NCBI GenBank assembly: GCA_948144175.1
Contig: CANXME010002049.1
Span: 434,001 to 498,000 of the forward strand
DNA: 64,000 bases
Direction of reading: 5' to 3'
Origin: Closterium sp. NIES-65
Taxonomy: Eukaryota; Streptophyta; Zygnematophyceae; Desmidiales; Closteriaceae
Both the position numbers and the translations under genes were made by a program. This document shows positions 1-64,000 of the stretch, one piece after another. The notes under the pieces are model-generated. The model made no database searches and was not told where the DNA came from. It saw only the letters and a list, made by a program, of their open reading frames with translations. How positions within the stretch are numbered: the stretch's first letter is position 1; each line of letters opens with the position of its first letter.

Positions 1-113
1 TCCACTGGTGATCCCCGATTGATCCTAGGGAAGGGTAACAGGCATGATGGCCTAGGGGTTATGGGCACACTGACCCGCTACTTTACAAGCCCTTTTATCC
101 CAATGATCTAGTG
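1..113. other. Host flank left of Copia-A, no gene
   Basis: No open frame or recognisable repeat. It is followed by GTTGG (114-118), the left half of the 5-bp target duplication of Copia-A; the right half is at 9549-9553. Confidence 0.5.
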
Positions 114-118
114 GTTGG

Positions 119-556
119 TGTTGCGATCAAAAGTTCATCGAAGCCAGGATCACCTCGGGAAGGTTCGCAGACAGCTAGGTAGTATTGGTGGGCCCTTGAT
201 CTCAATAGCAGAGTGAATGTAAAATGCTTTGAGATGATTTGAAACATGCAAATACAATGATATAATTATGAGTACAGGGAATTCGAATCGACCTAGCTAG
301 CCATGTACTCTAAGGGGTACATTCCCTTATTCAAATTCATTCCCAACCGTGTGGCGTGTGTAGTTGCAAAACCGTTCCCGCCCAATTCCTCCTGACAGCA
401 TTTGCCTGATGCCGTCTGCTCCAACGGTCCAGATCCACCCCAACCGTCTAACGTTTCGAGTTAATTCTGACTCCTCGAATTCGTTCTCGCTACTGCGCTC
501 TTCCTTAGTTGCGGTGAGGAGTGCACACTAATGTTCATACATTACTATTCGTAACA
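119..556 (-). repeat. 3' LTR of Copia-A
   Basis: 438 bp, TG...CA termini, matching 9111-9548 end to end without obvious indels. It is the downstream LTR for the minus-strand element. Confidence 0.95.
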
Positions 557-633
557 CCTCCCTTCACTCCTGGCCGTAGCTCGACTTGACCTGCTTGACT
601 ACTCCGCTGAGTTCGGAGCAGTGCTGGTACTAG

Positions 634-2340
634 TGGCGTGGCAGTCGCTTCGTGAGGAAGTCTGCTACCATGTCACTTGTCGGGCAGTAGACCAAGTCAA
701 CCTTGCCTTTGTCCACTTCGTCCTTTACGAAGAAATGTCAGAATGTTATTATCTAGCCTGTAGTGGGGTGCTCTATAGCGAGTACAACCCTGTTAGGGTT
801 TGCTATATGTATCCTAACTATTGCTAGTGAAACCCCTCCTTTCTTCATTTCTCTCTTGCCTAGCTAGCTAAACCCTAGCTATGGCTCCTCACTCTGCTTA
901 CTATCGTAACAAGAAATACCGCAGCGCATTGTGCTTGGTTCAGTTGACGAAACCAGGTTTGTTCACGATGCGAATCGCGCTCTGGTTGTCATTGTGAAGG
1001 CGAAAGGTGGGCGAAGCTGGAATTTTTGCCTCCTGCAGAAGCTCCTGTAAATAGAGGCCTTCGCGAACTGCTACTGTTGCTGCGATGAATTCTGCTTCGG
1101 CCGACGACAGGGCAACCAGCTCCTGTTTCTGTGAGTTCCACGAGATTGGTCCTGTCGGTTCGAGCTGGAACAGAAAGCCAGTCTTGGACCGTCGATTGTC
1201 AGGATCTTTTGCGTGATCGGCATCCACGTAGCCGATGAGGTTGAGCGATGAGGTGGGTATTGTTGAGTAGCACAGCCCGATCTTGGGCGTTGAAATGAAA
1301 AACTGCAAGGTGCGCTGTAAGTCCAGAAGGTTCTCAGCTGTTGGTTTGCGGAAATACTGAGCCAGTTGGCTCGCGATGTAGGAGAGATCAGGCTTGCAGG
1401 TGACAGAGGCGAAGAGAAGGCATCCCAGCTGCTGCTGATAAGTCTGGATGCCATCGGGGGATAGGATTTGTTGTCAGGTTTGTGGTTCGGTCTGGGAGTT
1501 CGGTAGGGAGTAGAGAGTGGTGCAGGGGAGATGTTGAAGCGCTTCCCGAGCTCCTCTGCATACTTAGCCGCTGAGAGGTGAATGGCTTCTGGCGCGTAGG
1601 AGATGTTCAGGCCTAAGAACTGCTTCACCTCGTAGTTGCAGGTGATATCAACGCGCCCCGCCAGACTCCGCTCGAACTGTTGCAGTAGTTCTTTGCTCGA
1701 TCCTGTGTAAAGTAGGTCGTCGACGTAGACGATGAGTAGGATGTATTCGTCGCAGAAATCGCGGCGGTACATCCCAGGATCGTGAGGCATCTACTTGAAC
1801 CCGATTTTGAGCAAAATGTTGTGCAGATAGTGCTACCAAACCCTTTATTCCTGTTTTATCCTGTGAAGGGATTTGCGCAGCTGGCATACGCGCGAATCCC
1901 CCTCGTCGTATGCATGTGGATGCTCTACGTAGATCACGGCGTCTACTAACGCGTACAGGAACGCGTTCTTCACGTCGATTTGGTGGAGAGGCAGATGTCT
2001 TGCGGCTGCGATGGCGAGCAAGGTTCGGACGGAGGTGTGGCAGCTGACCAGAGCAAAAGTCTGATCGAAGTCGATGCCACGCACCACCCAGCGTGCCTTA
2101 AACCGTTTGATCATTCCGTCTGCTGCGGTCTTCACACGGAAGACCCACTTGCCCGAAAGGACTCTTGCACCTTTGATTGCTGCGCAGTCGACTAAAACCC
2201 AGGTGTCACGGGACTCGAGCGCCTTAATTTCCGCGTCCATTGCCTCGCGGCACTCCTTGCTGTGTGGTCCGGTGAGAGCTTGGCATGGGTTTTGTGGTTC
2301 TATGACACATGGCGCCTTTGAGGTTGCGGTGTGTAGCCCA
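634..2340 (-). pseudogene. Reverse transcriptase-RNase H part of Copia-A pol
   Basis: The minus strand reads a copia reverse transcriptase: the fingers part with AMDAEIKAL and GKWVFRVK (about 2260 downward), HQIDVKNAFL near 1950, and an intact YVDD catalytic box at about 1717-1728. RNase H follows with GYVDADHAKD and SSAEAEFIA (about 1310-940). The frame is broken near 1845, 1790 and 1480. The last stretch is split by the solo LTR at 736-911. Skipping that insert and one AGAAA copy brings back the usual C-terminus (TKHNALRYF, then VADFLTKRL) ending at a stop near 634. This would copy the element RNA into DNA in the particle, but it is inactive here. Confidence 0.9.
736..911 (+). repeat. Solo LTR inside Copia-A RNase H
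   Basis: A 176-bp block starts TGTCAGAATG and ends CGTAACA, flanked by the 5-bp duplication AGAAA (731-735, 912-916). Its first 90 bp resemble the LTR of the small element at 3479-4869 (shared GTAGTGGGGTGCTCTATAGC). Only one LTR remains, as left by LTR-LTR recombination. It interrupts the RNase H coding sequence. Confidence 0.85.
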
Positions 2341-3478
2341 AGTAGCTGCAGCCCAGAGACGGTGCTGTCGTGGCGATGCTGCGGGATGACTTCCTGTACG
2401 TCGTCGTCATCGCTCTCTGGCTCAGGTGCTAGTGGAGCTGCGCCTCTGCCGCTTCCACCCATTCCTCCTCCAGAGGAATCGTTGTTATCGTCGCTGCTGT
2501 GGCGATCACCTCTCGTGAACTCGCCCCAGGTGTCTTGCTCCAAGATTGATGCGGCAGCTTCGTCTTTGGGCGATGCATTGTTGTAGCCGTCGTTCGCGTA
2601 GACACGATTCGCATTTGTCTGCTCGTCGTGGCGGAACTGCTCGAGGAAGAGGTGTTCGTAGAAAATGACGTCGTGAGCGTGGGCGGTCTTCTGACTGAGT
2701 AAGTCTAGCACGATCCACGCCTTGTGCTCGTGGCTGATGCCGAGGTGAATGCCCCAGCGCGCGCGGCTCGCGAATTTGCCGATGGTTGACGTAGGCGGGC
2801 GGTATTGCACCATGCACCCCCACACGCGGAGCATGGAGGTGTCGCCCTTGGTCCCCGTCCACTTCACATGCGGGGACAGGTTGCCGGTGATGGCAGTGGT
2901 TGATAGCAGGTTGTGCACCCGCACTGCGTGGTGCATCGCGTAGGTCCAATAGATCGGCGGCAGCTTCGACTGCTTCATCGGCGCGCGCACCTTCGTGATG
3001 AGGGTGCCATTCTTCCGCTCAGCTACGCCCTGCTGCTGGTGCGCGCAGGGGAGAGAAACGTGGTGCTCGATCCCCTTTTGCGCCAGGAAATCCTGCATGT
3101 CCTTGCTCTTGAATTCCGCTGCGCCGTAAGAGTGCCAGATTTTCAACTTCTCCCTGGACTGTCGCTGCGCGTGCGCCAGCCAGAGGTGGAATACTCGTAA
3201 GCTCTGCTGCGCGATTCCACGTTCAAAACCCACACGTAGCGCGTTCCGGCATCGATAAAGGTAAGCGTGTATATTTCATCGCCGACTCCGCAGTGCCCTA
3301 CATTCAGGAAGTCACTGTACACCTTGTGAAGCTTGGGCTAACGGTTCGTCCCTAGCTCGAGCAGCGGGAACGGCTGGTGGCTTAGCGCGGCTTCAGGGCA
3401 GACGGTGCAGTTGCGCAGATGTGTCTCGCCTCTCACTTCGGTGCCATCTAGGCGTAGGAGCGCTCCAGGAGCGAAGAC

Positions 3479-3609
3479 TGACAAAAGTTAGAAGAAAGAA
3501 AGAGGGATGAACTAGCAGAAATGGGGATACAAATAGCAAACCCTAGAAGGGTTGTACTCGCTATAGAGCACCCCACTACATGCTAGAACATAAGAATAAT
3601 ATTCTGACA
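3479..3609 (-). repeat. 3' LTR of TRIM-1
   Basis: 131 bp, TGACA...TGACA, one difference from 4739-4869. Confidence 0.92.
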
Positions 3610-4593
3610 CACCCCCATAGCCAAAGTGGGGTGTAATCAGCAGAGCAGGCAAAGTAGTACAAGCTCAGGGTGGATCACAATGTCACCACACATTCTGAGC
3701 ACAAGTTCAAGAAGAGATAGTTTAGAGTTCACAATTATGAGCAGAGCTAGTGGTGGTCACAACGGGCAAGTGAGGAGGAGGAGAGAGAGTGAGGGGAGAG
3801 GAGATAGGAGGCGACGGCTGAAGCTGCAGGCACACGGGCAACAGGAGGCAGACTGGCACAGCGGCTACCGGACAGCGCCCGGACTACAGGAGTAACAGGC
3901 CCCGCGGCTCAAATAGCGGCGGACGGGCAACGGACCCACGGCCGGCTGGCACAGCTGGCTACGACTGGGCTACCGGGACAGCGCCCCGGACTACAGGTGC
4001 TGCGAACGACAAACTGACAACCTCCACTCAACCTCCCGCACACAGTCCGACCCCCCTGATGCACACCCACTGCTACACCGCTGGCTGCACTCCCACGCAC
4101 CCCCCTTAAACCCTAAACCCGAGTCTCCCACACAACCACCCCCCTCAGCGACAGCTGCAGCAGTGGGAGACGAAGGAGGAGGAGGAGCAAAGGGAGGAAG
4201 GCACACCGAGCACCCCCATACCCGCCACCCCACAGCTCGCCCCTCAGGTCGCCTCGACGGACGACGGGAAATGGCAGGGGGAGGGGGGGGGGGGGGGGGG
4301 GGAGGCGGTGTGGTGAAAGGGGGCCCACCACGGGCCTGGTTGGAGGGCGGGGCCGCGACAAGGTGCGGGGCCGCGACGAGGGGCGGGGCCGCGACGGTCG
4401 GGCAGGGCCGCTTCGAGGGGCGGGGCCGCGACACAGGGCGGGGCCGCGACGTAGGGCGGGGCCGCGACGGTCGGGGCGGGGCCGCGACGTAGGGCAGGGC
4501 CGCTTCAAGGGGCGGGGCCGCGACGCAGGGCGGGGCCGCGACGTAGGGCGGGGCCGCGACGTAGGGCGGACGCCCGCGAAGGTAGGGCAGACG

Positions 4594-4659
4594 CCCGCCG
4601 CGCGCCTCGGGGCGCACGGCGGGAAGGAAAACCGCCGCGCGCCTCGGGGCGCACGGCGG
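4594..4659. other. Two GC-rich hairpins in TRIM-1
   Basis: Two near-identical inverted repeats (4594-4623 and 4632-4659) have 12-14 bp arms with one mismatch and a TCGG loop. The same hairpin type with different arm bases recurs in element F (17663-17764). Confidence 0.75.
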
Positions 4660-4738
4660 GAAGGAAAGGTAGCAGCGGAAGCGAGGTGGAAACCCACCCA
4701 CAGGATCGATCCAAGGGGATCGACCTGCTCTGATAGCA

Positions 4739-4869
4739 TGACAAAAGTTAGAAGAAAGAAAGAGGGATGAACTAGCAGAAATGGGGATACAAATAGCAAA
4801 CCCTAGAAGGGTTGTACTCGCTATAGAGCACCCCACTACAGGCTAGAACATAAGAATAATATTCTGACA
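4739..4869 (-). repeat. 5' LTR of TRIM-1
   Basis: 131 bp, paired with 3479-3609. The primer-binding site lies directly inside it (4727-4738 on the complementary strand). Confidence 0.92.
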
Positions 4870-4990
4870 AAGACGCCTGCGTCGATGCAGTTTTTCAGTG
4901 TCGCGCGGGAAGGGTGGCCGAGGCGTTGGTGCCAGAGCGCGTCGTCGGCACGAAACCCGAAGGTGCACATGTAGTGCGTGTTGGTGCAAC

Positions 4991-5780
4991 CCTACGGTTT
5001 GCACTCGGCTTGTTGTCCGTGTGCGTGCATGTGTGTGTGTATGGAATGGTATGAGGGCATGGGATAATATATATTTCATGCTTATAATTGTGTGTGAATG
5101 TTGAGTCATGATGTCGAGAGTGTGTGTCGAGTCAATAGCGAGATATCGCTAGACGCGTGTTACGCGGTCGTTTGTGTCTCGCGCGCGGTTTCTATTTTGT
5201 CCTGTGTCGAACGTTCGGCGTGTCGCAGGTGTGTGCAGAAGACCCATCAAGAACCCAAGGATGAGTTTGTGATGAAGAGCCCGAGCCTTTGTGTCAGGCC
5301 TCGAGTGATTTCGAAGCTCGCCAAAAGGGTGCACCTCAAGATATTGAACATAGTTACATTACTTTGTGTAGTGTAACATTTCACTTGGTGTAGGCCCTAG
5401 TGAAGGGTAGTTTCGAGACCCTTCGTGGTTGGGGACAGTGTGGCACTGTTCCACATCACTGTACCTCGGCTCTTGGGGTTTGTAGGAGCTGGGAGTCATT
5501 CCCAACTCGTAACTCTTCCTAACTCTTCCTATCTTGTGTTCTAAGACTATGTTGCTGCCATAGTGCCGTTCGTTCAAACCGACGCTGTGTCGTCATTTCT
5601 TAATGAAAGCGTGCGATTTAAATTGCCTATTGTAGGCGTCGTTAAGGCGCTCCAGATCCAAGTTGAATCAAGGCATTTGGAGTTGTGAGCAGATCGCTAT
5701 GAACGTTTGAAGCCGCTGTGCAGAAATCCGACTGTGCACTCTATCTTTCGTTTTAGGCACATTGGAGCCTACTGTGACTA
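4991..5780. other. Interior of Copia-A without recognisable coding
   Basis: This lies between the integrase zinc domain and the GW-rich insert. It is TG-rich at 5020-5100 and all frames carry stops. A 72-residue minus frame (5359-5577) resembles nothing I know. It may be another decayed insertion: TGTAACATTTCAC at about 5374 looks LTR-like, but I found no paired end or target duplication. Confidence 0.4.
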
Positions 5781-6900
5781 TAACAGCGCGCGCGAGCTTC
5801 TTCAGGGTCTTCGTCAGGTATTGGGGCAGGTTCTGCTGCTGCCTCTTCTGTTGCTTCGTCTTCGTCGGTGCCAGTGGTGAGCATGAGCGCTAAGAACTCT
5901 CTGTCGCGGATTTCGGAGAGGGGAATGTTAGTCCTAGTGATAGTTCCGGGGACGAAGGTGGGTTCACGTGGTTCGGGGGCAGGTCCGTAGACTGTGCGAC
6001 GTGGGGTCGACGGCTCTTTGCCCCAATCGATGGTGTCCTAGGGATCGCGATGCGACGGAGTGTCAGGGGGAGGTAATGCAATTTGGGCATGGTGTGGGGG
6101 GCGACCAAGGGGAACAACTGCAGGTGTCCCCTCAATTTTTTCTTCTTCCCCCTTTTGTTCTTCGCGAGAAGCCTTCCAGCCTCCGGCAGGAGTGCCCCAG
6201 CTGCTGGTTTTGCCGCCAGGTGCGGCGCCGGGTGCGGTTGCCCAGGTTCCGCCGGTGTTACCCCAACCACCGGTGTCAGTCGTTCCCCAACCGCCAGCGC
6301 TCCCCCACCCCCCTTCATTGGAGGCGCTTTCCTCCTTCTCGGCTCCCCATGCGGCGCATGCGAATGTCCCGCGTGCTTCGGCGAGACTTTGCCGGCGAAG
6401 CTCTTCAGCTTCGTGGCGCGCCAGTTTTTCTTTTTGTTCGACGGTGAGCTTCGTCATCGAGTCGCGCCGGTGGGAGTAAATTTTGAAGAACTTCTCGTAC
6501 GTGTAGGGTCGCGGCACGTTGTGCGCATCGAAGGCGCCAATGCTAGTGCCGCGCAGCATGCCTTGAAGATGTTGCGAGGGGGGTCCGATGAGGGGATGTT
6601 CTGGTGTGCTGAACAAGCCGCGCATGGCAATTTCAAGCTCCATCTGCGACATTCCTTCTTCTGGCGGCGCGTGGCGCTCGGTCTCGATGATGGCGGCTAG
6701 TCCGCGGCCGGCAATTGCGCTGGTTGACACTGTTGGAGTGTGGCAGTCCCTGCAGATGCCGTCTGGGTCAGGGTCATGCAGCCCCGTTTTGCGTGGGTGG
6801 GGGTGATGCGGTACCCACGGCCTTCTGTCAGGGTGCTTCCAGTCCCTGTGGTGAATGTGCTCGAAGCGCAGTGGCACGAGGTCGATTAGCTCGTCCGAAT
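5781..6900 (-). pseudogene. Extra GW/WG-rich segment between protease and integrase of Copia-A
   Basis: The minus-strand frame starting at 7087 begins with normal pre-integrase sequence (NLLSAAQLMDCGV, about 70 residues). It then continues for roughly 280 residues that are not part of standard copia polyproteins. This part has a charged segment (MTKLTVEQKEKLARHEAEEL) followed by a Gly-rich stretch with seven Trp, mostly as GGWG or SWG (frame residues 247-304, nt 6176-6349), and then an acidic Lys/Glu tail. A stop at 6038 separates it from a further Pro/Glu-rich frame to about 5790. Spaced GW/WG repeats in a disordered context are the hallmark of Argonaute hooks in NRPE1, SPT5L, GW182 and some viral silencing suppressors. 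That function is inference only. Confidence 0.6.
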
Positions 6901-9024
6901 CGCTGCTGCAGTCAAGGATGTCGAAGTCTAGGACATACACTCCTTTTTCGGAGTGCGCTCTGCCGATCTGCTTGCGGGGGAATGTCCTTGGTTTGTAGTG
7001 CAACAGAATGTCGCGCGTCGCGCGATTCGTGCTGAGGTCGACGCCGCAGTCCATGAGCTGTGCGGCGGAAAGTAGGTTAAAGCGCAAGTTCTAGACAATT
7101 AATACATCGTTGAGCGTGATGTGTGTGCGGCTTCCGCGTGCTTTGAGCACGACGATGCCTTGCGCGCTTGCGCGCAGGCGAGTGTTGTTAGCCACCGTGA
7201 CATAGGTGACTGTGGGGGTAACGACGACGTTGGTTATGTAACGTTCCGAGCCAACCATGTGCTGGCCACAGCAGCTGTCCAGGTACCAGGTGTTGTAGCG
7301 CTTCCCGTCGTCACGTGCGAGCAGCGCCAGTCGCAGCGTGACGATGTGCGGAGTGTCGAAATTAAGAAATTGCTCGCGCGAGAGCCAATTGAGTGGCGCT
7401 GCCCGCATATCAGGTACGTGCGGCGGGCTTTCAAGTAGCGGGACTAGAAGGTTCCAGTCCTGGTCGTCGTCGTCGGTGAAGTCATGGCGCTGACTGAACG
7501 GGTTGTTGTTGGTAAACGCGCCAATGGGATGCGGTGCTGGCTCAGGTGATGGTGAGCGCACGCAGCGGCGACGTGACTCGCCCGTCATGGCCATGTTGCT
7601 CATGACGTTGCGTACTGAGGCAGTCGATGACGGCTGCTGCTGCTGCTGATACTGAACTGCTGGGTTCAGGTTGCGCGTGGGGGGTTGATACCCCTGGGCT
7701 GGACGCACGTCGCCTCGTGCGTCTTGTCGGCCGGAACAGTTGCTCGGATAGGTCTGGCGAGGGCGGGATCGGGACTTGCATCGATCCGTCAAATGCCCAA
7801 CGCTTCTGCAAATCTTGCAGTGGAGGCACCGCGGTCGTCGCTCTTCATTGTTGTCGGCGTAGAAGGCGAGGCGTTCACGTTCTTGTCGTGGCGCTGGTCG
7901 CTGCTGATCCATATCCCGTTGTTCGACGAGAAGGGCGGCGCAAAGGGCGGCCTCCGAGATGACCCCCTGTTGTTAGAGAAGCGCCTTGCAGGGCCGCCAC
8001 TCTTGGCCGAGCCCTTGAAGCACGATGTTCACGAAAAATTCTTCCGATATCGAGCTTCCCAACTTCGCGATTTGGTCGCGAAGGCTCCGACAGCAATTGA
8101 TGTAGCTATTTGTCAGAATGTAATTGTATACATTACTATAACTTCTTGTAGTGTAGATCTAGTGTAGTTATATTGCTTTCATGTTAGGTGGTGCACCCTT
8201 TTGCTTCACTATATCTTGTACAACTTTCTATAGTGAAACCCTCATTCTCTCGACACTTTTCCTTCAACTCGAACTTAACCTCCTCGATCTCACTAGCCAT
8301 GGCTCCTAAGCCTCGCTAGAATTGTTACACTATTGGCCTTCTCCCCTGGGGCCATTTTGGTTTCTAGTAGTTGTTGGAGCAGCCGGCTTGAAGAGACGGA
8401 GTCCTTCGGCTGATAGACGCCGCTCAGGTGGCGCCAAGTGTCGAGGGCTGGAGTAGGCGATGTCTTGTATGAGCGAATGCTCAGCTGCTCCATCGGCGAC
8501 ATATTTCGCAGGAGTATCCTGTACGTCATCATGGATTCATTGTAATACCTTGACTTGGCGTCGTTGGTATCTTCAGCCGCCTCCGCGTAACTCCCGTCGA
8601 AGTAATGAAAAATCTGAGCGTTCTGCAGCAGGAGCTCCAACTCGAAGCTCCAGGCATAGAAGTCTCTGCCGTCAAAACACACACCTGTCTTTATTTTTGA
8701 TATGCTGAGAAACCTTGATTACACAGAGAGGATTGCCTCTTCACTGGGACGGGGAGTCTTGGGAGTTGAACCATTTGTGTCGAGGGAGAATGTGTGCGGG
8801 GCGGAGTTATGGCCATTTGAGGCCGGTTGAGAAGGTTGCGAAGAGGTTCCGGCGTCGCCATTCCGCAATGTTTGGAGCCCTTGCTCCAAGCTGGTGAGTC
8901 GCTGAAGAAGTTGTGCAAGGATTTTGGTCGCGATAGTCGTCGTCCCTTCGTTTGTCGCAGCCGGGTTGGGTTGCGCTTCAGCCGGCAGATTTGTCTGACC
9001 ACCAAATCCTCCGGCCATTCTCAC
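6901..9024 (-). pseudogene. Gag and protease part of Copia-A
   Basis: Gag starts near 9024 (MRMAGGFGGQ) with a capsid-like UBN2 segment at 8682-8335 (FDGRDFYAWSFELELLL, HLSGVYQPKDS). It is interrupted by the solo LTR at 8111-8329. The frame resumes at 8105 with CRSLRDQIAKLGSSISEEF. A CCHC zinc knuckle (CKICRSVGHLTDRC) lies near 7825. The protease region near 7290 reads WYLDSCCGQHM where copia proteases have DSGA, so the Gly after the catalytic Asp and Ser is substituted. A stop near 7091 separates it from the pre-integrase part. Confidence 0.85.
8111..8329 (+). repeat. Solo LTR inside Copia-A gag
   Basis: 219 bp, TGTCAGAATG...ATTGTTACA, flanked by the exact duplication CTATT (8106-8110, 8330-8334). 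It shares GTAGTTAT, GGTGGTGCACC and TAGTGAA blocks in order with the LTR of element F, so it belongs to a related family. Removing it and one CTATT copy rejoins the gag frame. Confidence 0.88.
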
Positions 9025-9110
9025 ACGCGATCGCGTGCCGACGCCACCTTCCGAATGTCAAAGATTTCGGAGATGGCAATGCGAAAGATCCCCGAGTCGC
9101 TCTCATGCCA

Positions 9111-9548
9111 TGTTGGGATCAAAAGTTGATCGAAACCATGATCACCTCGTGAAGGTTCGCAGATAGCTAGGTATTATTGGTGGGCCCTTGACCTCAATAG
9201 CTGAGTGAATGTAAAATGCTTTGAGATGATTTGAAACATGCAAATACAAGGACATAAATATGAGTACAGGGAATTCGAATCGGCCTAGCTAGCCATGTAC
9301 TCTAAGGGGTACATTCCCTTATTCAAATTCATTCCCAACCGTGCGGCGCGTGTAGTTACGAAACCGTTCCCGCCCAATCCCTCCTGACAGCATCTGCCTG
9401 ATGCCGTCTGCTCCGACGGTCCAGATCTACCCCAACCGTTTGACGTTTTGAGTCAATTCTGACTCCTCGCATTCGTTCTCGTTACTGCACTCTTCCTTAG
9501 CTGCGGTGAGGAGTGCACAGTAATGTTCATACATTACTATTCGTAACA
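9111..9548 (-). repeat. 5' LTR of Copia-A
   Basis: 438 bp, paired with 119-556; the TSD GTTGG follows at 9549-9553. The primer site is directly inside (9099-9110). Confidence 0.95.
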
Positions 9549-9553
9549 GTTGG

Positions 9554-9713
9554 GATTCTGTCTTATCTCGTACACACAAATGTGTGTCTTATAATGAGGC
9601 TAGCCTGTTTATAAGAAACACCCGAATAATAGACAACCCTTGTCTACTATTCAACACTGTCTACTATCCGGGCGATGACGGTGGTGGTGGTAGCCTTACA
9701 TAGGTACGGTACT
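9554..9713. other. Short host spacer between Copia-A and Copia-G
   Basis: 160 bp with a TTATAAGAAACA and TGTCTACTAT repeat. No gene seen. Confidence 0.4.
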
Positions 9714-9752
9714 TGTCAAGAATGAAAGTGTTGGTTTGACTAAGGTTGGTTG
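9714..9752 (-). repeat. 3' LTR of Copia-G, outer piece
   Basis: 39 bp starting TGTCAAGAATGAAAGTGTTG, aligned to the start of the right LTR at 41886. It ends in GTTGGTTG (9745-9752), where the hAT was inserted. The rest of this LTR is at 35480-35549. Confidence 0.82.
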
Positions 9753-10537
9753 CAGGCCCTCAAATTCGTTTTTGGCCTGTCTGATTCGTCAGACTAGTAC
9801 GGTACACAGTTTTAGTGTGAAAATCTCAGACTTGGTATATAAAAAAAAAAAAACTGAAATTTCAAAGTGTCTTTAAAAAAAAGTCTCATCATTCAAGATA
9901 AATGTATTCAAAGTTCATCGGAAGTGTATTCAATGTATCATTCATCTGCTACTGAAACATGCTCTGACAGGGCGAATATATGTGTCAGGGCGAATCTTGT
10001 GGTGCGAAAAGGCGAATATGCAATGTTTGAGCGACTTTGCTGTGATCGGGCATAAATTGTTGTGCTGTGACAGTTCAAATCTGTTGTGTCAGAGCGATTT
10101 TCCTATGATTGGTCAAAAATCTTGTGCTTTAAGGCTCGGATTTGCTGTGTCAAGGCGATTTTGTGTTGACGTGCGAATCTGCTGTGACCCGTAAGTCCAA
10201 ATGACTGTGAGAAAACGAGGAATGAATGCACTAGGAAACAAGTGGGTACAAGTAGGCGGCTCGCGGAACAGTCAACCATGCTGCACTAGTAGTCGACCGA
10301 CCTGAATGCTAGCTCTGATGTAGTCTTGCCATGCCAACTTTGTTGTACCATTGTTGTCAACTTTCTCTAGTGAAACTCTTGCCAATTTACCCTGTCAACT
10401 TGCAAGCAGTGTGTGCACTAGGAAAACGACTAAAGACCAACGAACGCAGGGATCATACGAGCACCCGTGCCTAGCCCGTAGTTTAGCTCCCGTTGTAGTA
10501 GTAAACTTCGCATGGTGCGGTGAGCGTAGACGGCACA
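9753..10537. other. Left arm of the hAT element
   Basis: Terminal repeat CAGGCCCTCA, then TCTGA/CAGAC motifs and an A-tract (9841-9854). The block 9793-9900 is alignable with 31543-31650. A run of loosely repeated GGCGAAT/TGTGTCAGGGCGA phrases lies at 9970-10190. No convincing coding sequence. Confidence 0.65.
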
Positions 10538-10542
10538 CGACT

Positions 10543-10671
10543 TGACCAGAAGTGAGAATGGATGAATGAACTATGAAAGAACGGTACAAGTACTAACCCT
10601 AATTGGGTTGTACCCCATATGGGCTACCCCACTACAGCCTACACAAATGTATAACCTATAATGTTCTAACA
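10543..10671 (-). repeat. 3' LTR of Copia-E
   Basis: TGACCAGAAG...TTCTAACA. It shares the TACAAGTACTAACCCTAATT core with 18751-18862. Confidence 0.85.
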
Positions 10672-10881
10672 CACCCCCATAGGCAAAATGGGGGAGAACA
10701 AGTGGTCACAAGACCAGTCAAACAAAGCAAAGCAAAACAAAGCAAGCTCAGGATGGATCACAAAGTCACCACACAGCCCGAGCACAAGAATAGGGCCACA
10801 AGGCCAGTTCACATGCAAGAACATATATATAAAGGTAAAACAAGCAAGGGCAGGTATAGGAAGAATACAGTACAAACAAGA

Positions 10882-12867
10882 TCAAGAAGTGAGCAAGAGA
10901 GGCCAGGTAGGCACAAGACCTAGCACAGTACAAAAACGCTGATGATCACAAGGCGGAAGGGCCTTGGTGAAGATATCAGCTGTGTTGGCCTCAGAGGCCA
11001 CGTAGGTGAGGCGGAGCTGACCGCGCTGCTGCAGCTCACGAGACAGGAAGTAGCGGAGGGCAATGTGCTTCGTTCAGTGCTCCAGTCTGTGCTCCCGACA
11101 CAAGGCCAGCATGGCCTTGTTGTCTACGTACAGATCTGGAGGAGAACGAGGCTGCTCTCCTAGGTCAGTCAGAAGGTAGGTGAGCCAGCGTAGCTCCTGT
11201 GCAGCCATGGCCCCTGCATAGATCTCAGCCTCACAGCTGGAGCCGAGAACAGAGGACGACCGGGTAGACCGCCACGAAACAGAACCGGAGCCAAGGCTGA
11301 AGGTGTAACCCTGTGACGACCGCTGCGTAGCCTGGTCGTCAGCCCAAGAAGCGTCAGCGTGACCTGTGAGGACTACTCGGCGTCGCCCTCCAAGCACTAG
11401 CCCCATGCCCGACGTACTGCACACGTAGCGCAACACCCTCTTTGCTGCAGCCATGTGCTCTGGTCCTTGTCTCCCAGGAGCAACATAGCGTGCCAAGATG
11501 CTAAGAGGGTATGCAAGGTCAGGTCGTGTGCAGGTCATCAGGTACATGAGGCAGCCAACAAGCTCAGGGTACGGGCCACTCGACTCTACGGACTCATCCA
11601 AAGGCAGAGCTGAGAGCGAGTGGTGAGTAGACAGAGGACTGGCCTAAGGCGAGGAGTACGTCAAGCCGAAGCGCCGAAGGACCTGCTGCACCATGTGTGA
11701 CTGAGTCAAGGTAATCGTGCGCTGTGATCTGTCCCGGGTGATCTGCAAGCCAAGGTAGCTGCGCAATTCACCCAGGTCTGTGCACGTGTGTCTCTTCTGC
11801 AGCTCGGACTTCACGTGAGCGAGTCCAGCAGTGTCAGCAGTGGCAAAGACCAAGTTGTCGACGTACACGAGGATGTAGAGCGGCGGCAAGGAGGTGTCGG
11901 TGCGTAGAAACAGCGACGGGTTGGCTGTAGAAGGAGCAAACCCAAGAGCCGCAAGTGTAGTGCTCAGTGTGTCGTGCCACTCACGGGGCGCCTGACGCAG
12001 ACCGTAGACTGGCCGCTGGAGGCTCCACTGGGTACCAGGAGGAAACGACCCAGTGAAGCCAGGAGGGCGGCGCAGCCAGATCTCTTTGTGCAGGCTGCCC
12101 TGCAGAAAAGCTGTGCTGAAGTCAAGAGAGTGAAGCTCGTAGTCGCGCTGAGCGGCTATGTGCAGCAGCACCCGAAGAGAGGTCATCTTTGGCGTGGGAG
12201 AGAAGGTCTGAAAGTAGTCAACTCCTTGCCGCTGACTGAAGCCTCGAGCAACGTAACGCGCCTTGAAGACAGGCGGAGAGCCAGGCGGCCGCTTCATTCT
12301 GAAGGTCCACATCCCACTGACGATGTTCGCCCCAGGTGGGGGAACCTCGTCAACGGAGGTGCCTGTGGCCTTCCAGGAAGCCATCTCTGCGTCCATGGCC
12401 GACTGCCACTGAGAGGAGTAGGGACCCTCGATCGCCTCAGCGTACGATCGAGGAGTCGGGATGTCTCGTGCATCCGGGTCTCCCTCAGAGGCAATCAGCG
12501 AGGACACGAGATGGGGCAAAGCAGTCGCAAAGCACTGGAACTGCTCTTGCCTGTCCTTAAGGACGTCCGTGCTAAGAGCACACTCACCCCCGACGGACGG
12601 AGAACAGACAACCTCGGACACAGCAACAAGACTGGCAGCGTAGTCTAGACGGCAACGAGCAGCGAAGTCGACAAGCTCAGCAACGAAAGCAAACGCAGCA
12701 GTGGACTCAAAGGTAGGGTCATTGACAATAGTAGCAAGAAGGTGCGTGACCGAAGGACTAGCAGCACGAAGGGAGTCGGACTCCGCGTCAGCAAGCGAAG
12801 GAAGAGAGGACTCTGGAGGAGATGGCAAAGGGACACGCAGAGGAGCAGTGGACGGACGTAGTGCCAT
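10882..12867 (-). pseudogene. Reverse transcriptase-RNase H of Copia-E
   Basis: RT core: AMDAEMASWKATG, GMWTFRMKRPPG, FSTAFLQGS and VYGLRQAPREW, in copia order. The catalytic box reads YVDN (11854-11865) instead of YVDD; the second catalytic Asp is replaced by Asn, which should abolish polymerisation. A stop at 11644 precedes PYPELVGCLMYL and the RNase H motifs (VVLTGHADASWADD, SCEAEIYAGA). A further stop near 11074 interrupts TKHIALRYFL. The last codons ADIFTKALPPCDHQRF end near 10882. Confidence 0.92.
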
Positions 12868-13033
12868 CTCGTGTGTGCCGGGGATTGCAGGAGGACGTGG
12901 ACGCGCAGTACGACCACTAGTGCGAGCAACACGAACAGGCGACGCAGGACGAGACGCAGGCTCACAACGCTCAGCAAGGAGCAGGTAGCGGGAAGGCGGG
13001 CTGTAACTGGGACTACGACTGGACAGGCTGCGG

Positions 13034-15434
13034 TCACTCTAAAGGATGAGCAGGACCAGTAGAGGGAGGGAGACCAAGAACCTGCTCAAGGAGGGGAACG
13101 AAGTACGGCCTCGGCCGCGCAGCGCCTCCAGAACCAGCAAGGACGGCACTATGACCCCTAGTGGCAGCACCAGCGCCAGCAAAACCTCCAGCTCCAACAG
13201 CGCCAACTCCAGGACCCCATGAAGCACCAGCGCCAGCAGCACCGCCAACGCCAACACTCTCAGCAGCTCCAACTCCAGTAGAAACGTCAGCACCAGCTGC
13301 CTCAGCAGCACCCCCAGACGCACCAGCACCAATAGAAACACCAGCGCCAACACCCCCAGCAGCTCCACCTCCAACAGCACCAGCACCAACAGCAGCTCCA
13401 GTAGGACCAACTCCAGTAGCTCCAGTAGCATCCCCAGACTCAGCAGCACGTCTCCAGCGGCGAACGAACCACTCGCGCAGCTCCTGTGGAGAGAGCGGCT
13501 CCCGCCTTGACGAAGCACCGTCGGTGGCCACACGGGCAGACCCAGCAGCCCCAGGCTCAACACCCCCAGGCTTAGCACCCCCACTCTCAGCACCCCCAGA
13601 CTCAGCACCCCCAGGCTCGGCAGCCCCAGTCTCAGCTCCCCCAGTCTCAGCACCCCCAGTCTCAGCACCCCCAGACCCAGTACCCGCAGACCCGGCATCG
13701 GCAAGCTCAGCACCTCTAGCAGCACCAGAGTCAACAGCTACCTCGACAAGCTCGACTGCGTCTACGTGGGACACACCTGAAGGGGCAGGACCCTGAGGAG
13801 GGAGGGGGTCTACCTGGGTAGCACCTGGCGCAAGGAAGAGCGGCGGCGGGGGGAGGGGCGCAGTGCGGTAGGGGAAGAGATGGTAGTAAGGCACCGACTC
13901 GTCAAAGGTGACGTCCTGGGAGGACATAACACGGTGCGAGGTGGGGTGGTAAAACCGCCAGCCAGGCGCGTTGGGGGGGGAAGCCAAGGAAGACGCAGGG
14001 AACAGCACGGGGGGACTGCTTGTCCGCAGACGAGTCGCGGACAAACGCCCGAGATCCCCAGACCCAAAACGCAGACGCATCACCAACCTTCCTGGTCCAC
14101 CGCAAGGCGGGGGAGGTCTCTAGCAAGGAGACCCGAGGCTGCAGGTTGAGCTGATGCGCGGCGTAGTGAACCGCAAACGGCCACAGAAAATGGGGGGCAG
14201 CCGCATGCATCATGGACGTACGAGCGACGTCCATGACCATGCCAATGCGGCGCTCAGCAATCCTTTTTTGCTGTTGAGAGGCCGAAAGCGTGAAGGTCTT
14301 GCGGATGCCCTGTGCACGACAGAAGGTTCCCAGACAAGCAGAGGAAAACTCCTCGCCTTTGTCCGAGTGCAGACGGAGAACAGGAAAGTCCGAGCCGGAA
14401 CTCTCTCTGAGCTGGAGACGAGCTGCGCGGATCCAGTTGATCAACACCTCAGCGACGTCACCCTTGCTGCGCAAGGGGAAGACTGTGGTGTAACGCGAGT
14501 AGTCGTCAGCCACCAGCAGGAAGTACCGCGCTCGTCCCTGCCCACTGACGCGAGCTGGGCCCCACACGTCCATGTGGAGAGTCTGCTGCGGGGCCTCTGT
14601 TGGAGGAAACTCGGAGGAGTGAGGGGCGGCGCGCTGTCGCCCCTCGGCGCAGGGGACGCAGGTAGGGCCACGCCTCGGAGGAAGTGGAGGGAGAGACCGA
14701 GGAAGACCAGAGACAAGGACACGGGAGGCCATGCCTCGGAGACGAGGCAAGGAGGGGTGACCAAGGTGGTGGTGCCAAAGGAGAGTCTGGTGGGACAGCA
14801 GACGACACAAGCAGGGGGCAGACTCAGGACCAGACCTGGACGCCACAGCAAACACCTGACTCGACGCAGCTACCTGGGACGGCTCAGCAGCAGGAGGAGA
14901 CGCAGTAGTAAGGGTGTACAGGCTCGACCCTGGCCGACGGGTGAACGTGGCCAGGTGTCGACCTGTCCGAGCACACGTGCAGTGGGTCACTCGCTGACTC
15001 GCAGGAGTGAACTGGTCAGCCCCTCGATCCTGTAGGTCCGCTCCACTCACCAAGTTCGTAGAAAACGAGGGGAGGTACAGACCAGACAGGGTGCCAGAGG
15101 GGGCTGCAGGGCACGGAAGGACAGTGGAGAAGCTAGCAAGGATAGGACCCCCAGAGGGGTCTGCCAGGGAGACTGCAACCGGCCGACTAAGCGGCGTAAG
15201 AGTGGTGCGGTCTCGAAAGAAGGAGCGGGACGCACCTGAGTCCAGGGTGAAGGTGTGGAGGGCGTGAGCCGAAGCAGTACCTGAGAGAGCAGACTCACCA
15301 GCACCTGGGGCTGCAGACGCACTAGCACCAAGAGCAGCAGTCTCACCAGCACCTAGCGCAGCAGCCTCAATGCCCGGGTCATGCGGTACACACAGGTAAC
15401 AGGCACCCTCAACACTATCAGCAACAGCATACAT
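13034..15434 (-). pseudogene. Protease and integrase of Copia-E
   Basis: Protease: LDSGASRSFFRD near 15250, active-site DSGA intact. Integrase: zinc-binding LLWHHHLGHPS with CVPC (about 14790-14650), then the D,D-35-E core: HMDVWGPA, LHSDKGEEFSS and the catalytic Glu in a degenerated RIAERRIG context. The frame shifts at a G-run near 13974-13981. The C-terminal part (VFLGFP, YHPTSHRV, QDVTFDESV) is in the other frame, followed by a low-complexity linker of repeated GGAE/SGGA-type pentapeptides (13560-13690) and Ala/Gly-rich sequence to 13034. Confidence 0.9.
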
Positions 15435-15509
15435 GGCAGCAAGAATAGCATCAAAGTCAAGATCAAAGATAGCAACCCCGGCCTTGGCCAGATCTCCCCA
15501 GCGAGGGAT

Positions 15510-15781
15510 CTATGACGCCTCAGGGAACTGGCGACGCCACGCGTCCGTCAGGCGACCAAAGCAGCGCTGGGTGGAGTGCGGACCTCCGCACTGCTCATCA
15601 GTGCGGTCGGCGGTACGGAGAACGTAGGAGTAGGGACCAAAACCCCCACCTCGCTGGCGTGCAGTGTACCACTCACGAAGTTGCTGAGGGGACATGGTGA
15701 CACCACTCCGCTGCTGCTGCTGGCGCTGACCACCACCGGAGCCACTCCTCGGTGCAGAGTCGCGACTCGCACCACCACCGC

Positions 15782-15812
<31 letters not shown>

Positions 15813-16829
15813 ACCGCCGCCTCCGCCGCCTCCGCCGCCTCCTCCACCTCCGCCTCCTCCACTACCTCCGCCGCCTCCGCTCCCTCCGCCACCTCCACCG
15901 CCTCCGCCGCCTCCACTACCGCCGCCGCCGCCACCACCCCCAGCACCACTCCCACCACCACCCCCACTCCCTCCAACGCCTCCACCACAACCTCCACCGC
16001 CCCCTCCACCCCCTCCAGAGCCCTTGCTCCCCTTGCCCTTGCCGGTGCGGCGTCTCCCACTCGGGGCAGACGCAGCGCCGACCGACTCGAAACCAACGAG
16101 GTTGGCTGCAGCAGCAGAGGCGACAGAGGGTAAGAGGGGGGAGGGAGAACACCCCTCAAAGACGGGGGTGCGAGGGTCACCACGAGAGGCTCCTACAGTG
16201 ACTATGCTCTTCTCTATCGCTAGGAGGGCCTTCTCGAGGAGGTCAGCGGTGAGAGTGGTGGGGCAAATAGAGAGGAAGTGGTCCTTGACTACGCGAAGAG
16301 AGTCAGGGAGCCGGGTGACTATGTAGTAGAGGGTGATGTACATGGGGGGGGGGGGGTTCTTGGCGCAGAACTCAGCAGGAAGCGCAGCGCGGTAGCGAGT
16401 GTCAAGAGTGCGGAGGTGCGTAATGAGGTAAGCGACTGTGGGAAAGGCAGCAAGGTCAGGGAAGAGGAACGGTAGCATGAGGCGGCTCAGTGCAGCAGTG
16501 GCAGGGGAAGAGTAGCGTGCAACTACATCGTTGTACAAGGTCTGAGCACTCTTGTACTGGCTAAAGTGCGCACGCTCAGTGGTCGGTAAGTGGCGGCGAA
16601 CAGCAAGGCGAGCAGCAGCATCACGTGTGGCCCACTGTGAGCGAACAGTGGCGTCAGCATCAGCAGCAGGGGCAGGGGAGGCACCAGAAGTGAGGTCAAA
16701 CAGGGAGAGGCCTTCTGCCCTATCGCACTGCAGAAAAAGCTGCAGATCATCTACCCAGACCTCAAAGTCCACAGCACGTGGGGCGATCGGGCTGCTCGGC
16801 GGCTCGGCTGCAGGGCGGCTGGGCTGCAC
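15510..16829 (-). pseudogene. Gag of Copia-E with a long poly-glycine tract
   Basis: 439-residue frame. The N-terminal two thirds is a copia Gag/UBN2-like capsid segment (DFEVWVDDLQLFLQCDRAEG, ERAHFSQYKSAQTLYNDVV, LPDSLRVVKDHFLS). Then comes a basic GRRRTGKGKGSKG segment and about 100 residues of Gly with scattered Ser/Ala/Cys (nt 15770-16020). A PQQLREWYTARQ segment and a CGGPHSTQRCF motif follow, possibly a degenerate zinc knuckle. The frame ends at TAG (15510-15512) where Copia-C has GAG; the protease frame continues in phase, so this is a nonsense mutation in one Gag-Pol frame. The start at 16829 is uncertain. Confidence 0.88.
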
Positions 16830-16879
16830 GGTGCTGGGCGGCTCGGCTGCTGGGCGGCTCGGCTGCCTGGCGGCTCGAT

Positions 16880-17276
16880 GGTCGGGCGAATCGGCCGCGG
16901 TGGCGACGGGACGGGGCCGTAGCAGGGGCCTTAGTGGGGTCGGAGTGGGGCCGAAGTGGGGCCGACGGGGCCTTAGCGGGGCCGTAGCGGGGCCGACGGG
17001 GCCGTAGCAGGGCTGTAGCGGGGCCGAAGTGGGGCCAACGGGGCCTGACGTGGGCCGTAACGGGGCCGACGGGGCCTAAGCGGGGCCAATCGGGGCAGTA
17101 GCGGGGCCTAGGTGGGGCTGTAGCGGGGCCGACAGGGCCTAAGCGGGGTCGACGGTGGGCTAAGCGGGGCCGACGGGGCCGAAGTGGGGGCGGACGGGTC
17201 CTAAGCGGGGCCGCAACGAGGCCGTAGTGAGGCCTAAGCGGGGCCGACGGGGCCTAAGCGGGGCCAAAGCGGGGCC
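16880..17276 (-). repeat. GC-rich tandem repeats in the Copia-E leader
   Basis: Degenerate 16-20 bp units of the type GGGGCCGTAGCGGGGCCGAC lie between primer site and gag and continue at 18573-18610 beyond element F. Comparable leaders exist in Copia-C, Copia-G and TRIM-1. Confidence 0.8.
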
Positions 17277-17281
17277 AACGG

Positions 17282-17528
17282 TGTCAACTTATATTTGTAA
17301 CTGCCTGTAGCTGTAGTTAGTGTAGTTATTTAAACTTTGTGTGGTGGTGCACCTTATGTGTTTCCTTTGCTATATGTACTTCGAGCCCTATAGTGAAGCA
17401 CACATTCTCTCAACTTTTCTCAACTCACTCGATACTCTCCCCTAGGGCAAAACCCGCTCGACACCTAAGTACGGGCCTAGGCTACTAAGCCTAGGCCCTT
17501 CCTTTCAACTTAGCCTCTTATTCTAACA
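17282..17528 (+). repeat. 5' LTR of element F
   Basis: 247 bp, TGTCAACTTA...TTCTAACA, identical by eye to 18321-18567. Confidence 0.95.
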
Positions 17529-17593
17529 TGTTATCGGAACATTTTTACGACCTGGCCTGTGTGCCCGCCTTACGCTTCCGCGATGAGTTTTCG

Positions 17594-17764
17594 GTCGCGC
17601 GCCTAGGGCGCGTGACGATTTTTAATTAGTCCCGCCCACGGGTGTGTGGCTCCTTCTCTGCCCGTCGCGCGCCCCGTGGCACGCGACGGTGCCCTTCATC
17701 TGCCCATCGTGCGCCCCGTGGCACACGATGGTGCCCTGCTCGTCGTGCGCCCCTAGGCGCACGA
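17594..17764 (+). other. Tandem GC hairpins in element F
   Basis: Hairpins at 17594-17616, 17663-17688, 17705-17730 and 17743-17764 have 9-11 bp arms and short CCCGT or CCTA-type loops. A looser fifth copy is near 17790-17820. The second and third differ on both arms at matched positions (CGTCGCG with CGCGACG versus CATCGTG with CACGATG), so pairing is preserved. Confidence 0.78.
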
Positions 17765-18320
17765 TCGGGCCCGTTTTCTTCTCCTACCCGTCGTGCGCCC
17801 CGTGGCACTGGCCCGCGACGGGCCTTTCCGCCCCTGCACTCCCTGGAGCCGCCCCTGACCCATCTGCACCGACACCTTTTCGCCGCTCTGCGGCTTTCTT
17901 CCTTCCCACCCCCCTCCTCCTTTGTCTCCCTGCATCCGTGGGGAGGAGGGTATGGGGGTGGAGGGTGTTGGAGTGTGGCGTCACCTCTCTCCCTTCCCCT
18001 CCTCCTTCTTTCAGTCCCACCGCTGCAGCTGCCGCTGGGGGGGGAGGGTGTGAGGATGTGGGGGAGCAGGGGGAGTGGTACCGGGGTGGCGGGTGTGAGG
18101 CAACATGCAGCCATCCCTCCACCTCTCCTCTCTTCCCCCTTTCTCTGCTGCTCCTGCAGCAGTGTGAGGGAGGGGAAGGAGGAGGGTGAGGAGATGGAGG
18201 GGGTGACCACTTAGTGTCAGCCCGCCTGCATTACCTGCTGTTGCTTGCCTTTTATTTTGCATGTGTACACATGCAGGTTGCATTCTGCACATACTCATGC
18301 TGCAGGCAGTTATGGGGGAG

Positions 18321-18567
18321 TGTCAACTTATATTTGTAACTGCCTGTAGCTGTAGTTAGTGTAGTTATTTAAACTTTGTGTGGTGGTGCACCTTATGTGT
18401 TTCCTTTGCTATATGTACTTCGAGCCCTATAGTGAAGCACACATTCTCTCAACTTTTCTCAACTCACTCGATACTCTCCCCTAGGGCAAAACCCGCTCGA
18501 CACCTAAGTACGGGCCTAGGCTACTAAGCCTAGGCCCTTCCTTTCAACTTAGCCTCTTATTCTAACA
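18321..18567 (+). repeat. 3' LTR of element F
   Basis: 247 bp partner of 17282-17528; the TSD AACGG follows. Confidence 0.95.
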
Positions 18568-18750
18568 AACGGGGCCGTAGCGGGGCCGACGGTGGGCGGC
18601 TCGAGGAGCAGTAAGGGTGGCCAAAGGGGCCACTTAGGCGACTCGGGGCGCTACTCGTGGTAGGAGCGAAGCGCGCTCCGGGCAAGGAAGAAAAAAAAGT
18701 TCGTGGTGGGCCCTAGGCAGTATTCCCACTCGGGAACCTGCTCGATACCA

Positions 18751-18862
18751 TGAGGAGAAGTATGAAAGAGTTGGGTACAAGTACTAACCCTAATTGGGCT
18801 GTACCCCATATGGGCTACCCCACTACAGCCTACACAAATGTATAAGTTATAATGTTCTGACA
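18751..18862 (-). repeat. 5' LTR of Copia-E
   Basis: 112 bp, TGAGGAGAAG...TTCTGACA. The primer site TGGTATCGAGCAGG reads inward on the minus strand (18750 downward). Confidence 0.85.
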
Positions 18863-18867
18863 CGACT

Positions 18868-19145
18868 AACCTTTCAGTCAGGCCGGCGTAGTAGTCACTC
18901 ACCTATTGTGCTCGTAGGCTAGCAGCTGTGCGAGTCACCACCATGGTTGGCGTAGGTGACGCTGGTGTTGCAGACACCATGGAGGCACGGCAGGAAGGGG
19001 CGAGGAGACGCCATGAGGCGAAGGAGTTCGGTGACCTCCCGTGGGCAGTCGTCGAGGCTGCCACCCGTGCCGTGTAGGCGTCGGAGCACCCCCCTTCTCG
19101 ACCTGCTTCTCCTTGACCTGTGAATATCAAGGGCAGCGTCGACGG
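18868..19145. other. hAT interior between Copia-E and Gypsy-B
   Basis: 278 bp. The plus strand has a short frame (MVGVGDAGVADTMEARQEG...) of about 44 codons to a TAG near 19075 that I do not recognise. It probably belongs to the hAT, but this is unproven. Confidence 0.4.
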
Positions 19146-19498
19146 TGTGAGAATACGACGGCTTATGCCAGCTATGCTTGCTTGCCTTTACTTTAGTATG
19201 CTATTTCTAGCATAGGATAATTATATATGCATGAATTGCTTGATTTCCTAGTCTAGGAGCTTTCCTATATTTTTTTTTTGGTTATAGCACCGAGCTAGGT
19301 TGCGTGCACCGAATTCTGGGCTTTTCGGTTGCCACCGAATTGCCTTCTACCGAATTCGAGAAGGCTTTGTTTGGGATGCTTCGCGACCCTCAGAACCTGG
19401 TTATGGGGCCTTGTGTCGAGCCTATATATAGCCTCGTGTTGTACCCAGGTGATAATTCTATTCAAACTCTCTTTTCTGAGCTCGATCCTAGATCCTTA
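19146..19498 (+). repeat. 5' LTR of Gypsy-B
   Basis: About 353 bp, TGTGAGAATAC...GATCCTTA. It shares CACCGAGCTAGGTTGCGTGC and the TATATATAGCC promoter-like stretch (19430) with the right LTR. Confidence 0.88.
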
Positions 19499-19980
19499 TG
19501 CTTGGTAATCAGAGTGTGTTTAGACGCGAAGTTTTTCGACCGCTAAAGCCTAGCTTTTAAAACCGCGGGGGCGACGACAGAAAGCGCCGATTCCGGGTAT
19601 GTAAACCATTTTGGCGCTATTCTAACGTCCCCCTCCAATTGGTTTTCGAACACTCCTCAAGTCCAGTGGCAAAAAAGTTGGAATTTTGACCGTCGGATCG
19701 ATTCGAATCTCAACGGCCCTGGCAATTTTTTCCCAAAAAAATTGGGAAATCAACAGCCGAGATCGGACGCGAATTTCAAGTAAGGGAGAATTACGCGATT
19801 TACAAAATCAGCGCTCGTCATTTCTACAGTTGATTCGACTCAGCGTAAGACGACCAGCGCCTTCAATTCAATTATATTTGTCCACATTTTCCTGTAAATC
19901 ATCACATGGAGGAAAATGGTGATAATTCCGTACGAAAATTTACGGAGTTACACACCGGCCTGGACTAGACGTGTTGGAAA

Positions 19981-20919
19981 ATGAAGAAGGCACAAGCGGA
20001 GCTGGAGGGCAACAACAGTGCGACATCCACGATGGCGAAAAAAGGAGGACACGATGGTGCGAATTTGAAACGCCACGACCGGCCGGCAACAGGGGAAATC
20101 GCCGAGACAAATGGAGGCTCCGCGAAACAAGACTCTGCACCGACCGGGAAACTCCACCCGAACACCCCCGAGAGTAAGAATATTCCCTCTCGAGGTTTTC
20201 AAGCCTTAAAAAAATTCAGGGGAGATTTCAAGGCCAAGAAAAAGCCTTTAGACATTGTTCAGGTACCTGAGAAGTTGGGCAAACCACTCTGGAGCGTTGA
20301 AAAGGGTCGTGTGTTCCAAGGAGTTAATATTCTCTCCCAGCAGCACAGTGTTAAGGCTCTCGATTGCCCACAGGTGAAGCCTACACAACTGCAAAGGATT
20401 AATGGAAGGTTCCAGGCCAAGACGAAGCTAAATCGGCCTCTGGTAAATCCTTCTAACCATACTCAGCTGGAAACTGATATGGAGTCAGCAGCTTCGAGCG
20501 CAGGACCGAGGGATGATCTATTCGACGTACCCTACGATCCTATAAGCGAGACCATCTACGGTTACTCGGAACAGCAACAACCACTACTACTCGAGATGAT
20601 CTGCAATGGGCGACGCCTCCAGGCACTAGTGGACAGTGGTGCGTCTCACTCGGTGTGCGACCACGGGACGTTAGAGAAAATTGGAGAATCTTTGGAGGAG
20701 ACCAAGTTCGCGGCAACGATGGTGGACGGTACAAAACTTCCCATCCACGGCGAAGCATCACTGCAGCTGCACATAGGGGCGCTAAGGTGGAAGCTGACGT
20801 TGCCAATCACGAACATCAAAGGATTAGATTTCATCTTGGGGCGCGATTTCTTGAAGCAGATCAATCCCGAGATCGGCTGGGTCAACAGGAAGGTGTGCAT
20901 CTACAACAACGGGAAATGA
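19981..20919 (+). pseudogene. N-terminal polyprotein of Gypsy-B with retropepsin
   Basis: 312-residue frame. The first 170 residues are basic and unrecognised, with no capsid fold or CCHC knuckle. The C-terminal part is a retropepsin-like aspartic protease: ALVDSGASHSVCD near residue 218 and the later IKGLDFILGRDFLKQ. Only about 480 bp lie between LTR and this frame, too little for a normal chromovirus Gag. Either Gag was deleted or this short basic region replaced it. Confidence 0.75.
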
Positions 20920-21008
20920 GTGGACCTGCGAAGCTGGACAGATACAGGGAGCATTCCTGAAACTACACTGGCACGGTTCGAATGGATGGTGAACGAGAGA
21001 AACACAGG

Positions 21009-22594
21009 TTACTTAGCACTGGTTATGGCAGCACCAGAGGAGGAGAAGCTAAGTTCGGAGCTACCTGCAGCAATGAAGGAGGTCTTGGAGTAGTACAAAG
21101 ATATAATGCCCGACAACCTACCCGCTGGCGTACCTCCAGCACGCACCCATGAGCACGAGATCGTGGAGGAACCAGGTGCGAAACCCGTCTCACGCGCACC
21201 ATACCGATTGAGCCCGACTGAGCTGACAGACATGAAGAAACAGATAGAGTATCTATTGGACAGATAACTGATCCGCCCATCCACCTCTCCCTACAGTGCA
21301 CCAGCTCTCTTCACTCCAAAACCAGACGGCAGTTTACGGATGTGCATCGACTACCACGCACTGAACAAGCGGACAGTTAAAAACAAATACCCCATACCAC
21401 GCATAGACGACCTACTGGACCAACTGCGTGGTGCAATAGTCTTTTTGAAGTTGGACCTACGGTCGTGTTACTGGCAGATCAAGATGGCGGACAACTCGAT
21501 CCACAAGACGGCGTTCCGTACGAGATACGGCTCCTACGAATACTTGGTGATGCCGTTCGGACTCTGCACGCACCAGCAACGTTTCAGGCGGAGATGAGTC
21601 ACATCCTACAACCCCTGCTGGACGAGTGCGTGGTGGTGTACCTGGACGACATTCTCATCTACTCCAAGAACATGAAGGAGCACGTGGAACATCTGCGGAA
21701 GGTGTTTGAGATCCTTTGGAAAAAAACAAGTTTTACGTTGAGCTATCGAAGAGCAACTTCGCCCTGAAGAAGGTGCAGTTCCTCGGGCACATGGTGAGTG
21801 CGGAGGGCGTACACGTGGACTCGTGGAAGATCGAAGCCGTTAAGAGATGGAAAGTTCCGGAGAACATGAAGGAGTTGCAGCAGTTCCTAGGCTTCGCCAA
21901 CTACTACAACAGGTTTGTGCCGCAGTACGCTAAGATAGTAGCACCACTGACCAACCTACTGAAAAAGGATACGCCCTACAAATGGGATACGCCTCATCAG
22001 CAAGCCATAGAGCAGCTACAGACAACACTGACTACAGCGCCAGTACTCATCCTACCAGATCCAAAGAAGGACTACGTGGTGGAAGCATACGCTAGTGACT
22101 AAGCAGTCGAAGCAGTACTGATGCAGGATCACGGACGAGGTTTGCAGCCCATCGCCTACCTCAGTAAGAAGCTACACGGAGCAAAACTGAACTACCCCAT
22201 CCACGACAAGGAAGCCTTAGTGATAGTCATAGCCTTTAAGGCATGGAGGTGTTACCTAGAGGGAGCCAAGACTACAGTCTATACTGACCACTGTAGTCTC
22301 AAATACCTGAAGTCGCAGCCGACGCTCTCACGACGACAGGTGCGGTGGGTGGACTTCCTAGAAACTCACTTCCTCTACGACATCATCTACAAGCCCGGGC
22401 TACACAACAAGGTAGACGCATTGAGCTGCCTCGGCCATCTAGCAGGCATCCAGCTCGACGGGATGCACCCTCTGCTCAAGGGTCTATTCCAACATGGATA
22501 CTCCGTGGACGCAGAGATCGCTACAGCACAGACTAAGAAGCTGTTACAGTGGGAGAAAGACTTAGCTGTAAGGAAGGGTTCAGGGAAGATTTGA
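21009..22594 (+). pseudogene. Reverse transcriptase-RNase H of Gypsy-B
   Basis: RT motifs in order: [62 protein letters not shown] and YLDDILIYSK (intact YLDD near 21638), then VQFLGHMVSAEGV and LQQFLGFANYYNRFV. RNase H: AYLSKKLHGAKLNYP, VYTDHCSLKYL, VRWVDFLETHFLYDI. Stops at about 21091, 21265 and 22100 and frameshifts at about 21575 and 21720 break the frame; at least two stops are TAG. Confidence 0.92.
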
Positions 22595-22599
22595 GTACC

Positions 22600-23776
22600 C
22601 AATTACGCCCCGCTACGGCAGATCCTATTGGAGGAGTTTCACGACGTACCTTACGCGGGACATTTCGGAAGCAACAAGACGTTAGCGGGAATAGCAAAGT
22701 ATTACTACTGGGCCGGGATGGCAGCAGACGTGCAGCAGTTTGTCACCTCTTGCGACATGTGCCAGCGGATGGAGAGCAGCAAGCAGAAAAAAGCAGGGTT
22801 ACTTCAGCCTGTACCCGTACCGGAGCAGCCATGGCAGGTCGTTAGCCTCGACTTCATCATCACCATCCACGGCATCCCCGCTACACTCATCTTAGACAGA
22901 GACCATAAATTCATGAGTAAGTTCTGGAAGGAGCTCATGGGACTGTTGGGGATTAAGCTTGCAATGTCTTCAGCATACCACCGCCAGAATGACGGACAGA
23001 TAGAGCGACTCAATCAAGTGGTTGAACAGTTACTGGGCACAGCTTGCAAGGACGACGTCAGCCACTGGGACACACAGTTACCGACCCTAGAGTTTGCTTA
23101 CAACAACGCATCACATGCGGCCACAGCAAAAAATCCTTTCTTCTTGTGTTACGGACGGGAACCACTCACACCATAGCAGCCAACCACACCGGCCCACATC
23201 CAAGCCGCACATGACTTCGTAACCACCATGCAGCAGCTATGGGAGAAGACTCAGCGATGACTCACCACGATGCAGACCTCCCTGAAGCAGTATGTCGATC
23301 GTCTGCGGCGTGATCACTCAGTAGCAGTCGGAGATCAGGTGCTTCTTGACACGCGCAACTTGAACCTGTCTCACCTTCCATCCAAACTCCGGCCTCGCTT
23401 CTGTGGTCCTTTTCTCGTTGAGACACAGGTGACACCGGTTACATTCCGCTTGCGCTTACCAGATACATGGAAGCTTCACAACGCTTTCCATGTGCAGCTA
23501 CTGTAACCCTACAAGGACCCCAACCAATAGTTCCAGAGACGGCAGCTACCGCCACCACCACCTATTCTTATACAGGATGAACCCGAGTACGAAGTGGAAC
23601 GGGTTCTCACTCATTGGCACAGCGGCGGCAAGATCCTCGAGTTCCTGATATGCTAGAAGGGATACGTCCCCACTGAGGATAGTTGGGATGCAGAAGCTGA
23701 TATGGGCAATGCACGTCGTGCTCTCAAGGACTATCTTGTCAAGCAGGGTGTATCTCACGCCACCCAGCTTTGAGGG
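22600..23776 (+). pseudogene. Integrase and chromodomain of Gypsy-B
   Basis: The zinc-binding domain (HFGSNKTLAGIAKYYYW, CDMCQRMES) is complete. In the core, VVSLDFIITIHG runs straight into IPATLILDRDHKFMSKFW; compared with other gypsy integrases about 50-60 residues between the first and second catalytic Asp regions are missing in frame. GQIERLNQVVEQLLG carries the catalytic Glu. A C-terminal chromodomain at 23580-23770 reads YEVERVLTHWHSGG and GYVPTEDSWDAEADMGNA, with TAG (about 23653) where the conserved Trp of the WKGY motif belongs. Chromodomains direct such elements to methylated-histone chromatin. Stops also lie near 22593, 23175 and 23505. Confidence 0.9.
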
Positions 23777-23794
23777 GGGGACGTGTGAGAGTAC

Positions 23795-23919
23795 TGTCAA
23801 ACTCACATTATATAGCTTGTGTAGGCTATAGTGGGGTAGACACCATGGGATATAGTTTCCTAGGGTTTCCTACTTGTACCCAACTTTATGCTAGTTCATC
23901 TCATTCCTCAATTCTCACA
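23795..23919 (+). repeat. 5' LTR of Copia-C
   Basis: 125 bp, TGTCAAACTC...TTCTCACA. Confidence 0.95.
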
Positions 23920-24039
23920 TGATATAGAGCAGGTTTTCTCGTGGGAACTTCCTAGGGCCCACCACTGAACATCGAATTTTTTTTTCTGCCCTGAGATCGA
24001 GTTGCTCCTGACCGAGGCGCGCCCTGTATGCCGCCCTCC

Positions 24040-24800
24040 CCTTAGCGACCCGTCGCACCGCCCTCAGCGGTCCCTCCTCCACGGCCCCGTCGCCGCCCTA
24101 TCGCAGCCCCGTCGCCGCCCTATCCAGGCCCCGTCGCCGCCCTCTTGCGGCCCCGTCGCCGCCCTATCGCGGCCCCGTCGCCGCCCTATCACGGCCCCGT
24201 CGCCGCCCTCTTACGGCCCCCTCGCCGCCCTATCGCAGCCCTGTCGCCGACCCATCGCGACCCTGTCGCCGCCCTCTTGAGGCCCCGTCTCCGCCCTATC
24301 GCGGCCCCGTCGCCTCCCTCTCGCGGCCCCGTCACTGCCCGTAACGGCCCTGCAGCCGCCCCTCGCGGCCTCATCGCCGCCCTCTCGCGGCCGCGTCGCC
24401 GCCCTCTAGAGGCCCTAGTCGCCGCGTTCTTGCAGCCTCGTCGCCGCCCCTCCACGGCCCCGCTACCGCTCCTAAGCGGCCCCGTCGCCGCCCCTAAGCA
24501 GCCCCAACGCCGCCTCCTACGCGGCCTCGACGCCGCCTCTACCGAGCCGCCCAGCAGCAGAGCCGCCGAGCCGCCCAGCAGCCGAGCCGCCTAGCCGCCG
24601 AGCCGCCGAGCAGCCGAGCCGCCTTGCCGCCTTTCCGCCGAGCCGCCCAGCAGCCGAGTCGTCGAGCCGCCCAGCAAGCGACCCGCCAAGCCGCATGACA
24701 GCCGAGCCGCCCAGCACCCGAGCCACCCAGCAGCCGAGCCGCCGAGCCGCCCAGCACCCGACCGCCGAGCCGCCCAGCAGCCTAGCCACTGAGCCGCTAC
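24040..24800 (+). repeat. GC-rich tandem repeats in the Copia-C leader
   Basis: Degenerate units like CCCCGTCGCCGCCCTATCGC (24070-24500), then CCGAGCCGCCCAGCAG-type units (24530-24790), before the gag start at 24873. They are similar in kind to the Copia-E leader read on the other strand. Confidence 0.8.
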
Positions 24801-24872
24801 CAATCCTACCGGCGCGCCCCGGCCCTACTTACTCATACTGGTGAGCTCACTCCTTGCTAGACCTCTGCACTC

Positions 24873-26215
24873 ATGGCTACCCCCAGTGTTCTTACCTTTG
24901 ACACTGAGGGCCGTGCTGTTGACTTTGAGTTCTTGGTCGATGACCTCCAGCTGTTCCTCCAGTGCGATAGGGCGGACGGCCTCTCTCTGTTCGACCTCAC
25001 CTCTGGTGCCTCCCCTGCCCTGCCTGCTACTGCTGACAGCGCTATTCGCTCATAGTGGGCGACACGCGATGCTGCTGCCCGTCTTGCTGTGCGTCGCCAC
25101 TTACCGACCACTGAGCGTGCACACTTTAGCCAGTACAAGAGTGCTCAGACATTGTACAACGCTGTAGTTGCACGCTACTCTTCCCCTACCATTGCTGCAC
25201 TGAGCCGCCTCATGCTACCGTACCTCTTCCCTAACCTTGCTGCCTTTCCCACAGTCGCTAACCTCATTACGCACCTCCGCACTAGTGACACTCCCTACCG
25301 CTCTGCGCTTCCTGCTGAGTTCTGCGCCAAGACCCCCCCCCCCCCATGTACATCGCCCTCTACTACATAGTCACGCGGCTCCCTGACTCTCTCCACGTAG
25401 TCAGGGACCACTTCCTCTCAGTTTGCCCCACCACTCTCACCGTTGACCTCCTCAAGAAGGGCCTCCTAGCAGTAGAGAAGAGCATAGTTGCTCTAGGAAC
25501 CTCTCCTGGTGACCCTCGCACCCCTGTCTTTGAGGGGTGTTCCCCCTCCCACCTCTTGCCCTCTGTTGATTTTGCTGCTGCTGCCGACCTCGTTGGTTTC
25601 TACGGGGTCGGCGCTGCGTGTGCCCCTAGCGGGAGACGCCGCACCGGCAAGGGCAAGGGGGGCAAGGGTGCTGGGGGGGCTAGCGGGGGCAGTGGAGGTA
25701 GTGGTGGAGGCAGTGGAGGGAGTGGGGGTGGTGGTGAAAGTGATGGCAGGGGTGGCTGCAGCGGCAGCAGCAGTGGAGGCGGAGGAGGCGGCGGTGGTGG
25801 CGGAGGGAGCGGAGGCGGCGGAGGTGGCGGAGGAGGCGGAGGTGGAGGAGGCGGCGGAGGTGGCGGCGGCGGCGGTGGTGGAGCGGGTCGCGACTCTGCG
25901 CAGAGGAGGCGGAGGTGGAGGAGGCGGCGGAGGTGGCGGCGGCGGCGGTGGTGGAGCGGGTCGCGACTCTGCGCAGAGGAGTGGGTCAGGTGGTGGTCCA
26001 CGCCAGCAGCAACAGCGTGGTGTGACCCTGTCCCCTCAGCAGCTTCGTGAGTGGTACGCTGCGCGTCAGTGCGGTGGGGGTACTAGTCCTTGCACTTACG
26101 TCCTCCGTACCGGCGACCGAGCTCATGAGCAGTGCGGGGGCCCGCACTCCACCCAGCGCTGCTTCGGCCACATGACGGACGCGTGGCGTCACCAGTTCCC
26201 TGAGGCGTCAGAGAT
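24873..26215 (+). pseudogene. Gag of Copia-C with poly-glycine tract
   Basis: MATPSVLTFDTEGRAVDFE starts a capsid-like Gag parallel to Copia-E (FLVDDLQLFLQCDRA, RLPDSLHVVRDHFLS). A TAG lies near 25053 and a frameshift in the C-run 25334-25346. GRRRTGKGKGGKG is followed by a Gly/Ser tract (25665-25890). A roughly 75-bp piece (GGAGRDSAQR) is tandemly duplicated at 25830-25980 and shifts the frame. PQQLREWYAARQCGGG and CGGPHSTQRCF follow. Confidence 0.88.
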
Positions 26216-28174
26216 CCCTCGCTGGGGAGATCTGTCTCGGGCGGGGGTTGCCATCTTTGATCTTGACTATGATGCTATCCTTGCTGCCATGTATTCTGCG
26301 ACTACTAGTGTTGAGGGTGACTGTTACCTGTGTGTACCGCCTGACCCGGGCATTAAGGCCGCTGCTCTAGGTGCTGGTGAGGCTGCTGCTCTAGGTGCTA
26401 GTGTGTCTGCTGCCCCAGCTGCTAGTGCGTCTGCTGCCCCAGGTGTTGTTAAGTCTGCTCTCTCAGGTACTACGTCGGCTCAGGCCTTGCACACCTTCAC
26501 CCTTCACTCGGGTGCGTCCCGCTCCTTCTTTCGAGACCGCACCACTCTTACGCCGCTCAGTCGGCCGGTTGCAGTCACCCTGGCGGACCCCTCTGGGGGT
26601 CCTGTCCTTGCTAGCTTCTCCACTGTCCTACCGTGCCCGGCAGTCCCCTCTTGCACCCTGTCAGGTCTCTACCTCCCCTCGTTCTCTACGAACTTGGTGA
26701 GTGGAGCCGGCCAACAGGATAGGGGGGTTGACCAGTTCACTCCTGCAAGTCGGCGGGTGACCCACTGCACGTGTGCTCGGACAGGCCGACACTTGGCCAC
26801 GTTCACCCATCAGCCAGGGTCGAGCCTTTACACCCTTGCTACTGAGTCTCCTTCGGCTGCTGAGTTTGGCCAAGTAGCTGCGTCGAGTCAGGTGTTTGCT
26901 GCAGCGTCCAGGTCTGGTCCTGAGTCTGCGCCCTGCTCGTGTCGTCTCCTGTCCCACCAGACTCTCCTCTGGCACCACCGCCTTGGTCACCCCTCCCTGC
27001 CTCGTCTCGGAGGCATGGCCTCCCGTGTCCTTGTCTCTGGTCTCCCTTGGTCTCTCCCTCCCCTACCTCCGGGGCCTGGCCCTACCTGCGTCCCGTGCGT
27101 CGAAGGGCGACAGCGCGCCGCCCCTCAATCCTCCAAGTTTTCTCTGACAGAGGCTCCGCTATAGACCCTCCACATGGACGTGTGGGGCCCCGCTCGCATC
27201 CGTGGGCAGGGGCACGAGCGTTACTTCCTGTTGGTGGTTGACGACTATTCGCGTTACACCACAGTCTTCCCTTGCGCAGCAAGGGTGACGTCACTGAGGT
27301 GTTGATCGACTGGATCCACGCATCTCGTCTTCAGCTCAGGGAGAGCTTCGACTCAGTCTTTCCTGTTCTGCGTCTGCACTCGGATAGAGGCGGGGAGTTT
27401 TCCTCTGCCCGTCTAGGAGCCTTCTGTCGTGCACAGGGCATCCGCCAGACCTTCACGCTTCCGGCCTCTCCACAGGAAAATGGGATTGCTGAGCGCCGCA
27501 TTGGCATGGTCATGGACGTCGCTCGTACGTCCATGATGCATGCGGCTGCTCCCCATTTTCTGTGGCCGTTTGCGGTTCAGTACGCCGCGCATCAGCTCAA
27601 CCTTCAGCCCCGGGTCTCCTTGCCACAGACCTCCCCCACCCTGTGGTGGACGGGGAAGGTTGGCGATGCGTCTGCATTTCGGGTCTGGGGATCTCTGGAG
27701 TTCGTCTGCGACTTGTCTGCGGACAAGCTGTCCCCTCGTGCCGTTCCCTGCGTCTTCCTTGGATTCCCCCTTGACGCGCCTGGGTGGCGGTTATACCACC
27801 CCACCTCGCGCCGTGTTCTGTCCTCCCAGGACGTCACCTTTGACGAGTCGGTGCCTTACTACCGTCTCTTCCCCTACCGCACTGCGCCCCTCCCCCCGCC
27901 GCTGCTCTTCCTTGTGCGAGGTCCTCCCCTGGAAGACCCCCTCCCCCCTCAGGGTCTTGCCCCGTCAAGTGTGTCCCAGGTAGATGCAGTCGAGACTGTC
28001 GAGGTAGCTGTTGACTCTGGTGCTGCTAGAGTTGTTGAGCCTGCGAGTGCCGGGACTGGATGTGCTGAGTCTGGGGGTGCTGAGTCTGGGGGTGCTGAGC
28101 CTGGGGGTGCTGGGTCTGGAGGTGGTGAGCCTGGGGGTGTGGAGCCTGGGGGTGCGGAGCCTAGGGGTGCGTAG
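26216..28174 (+). pseudogene. Protease and integrase of Copia-C
   Basis: In phase with the end of Gag (EIPRWGDLSRAG). The protease motif reads LHSGASRSFFRD, so the catalytic Asp is His. Zinc domain LLWHHRLGHPS with CVPC (about 26960-27110); TAG at 27164; HMDVWGPA, then a frameshift near 27270; VLRLHSDRGGEFSS and QENGIAERRIG retain the second catalytic Asp and the Glu. The linker to RT has repeats of the SGGAE type (28060-28170). Confidence 0.9.
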
Positions 28175-29162
28175 CCTGGGGGTGATAGGTCTGCTCGTGT
28201 GACCATCGGCGGTGCTTCCTCAAGGCGGGAGCCACTCTCCACACGAGCTGCGCGAGTGGTTTGCCCGCCGCTGGAGCCGTGCTGCTGGAGCTGGAGGTAC
28301 GACAGTTGCTGCTGGTCCCGGAGGTGCTTGTAGTGGCGGTACTGGAGCTGCTGAGACTGGGGGTGCTGCTGGGGCTGCTGGAGTTGGTCCTGCTGGAGCT
28401 GCTGGCAATGCTTGAGCTGCTAGAGCTGGAGCGGCTAGGGATGTTGGAGTTGGCGCTGGTGTTTCTGCTGGCGCTGGTGTGTCTGGGGGTGTTGGAGTTG
28501 GCGTTGTTGGAGCTAGAGGTGCTGCTGGCGCTGGTGCTGCCACTAGGGGTACTGGTGCTGTCCTTGCTAGTTCTGGAGGCGCTGCGCGGCCGAGGCCGTA
28601 CTTCGTTCCGCTCCTTCAGCGGTTTCTTGGTCTCCCGCCCTCTACTGTTCTTGCTCCTCCCTTAGAGTGTCCGCAGCCTGTCCAGTCGCAGTCACAGTTA
28701 CAGCTCGCCTCCCCCCTGCCTGCTCTTTCTCCCTACACTGGTCCTACTGGAGGTCTTGCTGAGCATCGTGAGCCTGCGTCTCGTCCTGCGTCGCTTGTTC
28801 CTGTTGCTCGCACTAGTGGTCGTACTGCGCGTCCGTGTCCTCCTGTGGTCCCAGGCACACACCAGATGGCACTGCGTCCTTCCACTACTCCTCTTCGTGT
28901 CCCGTTGCCGTCTCCTCCAGGGTCCTTTCTTCTTACTCTTGCTGACCCGAAGTCTGACTCTCTTCATGCTACCTGTCCTTCTGTCACGCGTCTCCTGGCT
29001 ACTGTTGACACTGACCCTTCCTTTGAGTCCACTGCTGCGTCTGCCCTAGTTGCTGAGCTTTTCGACTTCCCTGCTCGCTGTCGTCTAGACTAGGCAGCTA
29101 GTCTAGTTGCTGCGTCTGAGTGTGTCTGTCCTCCGTCCGTCGGGGGTGAGTGTGCTCTTAGC

Positions 29163-30850
29163 ATGGACGTCCTTGAGGACAGGCAGGAGGAGTTCCAGTG
29201 CTTTGCTGCTGCTTTGCCCCATCTCGTGTCCATGCTGATTGCCTTTGAGGGAGACCCGGATGCACCAGACATCCCGACTCCTCGATCGTACGCTGAGGCG
29301 ATCGAGGGTCCCTACTCCTCTCAGTGGCACTCGGCCATGGACGCAGAGATGGCTTCCTGGAAGTCCACAGGCACCTATGTCGACGAGGTTCCCCCACCTG
29401 GGGCGAACATTGTCAGTGGGATGTGGATTTTCAGGGTGAAGCGGCCGCCGGGTTCTCCGCCTGTCTTCAAGGCGCGTAACATGGCTTGAGGCTTCAGTCA
29501 GCGCCAGGGAGTTGACTACTTTCATACCTTCTCTCCCACCCCAAAGATGACCACTCTTCGGGTGCTGCTGCACATATCCGCTCAGCGCGACTACGAGCTT
29601 CACTCTCTTGACTTCAGCACGGCTTTCCTGCAGGGCAGCCTGCACGAGGAGATCTGGCTGCGCCGCCCACCTGGCTTCACTGGGTTGTTTCCTCCTGGTA
29701 CCCAGAGGAGCCTCCGGCGGCCAGTCTACGGTCTCCGCCAGGCGCCCCGTGAGTGGCACGACACACTGAGGACTACACTTGCGGCTCTTGGGTTTGCTCC
29801 TTCTACAGCCGACCCGTCGCTGTTTCTGCGCACCGACACCTCTTTGCCGCCGTTCTACATCCTCGTGTACGTCGACGACTTGGTCTTTGCCACTGGTGAC
29901 ACTGCTGGACTCGCTCACGTGAAGTCCGAGCTGCACAAGAGACACACGTGCACAGACCTGGGTGAACTGCGCTGCTACCTTGGCTTGCAGATCACCCGGG
30001 ACAGAGCACGCCGCACCATCACCCTGACTCAGTCACACATGGTGCAGCAGGTCCTTCAGCGCTTCGGCTTCACGTACTCCTCGCCTCAGGCCACTCCTCT
30101 GTCTACTCGCCACTCGCTCTCAGCTCTGCCTTCAGATGAGTCCGTAGAGCCGAGTGGCCCGTACCCAGAGCTTGTTGGCTGCCTCATGTACCTGATGACC
30201 TGCACACGACCTGACCTTGCATACCCTCTTAGCATCTTGGCACGCTATGTTGCTCATGGGAGACACCGACCAGAGCACATGGCTGGAGCGAAGAGGGTGT
30301 TGCGTTACGTGTGCAGTACGTCAGGCATGGGGCTAGTGCTTGGAGGGCGACGTCGAGTAGTCCTCACAGGTCACGCTGACGCTTCTTGGGCTGACGATCA
30401 GGCTCTGCAACGGTCGTCATAGGGTTACACCTTCAGCCTTGGCTCCGGCTCTGTTTCGTGGCGGTCTACCCGCTCGTCTTCTGTTCTCAGCTCTAGCTGT
30501 GAGGGTGAGATCTATGCAGGGGCCATGGCTGCATAGGAGCTACGCTGGCTCACCTACCTGCTGACTGATCTAGGAGAGTCGCCTCGTTCTCCTCCAGTTC
30601 TGTATATAGACAACAAGGTGATGCTGGCCTTGTGTCGAGAGCACAAACTGGAGCACAAAACGAAGCACATTTCTCTTCGCTACTTCCTTGCTCGTGAGCT
30701 GCAGCAGCGTGGTCAACTGCGCCTTGCTTACGTGGCCTCTGAGGCCAACACTGCTGATATCTTTACCAAGGCACTTCCGCCTTGTGATCATCAGCGCTTC
30801 TGTACGATGTTAGGTCTTGTGCCTACTTGGCCTCATTTGCTCACTTCTTG
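29163..30850 (+). pseudogene. Reverse transcriptase-RNase H of Copia-C
   Basis: EGPYSSQWHSAMDAEMASW, GMWIFRVKRPPG, STAFLQGSLHEEIWL and an intact YVDD (29868-29879). TGA at 29487, TAG at 30420 and 30534 interrupt it. RNase H keeps VVLTGHADASWADD, YIDNKVMLALC and ADIFTKALPPCDHQRF, ending at TGA near 30850. The region 28175-29160 is a repetitive linker in broken frames. Confidence 0.92.
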
Positions 30851-31048
30851 ACCTTGCTTGTACTGTGATCTTTCTATACCTGCACTTGCTTGTTTGCCTT
30901 TATATATGATCTTGCATGTGAACTGGCCTTTTGGCCTTGCTCTTGTGCTCGGATTGTGTGGTGACATTGTGATCCACCCTGAGCTTGCTTTGCTTTGCTT
31001 GACTGGTCTTGTGACCTCTTGCTCTCCCCCTTTTTGCATATGGGGGTG

Positions 31049-31173
31049 TGTCAAACTCAAATTATATAGCTTGTGTAGGCTATAGTGGGGTAGACACCAT
31101 GGGGTACAGTTTCCTAGGGTTTCCTACTTGTACCCAACTTTGTGCTAGTTCATCTCATTCATCAATTCTCACA
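31049..31173 (+). repeat. 3' LTR of Copia-C
   Basis: 125-bp partner of 23795-23919. Confidence 0.95.
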
Positions 31174-31539
31174 AGTACGACAGCTTATGCCACCTATGCT
31201 TGCTTGCCTTTACTTTATCATGCTATTTCTAGCATAGGATTATTATATGCATGCATGAATTGCTTGATTTCCTAGGCTAGGTGCTTTCCTATATCTTATT
31301 ATAGTTATAGCACCGAGCTAGGTTGCGTGCACCGAATTCTGGGCTTTTCGGTTGCCACCGAATTGCCTTCTACCGAATTCGGGAAGGATCTGTTCGGGAC
31401 GCTTCGCGACCCACGGAACCTTTGCGTAACACCTAGTTACAGGGCCTTGTGTCAAGCCTATATATAGCCTTGTGTTGTACCGAGGTGATCATTCAATTCA
31501 ATTCAAACTCTCTTTTCTACGCTCGATCCTAGATCCTCA
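31174..31539 (+). repeat. 3' LTR of Gypsy-B, main piece
   Basis: It begins with the second copy of AGTAC made by Copia-C and continues CGACAGCTTATGCC, colinear with 19157 onward. The first 11 bp of this LTR are at 23784-23794. It ends near GATCCTCA, directly abutting hAT-like CAGTCAGACTGG. Confidence 0.88.
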
Positions 31540-31931
31540 CAGTCAGACTGGGTACACTGTGTTAGTCTGATTTGATCAGAGTTAGTTGAAAAAAAAGGCT
31601 GAAACTTCAGAGTGCCTAAAAAGAGAAGTCTGAACCATTCAGAGTCTTCACAAGTGACAAGTCAGATTTTGATTTTAGCTGTGTGTTGTATAGGGTGCAG
31701 CTGACCTTGGTTGAACTACATTAGACAGGCATAGGCCTACATGCATACTACTACTGATGCATTAACATTTAGATTTACCTACCCACCCACCTATACTAGG
31801 GATATATAGATCGCATCCTATCTACTCTAAATTCTCCTCATCAAATCCATCATCATCATCACTATCAGATGCATCTCTATCCTCCTCTAGTCTTCTACTT
31901 CCATCACTTCATCTGCCTCCTTGGCCTTGTT
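31540..31931. other. hAT subterminal region downstream of the transposase
   Basis: Repeated TCTGA, CAGAGT and AGTCTGA motifs, probably transposase-binding repeats. They are alignable with 9793-9900. No coding sequence. Confidence 0.6.
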
Positions 31932-34797
31932 CTATTGCTTTCCCGCAGGCGGGAGAGGAGCGTTGCTGTGGGGCTTGCGCTTCTTGTAGGCCTTCCAGAT
32001 TGTCACGATCTCATCCCACTTGGGCTCGTAGTCCATGAGGGTCATGCACATGAGGTCTCCCAGCCGTGCGTCCTTCGGTGAGCCTCTCTGCCACGACTTG
32101 ATTATATTCTGCCTGGAGAACTCCCGCTCGCACTCCACGGTGCTCAGCGGCAGGACAGCTACCGCCACCCACAAATAAACAAGGTTGGTGTAGTTGTCCC
32201 GCCAGTCCGGTGTCTTAAGCATGGCTGTGAGCCCCGCGTGGAAGCTGCGCTCGCCCTTGATAGAGGCTGCAAGCACCGAGGTAAACATGCGCAGCTCCTT
32301 CTCCGCACAGTGCTTGTTGAATCCTGGCGGGGTTGGGAAAAGGATAAAGAGAATAGAATGAGTAAACACTCATTGCAGTGTCGCACAAAACACAAACAAA
32401 GGAACAAGCCAACAATTTTTTAAGGCACACACAAAAGGCTTACCTGGCATGATCTCTTCCGTCAGGTTGGCCTTGAACAAAGTGACCAGTGACCATAGCC
32501 ACTGAAGGCACCTCCGTTTCCTCTCGGCTCGATCCAGCGGATACTCGTCAGGCAGGAACACCTTCACCCCGGACATCCCATCCAGATTGCCAAGCCGATG
32601 CTCGAGTTGGTGAACAATCACCTCCGCAAACTCCGTGCACAGTTCCACACAGCCATCATGGGTCCCGGGCCCTTCCCACTCCTCCAACTTGTCCTCATGC
32701 AGCATGTATCTGAAGCGTGCTGGATGGCCGTCCGAGTCAATCCCTTCGACTTTCACCTCCCGGTTTCCTCCTGGCCCATGGCGCGCAATGAAGGGGGACA
32801 GCAGCTCGCTCACGCCGCCACCAAAGTCGTCGCCGCAATCAACGTAGCGGCTCTCGATGTGGGACGTTGTGCACTTGATCTGCGCATGCACGCTGGCATA
32901 GTCAAGCTGGACAGGAAACAAAAAAAAGGTAGTAAGTGGATGGTCACTGTTAAGATACAGGAACAAAGCAGAACGACGACTGCAACAAAACATTAACAGA
33001 AAACTATGGCCAAGCTCACCTCCTTGTGCTAGAACGCCCGGTTCAGGATGTTGAGCTGCTCAAGCACATCAGCAATGAAGAAGAGAAGGAAATGAAACTT
33101 ATAACTTGTAACCAGAGCATAGAGGTTTGCGTCCCACTCCTTTAGCATGACAATGAGTGCCGGAAGCACCGCGACAAGCCTGAGCACTGCGTCGCCCCGC
33201 AAAAGCCATCAGACGGAATGAATGCCATGGAGCTTAAGAGAGGTGGATGTGAAGACCTCTTGGAGCCCCATGAACCATGGATGCCAGAATGGCCGAGATG
33301 CTCTGCCACGGTGCGAATCACCGTGTCAACGACATTGAACGCCGGAACTTTCTCGGCCGCTGTTTTAGCCGCGAGTGCCTCCATGTACAAAAGATGAAAA
33401 CAACATTAGTACGAGGGAAACATCGTGCCGTAAAAGACGCAAAACAAGTGAAGGGGAGTACACATACATACATACTTGTGCGCGATACAGTGTGAAGACA
33501 CCAGATGGGGGATGCGCAGTCGAAAGGGTGTGGTGAGCCCAGACTTGCTGCCCATCATGACGTTGGCGCCGTCCGTGCTGATCCCCGCTATGCGCTGAAG
33601 GTCGACTCCGACAGCCTACAGATGTGACACCAGAAGACTGAGCAGTGAAGCTGTGTCGGCCTTCTCCACGGTGAGTAGCGTCATGAACTCCGTGACCAGC
33701 TTGTTGTCACGGATGAAAGTGATGAAGAGGATCAGGTGCTTCTCGTTGCACCTATCCGTGCTCTCGTGGATCGCGATGCCGACGAAGGGCGACGCCAGCA
33801 CGTGTTCCAGCCGAGTTGTCTTGAGCCATGTTGCAGTCGCTTGCATCAGCTCACCAAAACTGTATCTGCATGCACATAGAGACAGTAGTGAGGACATTCT
33901 CCTCGGAACTAAACATTGACACATCAAAGTGCATTAAATAAATTGTGGCAGTTACACTCACGTGGTGTAGTAGGTGCCGTACCCTTTCTTCGGGAAGCCA
34001 GGCACGCCCTTCTTTGCCAGGTAACGCACCAGCTTCACCCACATACCCATTGGCGCATCGGACCTGCTGATGAACAACAGGGAGTCGAGAAGGGCGACGA
34101 CGCGCGACTGCTCTCCGTCCATGGTGGCGCGATGGTGGTCGATCTGCGGCTGCCTCGCTCCGCACTCCTGCACAGCTGTTTGTCTCGCCATCGCCAGCTT
34201 GTGCTTCGTCGTGCCCGTGTGCTTACGAAACGATTGGGTCTGCAAGTCCAAGGCGCCTTTCCCGCATCTCTCGCACTTGCCTCCGTTGCCAGCATAAGCT
34301 ACACAAACAGTACACTTGAAGGCAGGCAAGCCGGATGTGGTTTTGATGATTTGCAGCCAGGGAAACCGTGCTTGCCACTGACTCTTGAACTTGTCAATTG
34401 CATCATCGTACAGCCCTTCAATGAGCTCGGTCAGGTTTATGGTGAGGCAAGGACGCGGACACTCAGACGAGCCGAGAGAAGTGTTGACGTTGGCAGTCGA
34501 GGATGAAGGCTTGGCGAAGATCAATGTCACTTGCTTGAGCAGGACAGTTCGCTCCGTGGTCTGAGTGGGATGGTGCGATGCCAAAAGGACAGTTGGTTCC
34601 GCAGGTATCTCTGCCACAGGGTCGGGATTTGAGAGCATGGAAGCTGGAGGTTCATTCGAGGTGGGGATAGAATCAGGCTCGGCGCGTGCTGCCTTCTCGA
34701 GAGCTAGGTGACTGAGCAACAAATCTATGCCTGTAAACGCAGGCCGAGAATCAGGGTCGTCATCGTCTGCGGTTGCGGGATTGTCAGGCAGAGCCAT
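31932..34797 (-). pseudogene. hAT transposase gene, spliced and decayed
   Basis: Exon 1 (34797-33962) starts MALPDNPATADDDD and carries a BED/TTF-type zinc finger (FKCTVC ... KHTGTTKHK, C-x2-C ... H-x5-H); donor GTGAGT. Exon 2 (from 33865) reads GELMQATATWLKTT, then AGISTDGANVMMG and LVSSHCIAH, the catalytic-domain signature of DUF4371-type hAT transposases. Later exons give AEKVPAFNVVDTVIRTVAEHL (about 33355), LFFIADVLEQLNILN (about 33045) and FLPDEYPLDRAERKRRCLQW (about 32550). The hAT C-terminal dimerisation region follows (VLPLSTVECEREFSRQNIIK, 32150-32070), ending GKQ-stop at 31932. A TAG near 33616 and a frame slip near 33280 indicate inactivation. It would cut and paste the element. 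Confidence 0.85.
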
Positions 34798-35471
34798 GGC
34801 TCGGGTTTGAGAGAGCCTGCCGAGCAGAAACGAGAGGTGGTTCTGAGGCTACTGAACTGGGCAGTGTATGGGCCCAGTGAGATGAAGCTGAGCTGAGGGA
34901 TGGGGATGAAACCCTAGGACATAGAGGATGGCCCTATAACTTACTATGAGCCATCCATGCCTCTGGTGGGTGGTTGCATAGCATGCACGGCAATGACGAG
35001 GCGCGTCTGCCGAGCACTGCTGTGAGGATTGCATCGTGTTGGTACACGATGCTGCCAAAGGGACCAATCAATGGGTCAAAGTTGGCAACGTATGCTTGCC
35101 ATCACCTTTACGTGGGTGGCAACTGCTGCAGCATCTTGGACCCTGGTGGTGGTGGTGGAGTTCGTGATGGCAGTCAAAAGCTGCCTAACAGACCAATCAG
35201 TGCTCTAACAGAGTGTGAGCTGGAGCTTACACCGTGGGAAACATCGCGCCGCAGGGCGGCGTCGCCCACAAAACTTGACAGTTGGCACAGATCCTTCGTG
35301 TACACTCCCAGGAAACTCAGAAATCTTAGAGTCAGCATATAAAAAAATCTGATTTTTACAGAGTTGAGGCCATAAAAACTCTGAATTTCACAGAGTACAC
35401 CCAATACAATGTCTGAAATCTCATACTTTTCCAGTCAAATCAGACAAATTTCTCTGACTTCTGAGGGCCTG
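34798..35471. other. hAT right arm (promoter side)
   Basis: Upstream of the transposase start. Contains TCTGA/CAGAGT subterminal repeats (35325-35462) and ends in TGAGGGCCTG, the inverted copy of the left end. No gene. Confidence 0.7.
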
Positions 35472-35479
35472 GTTGGTTG

Positions 35480-35549
35480 GGACACATAAACCTAACCCTA
35501 ACAATTGTACCCCGTATAACACACATCACTAAGACTACAATATTTGGCA
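35480..35549 (-). repeat. 3' LTR of Copia-G, inner piece
   Basis: 70 bp, matches the second part of 41886-41989 (ACCCTAAC ... TTTGTACCCC ... CTACAATATTTG). The polypurine tract TATGGGGGTG (minus strand) is adjacent. Confidence 0.82.
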
Positions 35550-35733
35550 CACCCCCATAGTCTAAGTGAGGGGTGTCAAGCAAAACCAAGAGTGTACAGT
35601 CACAAGACCAGTCACAAAGAAACAAAGCTCAGGGTGGATCACAATGCCACCACACACTTCGAGTACAAACAAAAGAGCCACAAGGCTAGTTCAAGAGTTC
35701 ACAGTACAAACAAAGCAAGCAACGAACTCAAGA

Positions 35734-37725
35734 CTACGCAAGGCGAGAACCAGTGTCAACGAGACCTAACTGCACACAACACCTCTGGTGGTCACAAGGC
35801 GGAAGCGCCTTGGTGAAGATGTCTACAGTGTTGGCCTCAGCCTCCACAAAGTCGAAGCGAGCCTGTCCACGCCTCTGCAACTCTCGCAGAAGAAAGTACC
35901 TAGTGTTGATGTGCTTCACTCTGCTCTCCAGCCGCGGCTCTCGACAGAGGAGAATTGACGCCTTGTTGTCAGTGAACAAGGTCGGTGCAGAGCTCGGCCA
36001 CTCACCAAGGTCGGTGAGCAAGAAGGTCAACCAACGCAGCTCCTGTGCAGCCATGGCTCCAGCGTAGATCTCAGCCTCCGCAGTCGAGGTCGAGACCGAG
36101 GAGGAATGTGTAGACCTCCACGAAACAGCTCCAGAGCCCAGGCTGAAGCAGTACCCCTGAGTAGACCTGTGAGTCTCGACGTCGTCAGCGTAAGAAGAGT
36201 CATAGTCTCCAGTAAGTACAACAGACTACTGCCCTCCAAGAACCAGCCCCACGCTGATGCCGTCGCTAGGTACTTCGCCACCCTCACAGCAGCTGTCTAG
36301 TGAACTGAACAGTGTCTCCCTGGCGCAACAAAGCGAGCAAGGATGCTGAGAGGGAAGGCAAGGTCCGGGCGAGTACAAGTCATCAGGTACATGAGGCAGC
36401 CCACAAGCTCTGCGTAAGGACCACTAGGCTCAAACGGCTCGTCAGGGAAGGTTGCAATGAGTTTGTGGTCAACAGCAAGAGGTGTGCGCTGTACTGTGGA
36501 GTGCTGAAGCTCGAACCGCTGAAGGACCTGCTGCACCATGTGTGACTGTGAGAGTGTAATGGTGCGAGCGACTCTGTCCCTGGTGATCTGTAGGCCAAGG
36601 TAGTGGCGCAGCTCACCAAGGTCAGTGCACGTGTGTCTCTTCTGCAGTTCGCGCTTCACATCAGCCAAAGCAACCCTATCAGCAGTGGCAAAAACCAGGT
36701 CAACGACGTAGACCAGTACAAAGAACGGTGTGGAGCCACGCCGAACAAACATCGACGGGTCGGCAGAAGACGGCTAGAAATTGAGGTCAGAAAGGGTAGA
36801 GCGCAGGGTGTCGTGCCACTCACGAGGAGCCTGGCGGAGACCGTAGACCGGTTGCCTCAGCCAGTGAAGGCAGAGGGACGACGCAGCCAGACCTCCTCGT
36901 GTAGGCTACCATGAAGGAAGGCAGTGGAGAAGTCGAGAGAGTGTAACTCTTAGTCTCTCTATGCTGCTACGTGCAGTAACACCTGAAGAGTGGTCATCTT
37001 TGGGGTAGGTGCGAAGGTGTGAAAGAAGTCAACTCCCTCGCGCTGATTGAAACCTCTAGCCACATAGCGCGCCTTGAAGACCGGAGGAGATCCTGGTGGC
37101 CGCTTCACCCTCTAGATCCACATGCCATCGACTATGTTCGCCCCAGGGGGGGGGGAACCTCGTCGACGTAGGTGCCTGTGGATCTGTAGGAGGCCATCTC
37201 TGAGTCCATGTCAGCTCTCCACTGAGAGGCTTAAGGCCCTGATACTGCCTCAGCGTAAGTGCGAGGAGTCGGTATGTCAAGGGCGTCAGGGTCTCCCTCA
37301 AGGGCGAGCAGCATGGCACAGAGATGAGGGGAAGCGGCAGCCAGGAACTCCAGCTCAAACTGCCTATCCTCTAGGGCGTCACAACCAAGGGCAGACTCAC
37401 CCCCGACGGCCAGAGGACTGGTGAGCGGAGCAGCCACAAGACTAGTGGCGTAGTCAAGGCGGCGAGTAGAGGCAAACTCAGTGACTGCGGCAGTAAGGGC
37501 AGAGACAGAGGAGAGAGACGCACGAGGGTCGGTAACAAGAGAGGCGAGAACACGAGAGAGAACATGACAGTACGTGCGGTAGTAGTCCGTGACAAGAGTA
37601 GAGAGGGAAGCAGTGAGAGCCGACTCAGGAGGAGAAGGAAGTAAAGAAGGAGAAGAACGAGGGACTAGAACAAAACAGGGCAGTACGAAGGTTAGGGAAG
37701 GGAACAGGGGACGAGGGACGAGCAC
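35734..37725 (-). pseudogene. Reverse transcriptase-RNase H of Copia-G
   Basis: Fragments in several minus frames: ALEGDPDALDIPTPRTYAE (about 37290), PEREWHDTLR-like text near 36820, then VLVYVVDLVFATADR with YVVD (36699-36710) in place of YVDD. Next come LGLQITRDRVARTITLSQSHM and PYAELVGCLMYLMTCTRPDLAFPLS. RNase H: MAAQELRWLTFLLTDLGEW, LFTDNKASILLC, VDIFTKALPPCDHQRCC, stop at 35734. Frameshifts and stops lie near 36297, 36775, 36950 and 37230. Confidence 0.88.
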
Positions 37726-38459
37726 GAGGAGAGCGATGCAAAGGCCAAGTGTGAGGAAGAGGAGGGGATAACGAAGGCAGAGCAGGAGGGAAAACAGTTG
37801 GGGAGGGGTCAGGAGGAGGAAGCGGAGGACCAGAGATGGGAGGAGAGGGGGAGAGGAGACCGAGGGTCCGAAGACCAGAGACAGGAGGAGGAGGTGGAGG
37901 CTGCTGCTGCTGCTGCTCCGGCTGCTGCTGCTGCCGCTGCTGCTCCGGCTGCTGCTGCTGCTGCTCCTCCTCTAGCCGCCGTAGCTCTAGCTGCCGCCGC
38001 TCCAACTCTCTCTCCTCTCGCTCTTACTCCAGCTGCTCCTCACGTGCACGGCGAACACGGGTTTGGTGCCGGGTCAGGTAGGGGTGGGGGGGAGGAGTGG
38101 TGTCCGGAGCGGTGTAGCCCCAGAATCCCTCTCCAAAGCACCAGTCGCACCACCCCCAGAGTCAACACCACCAACAACAGCGCGTCTAGTCCCAGACTCT
38201 TCAGGCCCCACAGTGGACACACCCACACCCCCAGGCGTAGCACTCCCAGGGACAGCACCACTAACACCAGCTCCCCAAAGACTAAAGTCACCTGCCATCA
38301 AAGGCTCAGCTCCAACTCCAGCACCCCCAGAACCAGGACCTTGCACAGGTACGCTCTCAACTCCAACTCCTCTAGAGCTAGCACCCCCTCGCCACGAACA
38401 CTGGCTCCCGCAGGGTCTCCAGTAGGCAGTGAGGAGGACTACGGGGAAGGAGGCTGCAC

Positions 38460-40028
38460 CTGAGGGGCTATCGAGGGGGGAGGGGTAGCGTGGGACACAC
38501 CTGACGGGGCTGGACCAGGGGGGGGAGGCTGTACCGAGGGAGCAAGAGGGGGAGCTGAAGTCAAGAAGAGAGGGGGAGGAGGAACCGAGAGACCTCGACA
38601 GAGGTACCTGACGTAGTAGGGGACGGACTCACTGAAACGAACGTCACGGGGGTCAAAGAACCGGTGAAGGGGAGGGTGGTAAAAAATGAAGTCAGAGGAG
38701 TCCTCTGGGAAATCAAGGAAGACACAGGGAACGGCGCGAGGCTAGAGCTTGTCCGCGGAGGTATCGCGAACAAGTGCCAAGCAACCCCAGACACGAAAAC
38801 GCGACGCAGCACCAGGGGACCCGGTCCAAAGAATGGTCGGTGAAACCTCTGGCCGAGAAATACGTAGCCAGAGGTTCAGCTAGTGAGCGGCATACCGAAC
38901 CGCGTAGGGCCATAGAAAATGGGGGGCACGGGTGTGAATTAAGGAGGTGCGGGCAATCTCCATGACCAAGCCTATGCGGCGCTCAACTACCCCATTCTGT
39001 TGTGGGGACTCTGGAAGCGTCCAGGTTTGACGGATGCCCTGCACGTGATAGAATCCAGCGAGAACGCCGTAGAAAAACTCACCCCCGCGGTCGGAGTGAA
39101 GACAGCTGACACAAGGACCACGAGTGTCCGCAGTGGTAAGTAACCACCGGATCAGCGTAGAAATCACCTCAGACTTCTTTGCCAGGGGGAACACTGTGGT
39201 GTAGCGGGAGTAGTCGTCAACGACTACCAGAAAGAAACGCTCTCGCTCAGGGCCAAGGCAAGGCGCAGGGCCCCAGACGTCCAAGTGGAGAGTCTCAAAG
39301 GGCTCGGTGGCCAGACGAAGGGAGGAGGAGTGAGGGGTGGCGCGCAGATGACCCTCGACGCAAGGACCGCAAGGTGGTGCAAGCGAAGGTGACAGCGACG
39401 GCAAGACACGCGGGAGGCCAAAGACAAGACGCTGACTAGACATAGCGCGCAGGCGAGGAATGGACGGGTGCCCCATCCGGTAGTGCCACAAAACAGTGGG
39501 GTGGGTAAGCGGCTGGCAGGAGCACGACGCAGCAACTGGACCAGACACTAGAACCTGACCAGACACAGCTACCTTGGGAGACGCGACAACCTGGTGAGAC
39601 GCGGGAACCTGACGGGGGGCAGTGACAGGGGTCGGGGGCAGTAGCTGCTGCTGCTGCCCTCGGGGGTCAGTGTGAAGTGTGTAGGGACCAGAGCCCGGCT
39701 CAGCGGTAAAGGTGGCGAGAGGCGCGTACGTGTCGCCGTCGACACAAACTGCAGTCTCACCAGAAGGCTCAATCCACACACCCACGTGCTGACTCACGAG
39801 CGGCCTCACGCCCACCAAGTTCCTCGAGAACGTCGGCGGGCACCTGTCAGAACGTGATAGGTGCAGGGAGGGTGGACGACACCGCGCTGCAACTGATGCT
39901 GTGCCGACCCCTGCCCCGAAACCTGCTCCTGCCGCTGTGGCTGCTGCGAGGGGAGGGGCTGCCACTGCTGCTGATGTGGCTGCTGCGAGGGGAGGGGCTG
40001 CTGCTGCTGTCGCTGAGTCAGGTACCAC
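38460..40028 (-). pseudogene. Protease/integrase part of Copia-G
   Basis: The frame from 40028 has VLWHYRMGHPSIPRLRAMS, CGPCVEGH, LHLDVWGPAP, VDDYSRYTTVFPLAKK, LHSDRGGEFF and QNGVVERRIGLVMEIA, so the zinc set and D,D-35-E residues are present. TAG at 38880 and 38743 break the C-terminal part (YHPPLHRFFDPRDVRFSESVP). The linker to RT is Pro/Gln-rich (37625-38010). Confidence 0.88.
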
Positions 40029-40293
40029 GCCGCTGCTCCACCCCCTGCGGCTAACTGACCAGTAGGTGGCGGACGGTCTCGAGCGTCACCTCCACCAGCT
40101 GCAACAGGGGAGTCACTGGCCGCTGCATGAGGCGCTCCTCCAGCCCCTGCACTCCCACCGCCGCCGCTCGCCACGTCACCCCCACCGCCTCTGCCGCCTC
40201 CGTCCGCACCCTAACCGCCCCTCTTTCCACCTCTACCTCGAGACCACAAAGAAGTCGTAACAGCAGCTGCGGTCACGTCAGTAGCAGCTACGG

Positions 40294-41062
40294 TCACGTT
40301 AGTAGCAGCAGTGGCGAGAGAAGCTGTAAAGGTGGGCAGCTGAGGGACAGTGCACCCGTGGAACAAAGGGGCACAGCACCAGAGGCGGAGGCTATGGAGC
40401 GGAGGCTGCTCTCGACGTCCTTGAGGGCAGACTCAAGGACCTTGATAGTGAGCTCACTAGGGTGCTTCAGAAGAAGCGTGTCACGGACCGAGGCAAGGCG
40501 GACAGGGAGGCTAGTGGCGATGAAATAGATAGTAATTGCCATGGGGGGAGGAAGCAGTGCAAGCTGTGTCTCAGTGCAAGCAGCGCGGTAGCTAGAATCA
40601 AGCGAGCGGAGGTGAGCAATCAAGTCAGCAGAGCTCTCAAACAAGGCGAGGTCAGGGAACAGGAACAGTAGAAAGAGTCGGCCAAGAGTCGACAGTGGTG
40701 GGAGTAGCATAGCGGGCCTTGATCGCAGTCAGGAACTCACTAGCAGTGCGAAGCTGAGTGAAGTGGGCCTTCTCAGACTCAGGAAGGAGGCTGCTAAGAG
40801 CGATGCAGGCCGCAGCGTCACGCGACTTCCACGCCATCAGGTCAGCACGTTGGCGGGTAAAGTGGTCTCTGGCTGCGTCGTTAGGGGTGGTGCCTAAAGG
40901 CGTAGGGTCGTCGGGCGCTGGAATATCACCAGTAGCGTGCACCCAAAGGGACTCGCCCGCCTGAACCTGACTCTCTAAAAGGCGACGCGCGCGTAGGAGC
41001 TAGACCGGAAACTCGAGCGGTCTACCGTTAGCGTCAAAGCGAAGGACCCTAGGGGTCGCCAT
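40294..41062 (-). pseudogene. Gag of Copia-G
   Basis: The start ATG at 41062 gives MATPRVLRFDANGRPLEF, the same opening as Copia-C Gag. A stop follows after about 19 codons. Then SEKAHFTQLRTASEFLTAIK, a frameshift near 40690, LFLFPDLALFESSADLIAHL and SVRDTLLLKHPSELTIKVLE. No zinc knuckle is visible. Confidence 0.82.
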
Positions 41063-41069
41063 TGTGTAC

Positions 41070-41730
41070 CTAGAAGCGGCAAGTCCGGCGGCGGGTGGCA
41101 CTGGTAGGGACGGTGGGCGGCTAGGGCAAGTCCATGACGGGCGCAAAACGCGGCCGCAACAGGGCTAGGGGCGGTCCCGTGGCGGACTGAACGAGTAGGC
41201 GCAGCGGTGCGAAGGAAGGGCCTTACGAGCGGGCCCGCAGCGGACTTAACGAGGAGGCGCGGCGGCTGGCTGAACTGGCAGGCGCGGCAGCTGTAAGGGA
41301 GGGCCCACGTCGGCTGTAAGGGAGGACCCGCGGCGTACCTAATGAGCAGGCGCGGCGGCGGGCGGTATGGGCAGGCGCGGCGGCTGTAAGGGAGGGCCCG
41401 CGGCGGGCCTAACGAGCAGGCGCGGCGGCGGGACGAGCGGGCCCGCGGTCGGGCCTAACGAATAGGCGCGGCCGCGGGTGGTACGGGCAGGCGCGGCGCG
41501 CGAGCGGACGTTTAGGGCAGCGCGGGGAAGACGCGACGCGACGGGCAGGGTGGGAGGGCACGTCGCGACGAGCAGCGGGGGAGGGCGTGACAGGACGGGA
41601 AGCCGAGGTGAGCGCGACGCGATGGGCAGGGGCGGGGAAGGCGCTACGCTACGCGGAAAGCGGGTCGGCGGAGCGGGCGCTAACGAACGAGCGAGACTAG
41701 ATCGGGCCAGCGCTAGGCTCGGGCAAGACG
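41070..41730 (-). repeat. GC-rich leader repeats of Copia-G
   Basis: Degenerate units of GGCGCGGCGGCGGGC and CTGTAAGGGAGGGCCCG between primer site and gag, plus a 60-bp near-duplicate (about 41690-41745 and 41750-41805). Confidence 0.75.
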
Positions 41731-41885
41731 GGTACGACTAGTACGAGAAAGCGAGACTGGATCGGGCCGGCGCTAGGCTCGGGCAAGACGGGTACAACTA
41801 GTACGAGAGAGTGAGACAGGCTCGGGCAGAACGAACGAGGACGGGAGGAGCGCGATCTCACAGGATCCTAACCTAGGTGATACCA

Positions 41886-41989
41886 TGTTAAGAATGAAAT
41901 TGTTGTGTTATTGATGAGGGCTGGGGTACATATAGCAAACCCTAACATTTGTACCCCCTAAGACTCACTACAAGCTACAATATTTGACA
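41886..41989 (-). repeat. 5' LTR of Copia-G
   Basis: 104 bp, TGTTAAGAATG...TATTTGACA. On the minus strand TGGTATCACC follows directly as primer site. Confidence 0.88.
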
Positions 41990-43786
41990 GGCAGAACAGA
42001 GGAAAGCGGGGAAATGATTGTTTGTGCTGGAAAAGGGGGAGGAAATTCGCTACATGACAGGTCACATGATTTTAGGTCTAGGTACCTAAATGGGGGATTG
42101 TTTTCGTGGCAGCAAAGGGAAAAGATGGCGAAATGGTTGGGTTGCTTGCACATGCAATACCTACACTCGCTAGTTGCTTGCATAATTGCTGCACTACTGT
42201 TGGGTAAGCTACTAGGTGCATTTTGGCTTTTGGAAGATGATTTTTCTTCTGTCAAGATAGGACCTGGCATGAGTTGTAAACAACTGACTAGGCAAAAATA
42301 GATGCTACTTGATAAGACGGAAACAGGAGGAATTTCACTTCCCACATTCAGAACTACGCGTTCGCAACTCGTGTAGACACCCGGGTCAGGAGAAACCAGC
42401 GAACTGCACCAATGTTGTCCTTGCGCCGCCCCGATTTTTTCGCGTGCTGTTTCACCCAGCCCGCTTTTGTCGGAGTAGAACAGTGTCGCAACTCCCCTTT
42501 TTTTGTTTTTTTCTATACAACTGTCGAACGAGCACCAGCCCAGATACCTTTAACCAGCGCAGGGTAGGCCCGTGTTCACCCCCGTTATTCGGCCAAGCAA
42601 GTTGACTGCATGAGTCAGAACTAGAAACTTGGTGGGGATGGTGAGGTTCGGGCAACGGAAGGTCACTGATCGTTCACACCGGCTTTTAACCTGCCCTTCA
42701 CACCGTTCTTCAACCCCCGCTTAGCCGTCGGGCAGTTTCTTCTCGTGTGTCCCAGCGACCTATACCACTCTCTACCGTAATTGTCGGCGTGGTACCTTGA
42801 ACACCGTTTAATCGTGGGCTGTTGAGGCTGTCCCCGAAAATGACTTCCTTACAGGGAATCCACTCTCGAAATAGCCGGCCAGCAGTCAACAGTACCAGGC
42901 ATGCAGCGTCATCCGAGTGTTCTTCGGGGTGTATGGGCCCGATTTGCCCTCGCCGCCTGTGTCCCACTCCTCCTGAGTGCGATTTAGCCACTCCGTTTTC
43001 TGTTGCAACCCGTAAGCCTCGGCGGGTCTGAAGTTCCCGTCTGTCCACGTGCACTCCTGCCGAAATCTTCGATGACGCACCCGCCATGCAGTAAAAGCAG
43101 CTGCACTTCAGGTCGGGCGGGACGACAGTTGACCCCGCATTATTCGGGCAATTCGCATGTCGTCTCTCCTCCTCCACCGATATTTTCGGACGCAAAACTC
43201 CATTTGCGCCTGGCGAGTTCCCCAGCCGACGTTTTCTCCACAGTTGCTCTGAAAATGTCGCCCACAGTGACGCACGTCCGTTGTCGCCAGCTGCCGAAAC
43301 AGATTCCGCGAGTCATGCGCGCAAAATGACGACGAGCCACCGTCGTAAATTGCCGCATCAGACGAACTCCGAAATTGTCGCGCAGCTGTTGACCCAAGTC
43401 CGACGGCGTCAACTGCCACACCCGTTGATGACTCCGCGAATTTTGTGCAGGTGCCGACGCATGTCCGCTGACGCCAGCTGCCACACAAAACTTCTGAATC
43501 GTCGGTAAATCGCAACAGAGTAGTAACTCACGTTTAACGCCGCGTCAGCTTCAGCTGTCCGTTGCCCGGGGGGAGGGAGGCCACGGTCAATCGCGACCGT
43601 TCGAGGCAAGGATCTGGCGGTGTCGAAGGAGTACCAGTAAAAACATAGCCGCAAGGAGCAACTAAATTGTTCTCCTGGCCGGCCTACGCAACTCTTGGAC
43701 CCCAAGACATCCTTCCTTGTCCCCCCCCCCCCCCCCCCTGAGGGGTATTACACTCTAAAAAGCGGGGTAGGCTAGGAAAGTAGCTC
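41990..43786. other. Unassigned region right of Copia-G
   Basis: Scattered open frames on both strands resemble no family I know. Diverged tandem-like copies of a 170-180 bp unit at about 43090-43510 share GGCAGCTGGCG-CAACGGAC. A poly-C run lies at 43719-43738. GGAATTTCACTTCCCACATT at 42332 recurs at 44095. No gene supported. Confidence 0.4.
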
Positions 43787-44120
43787 TGATACCAGGTGTT
43801 ATGAATGAACTTGCAGAGTGCGCAGAATAACGAATATCGAGAATGAAATGATTACTGAATTACTGAATGACGATACAATGAGAATGCCGAGGCCTAAATA
43901 GGGGAAAAGCTAGCTAGGCGGGGAGGTTGGGCGAGGAGGTTGGGCGAGGATGGCTCGGTGATGGTTGCGTTTGGAGCGGAGGTCGACTCGGGAGTGGTTA
44001 GGTGCGACGAAATAGGAAGGACAGGTTCGTCGTGTGACCTTCAAGATGTACTCGCTAACGAGTGCCTCAGTAAGGATTTGTAAATCCTTACAAGGAATTT
44101 CACTTCCCACATTCACAACT
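43787..44120 (-). repeat. Orphan LTR-like block with an exact initiator-Met primer site
   Basis: The minus strand reads TGGTATCAGAGC at 43798-43787, a perfect primer-site consensus. It is preceded on that strand by sequence ending in CATAACA (43801 onward), as expected for the 3' end of a 5' LTR. The upper limit and a partner LTR were not found, so the element is fragmentary. The 1.4 kb to its left would be its interior. Confidence 0.5.
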
Positions 44121-45170
44121 ACACATTCTTCAGCCCGAGTACAGCATGGCAATTGTCAAGTTCAAGATTCTTGAGCTTGAAATCGCCAAAAACAGGGTTA
44201 CCCTAGTTGTTTCGAAGAAACTCTCGCGACCCCAGGCAATCGTCCTGCGACAACGGAACCTGAGTGCCCAAAAACAGAACTGACGCATGATCGCCAAACA
44301 ACGGATCTGACGCACCCTAACTTGCTTACCAAGTAGTACTCCCAGACTAGAGGCTCCAAGGCAAAAACTAGCGCTAGTTGGCAAAAGTGAGTCGTTGATA
44401 GGGTTTTTTTTTTGTGCGGAAAGAAATATAGGTATCCACCTCAACCATCTTAGTTAGTGCACGCTCCGATCTCCCCCTCACGTCACCAGTCTCGTGTTAC
44501 AACCCGTTCACCCGCGGCACTTACGTTAGTGAACGATGTTCGCGTTAAACCCGTCTTGCATTCAAGCTCGCGTCGCACACGCAGGCTTCTGTCACCCTTG
44601 CTGCGGCTCAGCCTCGTGTCACGATTGTACCGTTTTAGGCACGGGTCACTCACACGAATGCTGTACAGGTTCGCATTACGCACGCTGCCGTTAGTCGCAT
44701 ATGTTCCCCCTCGTCGACCACGTCAGACCGCTTTCCTCGTCGCCCGCGCTTTCCCTCATCACCCTCGCCGACCCTCTGGTCGCATATGTTCCCCTAGTCG
44801 CCCGCGCTTTCCCACGTCAACCACACATCCCCTCGTCGCAATCACTGATAGTGAACATACCGTGCTTCAGATTGTCACCCGCGCACCCCTCATCACCCTC
44901 GTCGACCCGCACCGATCCTCGCCGCCCTCACCTCCCTTAGTCACCCACATTCCCTCTCGTCGCTCGCTCTTCCCCTCATCACCCTTGCCGACCCTCGCCG
45001 CCCTCGCCTCCCCTCGTCGCCCGCGCGTCCCGTCGTCGGCCTTGCCTCCCTGTTACTCGCGCTTCCTCTCGTCATCCGCGTTTCCATCCGGGACAGAGAA
45101 GCGGAGTGACAGAAGGGGGTAAGAAAAGTGGGGGAGGGACAGAGGGGGGCAAGGACAGAAGGAGAGGTAA
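44121..45170. other. Unassigned region with weak C-rich repeats
   Basis: Loose repetition of CTCGTCGCCCGCGC and CATCACCCTCGCCGACC phrases at 44690-45080. No convincing gene. Confidence 0.4.
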
Positions 45171-45540
45171 GCTACCCCACATCCCCTTCCCTGCTTCTCC
45201 CCATTCCCTTCCCTGCTTCCCCACATCCCCTTCCCTGCTTCCCCCCATCCCCTTCCCTGCTTCCCCCCATCCCCTTCCCTGCGTCCTCCCATCCCCTTCC
45301 CTGCTTCCCCTCATCCAAGTCCTTGCTTCCCCTCATCCCCTTCCCTGCTTCCCCCCACCCCCCTGCTTCCGCCCATCCCCTTCCCTGCTTCCCCTCATCC
45401 CCTTCCCTACTTCCCCTCATCCCCTTCCCTGCTTTCCCCCATCCCCTTCCCTGCTTCCGCCCATCCCCTTCCCTGCTTCCCCCCACCCTCTTCCCTGCTT
45501 TCCCCCATCATATGCCCTGCTTCCCCCCACCCTCTGAGAA
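45171..45540. repeat. 20-22 bp minisatellite
   Basis: About 17 copies of CCCCTTCCCTGCTTCCCCCA with small variants. A degenerate extension lies at 45730-45780. The plus and minus open frames over it are by-products of the repeat. Confidence 0.9.
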
Positions 45541-45989
45541 GTGGGTGACACACGCCAGGTGAGCTCGGGGGATGAGTTGACTGGAATGAGAGGCGAGAGC
45601 CGCTTGGCATTTGGAGACGTGGGAGATGAGGGGAGTTAGAGGGATATGATAGCCTCTCAGTAACATGCAACAGCAGGTGCATTCAATGCGATGCCCTTTT
45701 TCTCCTCATTCCTTCCTGCTCGTGCCTTTGCTTTCTTCCCCCCACCCTCTGCCCTGCTTCCCCCCACCCTCTGCCCTGCTCCCCTCGCTTTTCCCATGTG
45801 CTCCTCTCCTCCATTTTACCATCTCTCCTGCCTCTCCCATCTATCCCCCCTCTCCCTCCCCATGTGCTTCTCCTGCCCCTCCCATGTACCCCTCCTCTCC
45901 ACCCCCCATGTGTCTCTCCTGTCCCTCCCTGTCTCTCTTGTACACACCCACCGCCTCTCCACTCCCTCCTGCTCGTGCTCCTTCCCTCC

Positions 45990-46107
45990 CACCTGCCAGG
46001 AGCACGACCTACAGAGGGACTACAAGGTGCGGGACGTGGGTCTGTTGCGCGTTTCTTGGTGGACCTTCTCTTCCCTCCATCCTTACATAGGCTTGAAAGC
46101 GCATTAG
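45990..46107 (+). other. Possible orphan exon fragment
   Basis: A pyrimidine tract ending CCACCTGCCAG is followed by an open stretch reading QEHDLQRDYKVRDVGLL to a TAG at about 46107. It looks like a 3' splice site plus coding sequence, but I do not recognise the protein and see no upstream exons. Confidence 0.25.
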
Positions 46108-46460
46108 GAGTTGCCGAATTTGAGTTTACTAGAGTTTTGATACTCTAAACCCTCTGCCCATGTTTTGGTGTTCTATTATTGATAAGGTATGCCCTGTTTT
46201 AGCTGGAAAATATGATTCAAGGTTCCCCCCCCACATTTCAGCACCCCACATTTTTTGTTATTTTGAGTGAAGACTCATTAGTGAAGAAGAAAATGTACGG
46301 TAAAGGCAGGCTGGATATTCGATGTACTGTACTATCATTACCTTACTGCACATACAATAAATTGAGATGTAGCCAGGATTCATTCAATCTGGAATTTTCC
46401 CCTAATAATCATTGGGACGGGAGCGCTCCTAAATGAAACTACCTCCACGCCATTTCTTGC

Positions 46461-48053
46461 TTATGCATGCTGCATAGCGAGCGCCTCGTCGCGAAGTGAA
46501 GAGAAGAGGACCGAGGAAAGGTACCGCTCGCCAAAGCTTGGCAGCACCACCTAGCAGAGCAGTGCAGAAGAAAGCGAAGAGCATGGAGACAACTTCATCA
46601 AGGAGAAGCTGAAAGCGGAACAATCCCGCGCTAAAAAGAATGGACTGTAAGAACACTGATATCACAGCTGGCACAGGACATACCACGATGAGCTTCCCAG
46701 CGTTCTCTGCCCGTTTGGCCACTTCGATTGCTGCAACGACTGCTGCTCCCGATGAAATCCCCACCTGCATTGGAGAAAACAGGAGTTAGGCAGGGAGCAT
46801 GGAAAGGAAATAGGTGATTCTGGACGGAACAAAAGCTTGTCATGATAATTTCCCCTGGAGAGAGAAGAATGAGAGATAGAAGGGATACCAAACACGCTTT
46901 GCAACAAACTGTGAGCATGCCCCACCTGAGTGGATACTGAACAGGGATAATTTGTAGAATATTAACAGCCTGATAAAAGACTATCTCAACCACGCAGCAC
47001 CATCTAAACCGCACTCTTCAGTCAATGGCACTCACCAGCAGCCCTTCCTTCTGTGCGAGCTGCTTCGCCATCTCCACTGCTTCATCGCTGGACACCTGGT
47101 CAGGGAGACGGGCGAGGATGAAAACAAGGTAAAAAGCAGGGTGTATTTGGTACTACTAAAACGCTTCCTTTGCCATATCCACTGCTTCGTCGCTGGACAC
47201 CTGGTCAGGGAGAAAGCGGGGAGTGCAAAACGTGGTGAGGCTGAGTGCAACTGTGAGAACTCCAAGAAAACAACCCTCCATCTCCCTCGCTTCATTTCTG
47301 CATAGACAATTACTCAAGTAAGTGGAGAAGTGAAAGAATCCACTTAGAATGGCGATGCAGTTACAAAGAATCTATCAGTTTCAGCTCTCAGCAAAACCCT
47401 CAACAATAAAGACAATGCCCTTCCTAACAGCCCCGAAGTCATCAGTCCAGGCCTAAAAAGCTTTGCTTAGTGATCATCTCGAGACTTTCAATTTGACAGC
47501 ATAAATCCAATCCAATCATTCTAAAATCCGCACTTACCTGCACCACTTCGCTAAGAAGCCCCACGTCCAGCACTCCCGGCACTTGCGAGTTGACTTGATA
47601 GCTGTACCCAGTTACCCTAGAAGCCACACTTGACTTGAACCACACCCAGTTACTTTAAGAAAAGAGCCCACCTGCACCACTTCGCTAAGAAGGCCCACGT
47701 CCAGCACTCCCGGCACAAAGCCGGCGCCTATGCCCTGGATCTTGTGTGGGCCTGGGTGGAGAGGGTGAGGAGGGTGGGGGGGGTGGGGAGGGTGGGGTGG
47801 GGGGAAGAGAGTGTTCGGAACTAGGACTCACAAAGCCGGCGCCTATGCCCTGGATCTTGTGTGGGCCTGGGTGGACAAGTGGGATTAGTGGGGTGAGGAA
47901 AAGAGAGATTTGACGAATGGGGGCGCACACAGGCACAAAGTTGGCGCCTATGCCCTGGATTATGTGCGGGCCTGGGTGGAGAAGTGGGAATGGTGGGGTG
48001 AGGGAAAGACAGTGGGGTACGCGGGTTGGTTGGGGAATTTTGGCAGCAAACAT

Positions 48054-48097
<44 letters not shown>

Positions 48098-51000
48098 TAG
48101 AATAACGGGGCCATTGCGTAGGATATAGGAAGCATGTATGCGGGTTGCGATACAAAACAGGGGTATGCCATATGAACGCAGGTTAAAAGGAGAAGTGAAG
48201 TGAAAGTGACAAGATTGATGGACAAATGGATATTCAGATGGACAGAATTGCAAAGAACAAAACGGCCTGTGTTGTTGTTCTCACCTGGCCTCCACTTGGG
48301 TCTGTTATTATCACCTGGCCTGGCTTTCCCCTTGTGCCTGTTGTTCTCACCTGGCTTTCCACCTGAGATCACAGGGCTTTCTTTGGGCTCCACTCCCACG
48401 ATCTGCAGCCAATCAGAGAAGATGGAAAAAGGCGATACTCACAAAGGGAATGAGACAATGGTGCACTTGCTAGTTAGTGAGCGAGCCTATCTCATTAGCA
48501 GCAGGTTCTCATACACTCCGGAAGGAAGTGGCGCAATCACTAGTCAGAGAGCCTTCCAGCACATCTGGCCTCAGATAGTGAATGCCATGCCATGACTCAT
48601 GAACGCCTAACCCATCATCAGCCATGCCCCATGACACTTTAATCATGACCCATCAGCCATGACTCACGACCCATCAGCCATGACTCACGACCCATCAGCC
48701 ATGACTCACGACCCATCAGCCATGACCCACGACCCATCAGCCATGACCCACGACCCATCAATCATGACCCATGACATGACACATGAGTTATGACATGACC
48801 ATAAAAAAGAGGAAAGGCCACTCACCTTCACATCTGGGTTCTTGCTCCGGAGGAACCTTCCAGCGCCTGTAACGGTGCCACCCATACTGCTTACCAACAT
48901 TAGAATGCCCATGTGACCCATGATTACGACAATCCTCACCTTCACATCCGGATTCTTGCTCCGGAGGAACCTTCCAGCGCCTGTGACGGTGCCACCCGTG
49001 CCAATCCCCGATACCAGAACGTCAACATGGCCGTTCGAGCCCTCCCAGATCTCAGGGCCTGTTGTCTCAAAGTGCACCTGAGTAGGGGAGAGAGCAGGGG
49101 TGGGAGAGTGGGTGGAGGATTAGAGGCCAGAGGTGGGAAGACACCAGAATGTCCTCATGGCCGTTCGAGCCCTCCCAGATCTCAGGGCCCGTTGTCTCAA
49201 AGTGCACCTGGAAAGCAGGAGGGGGCAGGCGAGGGAGAGCAGAGAGAGAGGGGGGAAGACAGCTAACTGATACCAGCTGGCTGCTGCGCTCTATCCTTTG
49301 GTTCTACGTTTCAGGTACCTACAAAGTTCTACGTTTCCCCCTCGTTCTCACTTTGGGATTATTGCACCTCACACACTCCCCTCCATCTCATCTTGAAAAA
49401 ATCTCCCCCACACACTCCCCTTCCCCACTTTCTCACCTTGGGATTCGCCGGGTTTTCAAACTGCTGCAGCATGTAAGCGCCTTCAGTATTCGCCACAATC
49501 TCCTCCGCCTTAGCAATCGCGCCCTTCATGCCCTTGGCAGGGTCGGTCAGAACCAAATCCGCCCCGAACGCGCGCAGCAGCACGCGGCGCTCGAGGCTCA
49601 TGGAGGCGGGCATGGTGAGGGTGAGCTGGTAGCCCCTTGCTGCCGCCACGAAGGCCAATCCGATGCCCGTGTTGCCACTCGTTGGCTCCACCAACACGCT
49701 CTGACGGGGGGACAAGGGGGCGGGGAACGGGAGGGAGGGAGCAGGGGAAGGGGAAATTCACATGCAGCAGCCGCAGCTTCAGGTGCGCCCTCAACCAGCT
49801 CTGCCCCGAAAGCATGGAGCAGCACGCGGCGCTCGAGGCTCATGGAGGCGGGCATGGTGAGAGTGAGCTGGTAGCCCCTCGCTGCCGCCACGAAGGCCAA
49901 TCCGATGCCCGTGTTGCCGCTGGTCGGCTCCACCAACACGCTCTGTCCAAGGGGAGAAGAGCGGGTGAATGTCAGCTTGGGAATCAGGAAAACGAGGCAG
50001 AAAGACGAGGCTGTGCGACCCACTGCAGCCAATGCCCGTGTTGCCACTCGACAGCTTCACCAGCACACTTTACCCAGAGAGACGCAGCAGAGTTTTCCTT
50101 CACCTGAGAATCAAATTCATGCCTGCTGCGCTTTCTCTTTCACCTCTTCCCACCCACCTCCACTGGTCGGTCAAATGTGATCAGAGGGACTTTGATACGA
50201 TTGGTCCGGGACCTCTGTTGGTACGAGTTGTAACGACATGTACTTGTGGTGTCCGCGTACCTTGCCTGGAGTGATAAGCGCCTTCTACTCCGCGTCTGTG
50301 ATCATGCTCACGGCGATACTGAAGGGAACACGGCATAAAGGATATGAGCACGACAAGGGAACGATCGTCCACCCTAATCCGTACCTTGCCTGGAGTGATG
50401 AGGCCCTTCTCCTCCGCGTCTGTGATCATGCTCACGGCGATACTGAACGGGGTGGGAAACGAAAATGCACGCAGACAGGGAACACGAAACACACACAACA
50501 CAATGAGCATAAAATACGAGCAATAAACCGTTTCCCTTGCCATTAGATTCTGAAAATGAAGGTTAGACATAGACACCACACACACCACAATAAACAAGGT
50601 CGTGATTCTTGAAAGCTGATTTTCACGGGAACATGACATACATATGCTATGACAGACAGCGGAATAACGACATATCCGACATGAACACTAATAAATGGCA
50701 TACGCGGTTACATGAACACGACACACGGCGGAAATACGACAGACATACACGAAACGTACCAGATACCGCCTTGCACCAATTTTTGGCCAAGATACGGAGA
50801 CACGACATACGCGACATGAACAAGGCACACGGAAACAACGACAAACAGAAAGACGTACGGTCCTTGACGATGCATAATCTCCAATTTGTACGCTATGTTG
50901 ACCTACTGACAAAGAAACACGACAAACGCGATATGAGCATGACACACGGGCGTAACGTACCGGTCCTTTACGCTACAGCAGGGCTCCATGATTTCCAGCT

Positions 51001-51276
51001 TGCACGCAATGTTGGCCAGACATCCCTCCGTCACCTTGTTCAGATAAACCATGGGGGTCTTGCCGACCAACTACATAGCAAATGCAAATTACGGCTCGTT
51101 AAGAATCGAAATTCGTGAAAGGAACATGTTTTACTTCAATTGATGTATCTAGCAATTAAGAAAAATCGTAAAGCGTTCTCTGAGAGCACTGGAGTGAAGC
51201 GACGTGCCTGTGTCATGTCAGTAGCGATCGTGGTCGACGGAGGGCGAAGGCCCTTGGTTTCGTCGGCGGTCGCCAT
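46461..51276 (-). CDS. OASTL: Cytosolic O-acetylserine (thiol)lyase (cysteine synthase), complete 10-exon gene
   Basis: Exons (minus): 51276-51208, 51070-50961, 50442-50385, 49700-49437, 49077-48940, 48402-48351, 47751-47672, 47095-47036, 46764-46684, 46550-46461. They join in phase to 1002 nt, 333 residues. The enzyme makes cysteine from O-acetylserine and sulfide with PLP. Visible: the PLP Schiff-base lysine in CCSVKDR (Lys58), the substrate loop PTSGNTG (residues 85-91), the phosphate-binding GIGTGGT (191-197), [17 protein letters not shown], and [10 protein letters not shown] near the C-terminus. The short N-terminus ([13 protein letters not shown]) has no evident transit peptide, so a cytosolic form is likely. 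Intron 1 appears to be GC-AG (CAG/GCACGT); the others are GT-AG. Introns contain partial copies of exons 3, 4, 5, 7 and 8. It is divergently arranged with UTP21. Exon boundaries were inferred by eye. Confidence 0.93.
47162..47200 (-). pseudogene. Truncated copy of OASTL exon 8
   Basis: Same acceptor context (CTGACCAG) and [11 protein letters not shown] start as exon 8 (47095), then divergence into a stop. It lies upstream of the real exon. Confidence 0.85.
47538..47582 (-). pseudogene. Copy of the 3' half of OASTL exon 7 with its own donor
   Basis: Repeats the end of exon 7 (CCGGGAGTGCTGGACGTGGG ... GTGGTGCAG) followed by GTAAGTG, a better donor than the GTGGGC of the true exon. Confidence 0.85.
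47829..47971 (-). pseudogene. Two copies of the 5' half of OASTL exon 7
   Basis: 47866-47829 and 47971-47933 repeat the acceptor CCACCCAG and GCCCACACAAGATCCAGGGC with changes; the first is followed by GTGAGT. The true exon starts at 47751. Confidence 0.85.
48055..48096. repeat. Poly-T tract (42 nt)
   Basis: Uninterrupted T run in an OASTL intron; the length is prone to sequencing error. Confidence 0.95.
48590..48790. repeat. Minisatellite CATGACYCACGACCCATCAG in an OASTL intron
   Basis: Roughly seven imperfect copies of a 21-bp unit. Confidence 0.85.
48826..48885 (-). pseudogene. Copy of the 3' half of OASTL exon 5 with donor
   Basis: Repeats GGCACCGT-ACAGGCGCTGG ... GATGTGAAG/GTGAG of exon 5 downstream of the true exon (48940-49077). 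It lacks the first half. Confidence 0.88.
49150..49207 (-). pseudogene. Copy of the 5' half of OASTL exon 5 with acceptor
   Basis: CCAG/GTGCACTTTGAGACAAC and the next 55 bp repeat the start of exon 5 upstream of the true exon, then the similarity ends. Confidence 0.88.
49794..50066 (-). pseudogene. Two truncated copies of OASTL exon 4
   Basis: 49942-49794 repeats the acceptor (GGACAG) and the first roughly 145 bp of exon 4 ([17 protein letters not shown] ... AFGAEL) nearly unchanged, then diverges at GAGCTGGTTGAG. About 50066-50033 repeats only [14 protein letters not shown] with a damaged acceptor. The true exon 4 is 49700-49437. Confidence 0.9.
50261..50318 (-). pseudogene. Dead tandem copy of OASTL exon 3
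   Basis: 58 bp, the same length as exon 3 (50385-50442), with intact acceptor (TTCAG) and donor (GTACGC), but TAG replaces GAG in DAEEKG. Inclusion of both copies would also shift the frame. Confidence 0.9.
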
Positions 51277-52272
51277 TCCGGTGTGGGAAGTGAATGAACG
51301 AGAACGAAATCACGACGGAACTACCGGCAGATAGCAGGCAATGCACGCTGCTCACTGCTGGGGTGAAATTGTGTGAAGGCCAGAAGTCAAAACAACAGAG
51401 ATGGAGACTGAAATGATGGAAGTGGCTGGTCGTAAGAGTTCACTTTTGTGCGATTCAGAGCGGTTGTTTAGGATGTTACAACTTCTGGATAAAGTTCAAA
51501 GGAATGAATGAATCTTGGCCCTGGCAACAAGTCCAGCAAACTTGGGTGTATCCTCTGACTAGAAAGTCAGGTTTGGCTCGGCGAACCATGGCGGGCATTT
51601 TTCACTTCTCCAGCCGAGACCCAAACCGCCACGCCGAAGCAGATAGGTTCGATGAACCAGGGCAGCCTGCGAAGGTCGCCCCTGCCCAATCAGGCGCCGT
51701 GACGGTTGGTCTAGGTGCGGGCTCTTGAAGGGACACTTTGATGACGGGGAGCCTGCAGGCAGCAAAAGCTGCACAAAAGCTCCACGACGACACGCCGTTA
51801 TAGCGCAATCGTCACTCTGCAATCAGACTGGTACACTATGTTGCTATTTGAGCTCTCTATCCTAGGTAAGGCATCATTAAGTAATATCAGGTAGATGCCT
51901 ATGTAGATTCTACATTTATTTATTTTTATTGAATTATTAAACTAACATACTACAAATAGGACGTAAATTCCAGTTGATATGGTCTACAATGTGGTTGCCC
52001 TCGAGGAAAGGAACATAACTTTTACCCAGAACGATAGCGTGTAAACAATCCCAAAAAATGCGGGATCTTAACGAACCTCACTCTTGCCGCATGAAGGTTT
52101 TAGGCGTGCTTGGAACCCCTCAGACAGCCACGGCCACCATTCGACAGCAGTCGAGTCTTACCGCATTCGGTGCATACCGCGTCAGTTCAGGGTCGCGGTA
52201 ATCATATCAGACTTAATTCTCGGCAACGTTCACCTCGAATATTGTTTCGTTTAGAGTGGCTGGGCGGGAGCC
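51277..52272. promoter_or_regulatory. Bidirectional intergenic region OASTL / UTP21
   Basis: 996 bp between the two start codons, which face away from each other; it must hold both 5' UTRs and promoters. AT-rich around 51830-51960. No TATA box can be assigned with confidence. No open frame of note. Confidence 0.6.
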
Positions 52273-55200
52273 ATGCCGTTGTTTCAGCCGTTCAGGGCGA
52301 TAGGGTACATCACAGATGACACGCCGTTCTCCGTACGGCGGGTGGGAACCGAGACGTACGTAACCGTTAGCGTCGGTCGCGCCTGGCAAATCTACAACGT
52401 ACGTATGAGACCCTACAGTGTGGTCACGATAGGTTTCGGGCTAGCAGTGGTGGTTCAGGGTTCGTGTTACGCAGGCGACCGTTCAGTACCACAGGCTAGA
52501 GCTGCATTTGAGCGATTCTTCCCCGTGCCCTTCGTTCTCTGGTCGTGTCTTATAGTCTTATCGTGTTTCTCTTCCCTTCATTCATGCACTACGTGGTCAT
52601 TTCTATGCTTCCCTTCCCCTCTTTACGGTTTACTGTTTCCCTTTCTCCCATCCGGCATTGCGTGCGAAACTGGACCTGGGCGGTTAATGGTAACCCGTTT
52701 CGTTTCCGCGTTCGTGACGCCGTTCCGAATGGAATCAGTGCGCGAAGCTTCGCCTGGTCTTCGTTGGTGAGTCTACTCTCTCCCATCTGCACCTCAAGCC
52801 GCCCCCTTACTGAGATTAAGTGTATCCTCTCAATATTCTATTCTTATTCACCTCTGAAATGTAAAAATCTATGTCTTTTCTAAGCTGGGCCTTTAGTGTC
52901 TTAAACCCGAAACCCGTGTCCTTAAGCCCCTACCAGGAACAGCTCCCTATGGCTATCCGTCCTCTCATATCTCATCAACATCGCACCTTTGCTGCGACTT
53001 GAGTCGCCTCAGAAACCCTTGAACTCCAAACCCAAAAGCTTCAACCCCACTTCCCAACCCTCTCAGGATCGGAACTCCCCAAGTCTATTCGCGCACTGAC
53101 CTCGCACCGCGACCGCACCTTTGCAGCCTTTGGCACTGACATTGCGGTCTTCTACCGCTCGCACCAGGTGGGTAACGAGTGTGGGTGCAGGTGGGTAATG
53201 GGGGTGGGTGCAGGTTGGTAACGGGGGTGTGTGTGGGTAACGGGGGTGGGTGCAGGTGGGTAACGGGGGTGTAACGCCTGTGGGGCTTACACGTAAGGGT
53301 ATGAGAGCATCCGCTGCGCCTCAAATACAACCCTCGTTTTGACCCAGTGGGTAGCGAGGTGTTACATTTGGTATCAGAGCCTGGGGTTCGATTGCCGGCT
53401 GGGTCACATTTGAATGTGCCAGTCGCGAACCCAGTGAACGATCCGCCGCTGGCCTGGCCCACCAGCGAAGTCGCTGTAGAACGAGATTCAGGTCCTTGCG
53501 AGGGCGGACTCCCTGCCCAACGAGGACGTTGGCTCCAGGGGGGGACGAGTGTAACGCCTGTGGGGCTTACACGTAAGGGTATGAGAGCATCCGCTGCGCC
53601 TCAAATACAACCCTCGTTTTGACCCAGTGGGTAGCGAGGTGTTACAGGGGGTGTGGGTGCAGATGGGTGCAGGTGGGTGTTGCTGGGTGTGGGCGTTGGT
53701 CCAAGTCTGTCCATGCGCTAACCTCTCATCGCGACTGCACCTTTGCAGCCTTGGTTGGCACTGACATTGCCGCCTTCTACTGCTCGCCCCAGGTGGAACT
53801 GGGTGTTGGTGGGTGTTGCCGCCAGTGTAGCTGTGAAACTAGAATGGGTGGGTGCGAAACACGAGTTTCATATACTACTCTAATACTCTAACGATCCGTT
53901 CTTTAGGAAAACAAGCAAACAGAGATTCTTGTATTATTGCCCCGTTTTCCCCCTATTCCCCTATCCCTTCCCCTCCCACTCGCCCTTCTCTCTGGCAGGT
54001 GAGAACTCTCAAGGGGCACAGGGCGAAGGTCAGGCTTCTTCTGTGTGTTTGGGCGAATACCTGCTTTCAGTGGACGAGGACAGGCATGTGCTCATGTGGC
54101 CTGTTAGAGGGGAGGCATAGAGATGCTCAGCTCACACGCCTTAAGCACCCTCTCCCTTGCCCCTCCTTCTTGCCGCCCATGCTGGCAGGTGGGAACGTTC
54201 AAGGGTCACAGGGCGAAGGTCAGGCTTCTTCTGGTGCTGGGCGAATGCCTGCTCTCAGTGGACGAGCAGAGGCATGTGCTCCTGTGGCCAGTCAGAGGGG
54301 CGCAAAGAGACGCTCACCCGCCTTAAGCACCCTCTCCCTTGCCCCTCCTTGCCGCTCGTGCTGACAGGTGGGGACACTGAAGGGACACAAGGCGAAGATC
54401 AAGCTGCTGCTCGTGTTTGGCGAATACTTGATTTCAGTGGACGAGAATAGGCATGTGCTTATGTGGCCGGTCAGAGGGACACAAAGAGATGCGCCCAAGG
54501 GAGAGGGAGAGGAAGGGAAGGGGAAGGAGGGGAATGAAGAAGAGGAGGGTAGAGGGGAAAGAGGGGGACCGGATGGGGATGGAGGAGTGGGGAACGAAGA
54601 GGGGAAGAAACCTGGAGGGGCTGACCAGGAGGGGTTTGTTCTGGAGCCTCTCGGGCAGTTTCAGCTGCCCGAGGGGTTCAATCCAACCGGGGTAATTCAC
54701 CCCGACACGTACCTCAACAAGCTCCTGTTCGCGTCAGAAGACGGGCGCATGCAGCTGTGGAATGTAAATTCCAGGAAGCTTCTGTACGAGTTCAAGGGGT
54801 GGGGCGTGGGGATAACAGCACTGGTGGGGTCGCCTGCATTGGATACAGCAGCAGTGGGGTGCAGCGACGGCAAGGTGCATGTGCATAACATAAGGCTGGA
54901 TAGGCCAGTCGTGGATTTCACACATGCTGCTGCTGGCGCCGTCACTTCCCTGGCATTTAACTCAGGTCAGTTGCTCTTCCCTTGCGGTATGATGTGGTTT
55001 AGTGTGGTACTGAGGTGTAGCGCAGTGCAGTGCAGTGCAGTGCGGTGCAGTGGCGAGCAGTGGGGATAACAGCACTGGTGGGGTCGCCTGCATTGGATAC
55101 AGCAGCAGTGGGGTGCAGCGACGGCAAGGTGCATGTGCATAACATAAGGCTGGATAGGCCAGTCGTGGACTTCACCCACGCTGCTGCCGGCGCTGTGACA

Positions 55201-57825
55201 TCCCTCGCCTTCAACTCAGGTCAGTCCTTTTCCACGGTGCAGTGCGGTTTTGTGCGGTGCATCAGTGGGGTGCAGCGACGGCAAGGTGCATGTGCATAAC
55301 ATAAGGCTGGATAGGCCAGTCGTGGACTTCACCCACGCTGCTGCCGGCGCTGTGACATCCCTCGCCTTCAACTCAGGTCAGTCCTTTTCCACGGTGCAGT
55401 GCGGTTTTGTGCGGTGCATCAGTGGGGTGCAGCGACGGCAAGGTGCATGTGCATAACATAAGGCTGGATAGGCCAGTCGTGGACTTCACCCACGCTGCTG
55501 CCGGCGCCGTGACATCCCTCGCCTTCAACTCAGGTCAGTCCTTTTCCACGGTGCAGTGCGGTTTTGTGCGGTGCATCAGTGGGGTGCAGCGACGGCAAGG
55601 TGCATGTGCATAACATAAGGCTGGATAGGCCAGTCGTGGACTTCACCCACGCTGCTGCCGGCGCCGTGACATCCCTCGCCTTCAACTCAGGTCAGTCCTT
55701 TTCCACGGTGCAGTGCGGTTTTGTGCGGTGCATCAGTGGGGTGCAGCGACGGCAAGGTGCATGTGCATAACATAAGGCTGGATAGGCCAGTCGTGGACTT
55801 CACCCACGCTGCTGCCGGCGCCGTGACATCCCTCGCCTTCAACTCAGGTCAGTCCTTTTCCACGGTGCAGTGCGGTTTTGTGCGGTGCATCAGTGGGGTG
55901 CAGCGACGGCAAGGTGCATGTGCATAACATAAGGCTGGATAGGCCAGTCGTGGACTTCACCCACGCTGCTGCCGGCGCCGTCACCTCCCTGGCCTTCAAC
56001 TCAGGTTAGTGGGCCTTCTCTTGCGGTCTTGTGCGGTTTAGTGCGGCACCGCGGTGCAGCGCGGTGCAGTGGTGAGCAGTGGGGATAGCAGCGCTGGTGG
56101 GGTCGCCTGCGTTGGACACGGTGGCAGTGGGGTGCAGCGACGGCAAGGTGCATGTGCATAACATAAGGCTGGATAAACCAGCCGTGGATTTCACCCACGC
56201 TGCTGCCAGCGCTGTGACTTCCCTGGCCATCAACGCAGGTCAGCCTTCGTCAATGGTGTAGTGCGCTTTAGTGCGGTTGAGTGCAGTGCTGGGTTCAGTC
56301 CAGCGATGGCAAGGTGCATGTGCATGACATCCGGCTGGATAACCCGCCGCCTGCACTCCCATCATCCCTGATGCTCATGTTGTTCTGCTGTTCTGCTCCG
56401 CCCTGCTGTATTTTGAGGCGCCTCAAAATAACCCGCCGCCTGCACTCCCATCATCCCTGATGCTCATGTTGTTCTGCTGTTCTCCCCCTGCTGCTCCCAC
56501 CCCCCTCACTCCGCAGATGGTCCGCCTCTTCTAGCGGTGGGCGGCATGGGAGGAGCTATCAGCGTGTGGGACCTCACCAACCGCCGTCTGCACTCTATCA
56601 TTCCCGACGCTCATGATGGCCGTGTAGCGGCGCTTTCTTTTCTCGTGAATGAGCCGCTTCTGCTGTCCGCTGGCGCTGATAACAGCCTCAAGGTATGGCC
56701 TCTCCTTCTCCTCGCCCAAACAACCACTGCCTGCACTCCATCATCCCGGATGCCCACACCACAATGGCCGCGTGGCTGCCCTCTCTTTCCTCGTCAACGA
56801 GCCTTTTCTGCTCTCTGCTGGGGCAGACAACAGCCTCAAGGTACTGCTGGTGCCTCTGTAGCCCCTCTCTGTAGCCCCTCTCTGTAGCCCCTCTCTGTAG
56901 CCCCTCTCTGTAGCCCCTCTCTGTAGCCCCTCTCTGTAGCCCCTCTCTGTAGCCCCTCTCTGTAGCCCCTCTCTGTAGCCCCTCTCTGTTGATCCTCGCC
57001 TCCCGTTCTTCCCCATCCCATCTACCGCCGCCTGCACTGCACGCCATCAACTTTTGAGACGTCTCAAAAGTCGTCTCATGAGACGTCTCAAAATTTCTTC
57101 CCCATCCCATCTACCGCCGCCTGCACTGCACGCCATCATCCCCGACGCGCATGACGGCCGCGTGGCAGCCCTCTCCTTCTTCGTCAATGAGCCTCTGCTC
57201 TTGTGTGCCGGTGCCGATAACAGCCTCAAGCTACATGCTGTGGTCCTCCTGTGCCCCACTTGGCTGTAGTCTCTGTAGCCCCCCCTCTCCATTCACCTAA
57301 CAAAGCGTCATCTGCACTCCATCATTCCCGACACCCATGACGGGCGTGTGGCTGCCCTCTCCTTCCTCGTCAACGAGCCTCTTCTGCTCTCTGCTGGTTT
57401 TGAGTCGACTCAAAAACAAGCGAGCCTCTTCTGCTCTCTGCTGGGGCAGACAACAGCCTCAAGGTGCGACTGTTGGAAGACCCACTGCAGTGTCTCTGTC
57501 TGTAGCCTCTTCTTCTCCCCCGTCCCACCCACCGCCGCCTGCACTCCATTATCCCCGATTCGCATGATGGCCGCGTGGCTGCCCTCTCCTTCCTTGTCAA
57601 TGAGCCTTTGCTCTTGTCTGCAGGGGCAAACAACAGCCTCAAGGTAATGCTAACGCTTCCGTAACCCCTTCTCTTCTTCAATCGTCGTCTGTGACCTCAC
57701 CAATCGCCGTCTGTGACCTCACCAATCGTCGTCTGCACTCCACCATCCCCGGCGCTCACGACGGTCTGCCCCTGCTAATATATGGTCTCCATCATCCCCG
57801 TCAAAATATGCTCTCCCTGTTAATC

Positions 57826-57900
<75 letters not shown>

Positions 57901-60900
57901 CATCACCTCCCCTCCCCTTCTCACCTTCTCCCCCTCTCCCCATTGTGTTCCCCACTCCCCCATCAACCCCCCGTTCCCCTCTCACCTTCTCCCCCTCTCC
58001 CACCCGTTGTGTCCCCTACTCCCTTTTCCAACACGCCTTCCCGACCGCTACCCGCCCCGCTTCTTCTCCCATATCAGATCTGGATATTTGATTCGGTGGA
58101 CGACAACCCTCGTCTCTTGCGCTACCGCACAGGACACAGCTCGCCGCCCTGCTGCATCAAGTAAGTTAAGCAAGCCGCCCTGCTGCATCAAGTAAGTTAA
58201 GCAAGCCGCCCTGCTGCATCAAGTAAGTTAAGCAAGCCGCCCTGCTGCATCAAGTAAGTACAAAGCAAACCTCTCTGCTTCATCAAGGGGTACAAAGCAA
58301 ACCGCCCTGCTGCTATCGTTTCTGAAAATTCTGGCACCCCATCTCACCCCATCTCACCACATCTCACCACATCTCACCACATCTCACCACATCTCACCAC
58401 ATCTCACCCCATCTCACCACATCTCACCACATCTCACCACATCTCACCCCATCTCACCCCATCTCACCCCATCTCACCCCATCACATCCCACCATCAGGT
58501 ACTACAGGAACGGACGCCACATTCTCATCACGTTCCTCCCATCACACCCTATCACACTCCATCCCACACCACCATCACATCTCACCCGATCTCACCCGAT
58601 CTTACCGCATCGCACCGCATCCCACCCAACGCCAGGTACTACAGGAACGGCCGTCACATTCTCTCGGCTGGGCTCGACAGAAGCTTCCGCATCTTCTCCA
58701 CCGTTCAGGTATGCTTTCAGTACCGTTCTATACCATCCTCCACCGTTCAGAAATGCTTCGAAGTGTTCAAGAATGTTGTCAGGAGTTTCTCTCACATACA
58801 AGATTTGAGGCGCCGGGAAATTCGACGCACGGGCAAATGTTGCTCTGTCAGTACTTGTTCCGATTGTGTGAGTTTGTGTGTGAGAGTGCGTGCCTCTCTG
58901 TGTGTGCGCATGTGTATGTCATTCCAAATGCTCCTCTTAATGTTTTGTTTTCTTGGGTTGTATTTGTACAGGGATACGGAATGCTCTTCTTCATGTTTTT
59001 TTTTTTTTTGCCACCCGCGTTGGACTCATAATTGGAAAGCTCACACTCGTACGCTCCTCCCTCCTTTTCTGTTCCTTCCCCCTACCAGGACCAGCAAAGC
59101 CGGGAGTTATCGCAGGGAAACTTTGAGAAGAGAATGAAGAAAATGATGATGAAGGTGAGGGAAGGGGGTGGGAGGAAAGAACCGAGTGGTGATACACCTT
59201 CGCAGGTAATTGAGGGGGCGTCATGGTGTAGTGAGGTGCATTTTGAGGCGCCTCAAAATGCACCTCACTACAGGTGAGGGAAGGGGGTGGGAGGAAAGAA
59301 CCGAGTGGTGATACACCTTTGCAGGTAAATGAGGGGGCGTCATGGACCAACTTTTGAGGCGCCTCAAAAGTATAGACCAAGGCATGGGTTTATTGCAGGG
59401 AAACTCAGAAAAGAGGATGAATAGGATGATGATGAAGGTGAAGGGGATGAGAGAGGGGCGAGACCCACCCTGGTATGCATGGATGGGGAGAGCAAGGATT
59501 TGTCGCAGGGAAAATTAGAACGGATGAAAAGTCGTGTTTTGATTCGACTTGAAACACGACTCATTACACGCGGAGCAAGGAGTTATCACAGGGAAAATTA
59601 GAAAGGATGAAGAGGATGATGCGTGGGGGGAGGGGAGAGGGGGGGAAGAACAGGAGTGTGGACATACGTTGGCATGCATGGCAAGTTTCCGTCATCCTTG
59701 CACGTTGGTGCCAGTAAACCAATGGTGCAAGCACTCCTATAAGTTCATCGTTCCTCCTTCTGAGTTAACTCAAAAGTCACCTCGTTTTGAGTGGTCACAA
59801 TAGTTGCGAGCGTTGATATAAGTTCCCCATCCCTTCTTCCTGTGCCTCCCACCCTGCCCCTTCTTTGCTTGTCTCTTCGCTAATTCAAAAACTTCCACTG
59901 TCCTTCAACTTTCCCTTTCCCCTGCCCCCTCTCTCTCCCCTCGTTGCCACCTCTCTTTTTTTCAATCTCAGGAGGAGAAGCTAAAGCTCTCCAAGGTGGT
60001 CTGCATTGACGCTGGTAAGCATTTGTGTGGGAGGTGAGGATTTAGATGTCTGAGAGGAGTTTTGAGACGTCTCGAAATTTGAGACGTCTCCAAGGTGGTC
60101 CGCTCCGCAGTGCATAAATGGTGGTAAGCATTTGTGTGGGAGCTGAGGAACTTTGGAATGTCGTCACACATGGCTACTTCCCTCTAACCTTGTTACTACT
60201 TCTTACCGTCCTGTACTCCCTCTTCACCGCTTGTCATCCCTCTCTACCGCACTGTACCCACATCTCAGCTGAGGTGCGGGAGAGTGACTGGGCGAATGTG
60301 GTGACCTGTCACGAGGGCAACCCACCTAGCAGCATTCGTGTGGGAGCTGAGGAACTTTGGACCGTCGTCACACAAGGCTGGCTACTACCTCTCACCTTGT
60401 TGACCACTTCTGACCATTCTGTACTCCCTCTTCGCCCCTCTGTACCCCTCTGTACTTCATTATACCTTTATGTTCAGCTGAGGTGCGGGAGAGGGACTGG
60501 GCGAACGTGGTGACCTGCCACGAGGGTAACCCAGCAGCATTCGTTTGGGAGCTGAGGAATTTTGTGATCGGCAAGCTGAGGCTGGTTCCGCCAGGAATTG
60601 AACCCTCGCCTGCCACTGTAAGCAGGAGTAAGATTACAATTAGACATGGTCCTTCATGCCCTCTAGGAGTGAGATTAAGATTGATGCCCTCTACGATTGA
60701 AAGCCACCTTCTTTGCTTTTTAGATAAATCAGCTCCTCCCCTCCCTCCCCCCTCCCCTACCCTACCCTCCCCTCCCCTCCCCTCCCTACCCCTCCCCCCC
60801 CCCCTACTCCCCTTTTCCCCCTTCCCATTCCCTCCCCTCCCCTTCCCTTCCCTCCCCTTCCCTCCCCTCCTTTTCCCTCCCTTCTCAATAATGGGCATGC

Positions 60901-61344
60901 GTAGCGGGCGTGTGTGTTTCTGATCTAAGGCGCTTGAGAAATTGAAGGCATGCACAGCTAGTGTGTGTGTGTGTGGCAACTTCGCCCTTGTAGCCTTGTA
61001 GGAACCTCCTCGGGTGGTTTGCATTGCATCTCTTCCACCTGCAGTCAGCACGGCACCGCGTGGCGTACCAGTGGAGGAAGAAGCGAGCAATGCATCCCCT
61101 CTCTCTTCCCCCTCCCTGCCCAACCCACCAGGTGTGTGCGGCCAGCATGTGCGGCAACTTCGCCCTGGTAGGCACCTCCTCGGGTCATCTGCACCTCTTC
61201 CACCTGCAGTCAGCACGGCACCGCGTGGCGTACCAGTCAGAGAAGATGCAGTACAGCCCGGCACATGGCGGCATGGTGACTGGCGCTGCTATTGACGCAC
61301 TCAACAGGCACAGCATCAGCTGCGGCAGAGATGGGCGTGTCAAG
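52273..61344 (+). CDS. UTP21: UTP21/WDR36, small-subunit processome WD40 protein (5' part, exons 1-10)
   Basis: Inferred exons: 52273-52402, 53067-53167, 54368-54965, 56517-56692, 58078-58160, 58636-58708, 59089-59154, 59972-60014, 60478-60617, 61132-61344. They join in phase to about 541 residues; the rest lies beyond 64000. UTP21 is a tandem WD40 scaffold of the nucleolar UTP-B complex for 18S rRNA processing. Matches to the family: PFRAIGYITDDTPFSVRR at the start, SIRALTSHRDRTFAAFGTDI, HPDTYLNKLLFASEDGRMQL, FKGWGVGITALVGSPALD, GKVHVHNIRLD, VPLSAGADNSLK-type strands in exon 4, NGRHILSAGLDRSFRIFS, DQQSRELSQGNFEKR, EVRERDWANVVTCHEGNPAA and CGNFALVGTSSGHLHLFHLQ. An acidic Glu/Gly insert follows residue 115 in exon 3. 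Introns are filled with partial exon copies, palindromes and a TRIM. Confidence 0.9.
52937..52995 (+). pseudogene. Degenerate upstream copy of UTP21 exon 2
   Basis: CCAG/GAACAGCTCCC reads EQLPMAIRPLISHQHRTFAAT then stop, parallel to SELPKSIRALTSHRDRTFAAF of the true exon. Confidence 0.75.
53270..53646 (+). mobile_element. TRIM element in UTP21 intron 2
   Basis: Identical 97-bp LTRs (53270-53366, 53550-53646; TGTAACGCC...GTGTTACA) enclose 183 bp. TGGTATCAGAGC, the perfect initiator-Met primer site, begins 2 bp after the left LTR (53369-53380). CCAGGGGGGGACGAG precedes the right LTR as polypurine tract. Flanks GGGGG (53265-53269, 53647-53651) fit a 5-bp duplication, though in a G-rich repeat. 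At 377 bp with no coding it is a textbook TRIM. It is young, judging by the identical LTRs, and lies in the same orientation as the host gene. Confidence 0.95.
53699..53792 (+). pseudogene. Downstream copy of UTP21 exon 2
   Basis: Reads SKSVHALTSHRDCTFAALVGTDIAAFYCSPQ with a 3-nt insertion and loss of the first codons, then a GT donor (GTGGAA). Confidence 0.85.
53999..54325 (+). pseudogene. Two copies of the start of UTP21 exon 3
   Basis: 53999-54118 (VRTLKGHRAKVRLLL, then one-base slip and stop) and 54189-54325 (VGTFKGHRAKVRLLLVLGE, stop after RDAHPP), each with its own GGCAG acceptor. The true exon begins at 54368 and stays open. Confidence 0.9.
55050..56240 (+). repeat. Array of copies of the end of UTP21 exon 3, including a 157-bp tandem repeat
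   Basis: Copy at about 55056-55218, then five units of exactly 157 bp (starts at about 55250, 55407, 55564, 55721, 55878), and another longer copy at about 56075-56238. Each encodes CSDGKVHVHNIRLDRPVVDF and ends with a GTCAGT-type donor. 157 is not a multiple of three. A last fragment with GGCAAGGTGCATGTGCATGA lies at 56305. Confidence 0.95.
56342..56494 (+). repeat. Direct repeat split by a 22-nt perfect palindrome
   Basis: Arms of about 64-67 bp (56342-56408 and 56431-56494; ACCCGCCGCCTGCACTCCCA...) flank a palindrome at 56409-56430 with core TTTTGAGGCGCCTCAAAA. Confidence 0.93.
56856..56990. repeat. 13-bp minisatellite CTGTAGCCCCTCT
   Basis: About ten near-perfect copies between two exon-4 pseudo-copies. 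Confidence 0.95.
57006..57138 (+). repeat. 44-bp direct repeat split by a palindromic block
   Basis: Arms 57006-57049 and 57095-57138 are identical by eye. Between them are a perfect 20-nt palindrome (57051-57070, core TTTTGAGACGTCTCAAAA) and a second GAGACGTCTC unit to 57093. Confidence 0.93.
57374..57444 (+). repeat. 24-bp direct repeat split by TTTTGAGTCGACTCAAAA
   Basis: Arms 57374-57397 and 57421-57444 (CGAGCCTCTTCTGCTCTCTG...) flank the perfect palindrome at 57398-57415. Confidence 0.93.
57835..57898. repeat. (CT)n microsatellite
   Basis: About 32 CT units after a C-run, in intron 4. Confidence 0.95.
58144..58257 (+). repeat. Exon 5 donor repeated four times
   Basis: A 31-bp unit (CCGCCCTGCTGCATCAA/GTAAGTTAAGCAAG) that includes the last 17 bp of exon 5 and its donor is repeated four times, so four equivalent GTAAGT donors are present. 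A fifth, damaged copy follows to 58320. Confidence 0.93.
58336..58490. repeat. 10-bp minisatellite CATCTCACCA
   Basis: About 15 copies in intron 5. Confidence 0.95.
58500..58541 (+). pseudogene. Truncated copy of UTP21 exon 6
   Basis: CAG/GTACTACAGGAACGG reads YYRNGRHIL as in the true exon (58636-58708), then diverges. Confidence 0.85.
59154..59345 (+). repeat. 73-bp direct repeat split by a 46-nt perfect palindrome
   Basis: Arms 59154-59226 and 59273-59345 differ at two bases and abut the palindrome 59227-59272 with no gap. The palindrome has 23-nt arms and core TTTTGAGGCGCCTCAAAA. The left arm starts at the last base of exon 7 and contains its donor. Confidence 0.95.
59351..59612 (+). repeat. 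Three further exon-7 copies separated by palindromes
   Basis: A perfect 20-nt palindrome at 59351-59370 precedes an exon-7 copy (about 59375-59447). Copies at about 59489-59530 and 59573-59612 (GAGCAAGGA...CAGGGAAAATTAGAA) flank an imperfect inverted repeat at 59531-59560 (GTCGTGTTTTGATT...AAACACGAC). A further variant, TTCTGAGTTAACTCAAAA, is at 59757-59774. Confidence 0.88.
59991..60165 (+). repeat. Exon-8 end duplicated around GAGACGTCTC palindromes
   Basis: CCAAGGTGGTC and GGTAAGCATTTGTGTGGGAG occur on both sides of 60060-60089, which holds TTTTGAGACGTCTCGAAA and a second GAGACGTCTC. Confidence 0.85.
60125..60385 (+). pseudogene. Two damaged copies of UTP21 exon 9
   Basis: 60268-60385 reads AEVRESDWANVVTCHEGNPP then slips frame; about 60128-60175 repeats only the ATTTGTGTGGGAGCTGAGGA part. 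The true exon is 60478-60617. Confidence 0.88.
60725..60890. repeat. C/T-rich low-complexity tract
   Basis: Pyrimidine tract in intron 9. Confidence 0.8.
60970..61080 (+). pseudogene. Upstream partial copy of UTP21 exon 10
   Basis: GTGTGTGGCAACTTCGCCCT and CACCTGCAGTCAGCACGGCA match exon 10; insertions break the frame. Confidence 0.88.
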
Positions 61345-61409
61345 GTGAGTAAGAGAACTGGCAGGCAGCATGGAACTGTTTTTCTCTCTCCTCCTCTCTC
61401 ACCGAGTGG

Positions 61410-61711
61410 CGTCCAGAAGATGCAGTAGAGTCCGGCACATGGTGGCATGGTGACTGGCGCTGCTGTCGATGCGCTCAACGGCCACAGCATCAACGGCCAC
61501 AGCATCAGCTGCGGCAGAGATGGGCATGTCAAGGTGAGAGCAGAGACGGTCGGTTCAAGGGGAGTGAGAGCACTGGCAGGCAGCACCGCGTGGCGTACCA
61601 GTCAGAGAAGATGCAGTACAGCCCGATGCACGGTGGCATGGTGCACGGTGGCATGGTGCACGGTGGCATGGTGCACGGTGGCATGGTGACTGGCGCTGCT
61701 AATGACGCTCT
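61410..61711 (+). pseudogene. Two downstream copies of UTP21 exon 10
   Basis: 61410-61534 ends in AAG/GTGAGA like exon 10 and carries two units of the 15-bp motif. The copy from 61582 has four 15-bp MVHGG-type units (61632-61691) and then leads into the large satellite. The true exon 10 has one related unit (NRHSI). Confidence 0.9.
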
Positions 61712-64000
61712 CAACGGGCACAGCATCAACGGGCACAGCATCAACGGGCACAGCATCAACGGGCACAGCATCAACGGCCACAGCATCAACGGGCACAGCA
61801 TCAACGGGCACAGCATCAACGGGCACAGCATCAACGGGCACAGCATCAACGGGCACAGCATCAACGGGCACAGCATCAACGGGCACAGCATCAACGGGCA
61901 CAGCATCAACGGGCACAGCATCAACGGGCACAGCATCAACGGGCACAGCATCAACGGGCACAGCATCAACGGGCACAGCATCAACGGGCACAGCATCAAC
62001 GGCACAGCATCAACGGGCACAGCATCAACGGGCACAGCATCAACGGGCACAGCATCAACGGGCACAGCATCAACGGGCACAGCATCAACGGGCACAGCAT
62101 CAACGGGCACAGCATCAACGGGCACAGCATCAACGGGCACAGCATCAACGGGCACAGCATCAACGGGCACAGCATCAACGGGCACAGCATCAACGGGCAC
62201 AGCATCAACGGGCACAGCATCAACGGGCACAGCATCAACGGGCACAGCATCAACGGGCACAGCATCAACGGGCACAGCATCAACGGGCCACAGCATCAAC
62301 GGGCACAGCATCAACGGGCACAGCATCAACGGGCACAGCATCAACGGGCACAGCATCAACGGGCACAGCATCAACGGGCACAGCATCAACGGGCACAGCA
62401 TCAACGGGCACAGCATCAACGGGCACAGCATCAACGGGCACAGCATCAACGGGCACAGCATCAACGGGCACAGCATCAACGGGCACAGCATCAACGGCAC
62501 AGCATCAACGGGCACAGCATCAACGGGCACAGCATCAACGGGCACAGCATCAACGGGCACAGCATCAACGGGCACAGCATCAACGGGCACAGCATCAACG
62601 GGCACAGCATCAACGGGCACAGCATCAACGGGCACAGCATCAACGGGCACAGCATCAACGGGCACAGCATCAACGGGCACAGCATCAACGGGCACAGCAT
62701 CAACGGGCACAGCATCAACGGGCACAGCATCAACGGGCACAGCATCAACGGGCACAGCATCAACGGGCACAGCATCAACGGGCACAGCATCAACGGGCAC
62801 AGCATCAACGGGCACAGCATCAACGGGCACAGCATCAACGGGCACAGCATCAACGGGCACAGCATCAACGGGCACAGCATCAACGGGCACAGCATCAACG
62901 GGCACAGCATCAACGGGCACAGCATCAACGGGCACAGCATCAACGGGCACAGCATCAACGGGCACAGCATCAACGGGCACAGCATCAACGGGCACAGCAT
63001 CAACGGGCACAGCATCAACGGGCACAGCATCAACGGGCACAGCATCAACGGGCACAGCATCAACGGGCACAGCATCAACGGGCACAGCATCAACGGGCAC
63101 AGCATCAACGGGCACAGCATCAACGGGCACAGCATCAACGGGCACAGCATCAACGGGCACAGCATCAACGGGCACAGCATCAACGGGCACAGCATCAACG
63201 GGCACAGCATCAACGGGCACAGCATCAACGGGCACAGCATCAACGGGCACAGCATCAACGGGCACAGCATCAACGGGCACAGCATCAACGGGCACAGCAT
63301 CAACGGGCACAGCATCAACGGCCACAGCATCAACGGGCACAGCATCAACGGGCACAGCATCAACGGGCACAGCATCAACGGGCACAGCATCAACGGCCAC
63401 AGCATCAACGGGCACAGCATCAACGGGCACAGCATCAACGGGCACAGCATCAACGGGCACAGCATCAACGGGCACAGCATCAACGGGCACAGCATCAACG
63501 GGCACAGCATCAACGGCCACAGCATCAACGGGCACAGCATCAACGGGCACAGCATCAACGGGCACAGCATCAACGGGCACAGCATCAACGGGCACAGCAT
63601 CAACGGGCACAGCATCAACGGGCACAGCATCAACGGGCACAGCATCAACGGGCACAGCATCAACGGGCACAGCATCAACGGGCACAGCATCAACGGGCAC
63701 AGCATCAACGGCCACAGCATCAACGGCCACAGCATCAACGGGCACAGCATCAACGGGCACAGCATCAACGGGCACAGCATCAACGGGCACAGCATCAACG
63801 GGCACAGCATCAACGGCACAGCATCAACGGGCACAGCATCAACGGCCACAGCATCAACGGCCACAGCATCAACGGGCACAGCATCAACGGGCACAGCATC
63901 AACGGGCACAGCATCAACGGGCACAGCATCAACGGGCACAGCATCAACGGGCACAGCATCAACGGGCACAGCATCAACGGGCACAGCATCAACGGGCACA
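61712..64000. repeat. 15-bp minisatellite AACGGGCACAGCATC, about 150 units, runs off the window
   Basis: Near-perfect array. Some units have GGCCAC instead of GGGCAC, and single-base slips occur near 62000, 62285, 62492 and 63813. On the plus strand all three frames are free of stops (NGHSI, TGTAS, RAQHQ). It derives from exon 10 of UTP21. The very long minus-strand frames (VDAVP, MLCPL) are repeat artefacts. Confidence 0.97.

Follow-up and report, generated by a model that had tools for sequence, protein, structure and literature searches.

Short, highly repeated hairpins occur in the organelle genomes of Chlorosarcinopsis, Volvox and Haematococcus, where spread by error-prone break repair has been proposed; the Chlorosarcinopsis palindromes have an AT-rich stem of 8–13 nt and a 3-nt loop, and are gained and lost mostly inside other palindromes (PMC7043297, in the parts drawn on here, as with each account cited below). 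In twin-primed L1 insertion, the proposal is that both target strands prime on a single RNA, leaving inverted halves between duplications, and L1 target duplications have a median length of 13 bp, with only those of 5–25 bp counted (PMC12016303). TERC-ITS come with a duplication at 6 of the 130 rodent loci and 4 of the 25 primate loci (PMC2246262), Amoebophrya introners carry inverted repeats of 8–20 nt and direct repeats of 3–5 nt (PMC7789003), and breaks with complementary 3′ overhangs give rise to small tandem duplications (PMC8355091). In limited searches of the open-licence PMC literature, we found no described class that fits the palindromes reported here.

These palindromes were examined in a 64,000-nt stretch of Closterium sp. 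NIES-65 DNA (the window). Like those of green-algal organelles they are short, highly repeated hairpins, but they are loop-free, lie between copies of a duplicated target and are located in a nuclear genome (874 Mb in size, with a 2.0 Mb contig, an intron-containing UTP21 gene and Copia-type ORFs), whereas the organellar ones are looped and long target duplication is not mentioned in the parts of that account used here (PMC7043297). The window holds five exact copies of TTTTGAG-N4-CTCAAAA and nine core matches when up to 2 mismatches are allowed, where 0.22 are expected. Five perfect palindromes at least 18 nt long lie between 56.0 and 60.6 kb, where order-2 Markov simulations give 0.005, and the rest of the window has one. 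Perfect palindromes occupy 56409–56430, 57050–57071, 57398–57415, 59227–59272 (46 nt) and 59350–59371, and degenerate ones are found at 57076, 59537, 59758, 59785 and 60060. The first-pass annotation had placed its palindromes correctly to within 1–2 nt, and the self-complementary centres it described (GGCGCC, GACGTC, GTCGAC and GTTAAC) are indeed present. All window cores are inside a part of WDR36/UTP21, the host gene of the inserts, or just upstream of that stretch. Rfam gave seven matches up to E = 5 in 56000–60600, every one under its gathering score, and three of these are miRNA models on the 46-nt hairpin. The features are as follows.

56340–56408, + strand: left target copy (about 65–69 bp) of the 56409 insert; 65 identities, 0 mismatches, 4 gaps, score 60
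56409–56430, no strand: 22-nt perfect palindrome, centre GGCGCC (pattern and palindrome scan)
56429–56493, + strand: right target copy of the 56409 insert, aligned to 56340–56408
56516–60572, + strand: host gene part, WDR36/UTP21 exons and duplicated exon copies (exon boundaries by eye)
56746–56860, + strand: tandem exon copy without insert, compared with the 57398 insertion; single internal 47-bp gap
57006–57049, + strand: left copy of the 44-bp target duplication of the 57050 insert; 44/44 identical, score 44
57050–57093, no strand: palindrome ACTTTTGAGACGTCTCAAAAGT, then a second, degenerate core at 57076–57093 (pattern and palindrome scan)
57095–57138, + strand: right copy of the 44-bp target duplication, aligned to 57006–57049
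57374–57397, + strand: left copy of the 24-bp target duplication of the 57398 insert, exon-like; exact repeat
57398–57415, no strand: 18-nt core, centre GTCGAC, then ACAAG (pattern and palindrome scan, exon-copy comparison)
57421–57444, + strand: right copy of the 24-bp target duplication; exact repeat
59154–59226, + strand: left copy of the 73-bp target duplication of the 59227 insert; 71/73, score 69
59227–59272, no strand: perfect 46-nt palindrome, centre GGCGCC (palindrome scan)
59273–59345, + strand: right copy of the 73-bp target duplication, aligned to 59154–59226
59350–59371, no strand: 22-nt palindrome, flanking repeat not above background (palindrome scan, repeat score)
59490–59528, + strand: left copy of the 39-bp duplication at the 59531 site; 35/39, score 31
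59531–59562, no strand: degenerate palindrome, centre mutated, outer arms intact (repeat score)
59573–59611, + strand: right copy of the 39-bp duplication, aligned to 59490–59528
59757–59802, no strand: two degenerate cores linked by GTCACCTCG (the standard outer arm), flanking repeat not above background
59992–60050, + strand: left copy of the diverged duplication at the 60060 site; 53 identities, 6 mismatches, 13 gaps, score 36
60060–60090, no strand: degenerate double palindrome, centres GACGTC (pattern scan)
60091–60162, + strand: right copy of the diverged duplication, aligned to 59992–60050

Direct repeats flank the palindrome on both sides at six of the eight sites named in the first-pass annotation, which had counted at least six such places; at the other two, 59352 (score 11.5) and 59757 (score 12), the flanks are at background level. 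Background scores were taken from 1,000 randomly chosen positions within the window's first 54 kb, in a scan that does not require repeat and insert to abut, and had a median of 11 and 90th, 95th and 99th percentiles of 21.5, 31.5 and 56.5. On this scale the repeats at 56411 and 59241 exceed the 99th percentile, those at 57052 and 60060 fall between the 95th and 99th, and those at 57398 and 59531, taken alone, reach the 90th–95th. At 57398, where a gapped alignment pairs 57371–57397 with 57417–57444 (27 identities, 1 gap, score 25), the putative duplication rests on the exact 24-bp repeat adjoining the palindrome and on an insert-free copy of the exon. The 59154 duplication starts at an apparent exon end and 5′ splice site, AAG/GTGAGG (read by eye).

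The insert-free exon copy at 56746–56860 aligns with the copy at 57398 through a gap whose 47 bp equal the 18-bp core, 5 bp and the 24-bp duplication. This one comparison supports the view that palindrome and duplication would have been made in a single event; the insert-free copy is a tandem paralogue, in which exact loss of the insert is formally possible. A second exon copy, 57536–57660, also has no insert, in an alignment split by several gaps. Two other candidate comparisons were set aside: in the L019/L024 paralogues, tried as an empty-site test, the exons align and the intron is too diverged, and in C287 a paralogue pair guessed from spacing shares only palindrome units over 2 kb each.

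Genome-wide, TTTTGAG-N4-CTCAAAA is present in 30,327 copies in 874.08 Mb, as opposed to 4 for the reversed control pattern, and 24,964 of these have an NCGN centre. Of 56 cores sampled, 52 have a self-complementary centre (TCGA 23, ACGT 14, GCGC 13, AATT 2). When up to 2 mismatches are allowed, pairs of the 17-nt half unit GAGGTGACTTTTGAGTC are arranged head-to-head in 1,368 cases, head-to-tail in 90 and tail-to-tail in 0, the first two counts being inflated by arrays; half-unit sites number 648 for GTGACTTTTGAGTCH and 273 for HTCGACTCAAAAGTCAC. The exact 24-nt form GACTTTTGAGTCGACTCAAAAGTC had 0 occurrences in viral_contigs and 0 in genome_contigs. Inserts in the family are head-to-head palindromes of 18 to about 50 bp.

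Flanking repeats were scored in a 264 kb sample, chosen for hits and made up of three contigs plus the window. A repeat with a score of at least 15 flanks 27 of 29 isolated copies, compared with 28% of random and 38% of local positions. A looser score is passed by 31 of 34 copies and by 58% of local controls, and because this separation is modest we place weight on a strict ungapped test, passed by 19 of 34 isolated copies against 5.5% of random and 12.3% of local positions. The 19 strict cases have duplications of 16–71 bp, with no fixed short length, and the other 15 of the 34 have no clean repeat. Tandem repeats are generally frequent in this genome, with 12–58% of local control positions passing, depending on the test. 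The first-pass annotation had proposed a genome search with repeat scoring, and had taken occurrence of the motif without flanking duplications as evidence against its claim; the outcome in the 264 kb sample agrees with the claim, with repeats above control and most sampled copies flanked. The palindromes thus form a family with an excess of flanking duplications, and the data support an insertional family with long duplications of variable length. This support comes from the copy number, the repeats above control and the insert-free exon copy, and the first-pass interpretation, which offered an uncharacterised palindromic mini-element among its three sources, is supported in part.

The ends differ from copy to copy and from one side of a copy to the other, while the centre is conserved, which is the opposite of the pattern of a terminal-repeat transposon. 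At 18 sites, the two sides are unequal by at least 2 nt in 7 and equal in 7, where 2.1 equal pairs are expected by chance, and no target or endonuclease motif was visible by eye at the duplication ends. Arm sequence that departs from the consensus is also mirrored (sample loci L031 4727 and L034 5603), and some symmetrical arms are long (46 nt at 59227 in the window and 52 nt at L034). MITEs and introners are likewise non-coding, with inverted repeats and target duplications, but theirs are inverted repeats near the ends, around internal sequence and with short duplications, which is not the case here. Neither the conserved terminal inverted repeats nor the target duplication of fixed short length typical of DNA transposons and MITEs was found in this family. 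Twin-primed L1 copies also have inverted halves between target duplications, but they end in poly(A) and are truncated 5′ (PMC12016303), whereas here the duplications are longer and the variability lies next to the target, around a fixed centre. In classical target-primed reverse transcription it is the target-adjoining part that is conserved; since that part varies here, target-primed priming would have to be internal, with synthesis running to a fixed template end. TERC-ITS share a short templated addition at an internal break, sometimes with RNA pieces in opposite orientation, but their template is the telomeric repeat and duplications are seen at few loci, whereas they are frequent here (PMC2246262). 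Joined breaks with 3′ overhangs likewise carry small duplications, but a constant palindromic insert, present here, is not mentioned in the parts of that report used (PMC8355091).

We tentatively favour, at somewhat short of an even chance, extension of both 3′ ends of a staggered break and their joining through a self-complementary centre, with the target duplicated in the same event. The target would be cut on both strands tens of bp apart, giving complementary 3′ overhangs, and each 3′ end would be extended with the same short sequence, ending in GAGGTGNNTTTTGAGNN, from a common template. The extended ends could then anneal at their self-complementary terminus (TCGA, ACGT, GCGC or AATT) and be filled in and sealed, leaving target copy, palindrome and target copy. 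We infer the polarity of the overhangs as well as the template and the enzyme, which may be a reverse transcriptase with an RNA template or a DNA-copying end-joining synthesis; a search with the half-unit patterns found neither template nor enzyme. Annealing of two identical ends would fit the palindromes better than fold-back of a single strand, because they have no spacer (loop 0 in 52 of 59 core-containing hairpins) and loop-free fold-back of a DNA strand is not expected. The earlier suggestion of hairpin-templated repair of widely staggered breaks therefore fits in its breaks and less well in its self-folding strand. The mirrored non-consensus arms and the excess of equal lengths mean that, if one template is copied, both ends must receive the same variant. 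The L036 insert, a run of direct 27-bp units and then a single inverted arm within one pair of duplications of about 39 bp, is as expected if one end was repeatedly extended before the join.

A more specific form of this reading, which we regard as improbable, is that both 3′ ends of staggered breaks are healed with non-telomeric sequence by a reverse transcriptase of telomerase type or some other enzyme whose RNA template is short and bounded. The template would end in a self-complementary tetranucleotide, so that healed ends join head-to-head. Direct 17-nt repeats, which could re-enter by way of CGA, are present at 90 joints and 27-bp multimers at 137; they would be compatible with repeat addition by re-alignment on a short template, and slippage could produce them too. 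If true, the mobile "sequence" would be set by its join and not by its ends, and target sequence, including exon and splice-site sequence, would have been duplicated many thousands of times.

It is possible, although rather unlikely, that a pre-formed palindromic DNA such as a foldback or MITE-like hairpin is excised or copied whole and placed, with widely staggered cuts, by a transposase or recombinase whose gene lies elsewhere. The family shares with MITEs its inverted symmetry, its target duplications and a size too small for a gene, and the long symmetrical arms and the excess of equal arm lengths also fit. However, transposases recognise element ends, and here it is the ends that vary around a constant centre; DNA transposons produce a short target duplication of set length, and those in the strict test range from 16 to 71 bp. 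Lone arms also lack a clear excess in the 264 kb sample, where there are 198 TTTTGAG/CTCAAAA sites, 43 of them not within an 18-mer that resembles the core (2 mismatches or fewer), and simulations predict 35 sites in all (range 26–51 over 15 simulations).

Ordinary repair of nearby opposite nicks, on this view frequent in this genome, could instead have made the duplications, with the palindrome as captured filler or an older fragile site, which we judge unlikely. Staggered-break repair does yield small tandem duplications (PMC8355091), which in the looser tests are found at 28–58% of control positions, and 40 of 63 interrupted direct repeats in the sample have no palindrome in the spacer. The other 23 spacers carry one and the same core palindrome, a share inflated by choosing stretches for hits, whereas random filler would favour none. 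On the fragile-site version, the palindrome would be expected in the unduplicated exon copy, but it is absent there.

Very improbable is a spread through array expansion and gene conversion rather than insertion, with the palindrome as a short satellite or a motif bound by protein. Arrays do exist, with units of 27, 37, 42, 53, 63, 71 bp and others; however, isolated sampled copies have differing flanks, and the array units inspected include local flank, suggesting array growth after insertion. An assembly or library artefact, also raised in the first-pass annotation, and one for which some centres, as common restriction sites, raise a suspicion of linkers, is the least credible explanation, because duplicated copies carry substitutions, cores are mutated and array units have diverged, and the 30,327 copies have several centres and locus-specific arms.

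If our preferred reading of dual end extension holds, it describes a nuclear insertion process for which our limited literature search found no described equivalent, with about 30,000 palindromes recognisable by their centre, many between duplications of tens of bp; this suggests that DNA is inserted, and gene pieces are duplicated, in a way not recognised before. Since the window duplications take in exon-like sequence as well as an apparent 5′ splice site, the process could produce decoy exons and longer introns. The reading would also bear on Closterium, a group whose genome size varies more than two-fold (PMC10407611). The palindromic inserts would give tandem arrays a visible starting point, and whether one template can extend both ends of a break, joined through a self-complementary tip, is a testable question. 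An RNA template would be expected to contain GACUCAAAAGUCACCUC or its ACGT or GCGC counterparts.

The palindromes named in the first-pass annotation, built round the core TTTTGAG-N4-CTCAAAA, proved to be real, with exact or near-exact cores and perfect palindromes well above expectation. The window holds nine core matches at up to two mismatches (0.22 expected from shuffles), and five perfect palindromes of at least 18 nt fall within 56.0-60.6 kb where 0.005 are expected, with one in the remaining window. All nine matches lie inside or just ahead of one gene:

56516-60572 (+ strand): part of the WDR36/UTP21 gene
56411: exact core
57052: exact core
57398: exact core
59241: exact core
59352: exact core
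57076: core, 1-2 mismatches
59758: core, 1-2 mismatches
59785: core, 1-2 mismatches
60060: core, 1-2 mismatches

The gene was identified from an exon peptide read by eye, which matches WDR36/UTP21 (Pfam PF25168, 1e-29; PDB 7mq8 chain LT, 2.1e-41). No core match at up to two mismatches was found in positions 1-56,000, a region with several Copia-type ORFs; insertion may be biased towards genes or towards open chromatin, or the transposon sequence may be of more recent origin.

Direct repeats had been claimed for six places or more. Of the eight named palindromes, six have them on both sides. Scored against 1,000 positions drawn at random from the window, where repeat content is high throughout, sites 56411 and 59241 exceed the 99th percentile, 57052 and 60060 fall in the 95th-99th range, and 57398 and 59531 in the 90th-95th; the scores at 59352 and 59757 do not rise above background. 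A site lacking the insert is seen among the tandem copies that the gene carries of one exon: 57341-57475 carries the 57398 insert, 56746-56860 does not, and the two differ by a single internal gap of 47 bp, made up of the core (18), ACAAG (5) and the duplication (24), so palindrome and duplication are missing together. Another copy, 57536-57660, also lacks the insert, in a broken alignment. Since these copies are paralogues rather than orthologues, exact loss from 56746-56860 is still formally possible.

Across the genome (874,075,685 bases, 2,400 contigs), in which the window occupies C1751:434001-498000, the exact core occurs 30,327 times against 4 for the reversed pattern, with centre TCGA in 13,080 and NCGN in 24,964 (0 in either control). 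Arms spaced 5-34 nt apart number just 3,103 (control 172) and, among the matches listed, many are two adjacent cores; the 4-nt centre is therefore part of the design.

Flanking repeats were scored in a 264-kb sample with 56 cores, comprising the window and 20 stretches of 10 kb (contigs C6, C9 and C10) picked for containing hits. The motif standing without duplications, which would have counted against the original claim, is not the pattern seen here: 27 of 29 isolated copies have a local repeat score of at least 15, against 28% of random and 38% of local control positions, and 17 of 29 still do when both gaps must be at most 20 bp (control 16%). Under a strict test, which asked for an ungapped repeat 16 bp or longer with 90% identity or more and no farther than 12 bp away on both sides, 19 of 34 isolated copies passed, compared with 5.5% of random and 12.3% of local positions; repeat lengths were 16 to 71 bp (median 30), and the test is blind to repeats with indels (sampled stretches L019, L032, L033) and to multi-core inserts (57052). 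A looser score passed by 31 of 34 copies was set aside because 58% of local controls also pass. Of the direct repeats in the sample, 63 are interrupted; 23 of these carry this palindrome within or next to the spacer and 40 lack it, the count of 23 being inflated by choosing stretches for their hits. Identity between duplicated copies runs from 100% to below 80%, the lowest values coming from doubtful alignments, which would suggest long-running insertion with recent events unless gene conversion homogenises the copies.

TCGA-type inserts have the layout (GAGGTGAC)TTTTGAGTC|GACTCAAAA(GTCACCTC), the outer part ending at varying points. In 18 such cases the stretch of arm that matches the consensus is 0-7 nt long on the left side and 0-9 nt on the right; the two lengths differ by at least 2 nt in seven and are equal in seven, against 2.1 under shuffled pairing. 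Mirrored arms outside the consensus also occur (L034 at 5603, 17 nt per side). Lone arms show no clear excess in the 264-kb sample, with 43 outside core-like 18-mers (up to two mismatches) where 35 are expected (range 26-51). At L028:5472-5515 there is a 44-nt hairpin, its arms 21 bp long, that is unrelated to the core.

The 17-nt half units, at up to two mismatches, stand head-to-head in 1,368 cases, head-to-tail in 90 and tail-to-tail in 0, the first two counts being raised by arrays. Four half-unit sites with near-identical spacing and strands are shared by G000:C69 and G000:C128 (~1.79-1.82 Mb), suggesting a segmental duplication. Direct 27-bp multimers account for 137 joints, and in L036 a run of 27-bp units, closed by one inverted arm, sits inside a single ~39-bp duplication pair. 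Arrays of target plus core suggest local amplification afterwards. The 27-bp unit TTTTGAGTCGACTCAAAACGAGGTGAC forms an array of 26 joints at G000:C43:1010337-1011038, with similar arrays on C222, C741, C947, C1675 and C1796. At G000:C531:237079-237511 a 19-bp unit containing GTGACTTTTGAGTC has more than 20 copies among the matches listed, and in it the half unit is followed by a base other than the G seen at the palindromic joint.

We propose that two 3′ ends would be extended symmetrically and then joined via a self-complementary tip. In one step, such a process, with a hypothetical template and enzyme, would yield a long, variable duplication and a palindrome lacking a spacer, leave the centre varied yet nearly always self-complementary, and account for a centre that is fixed while the ends are free, the half-unit orientations and the multimers. 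Small tandem duplications arise from complementary 3′ overhangs (PMC8355091), and telomerase has been reported to add sequence at internal breaks during mammalian evolution (PMC2246262). It is possible instead that the insert is a pre-formed hairpin element or captured filler. Target-primed reverse transcription likewise makes a variable duplication, but has a constant end adjoining the target that the inserts lack; for L1, a study counting duplications of 5-25 bp gives a median of 13 bp (PMC12016303). Transposons have conserved ends and a fixed duplication, and the inserts, tested for both, have neither. Green-algal organelle palindromes resemble the inserts, but are organellar and looped, and long duplications go unmentioned in the accessible part of that report (PMC7043297).

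Other local repeats lie in or near the host gene. A 157-bp unit repeated 5.8 times at 55102-56010 (99% identity) contains, by eye, exon- and splice-site-like sequence, and five diverged exon copies lie beside it (56575, 56723, 57113, 57299, 57526); judged by sequence, these are tandem decoy exons. The gene also holds a CT dinucleotide run (57836-57898) and 10-bp and 13-bp minisatellites (58335-58483 and 56854-56989, respectively). A 758-aa ORF at 61529-63805 (- strand) matches the Pfam model Extensin_1, in a stretch with an AT skew of 0.67.
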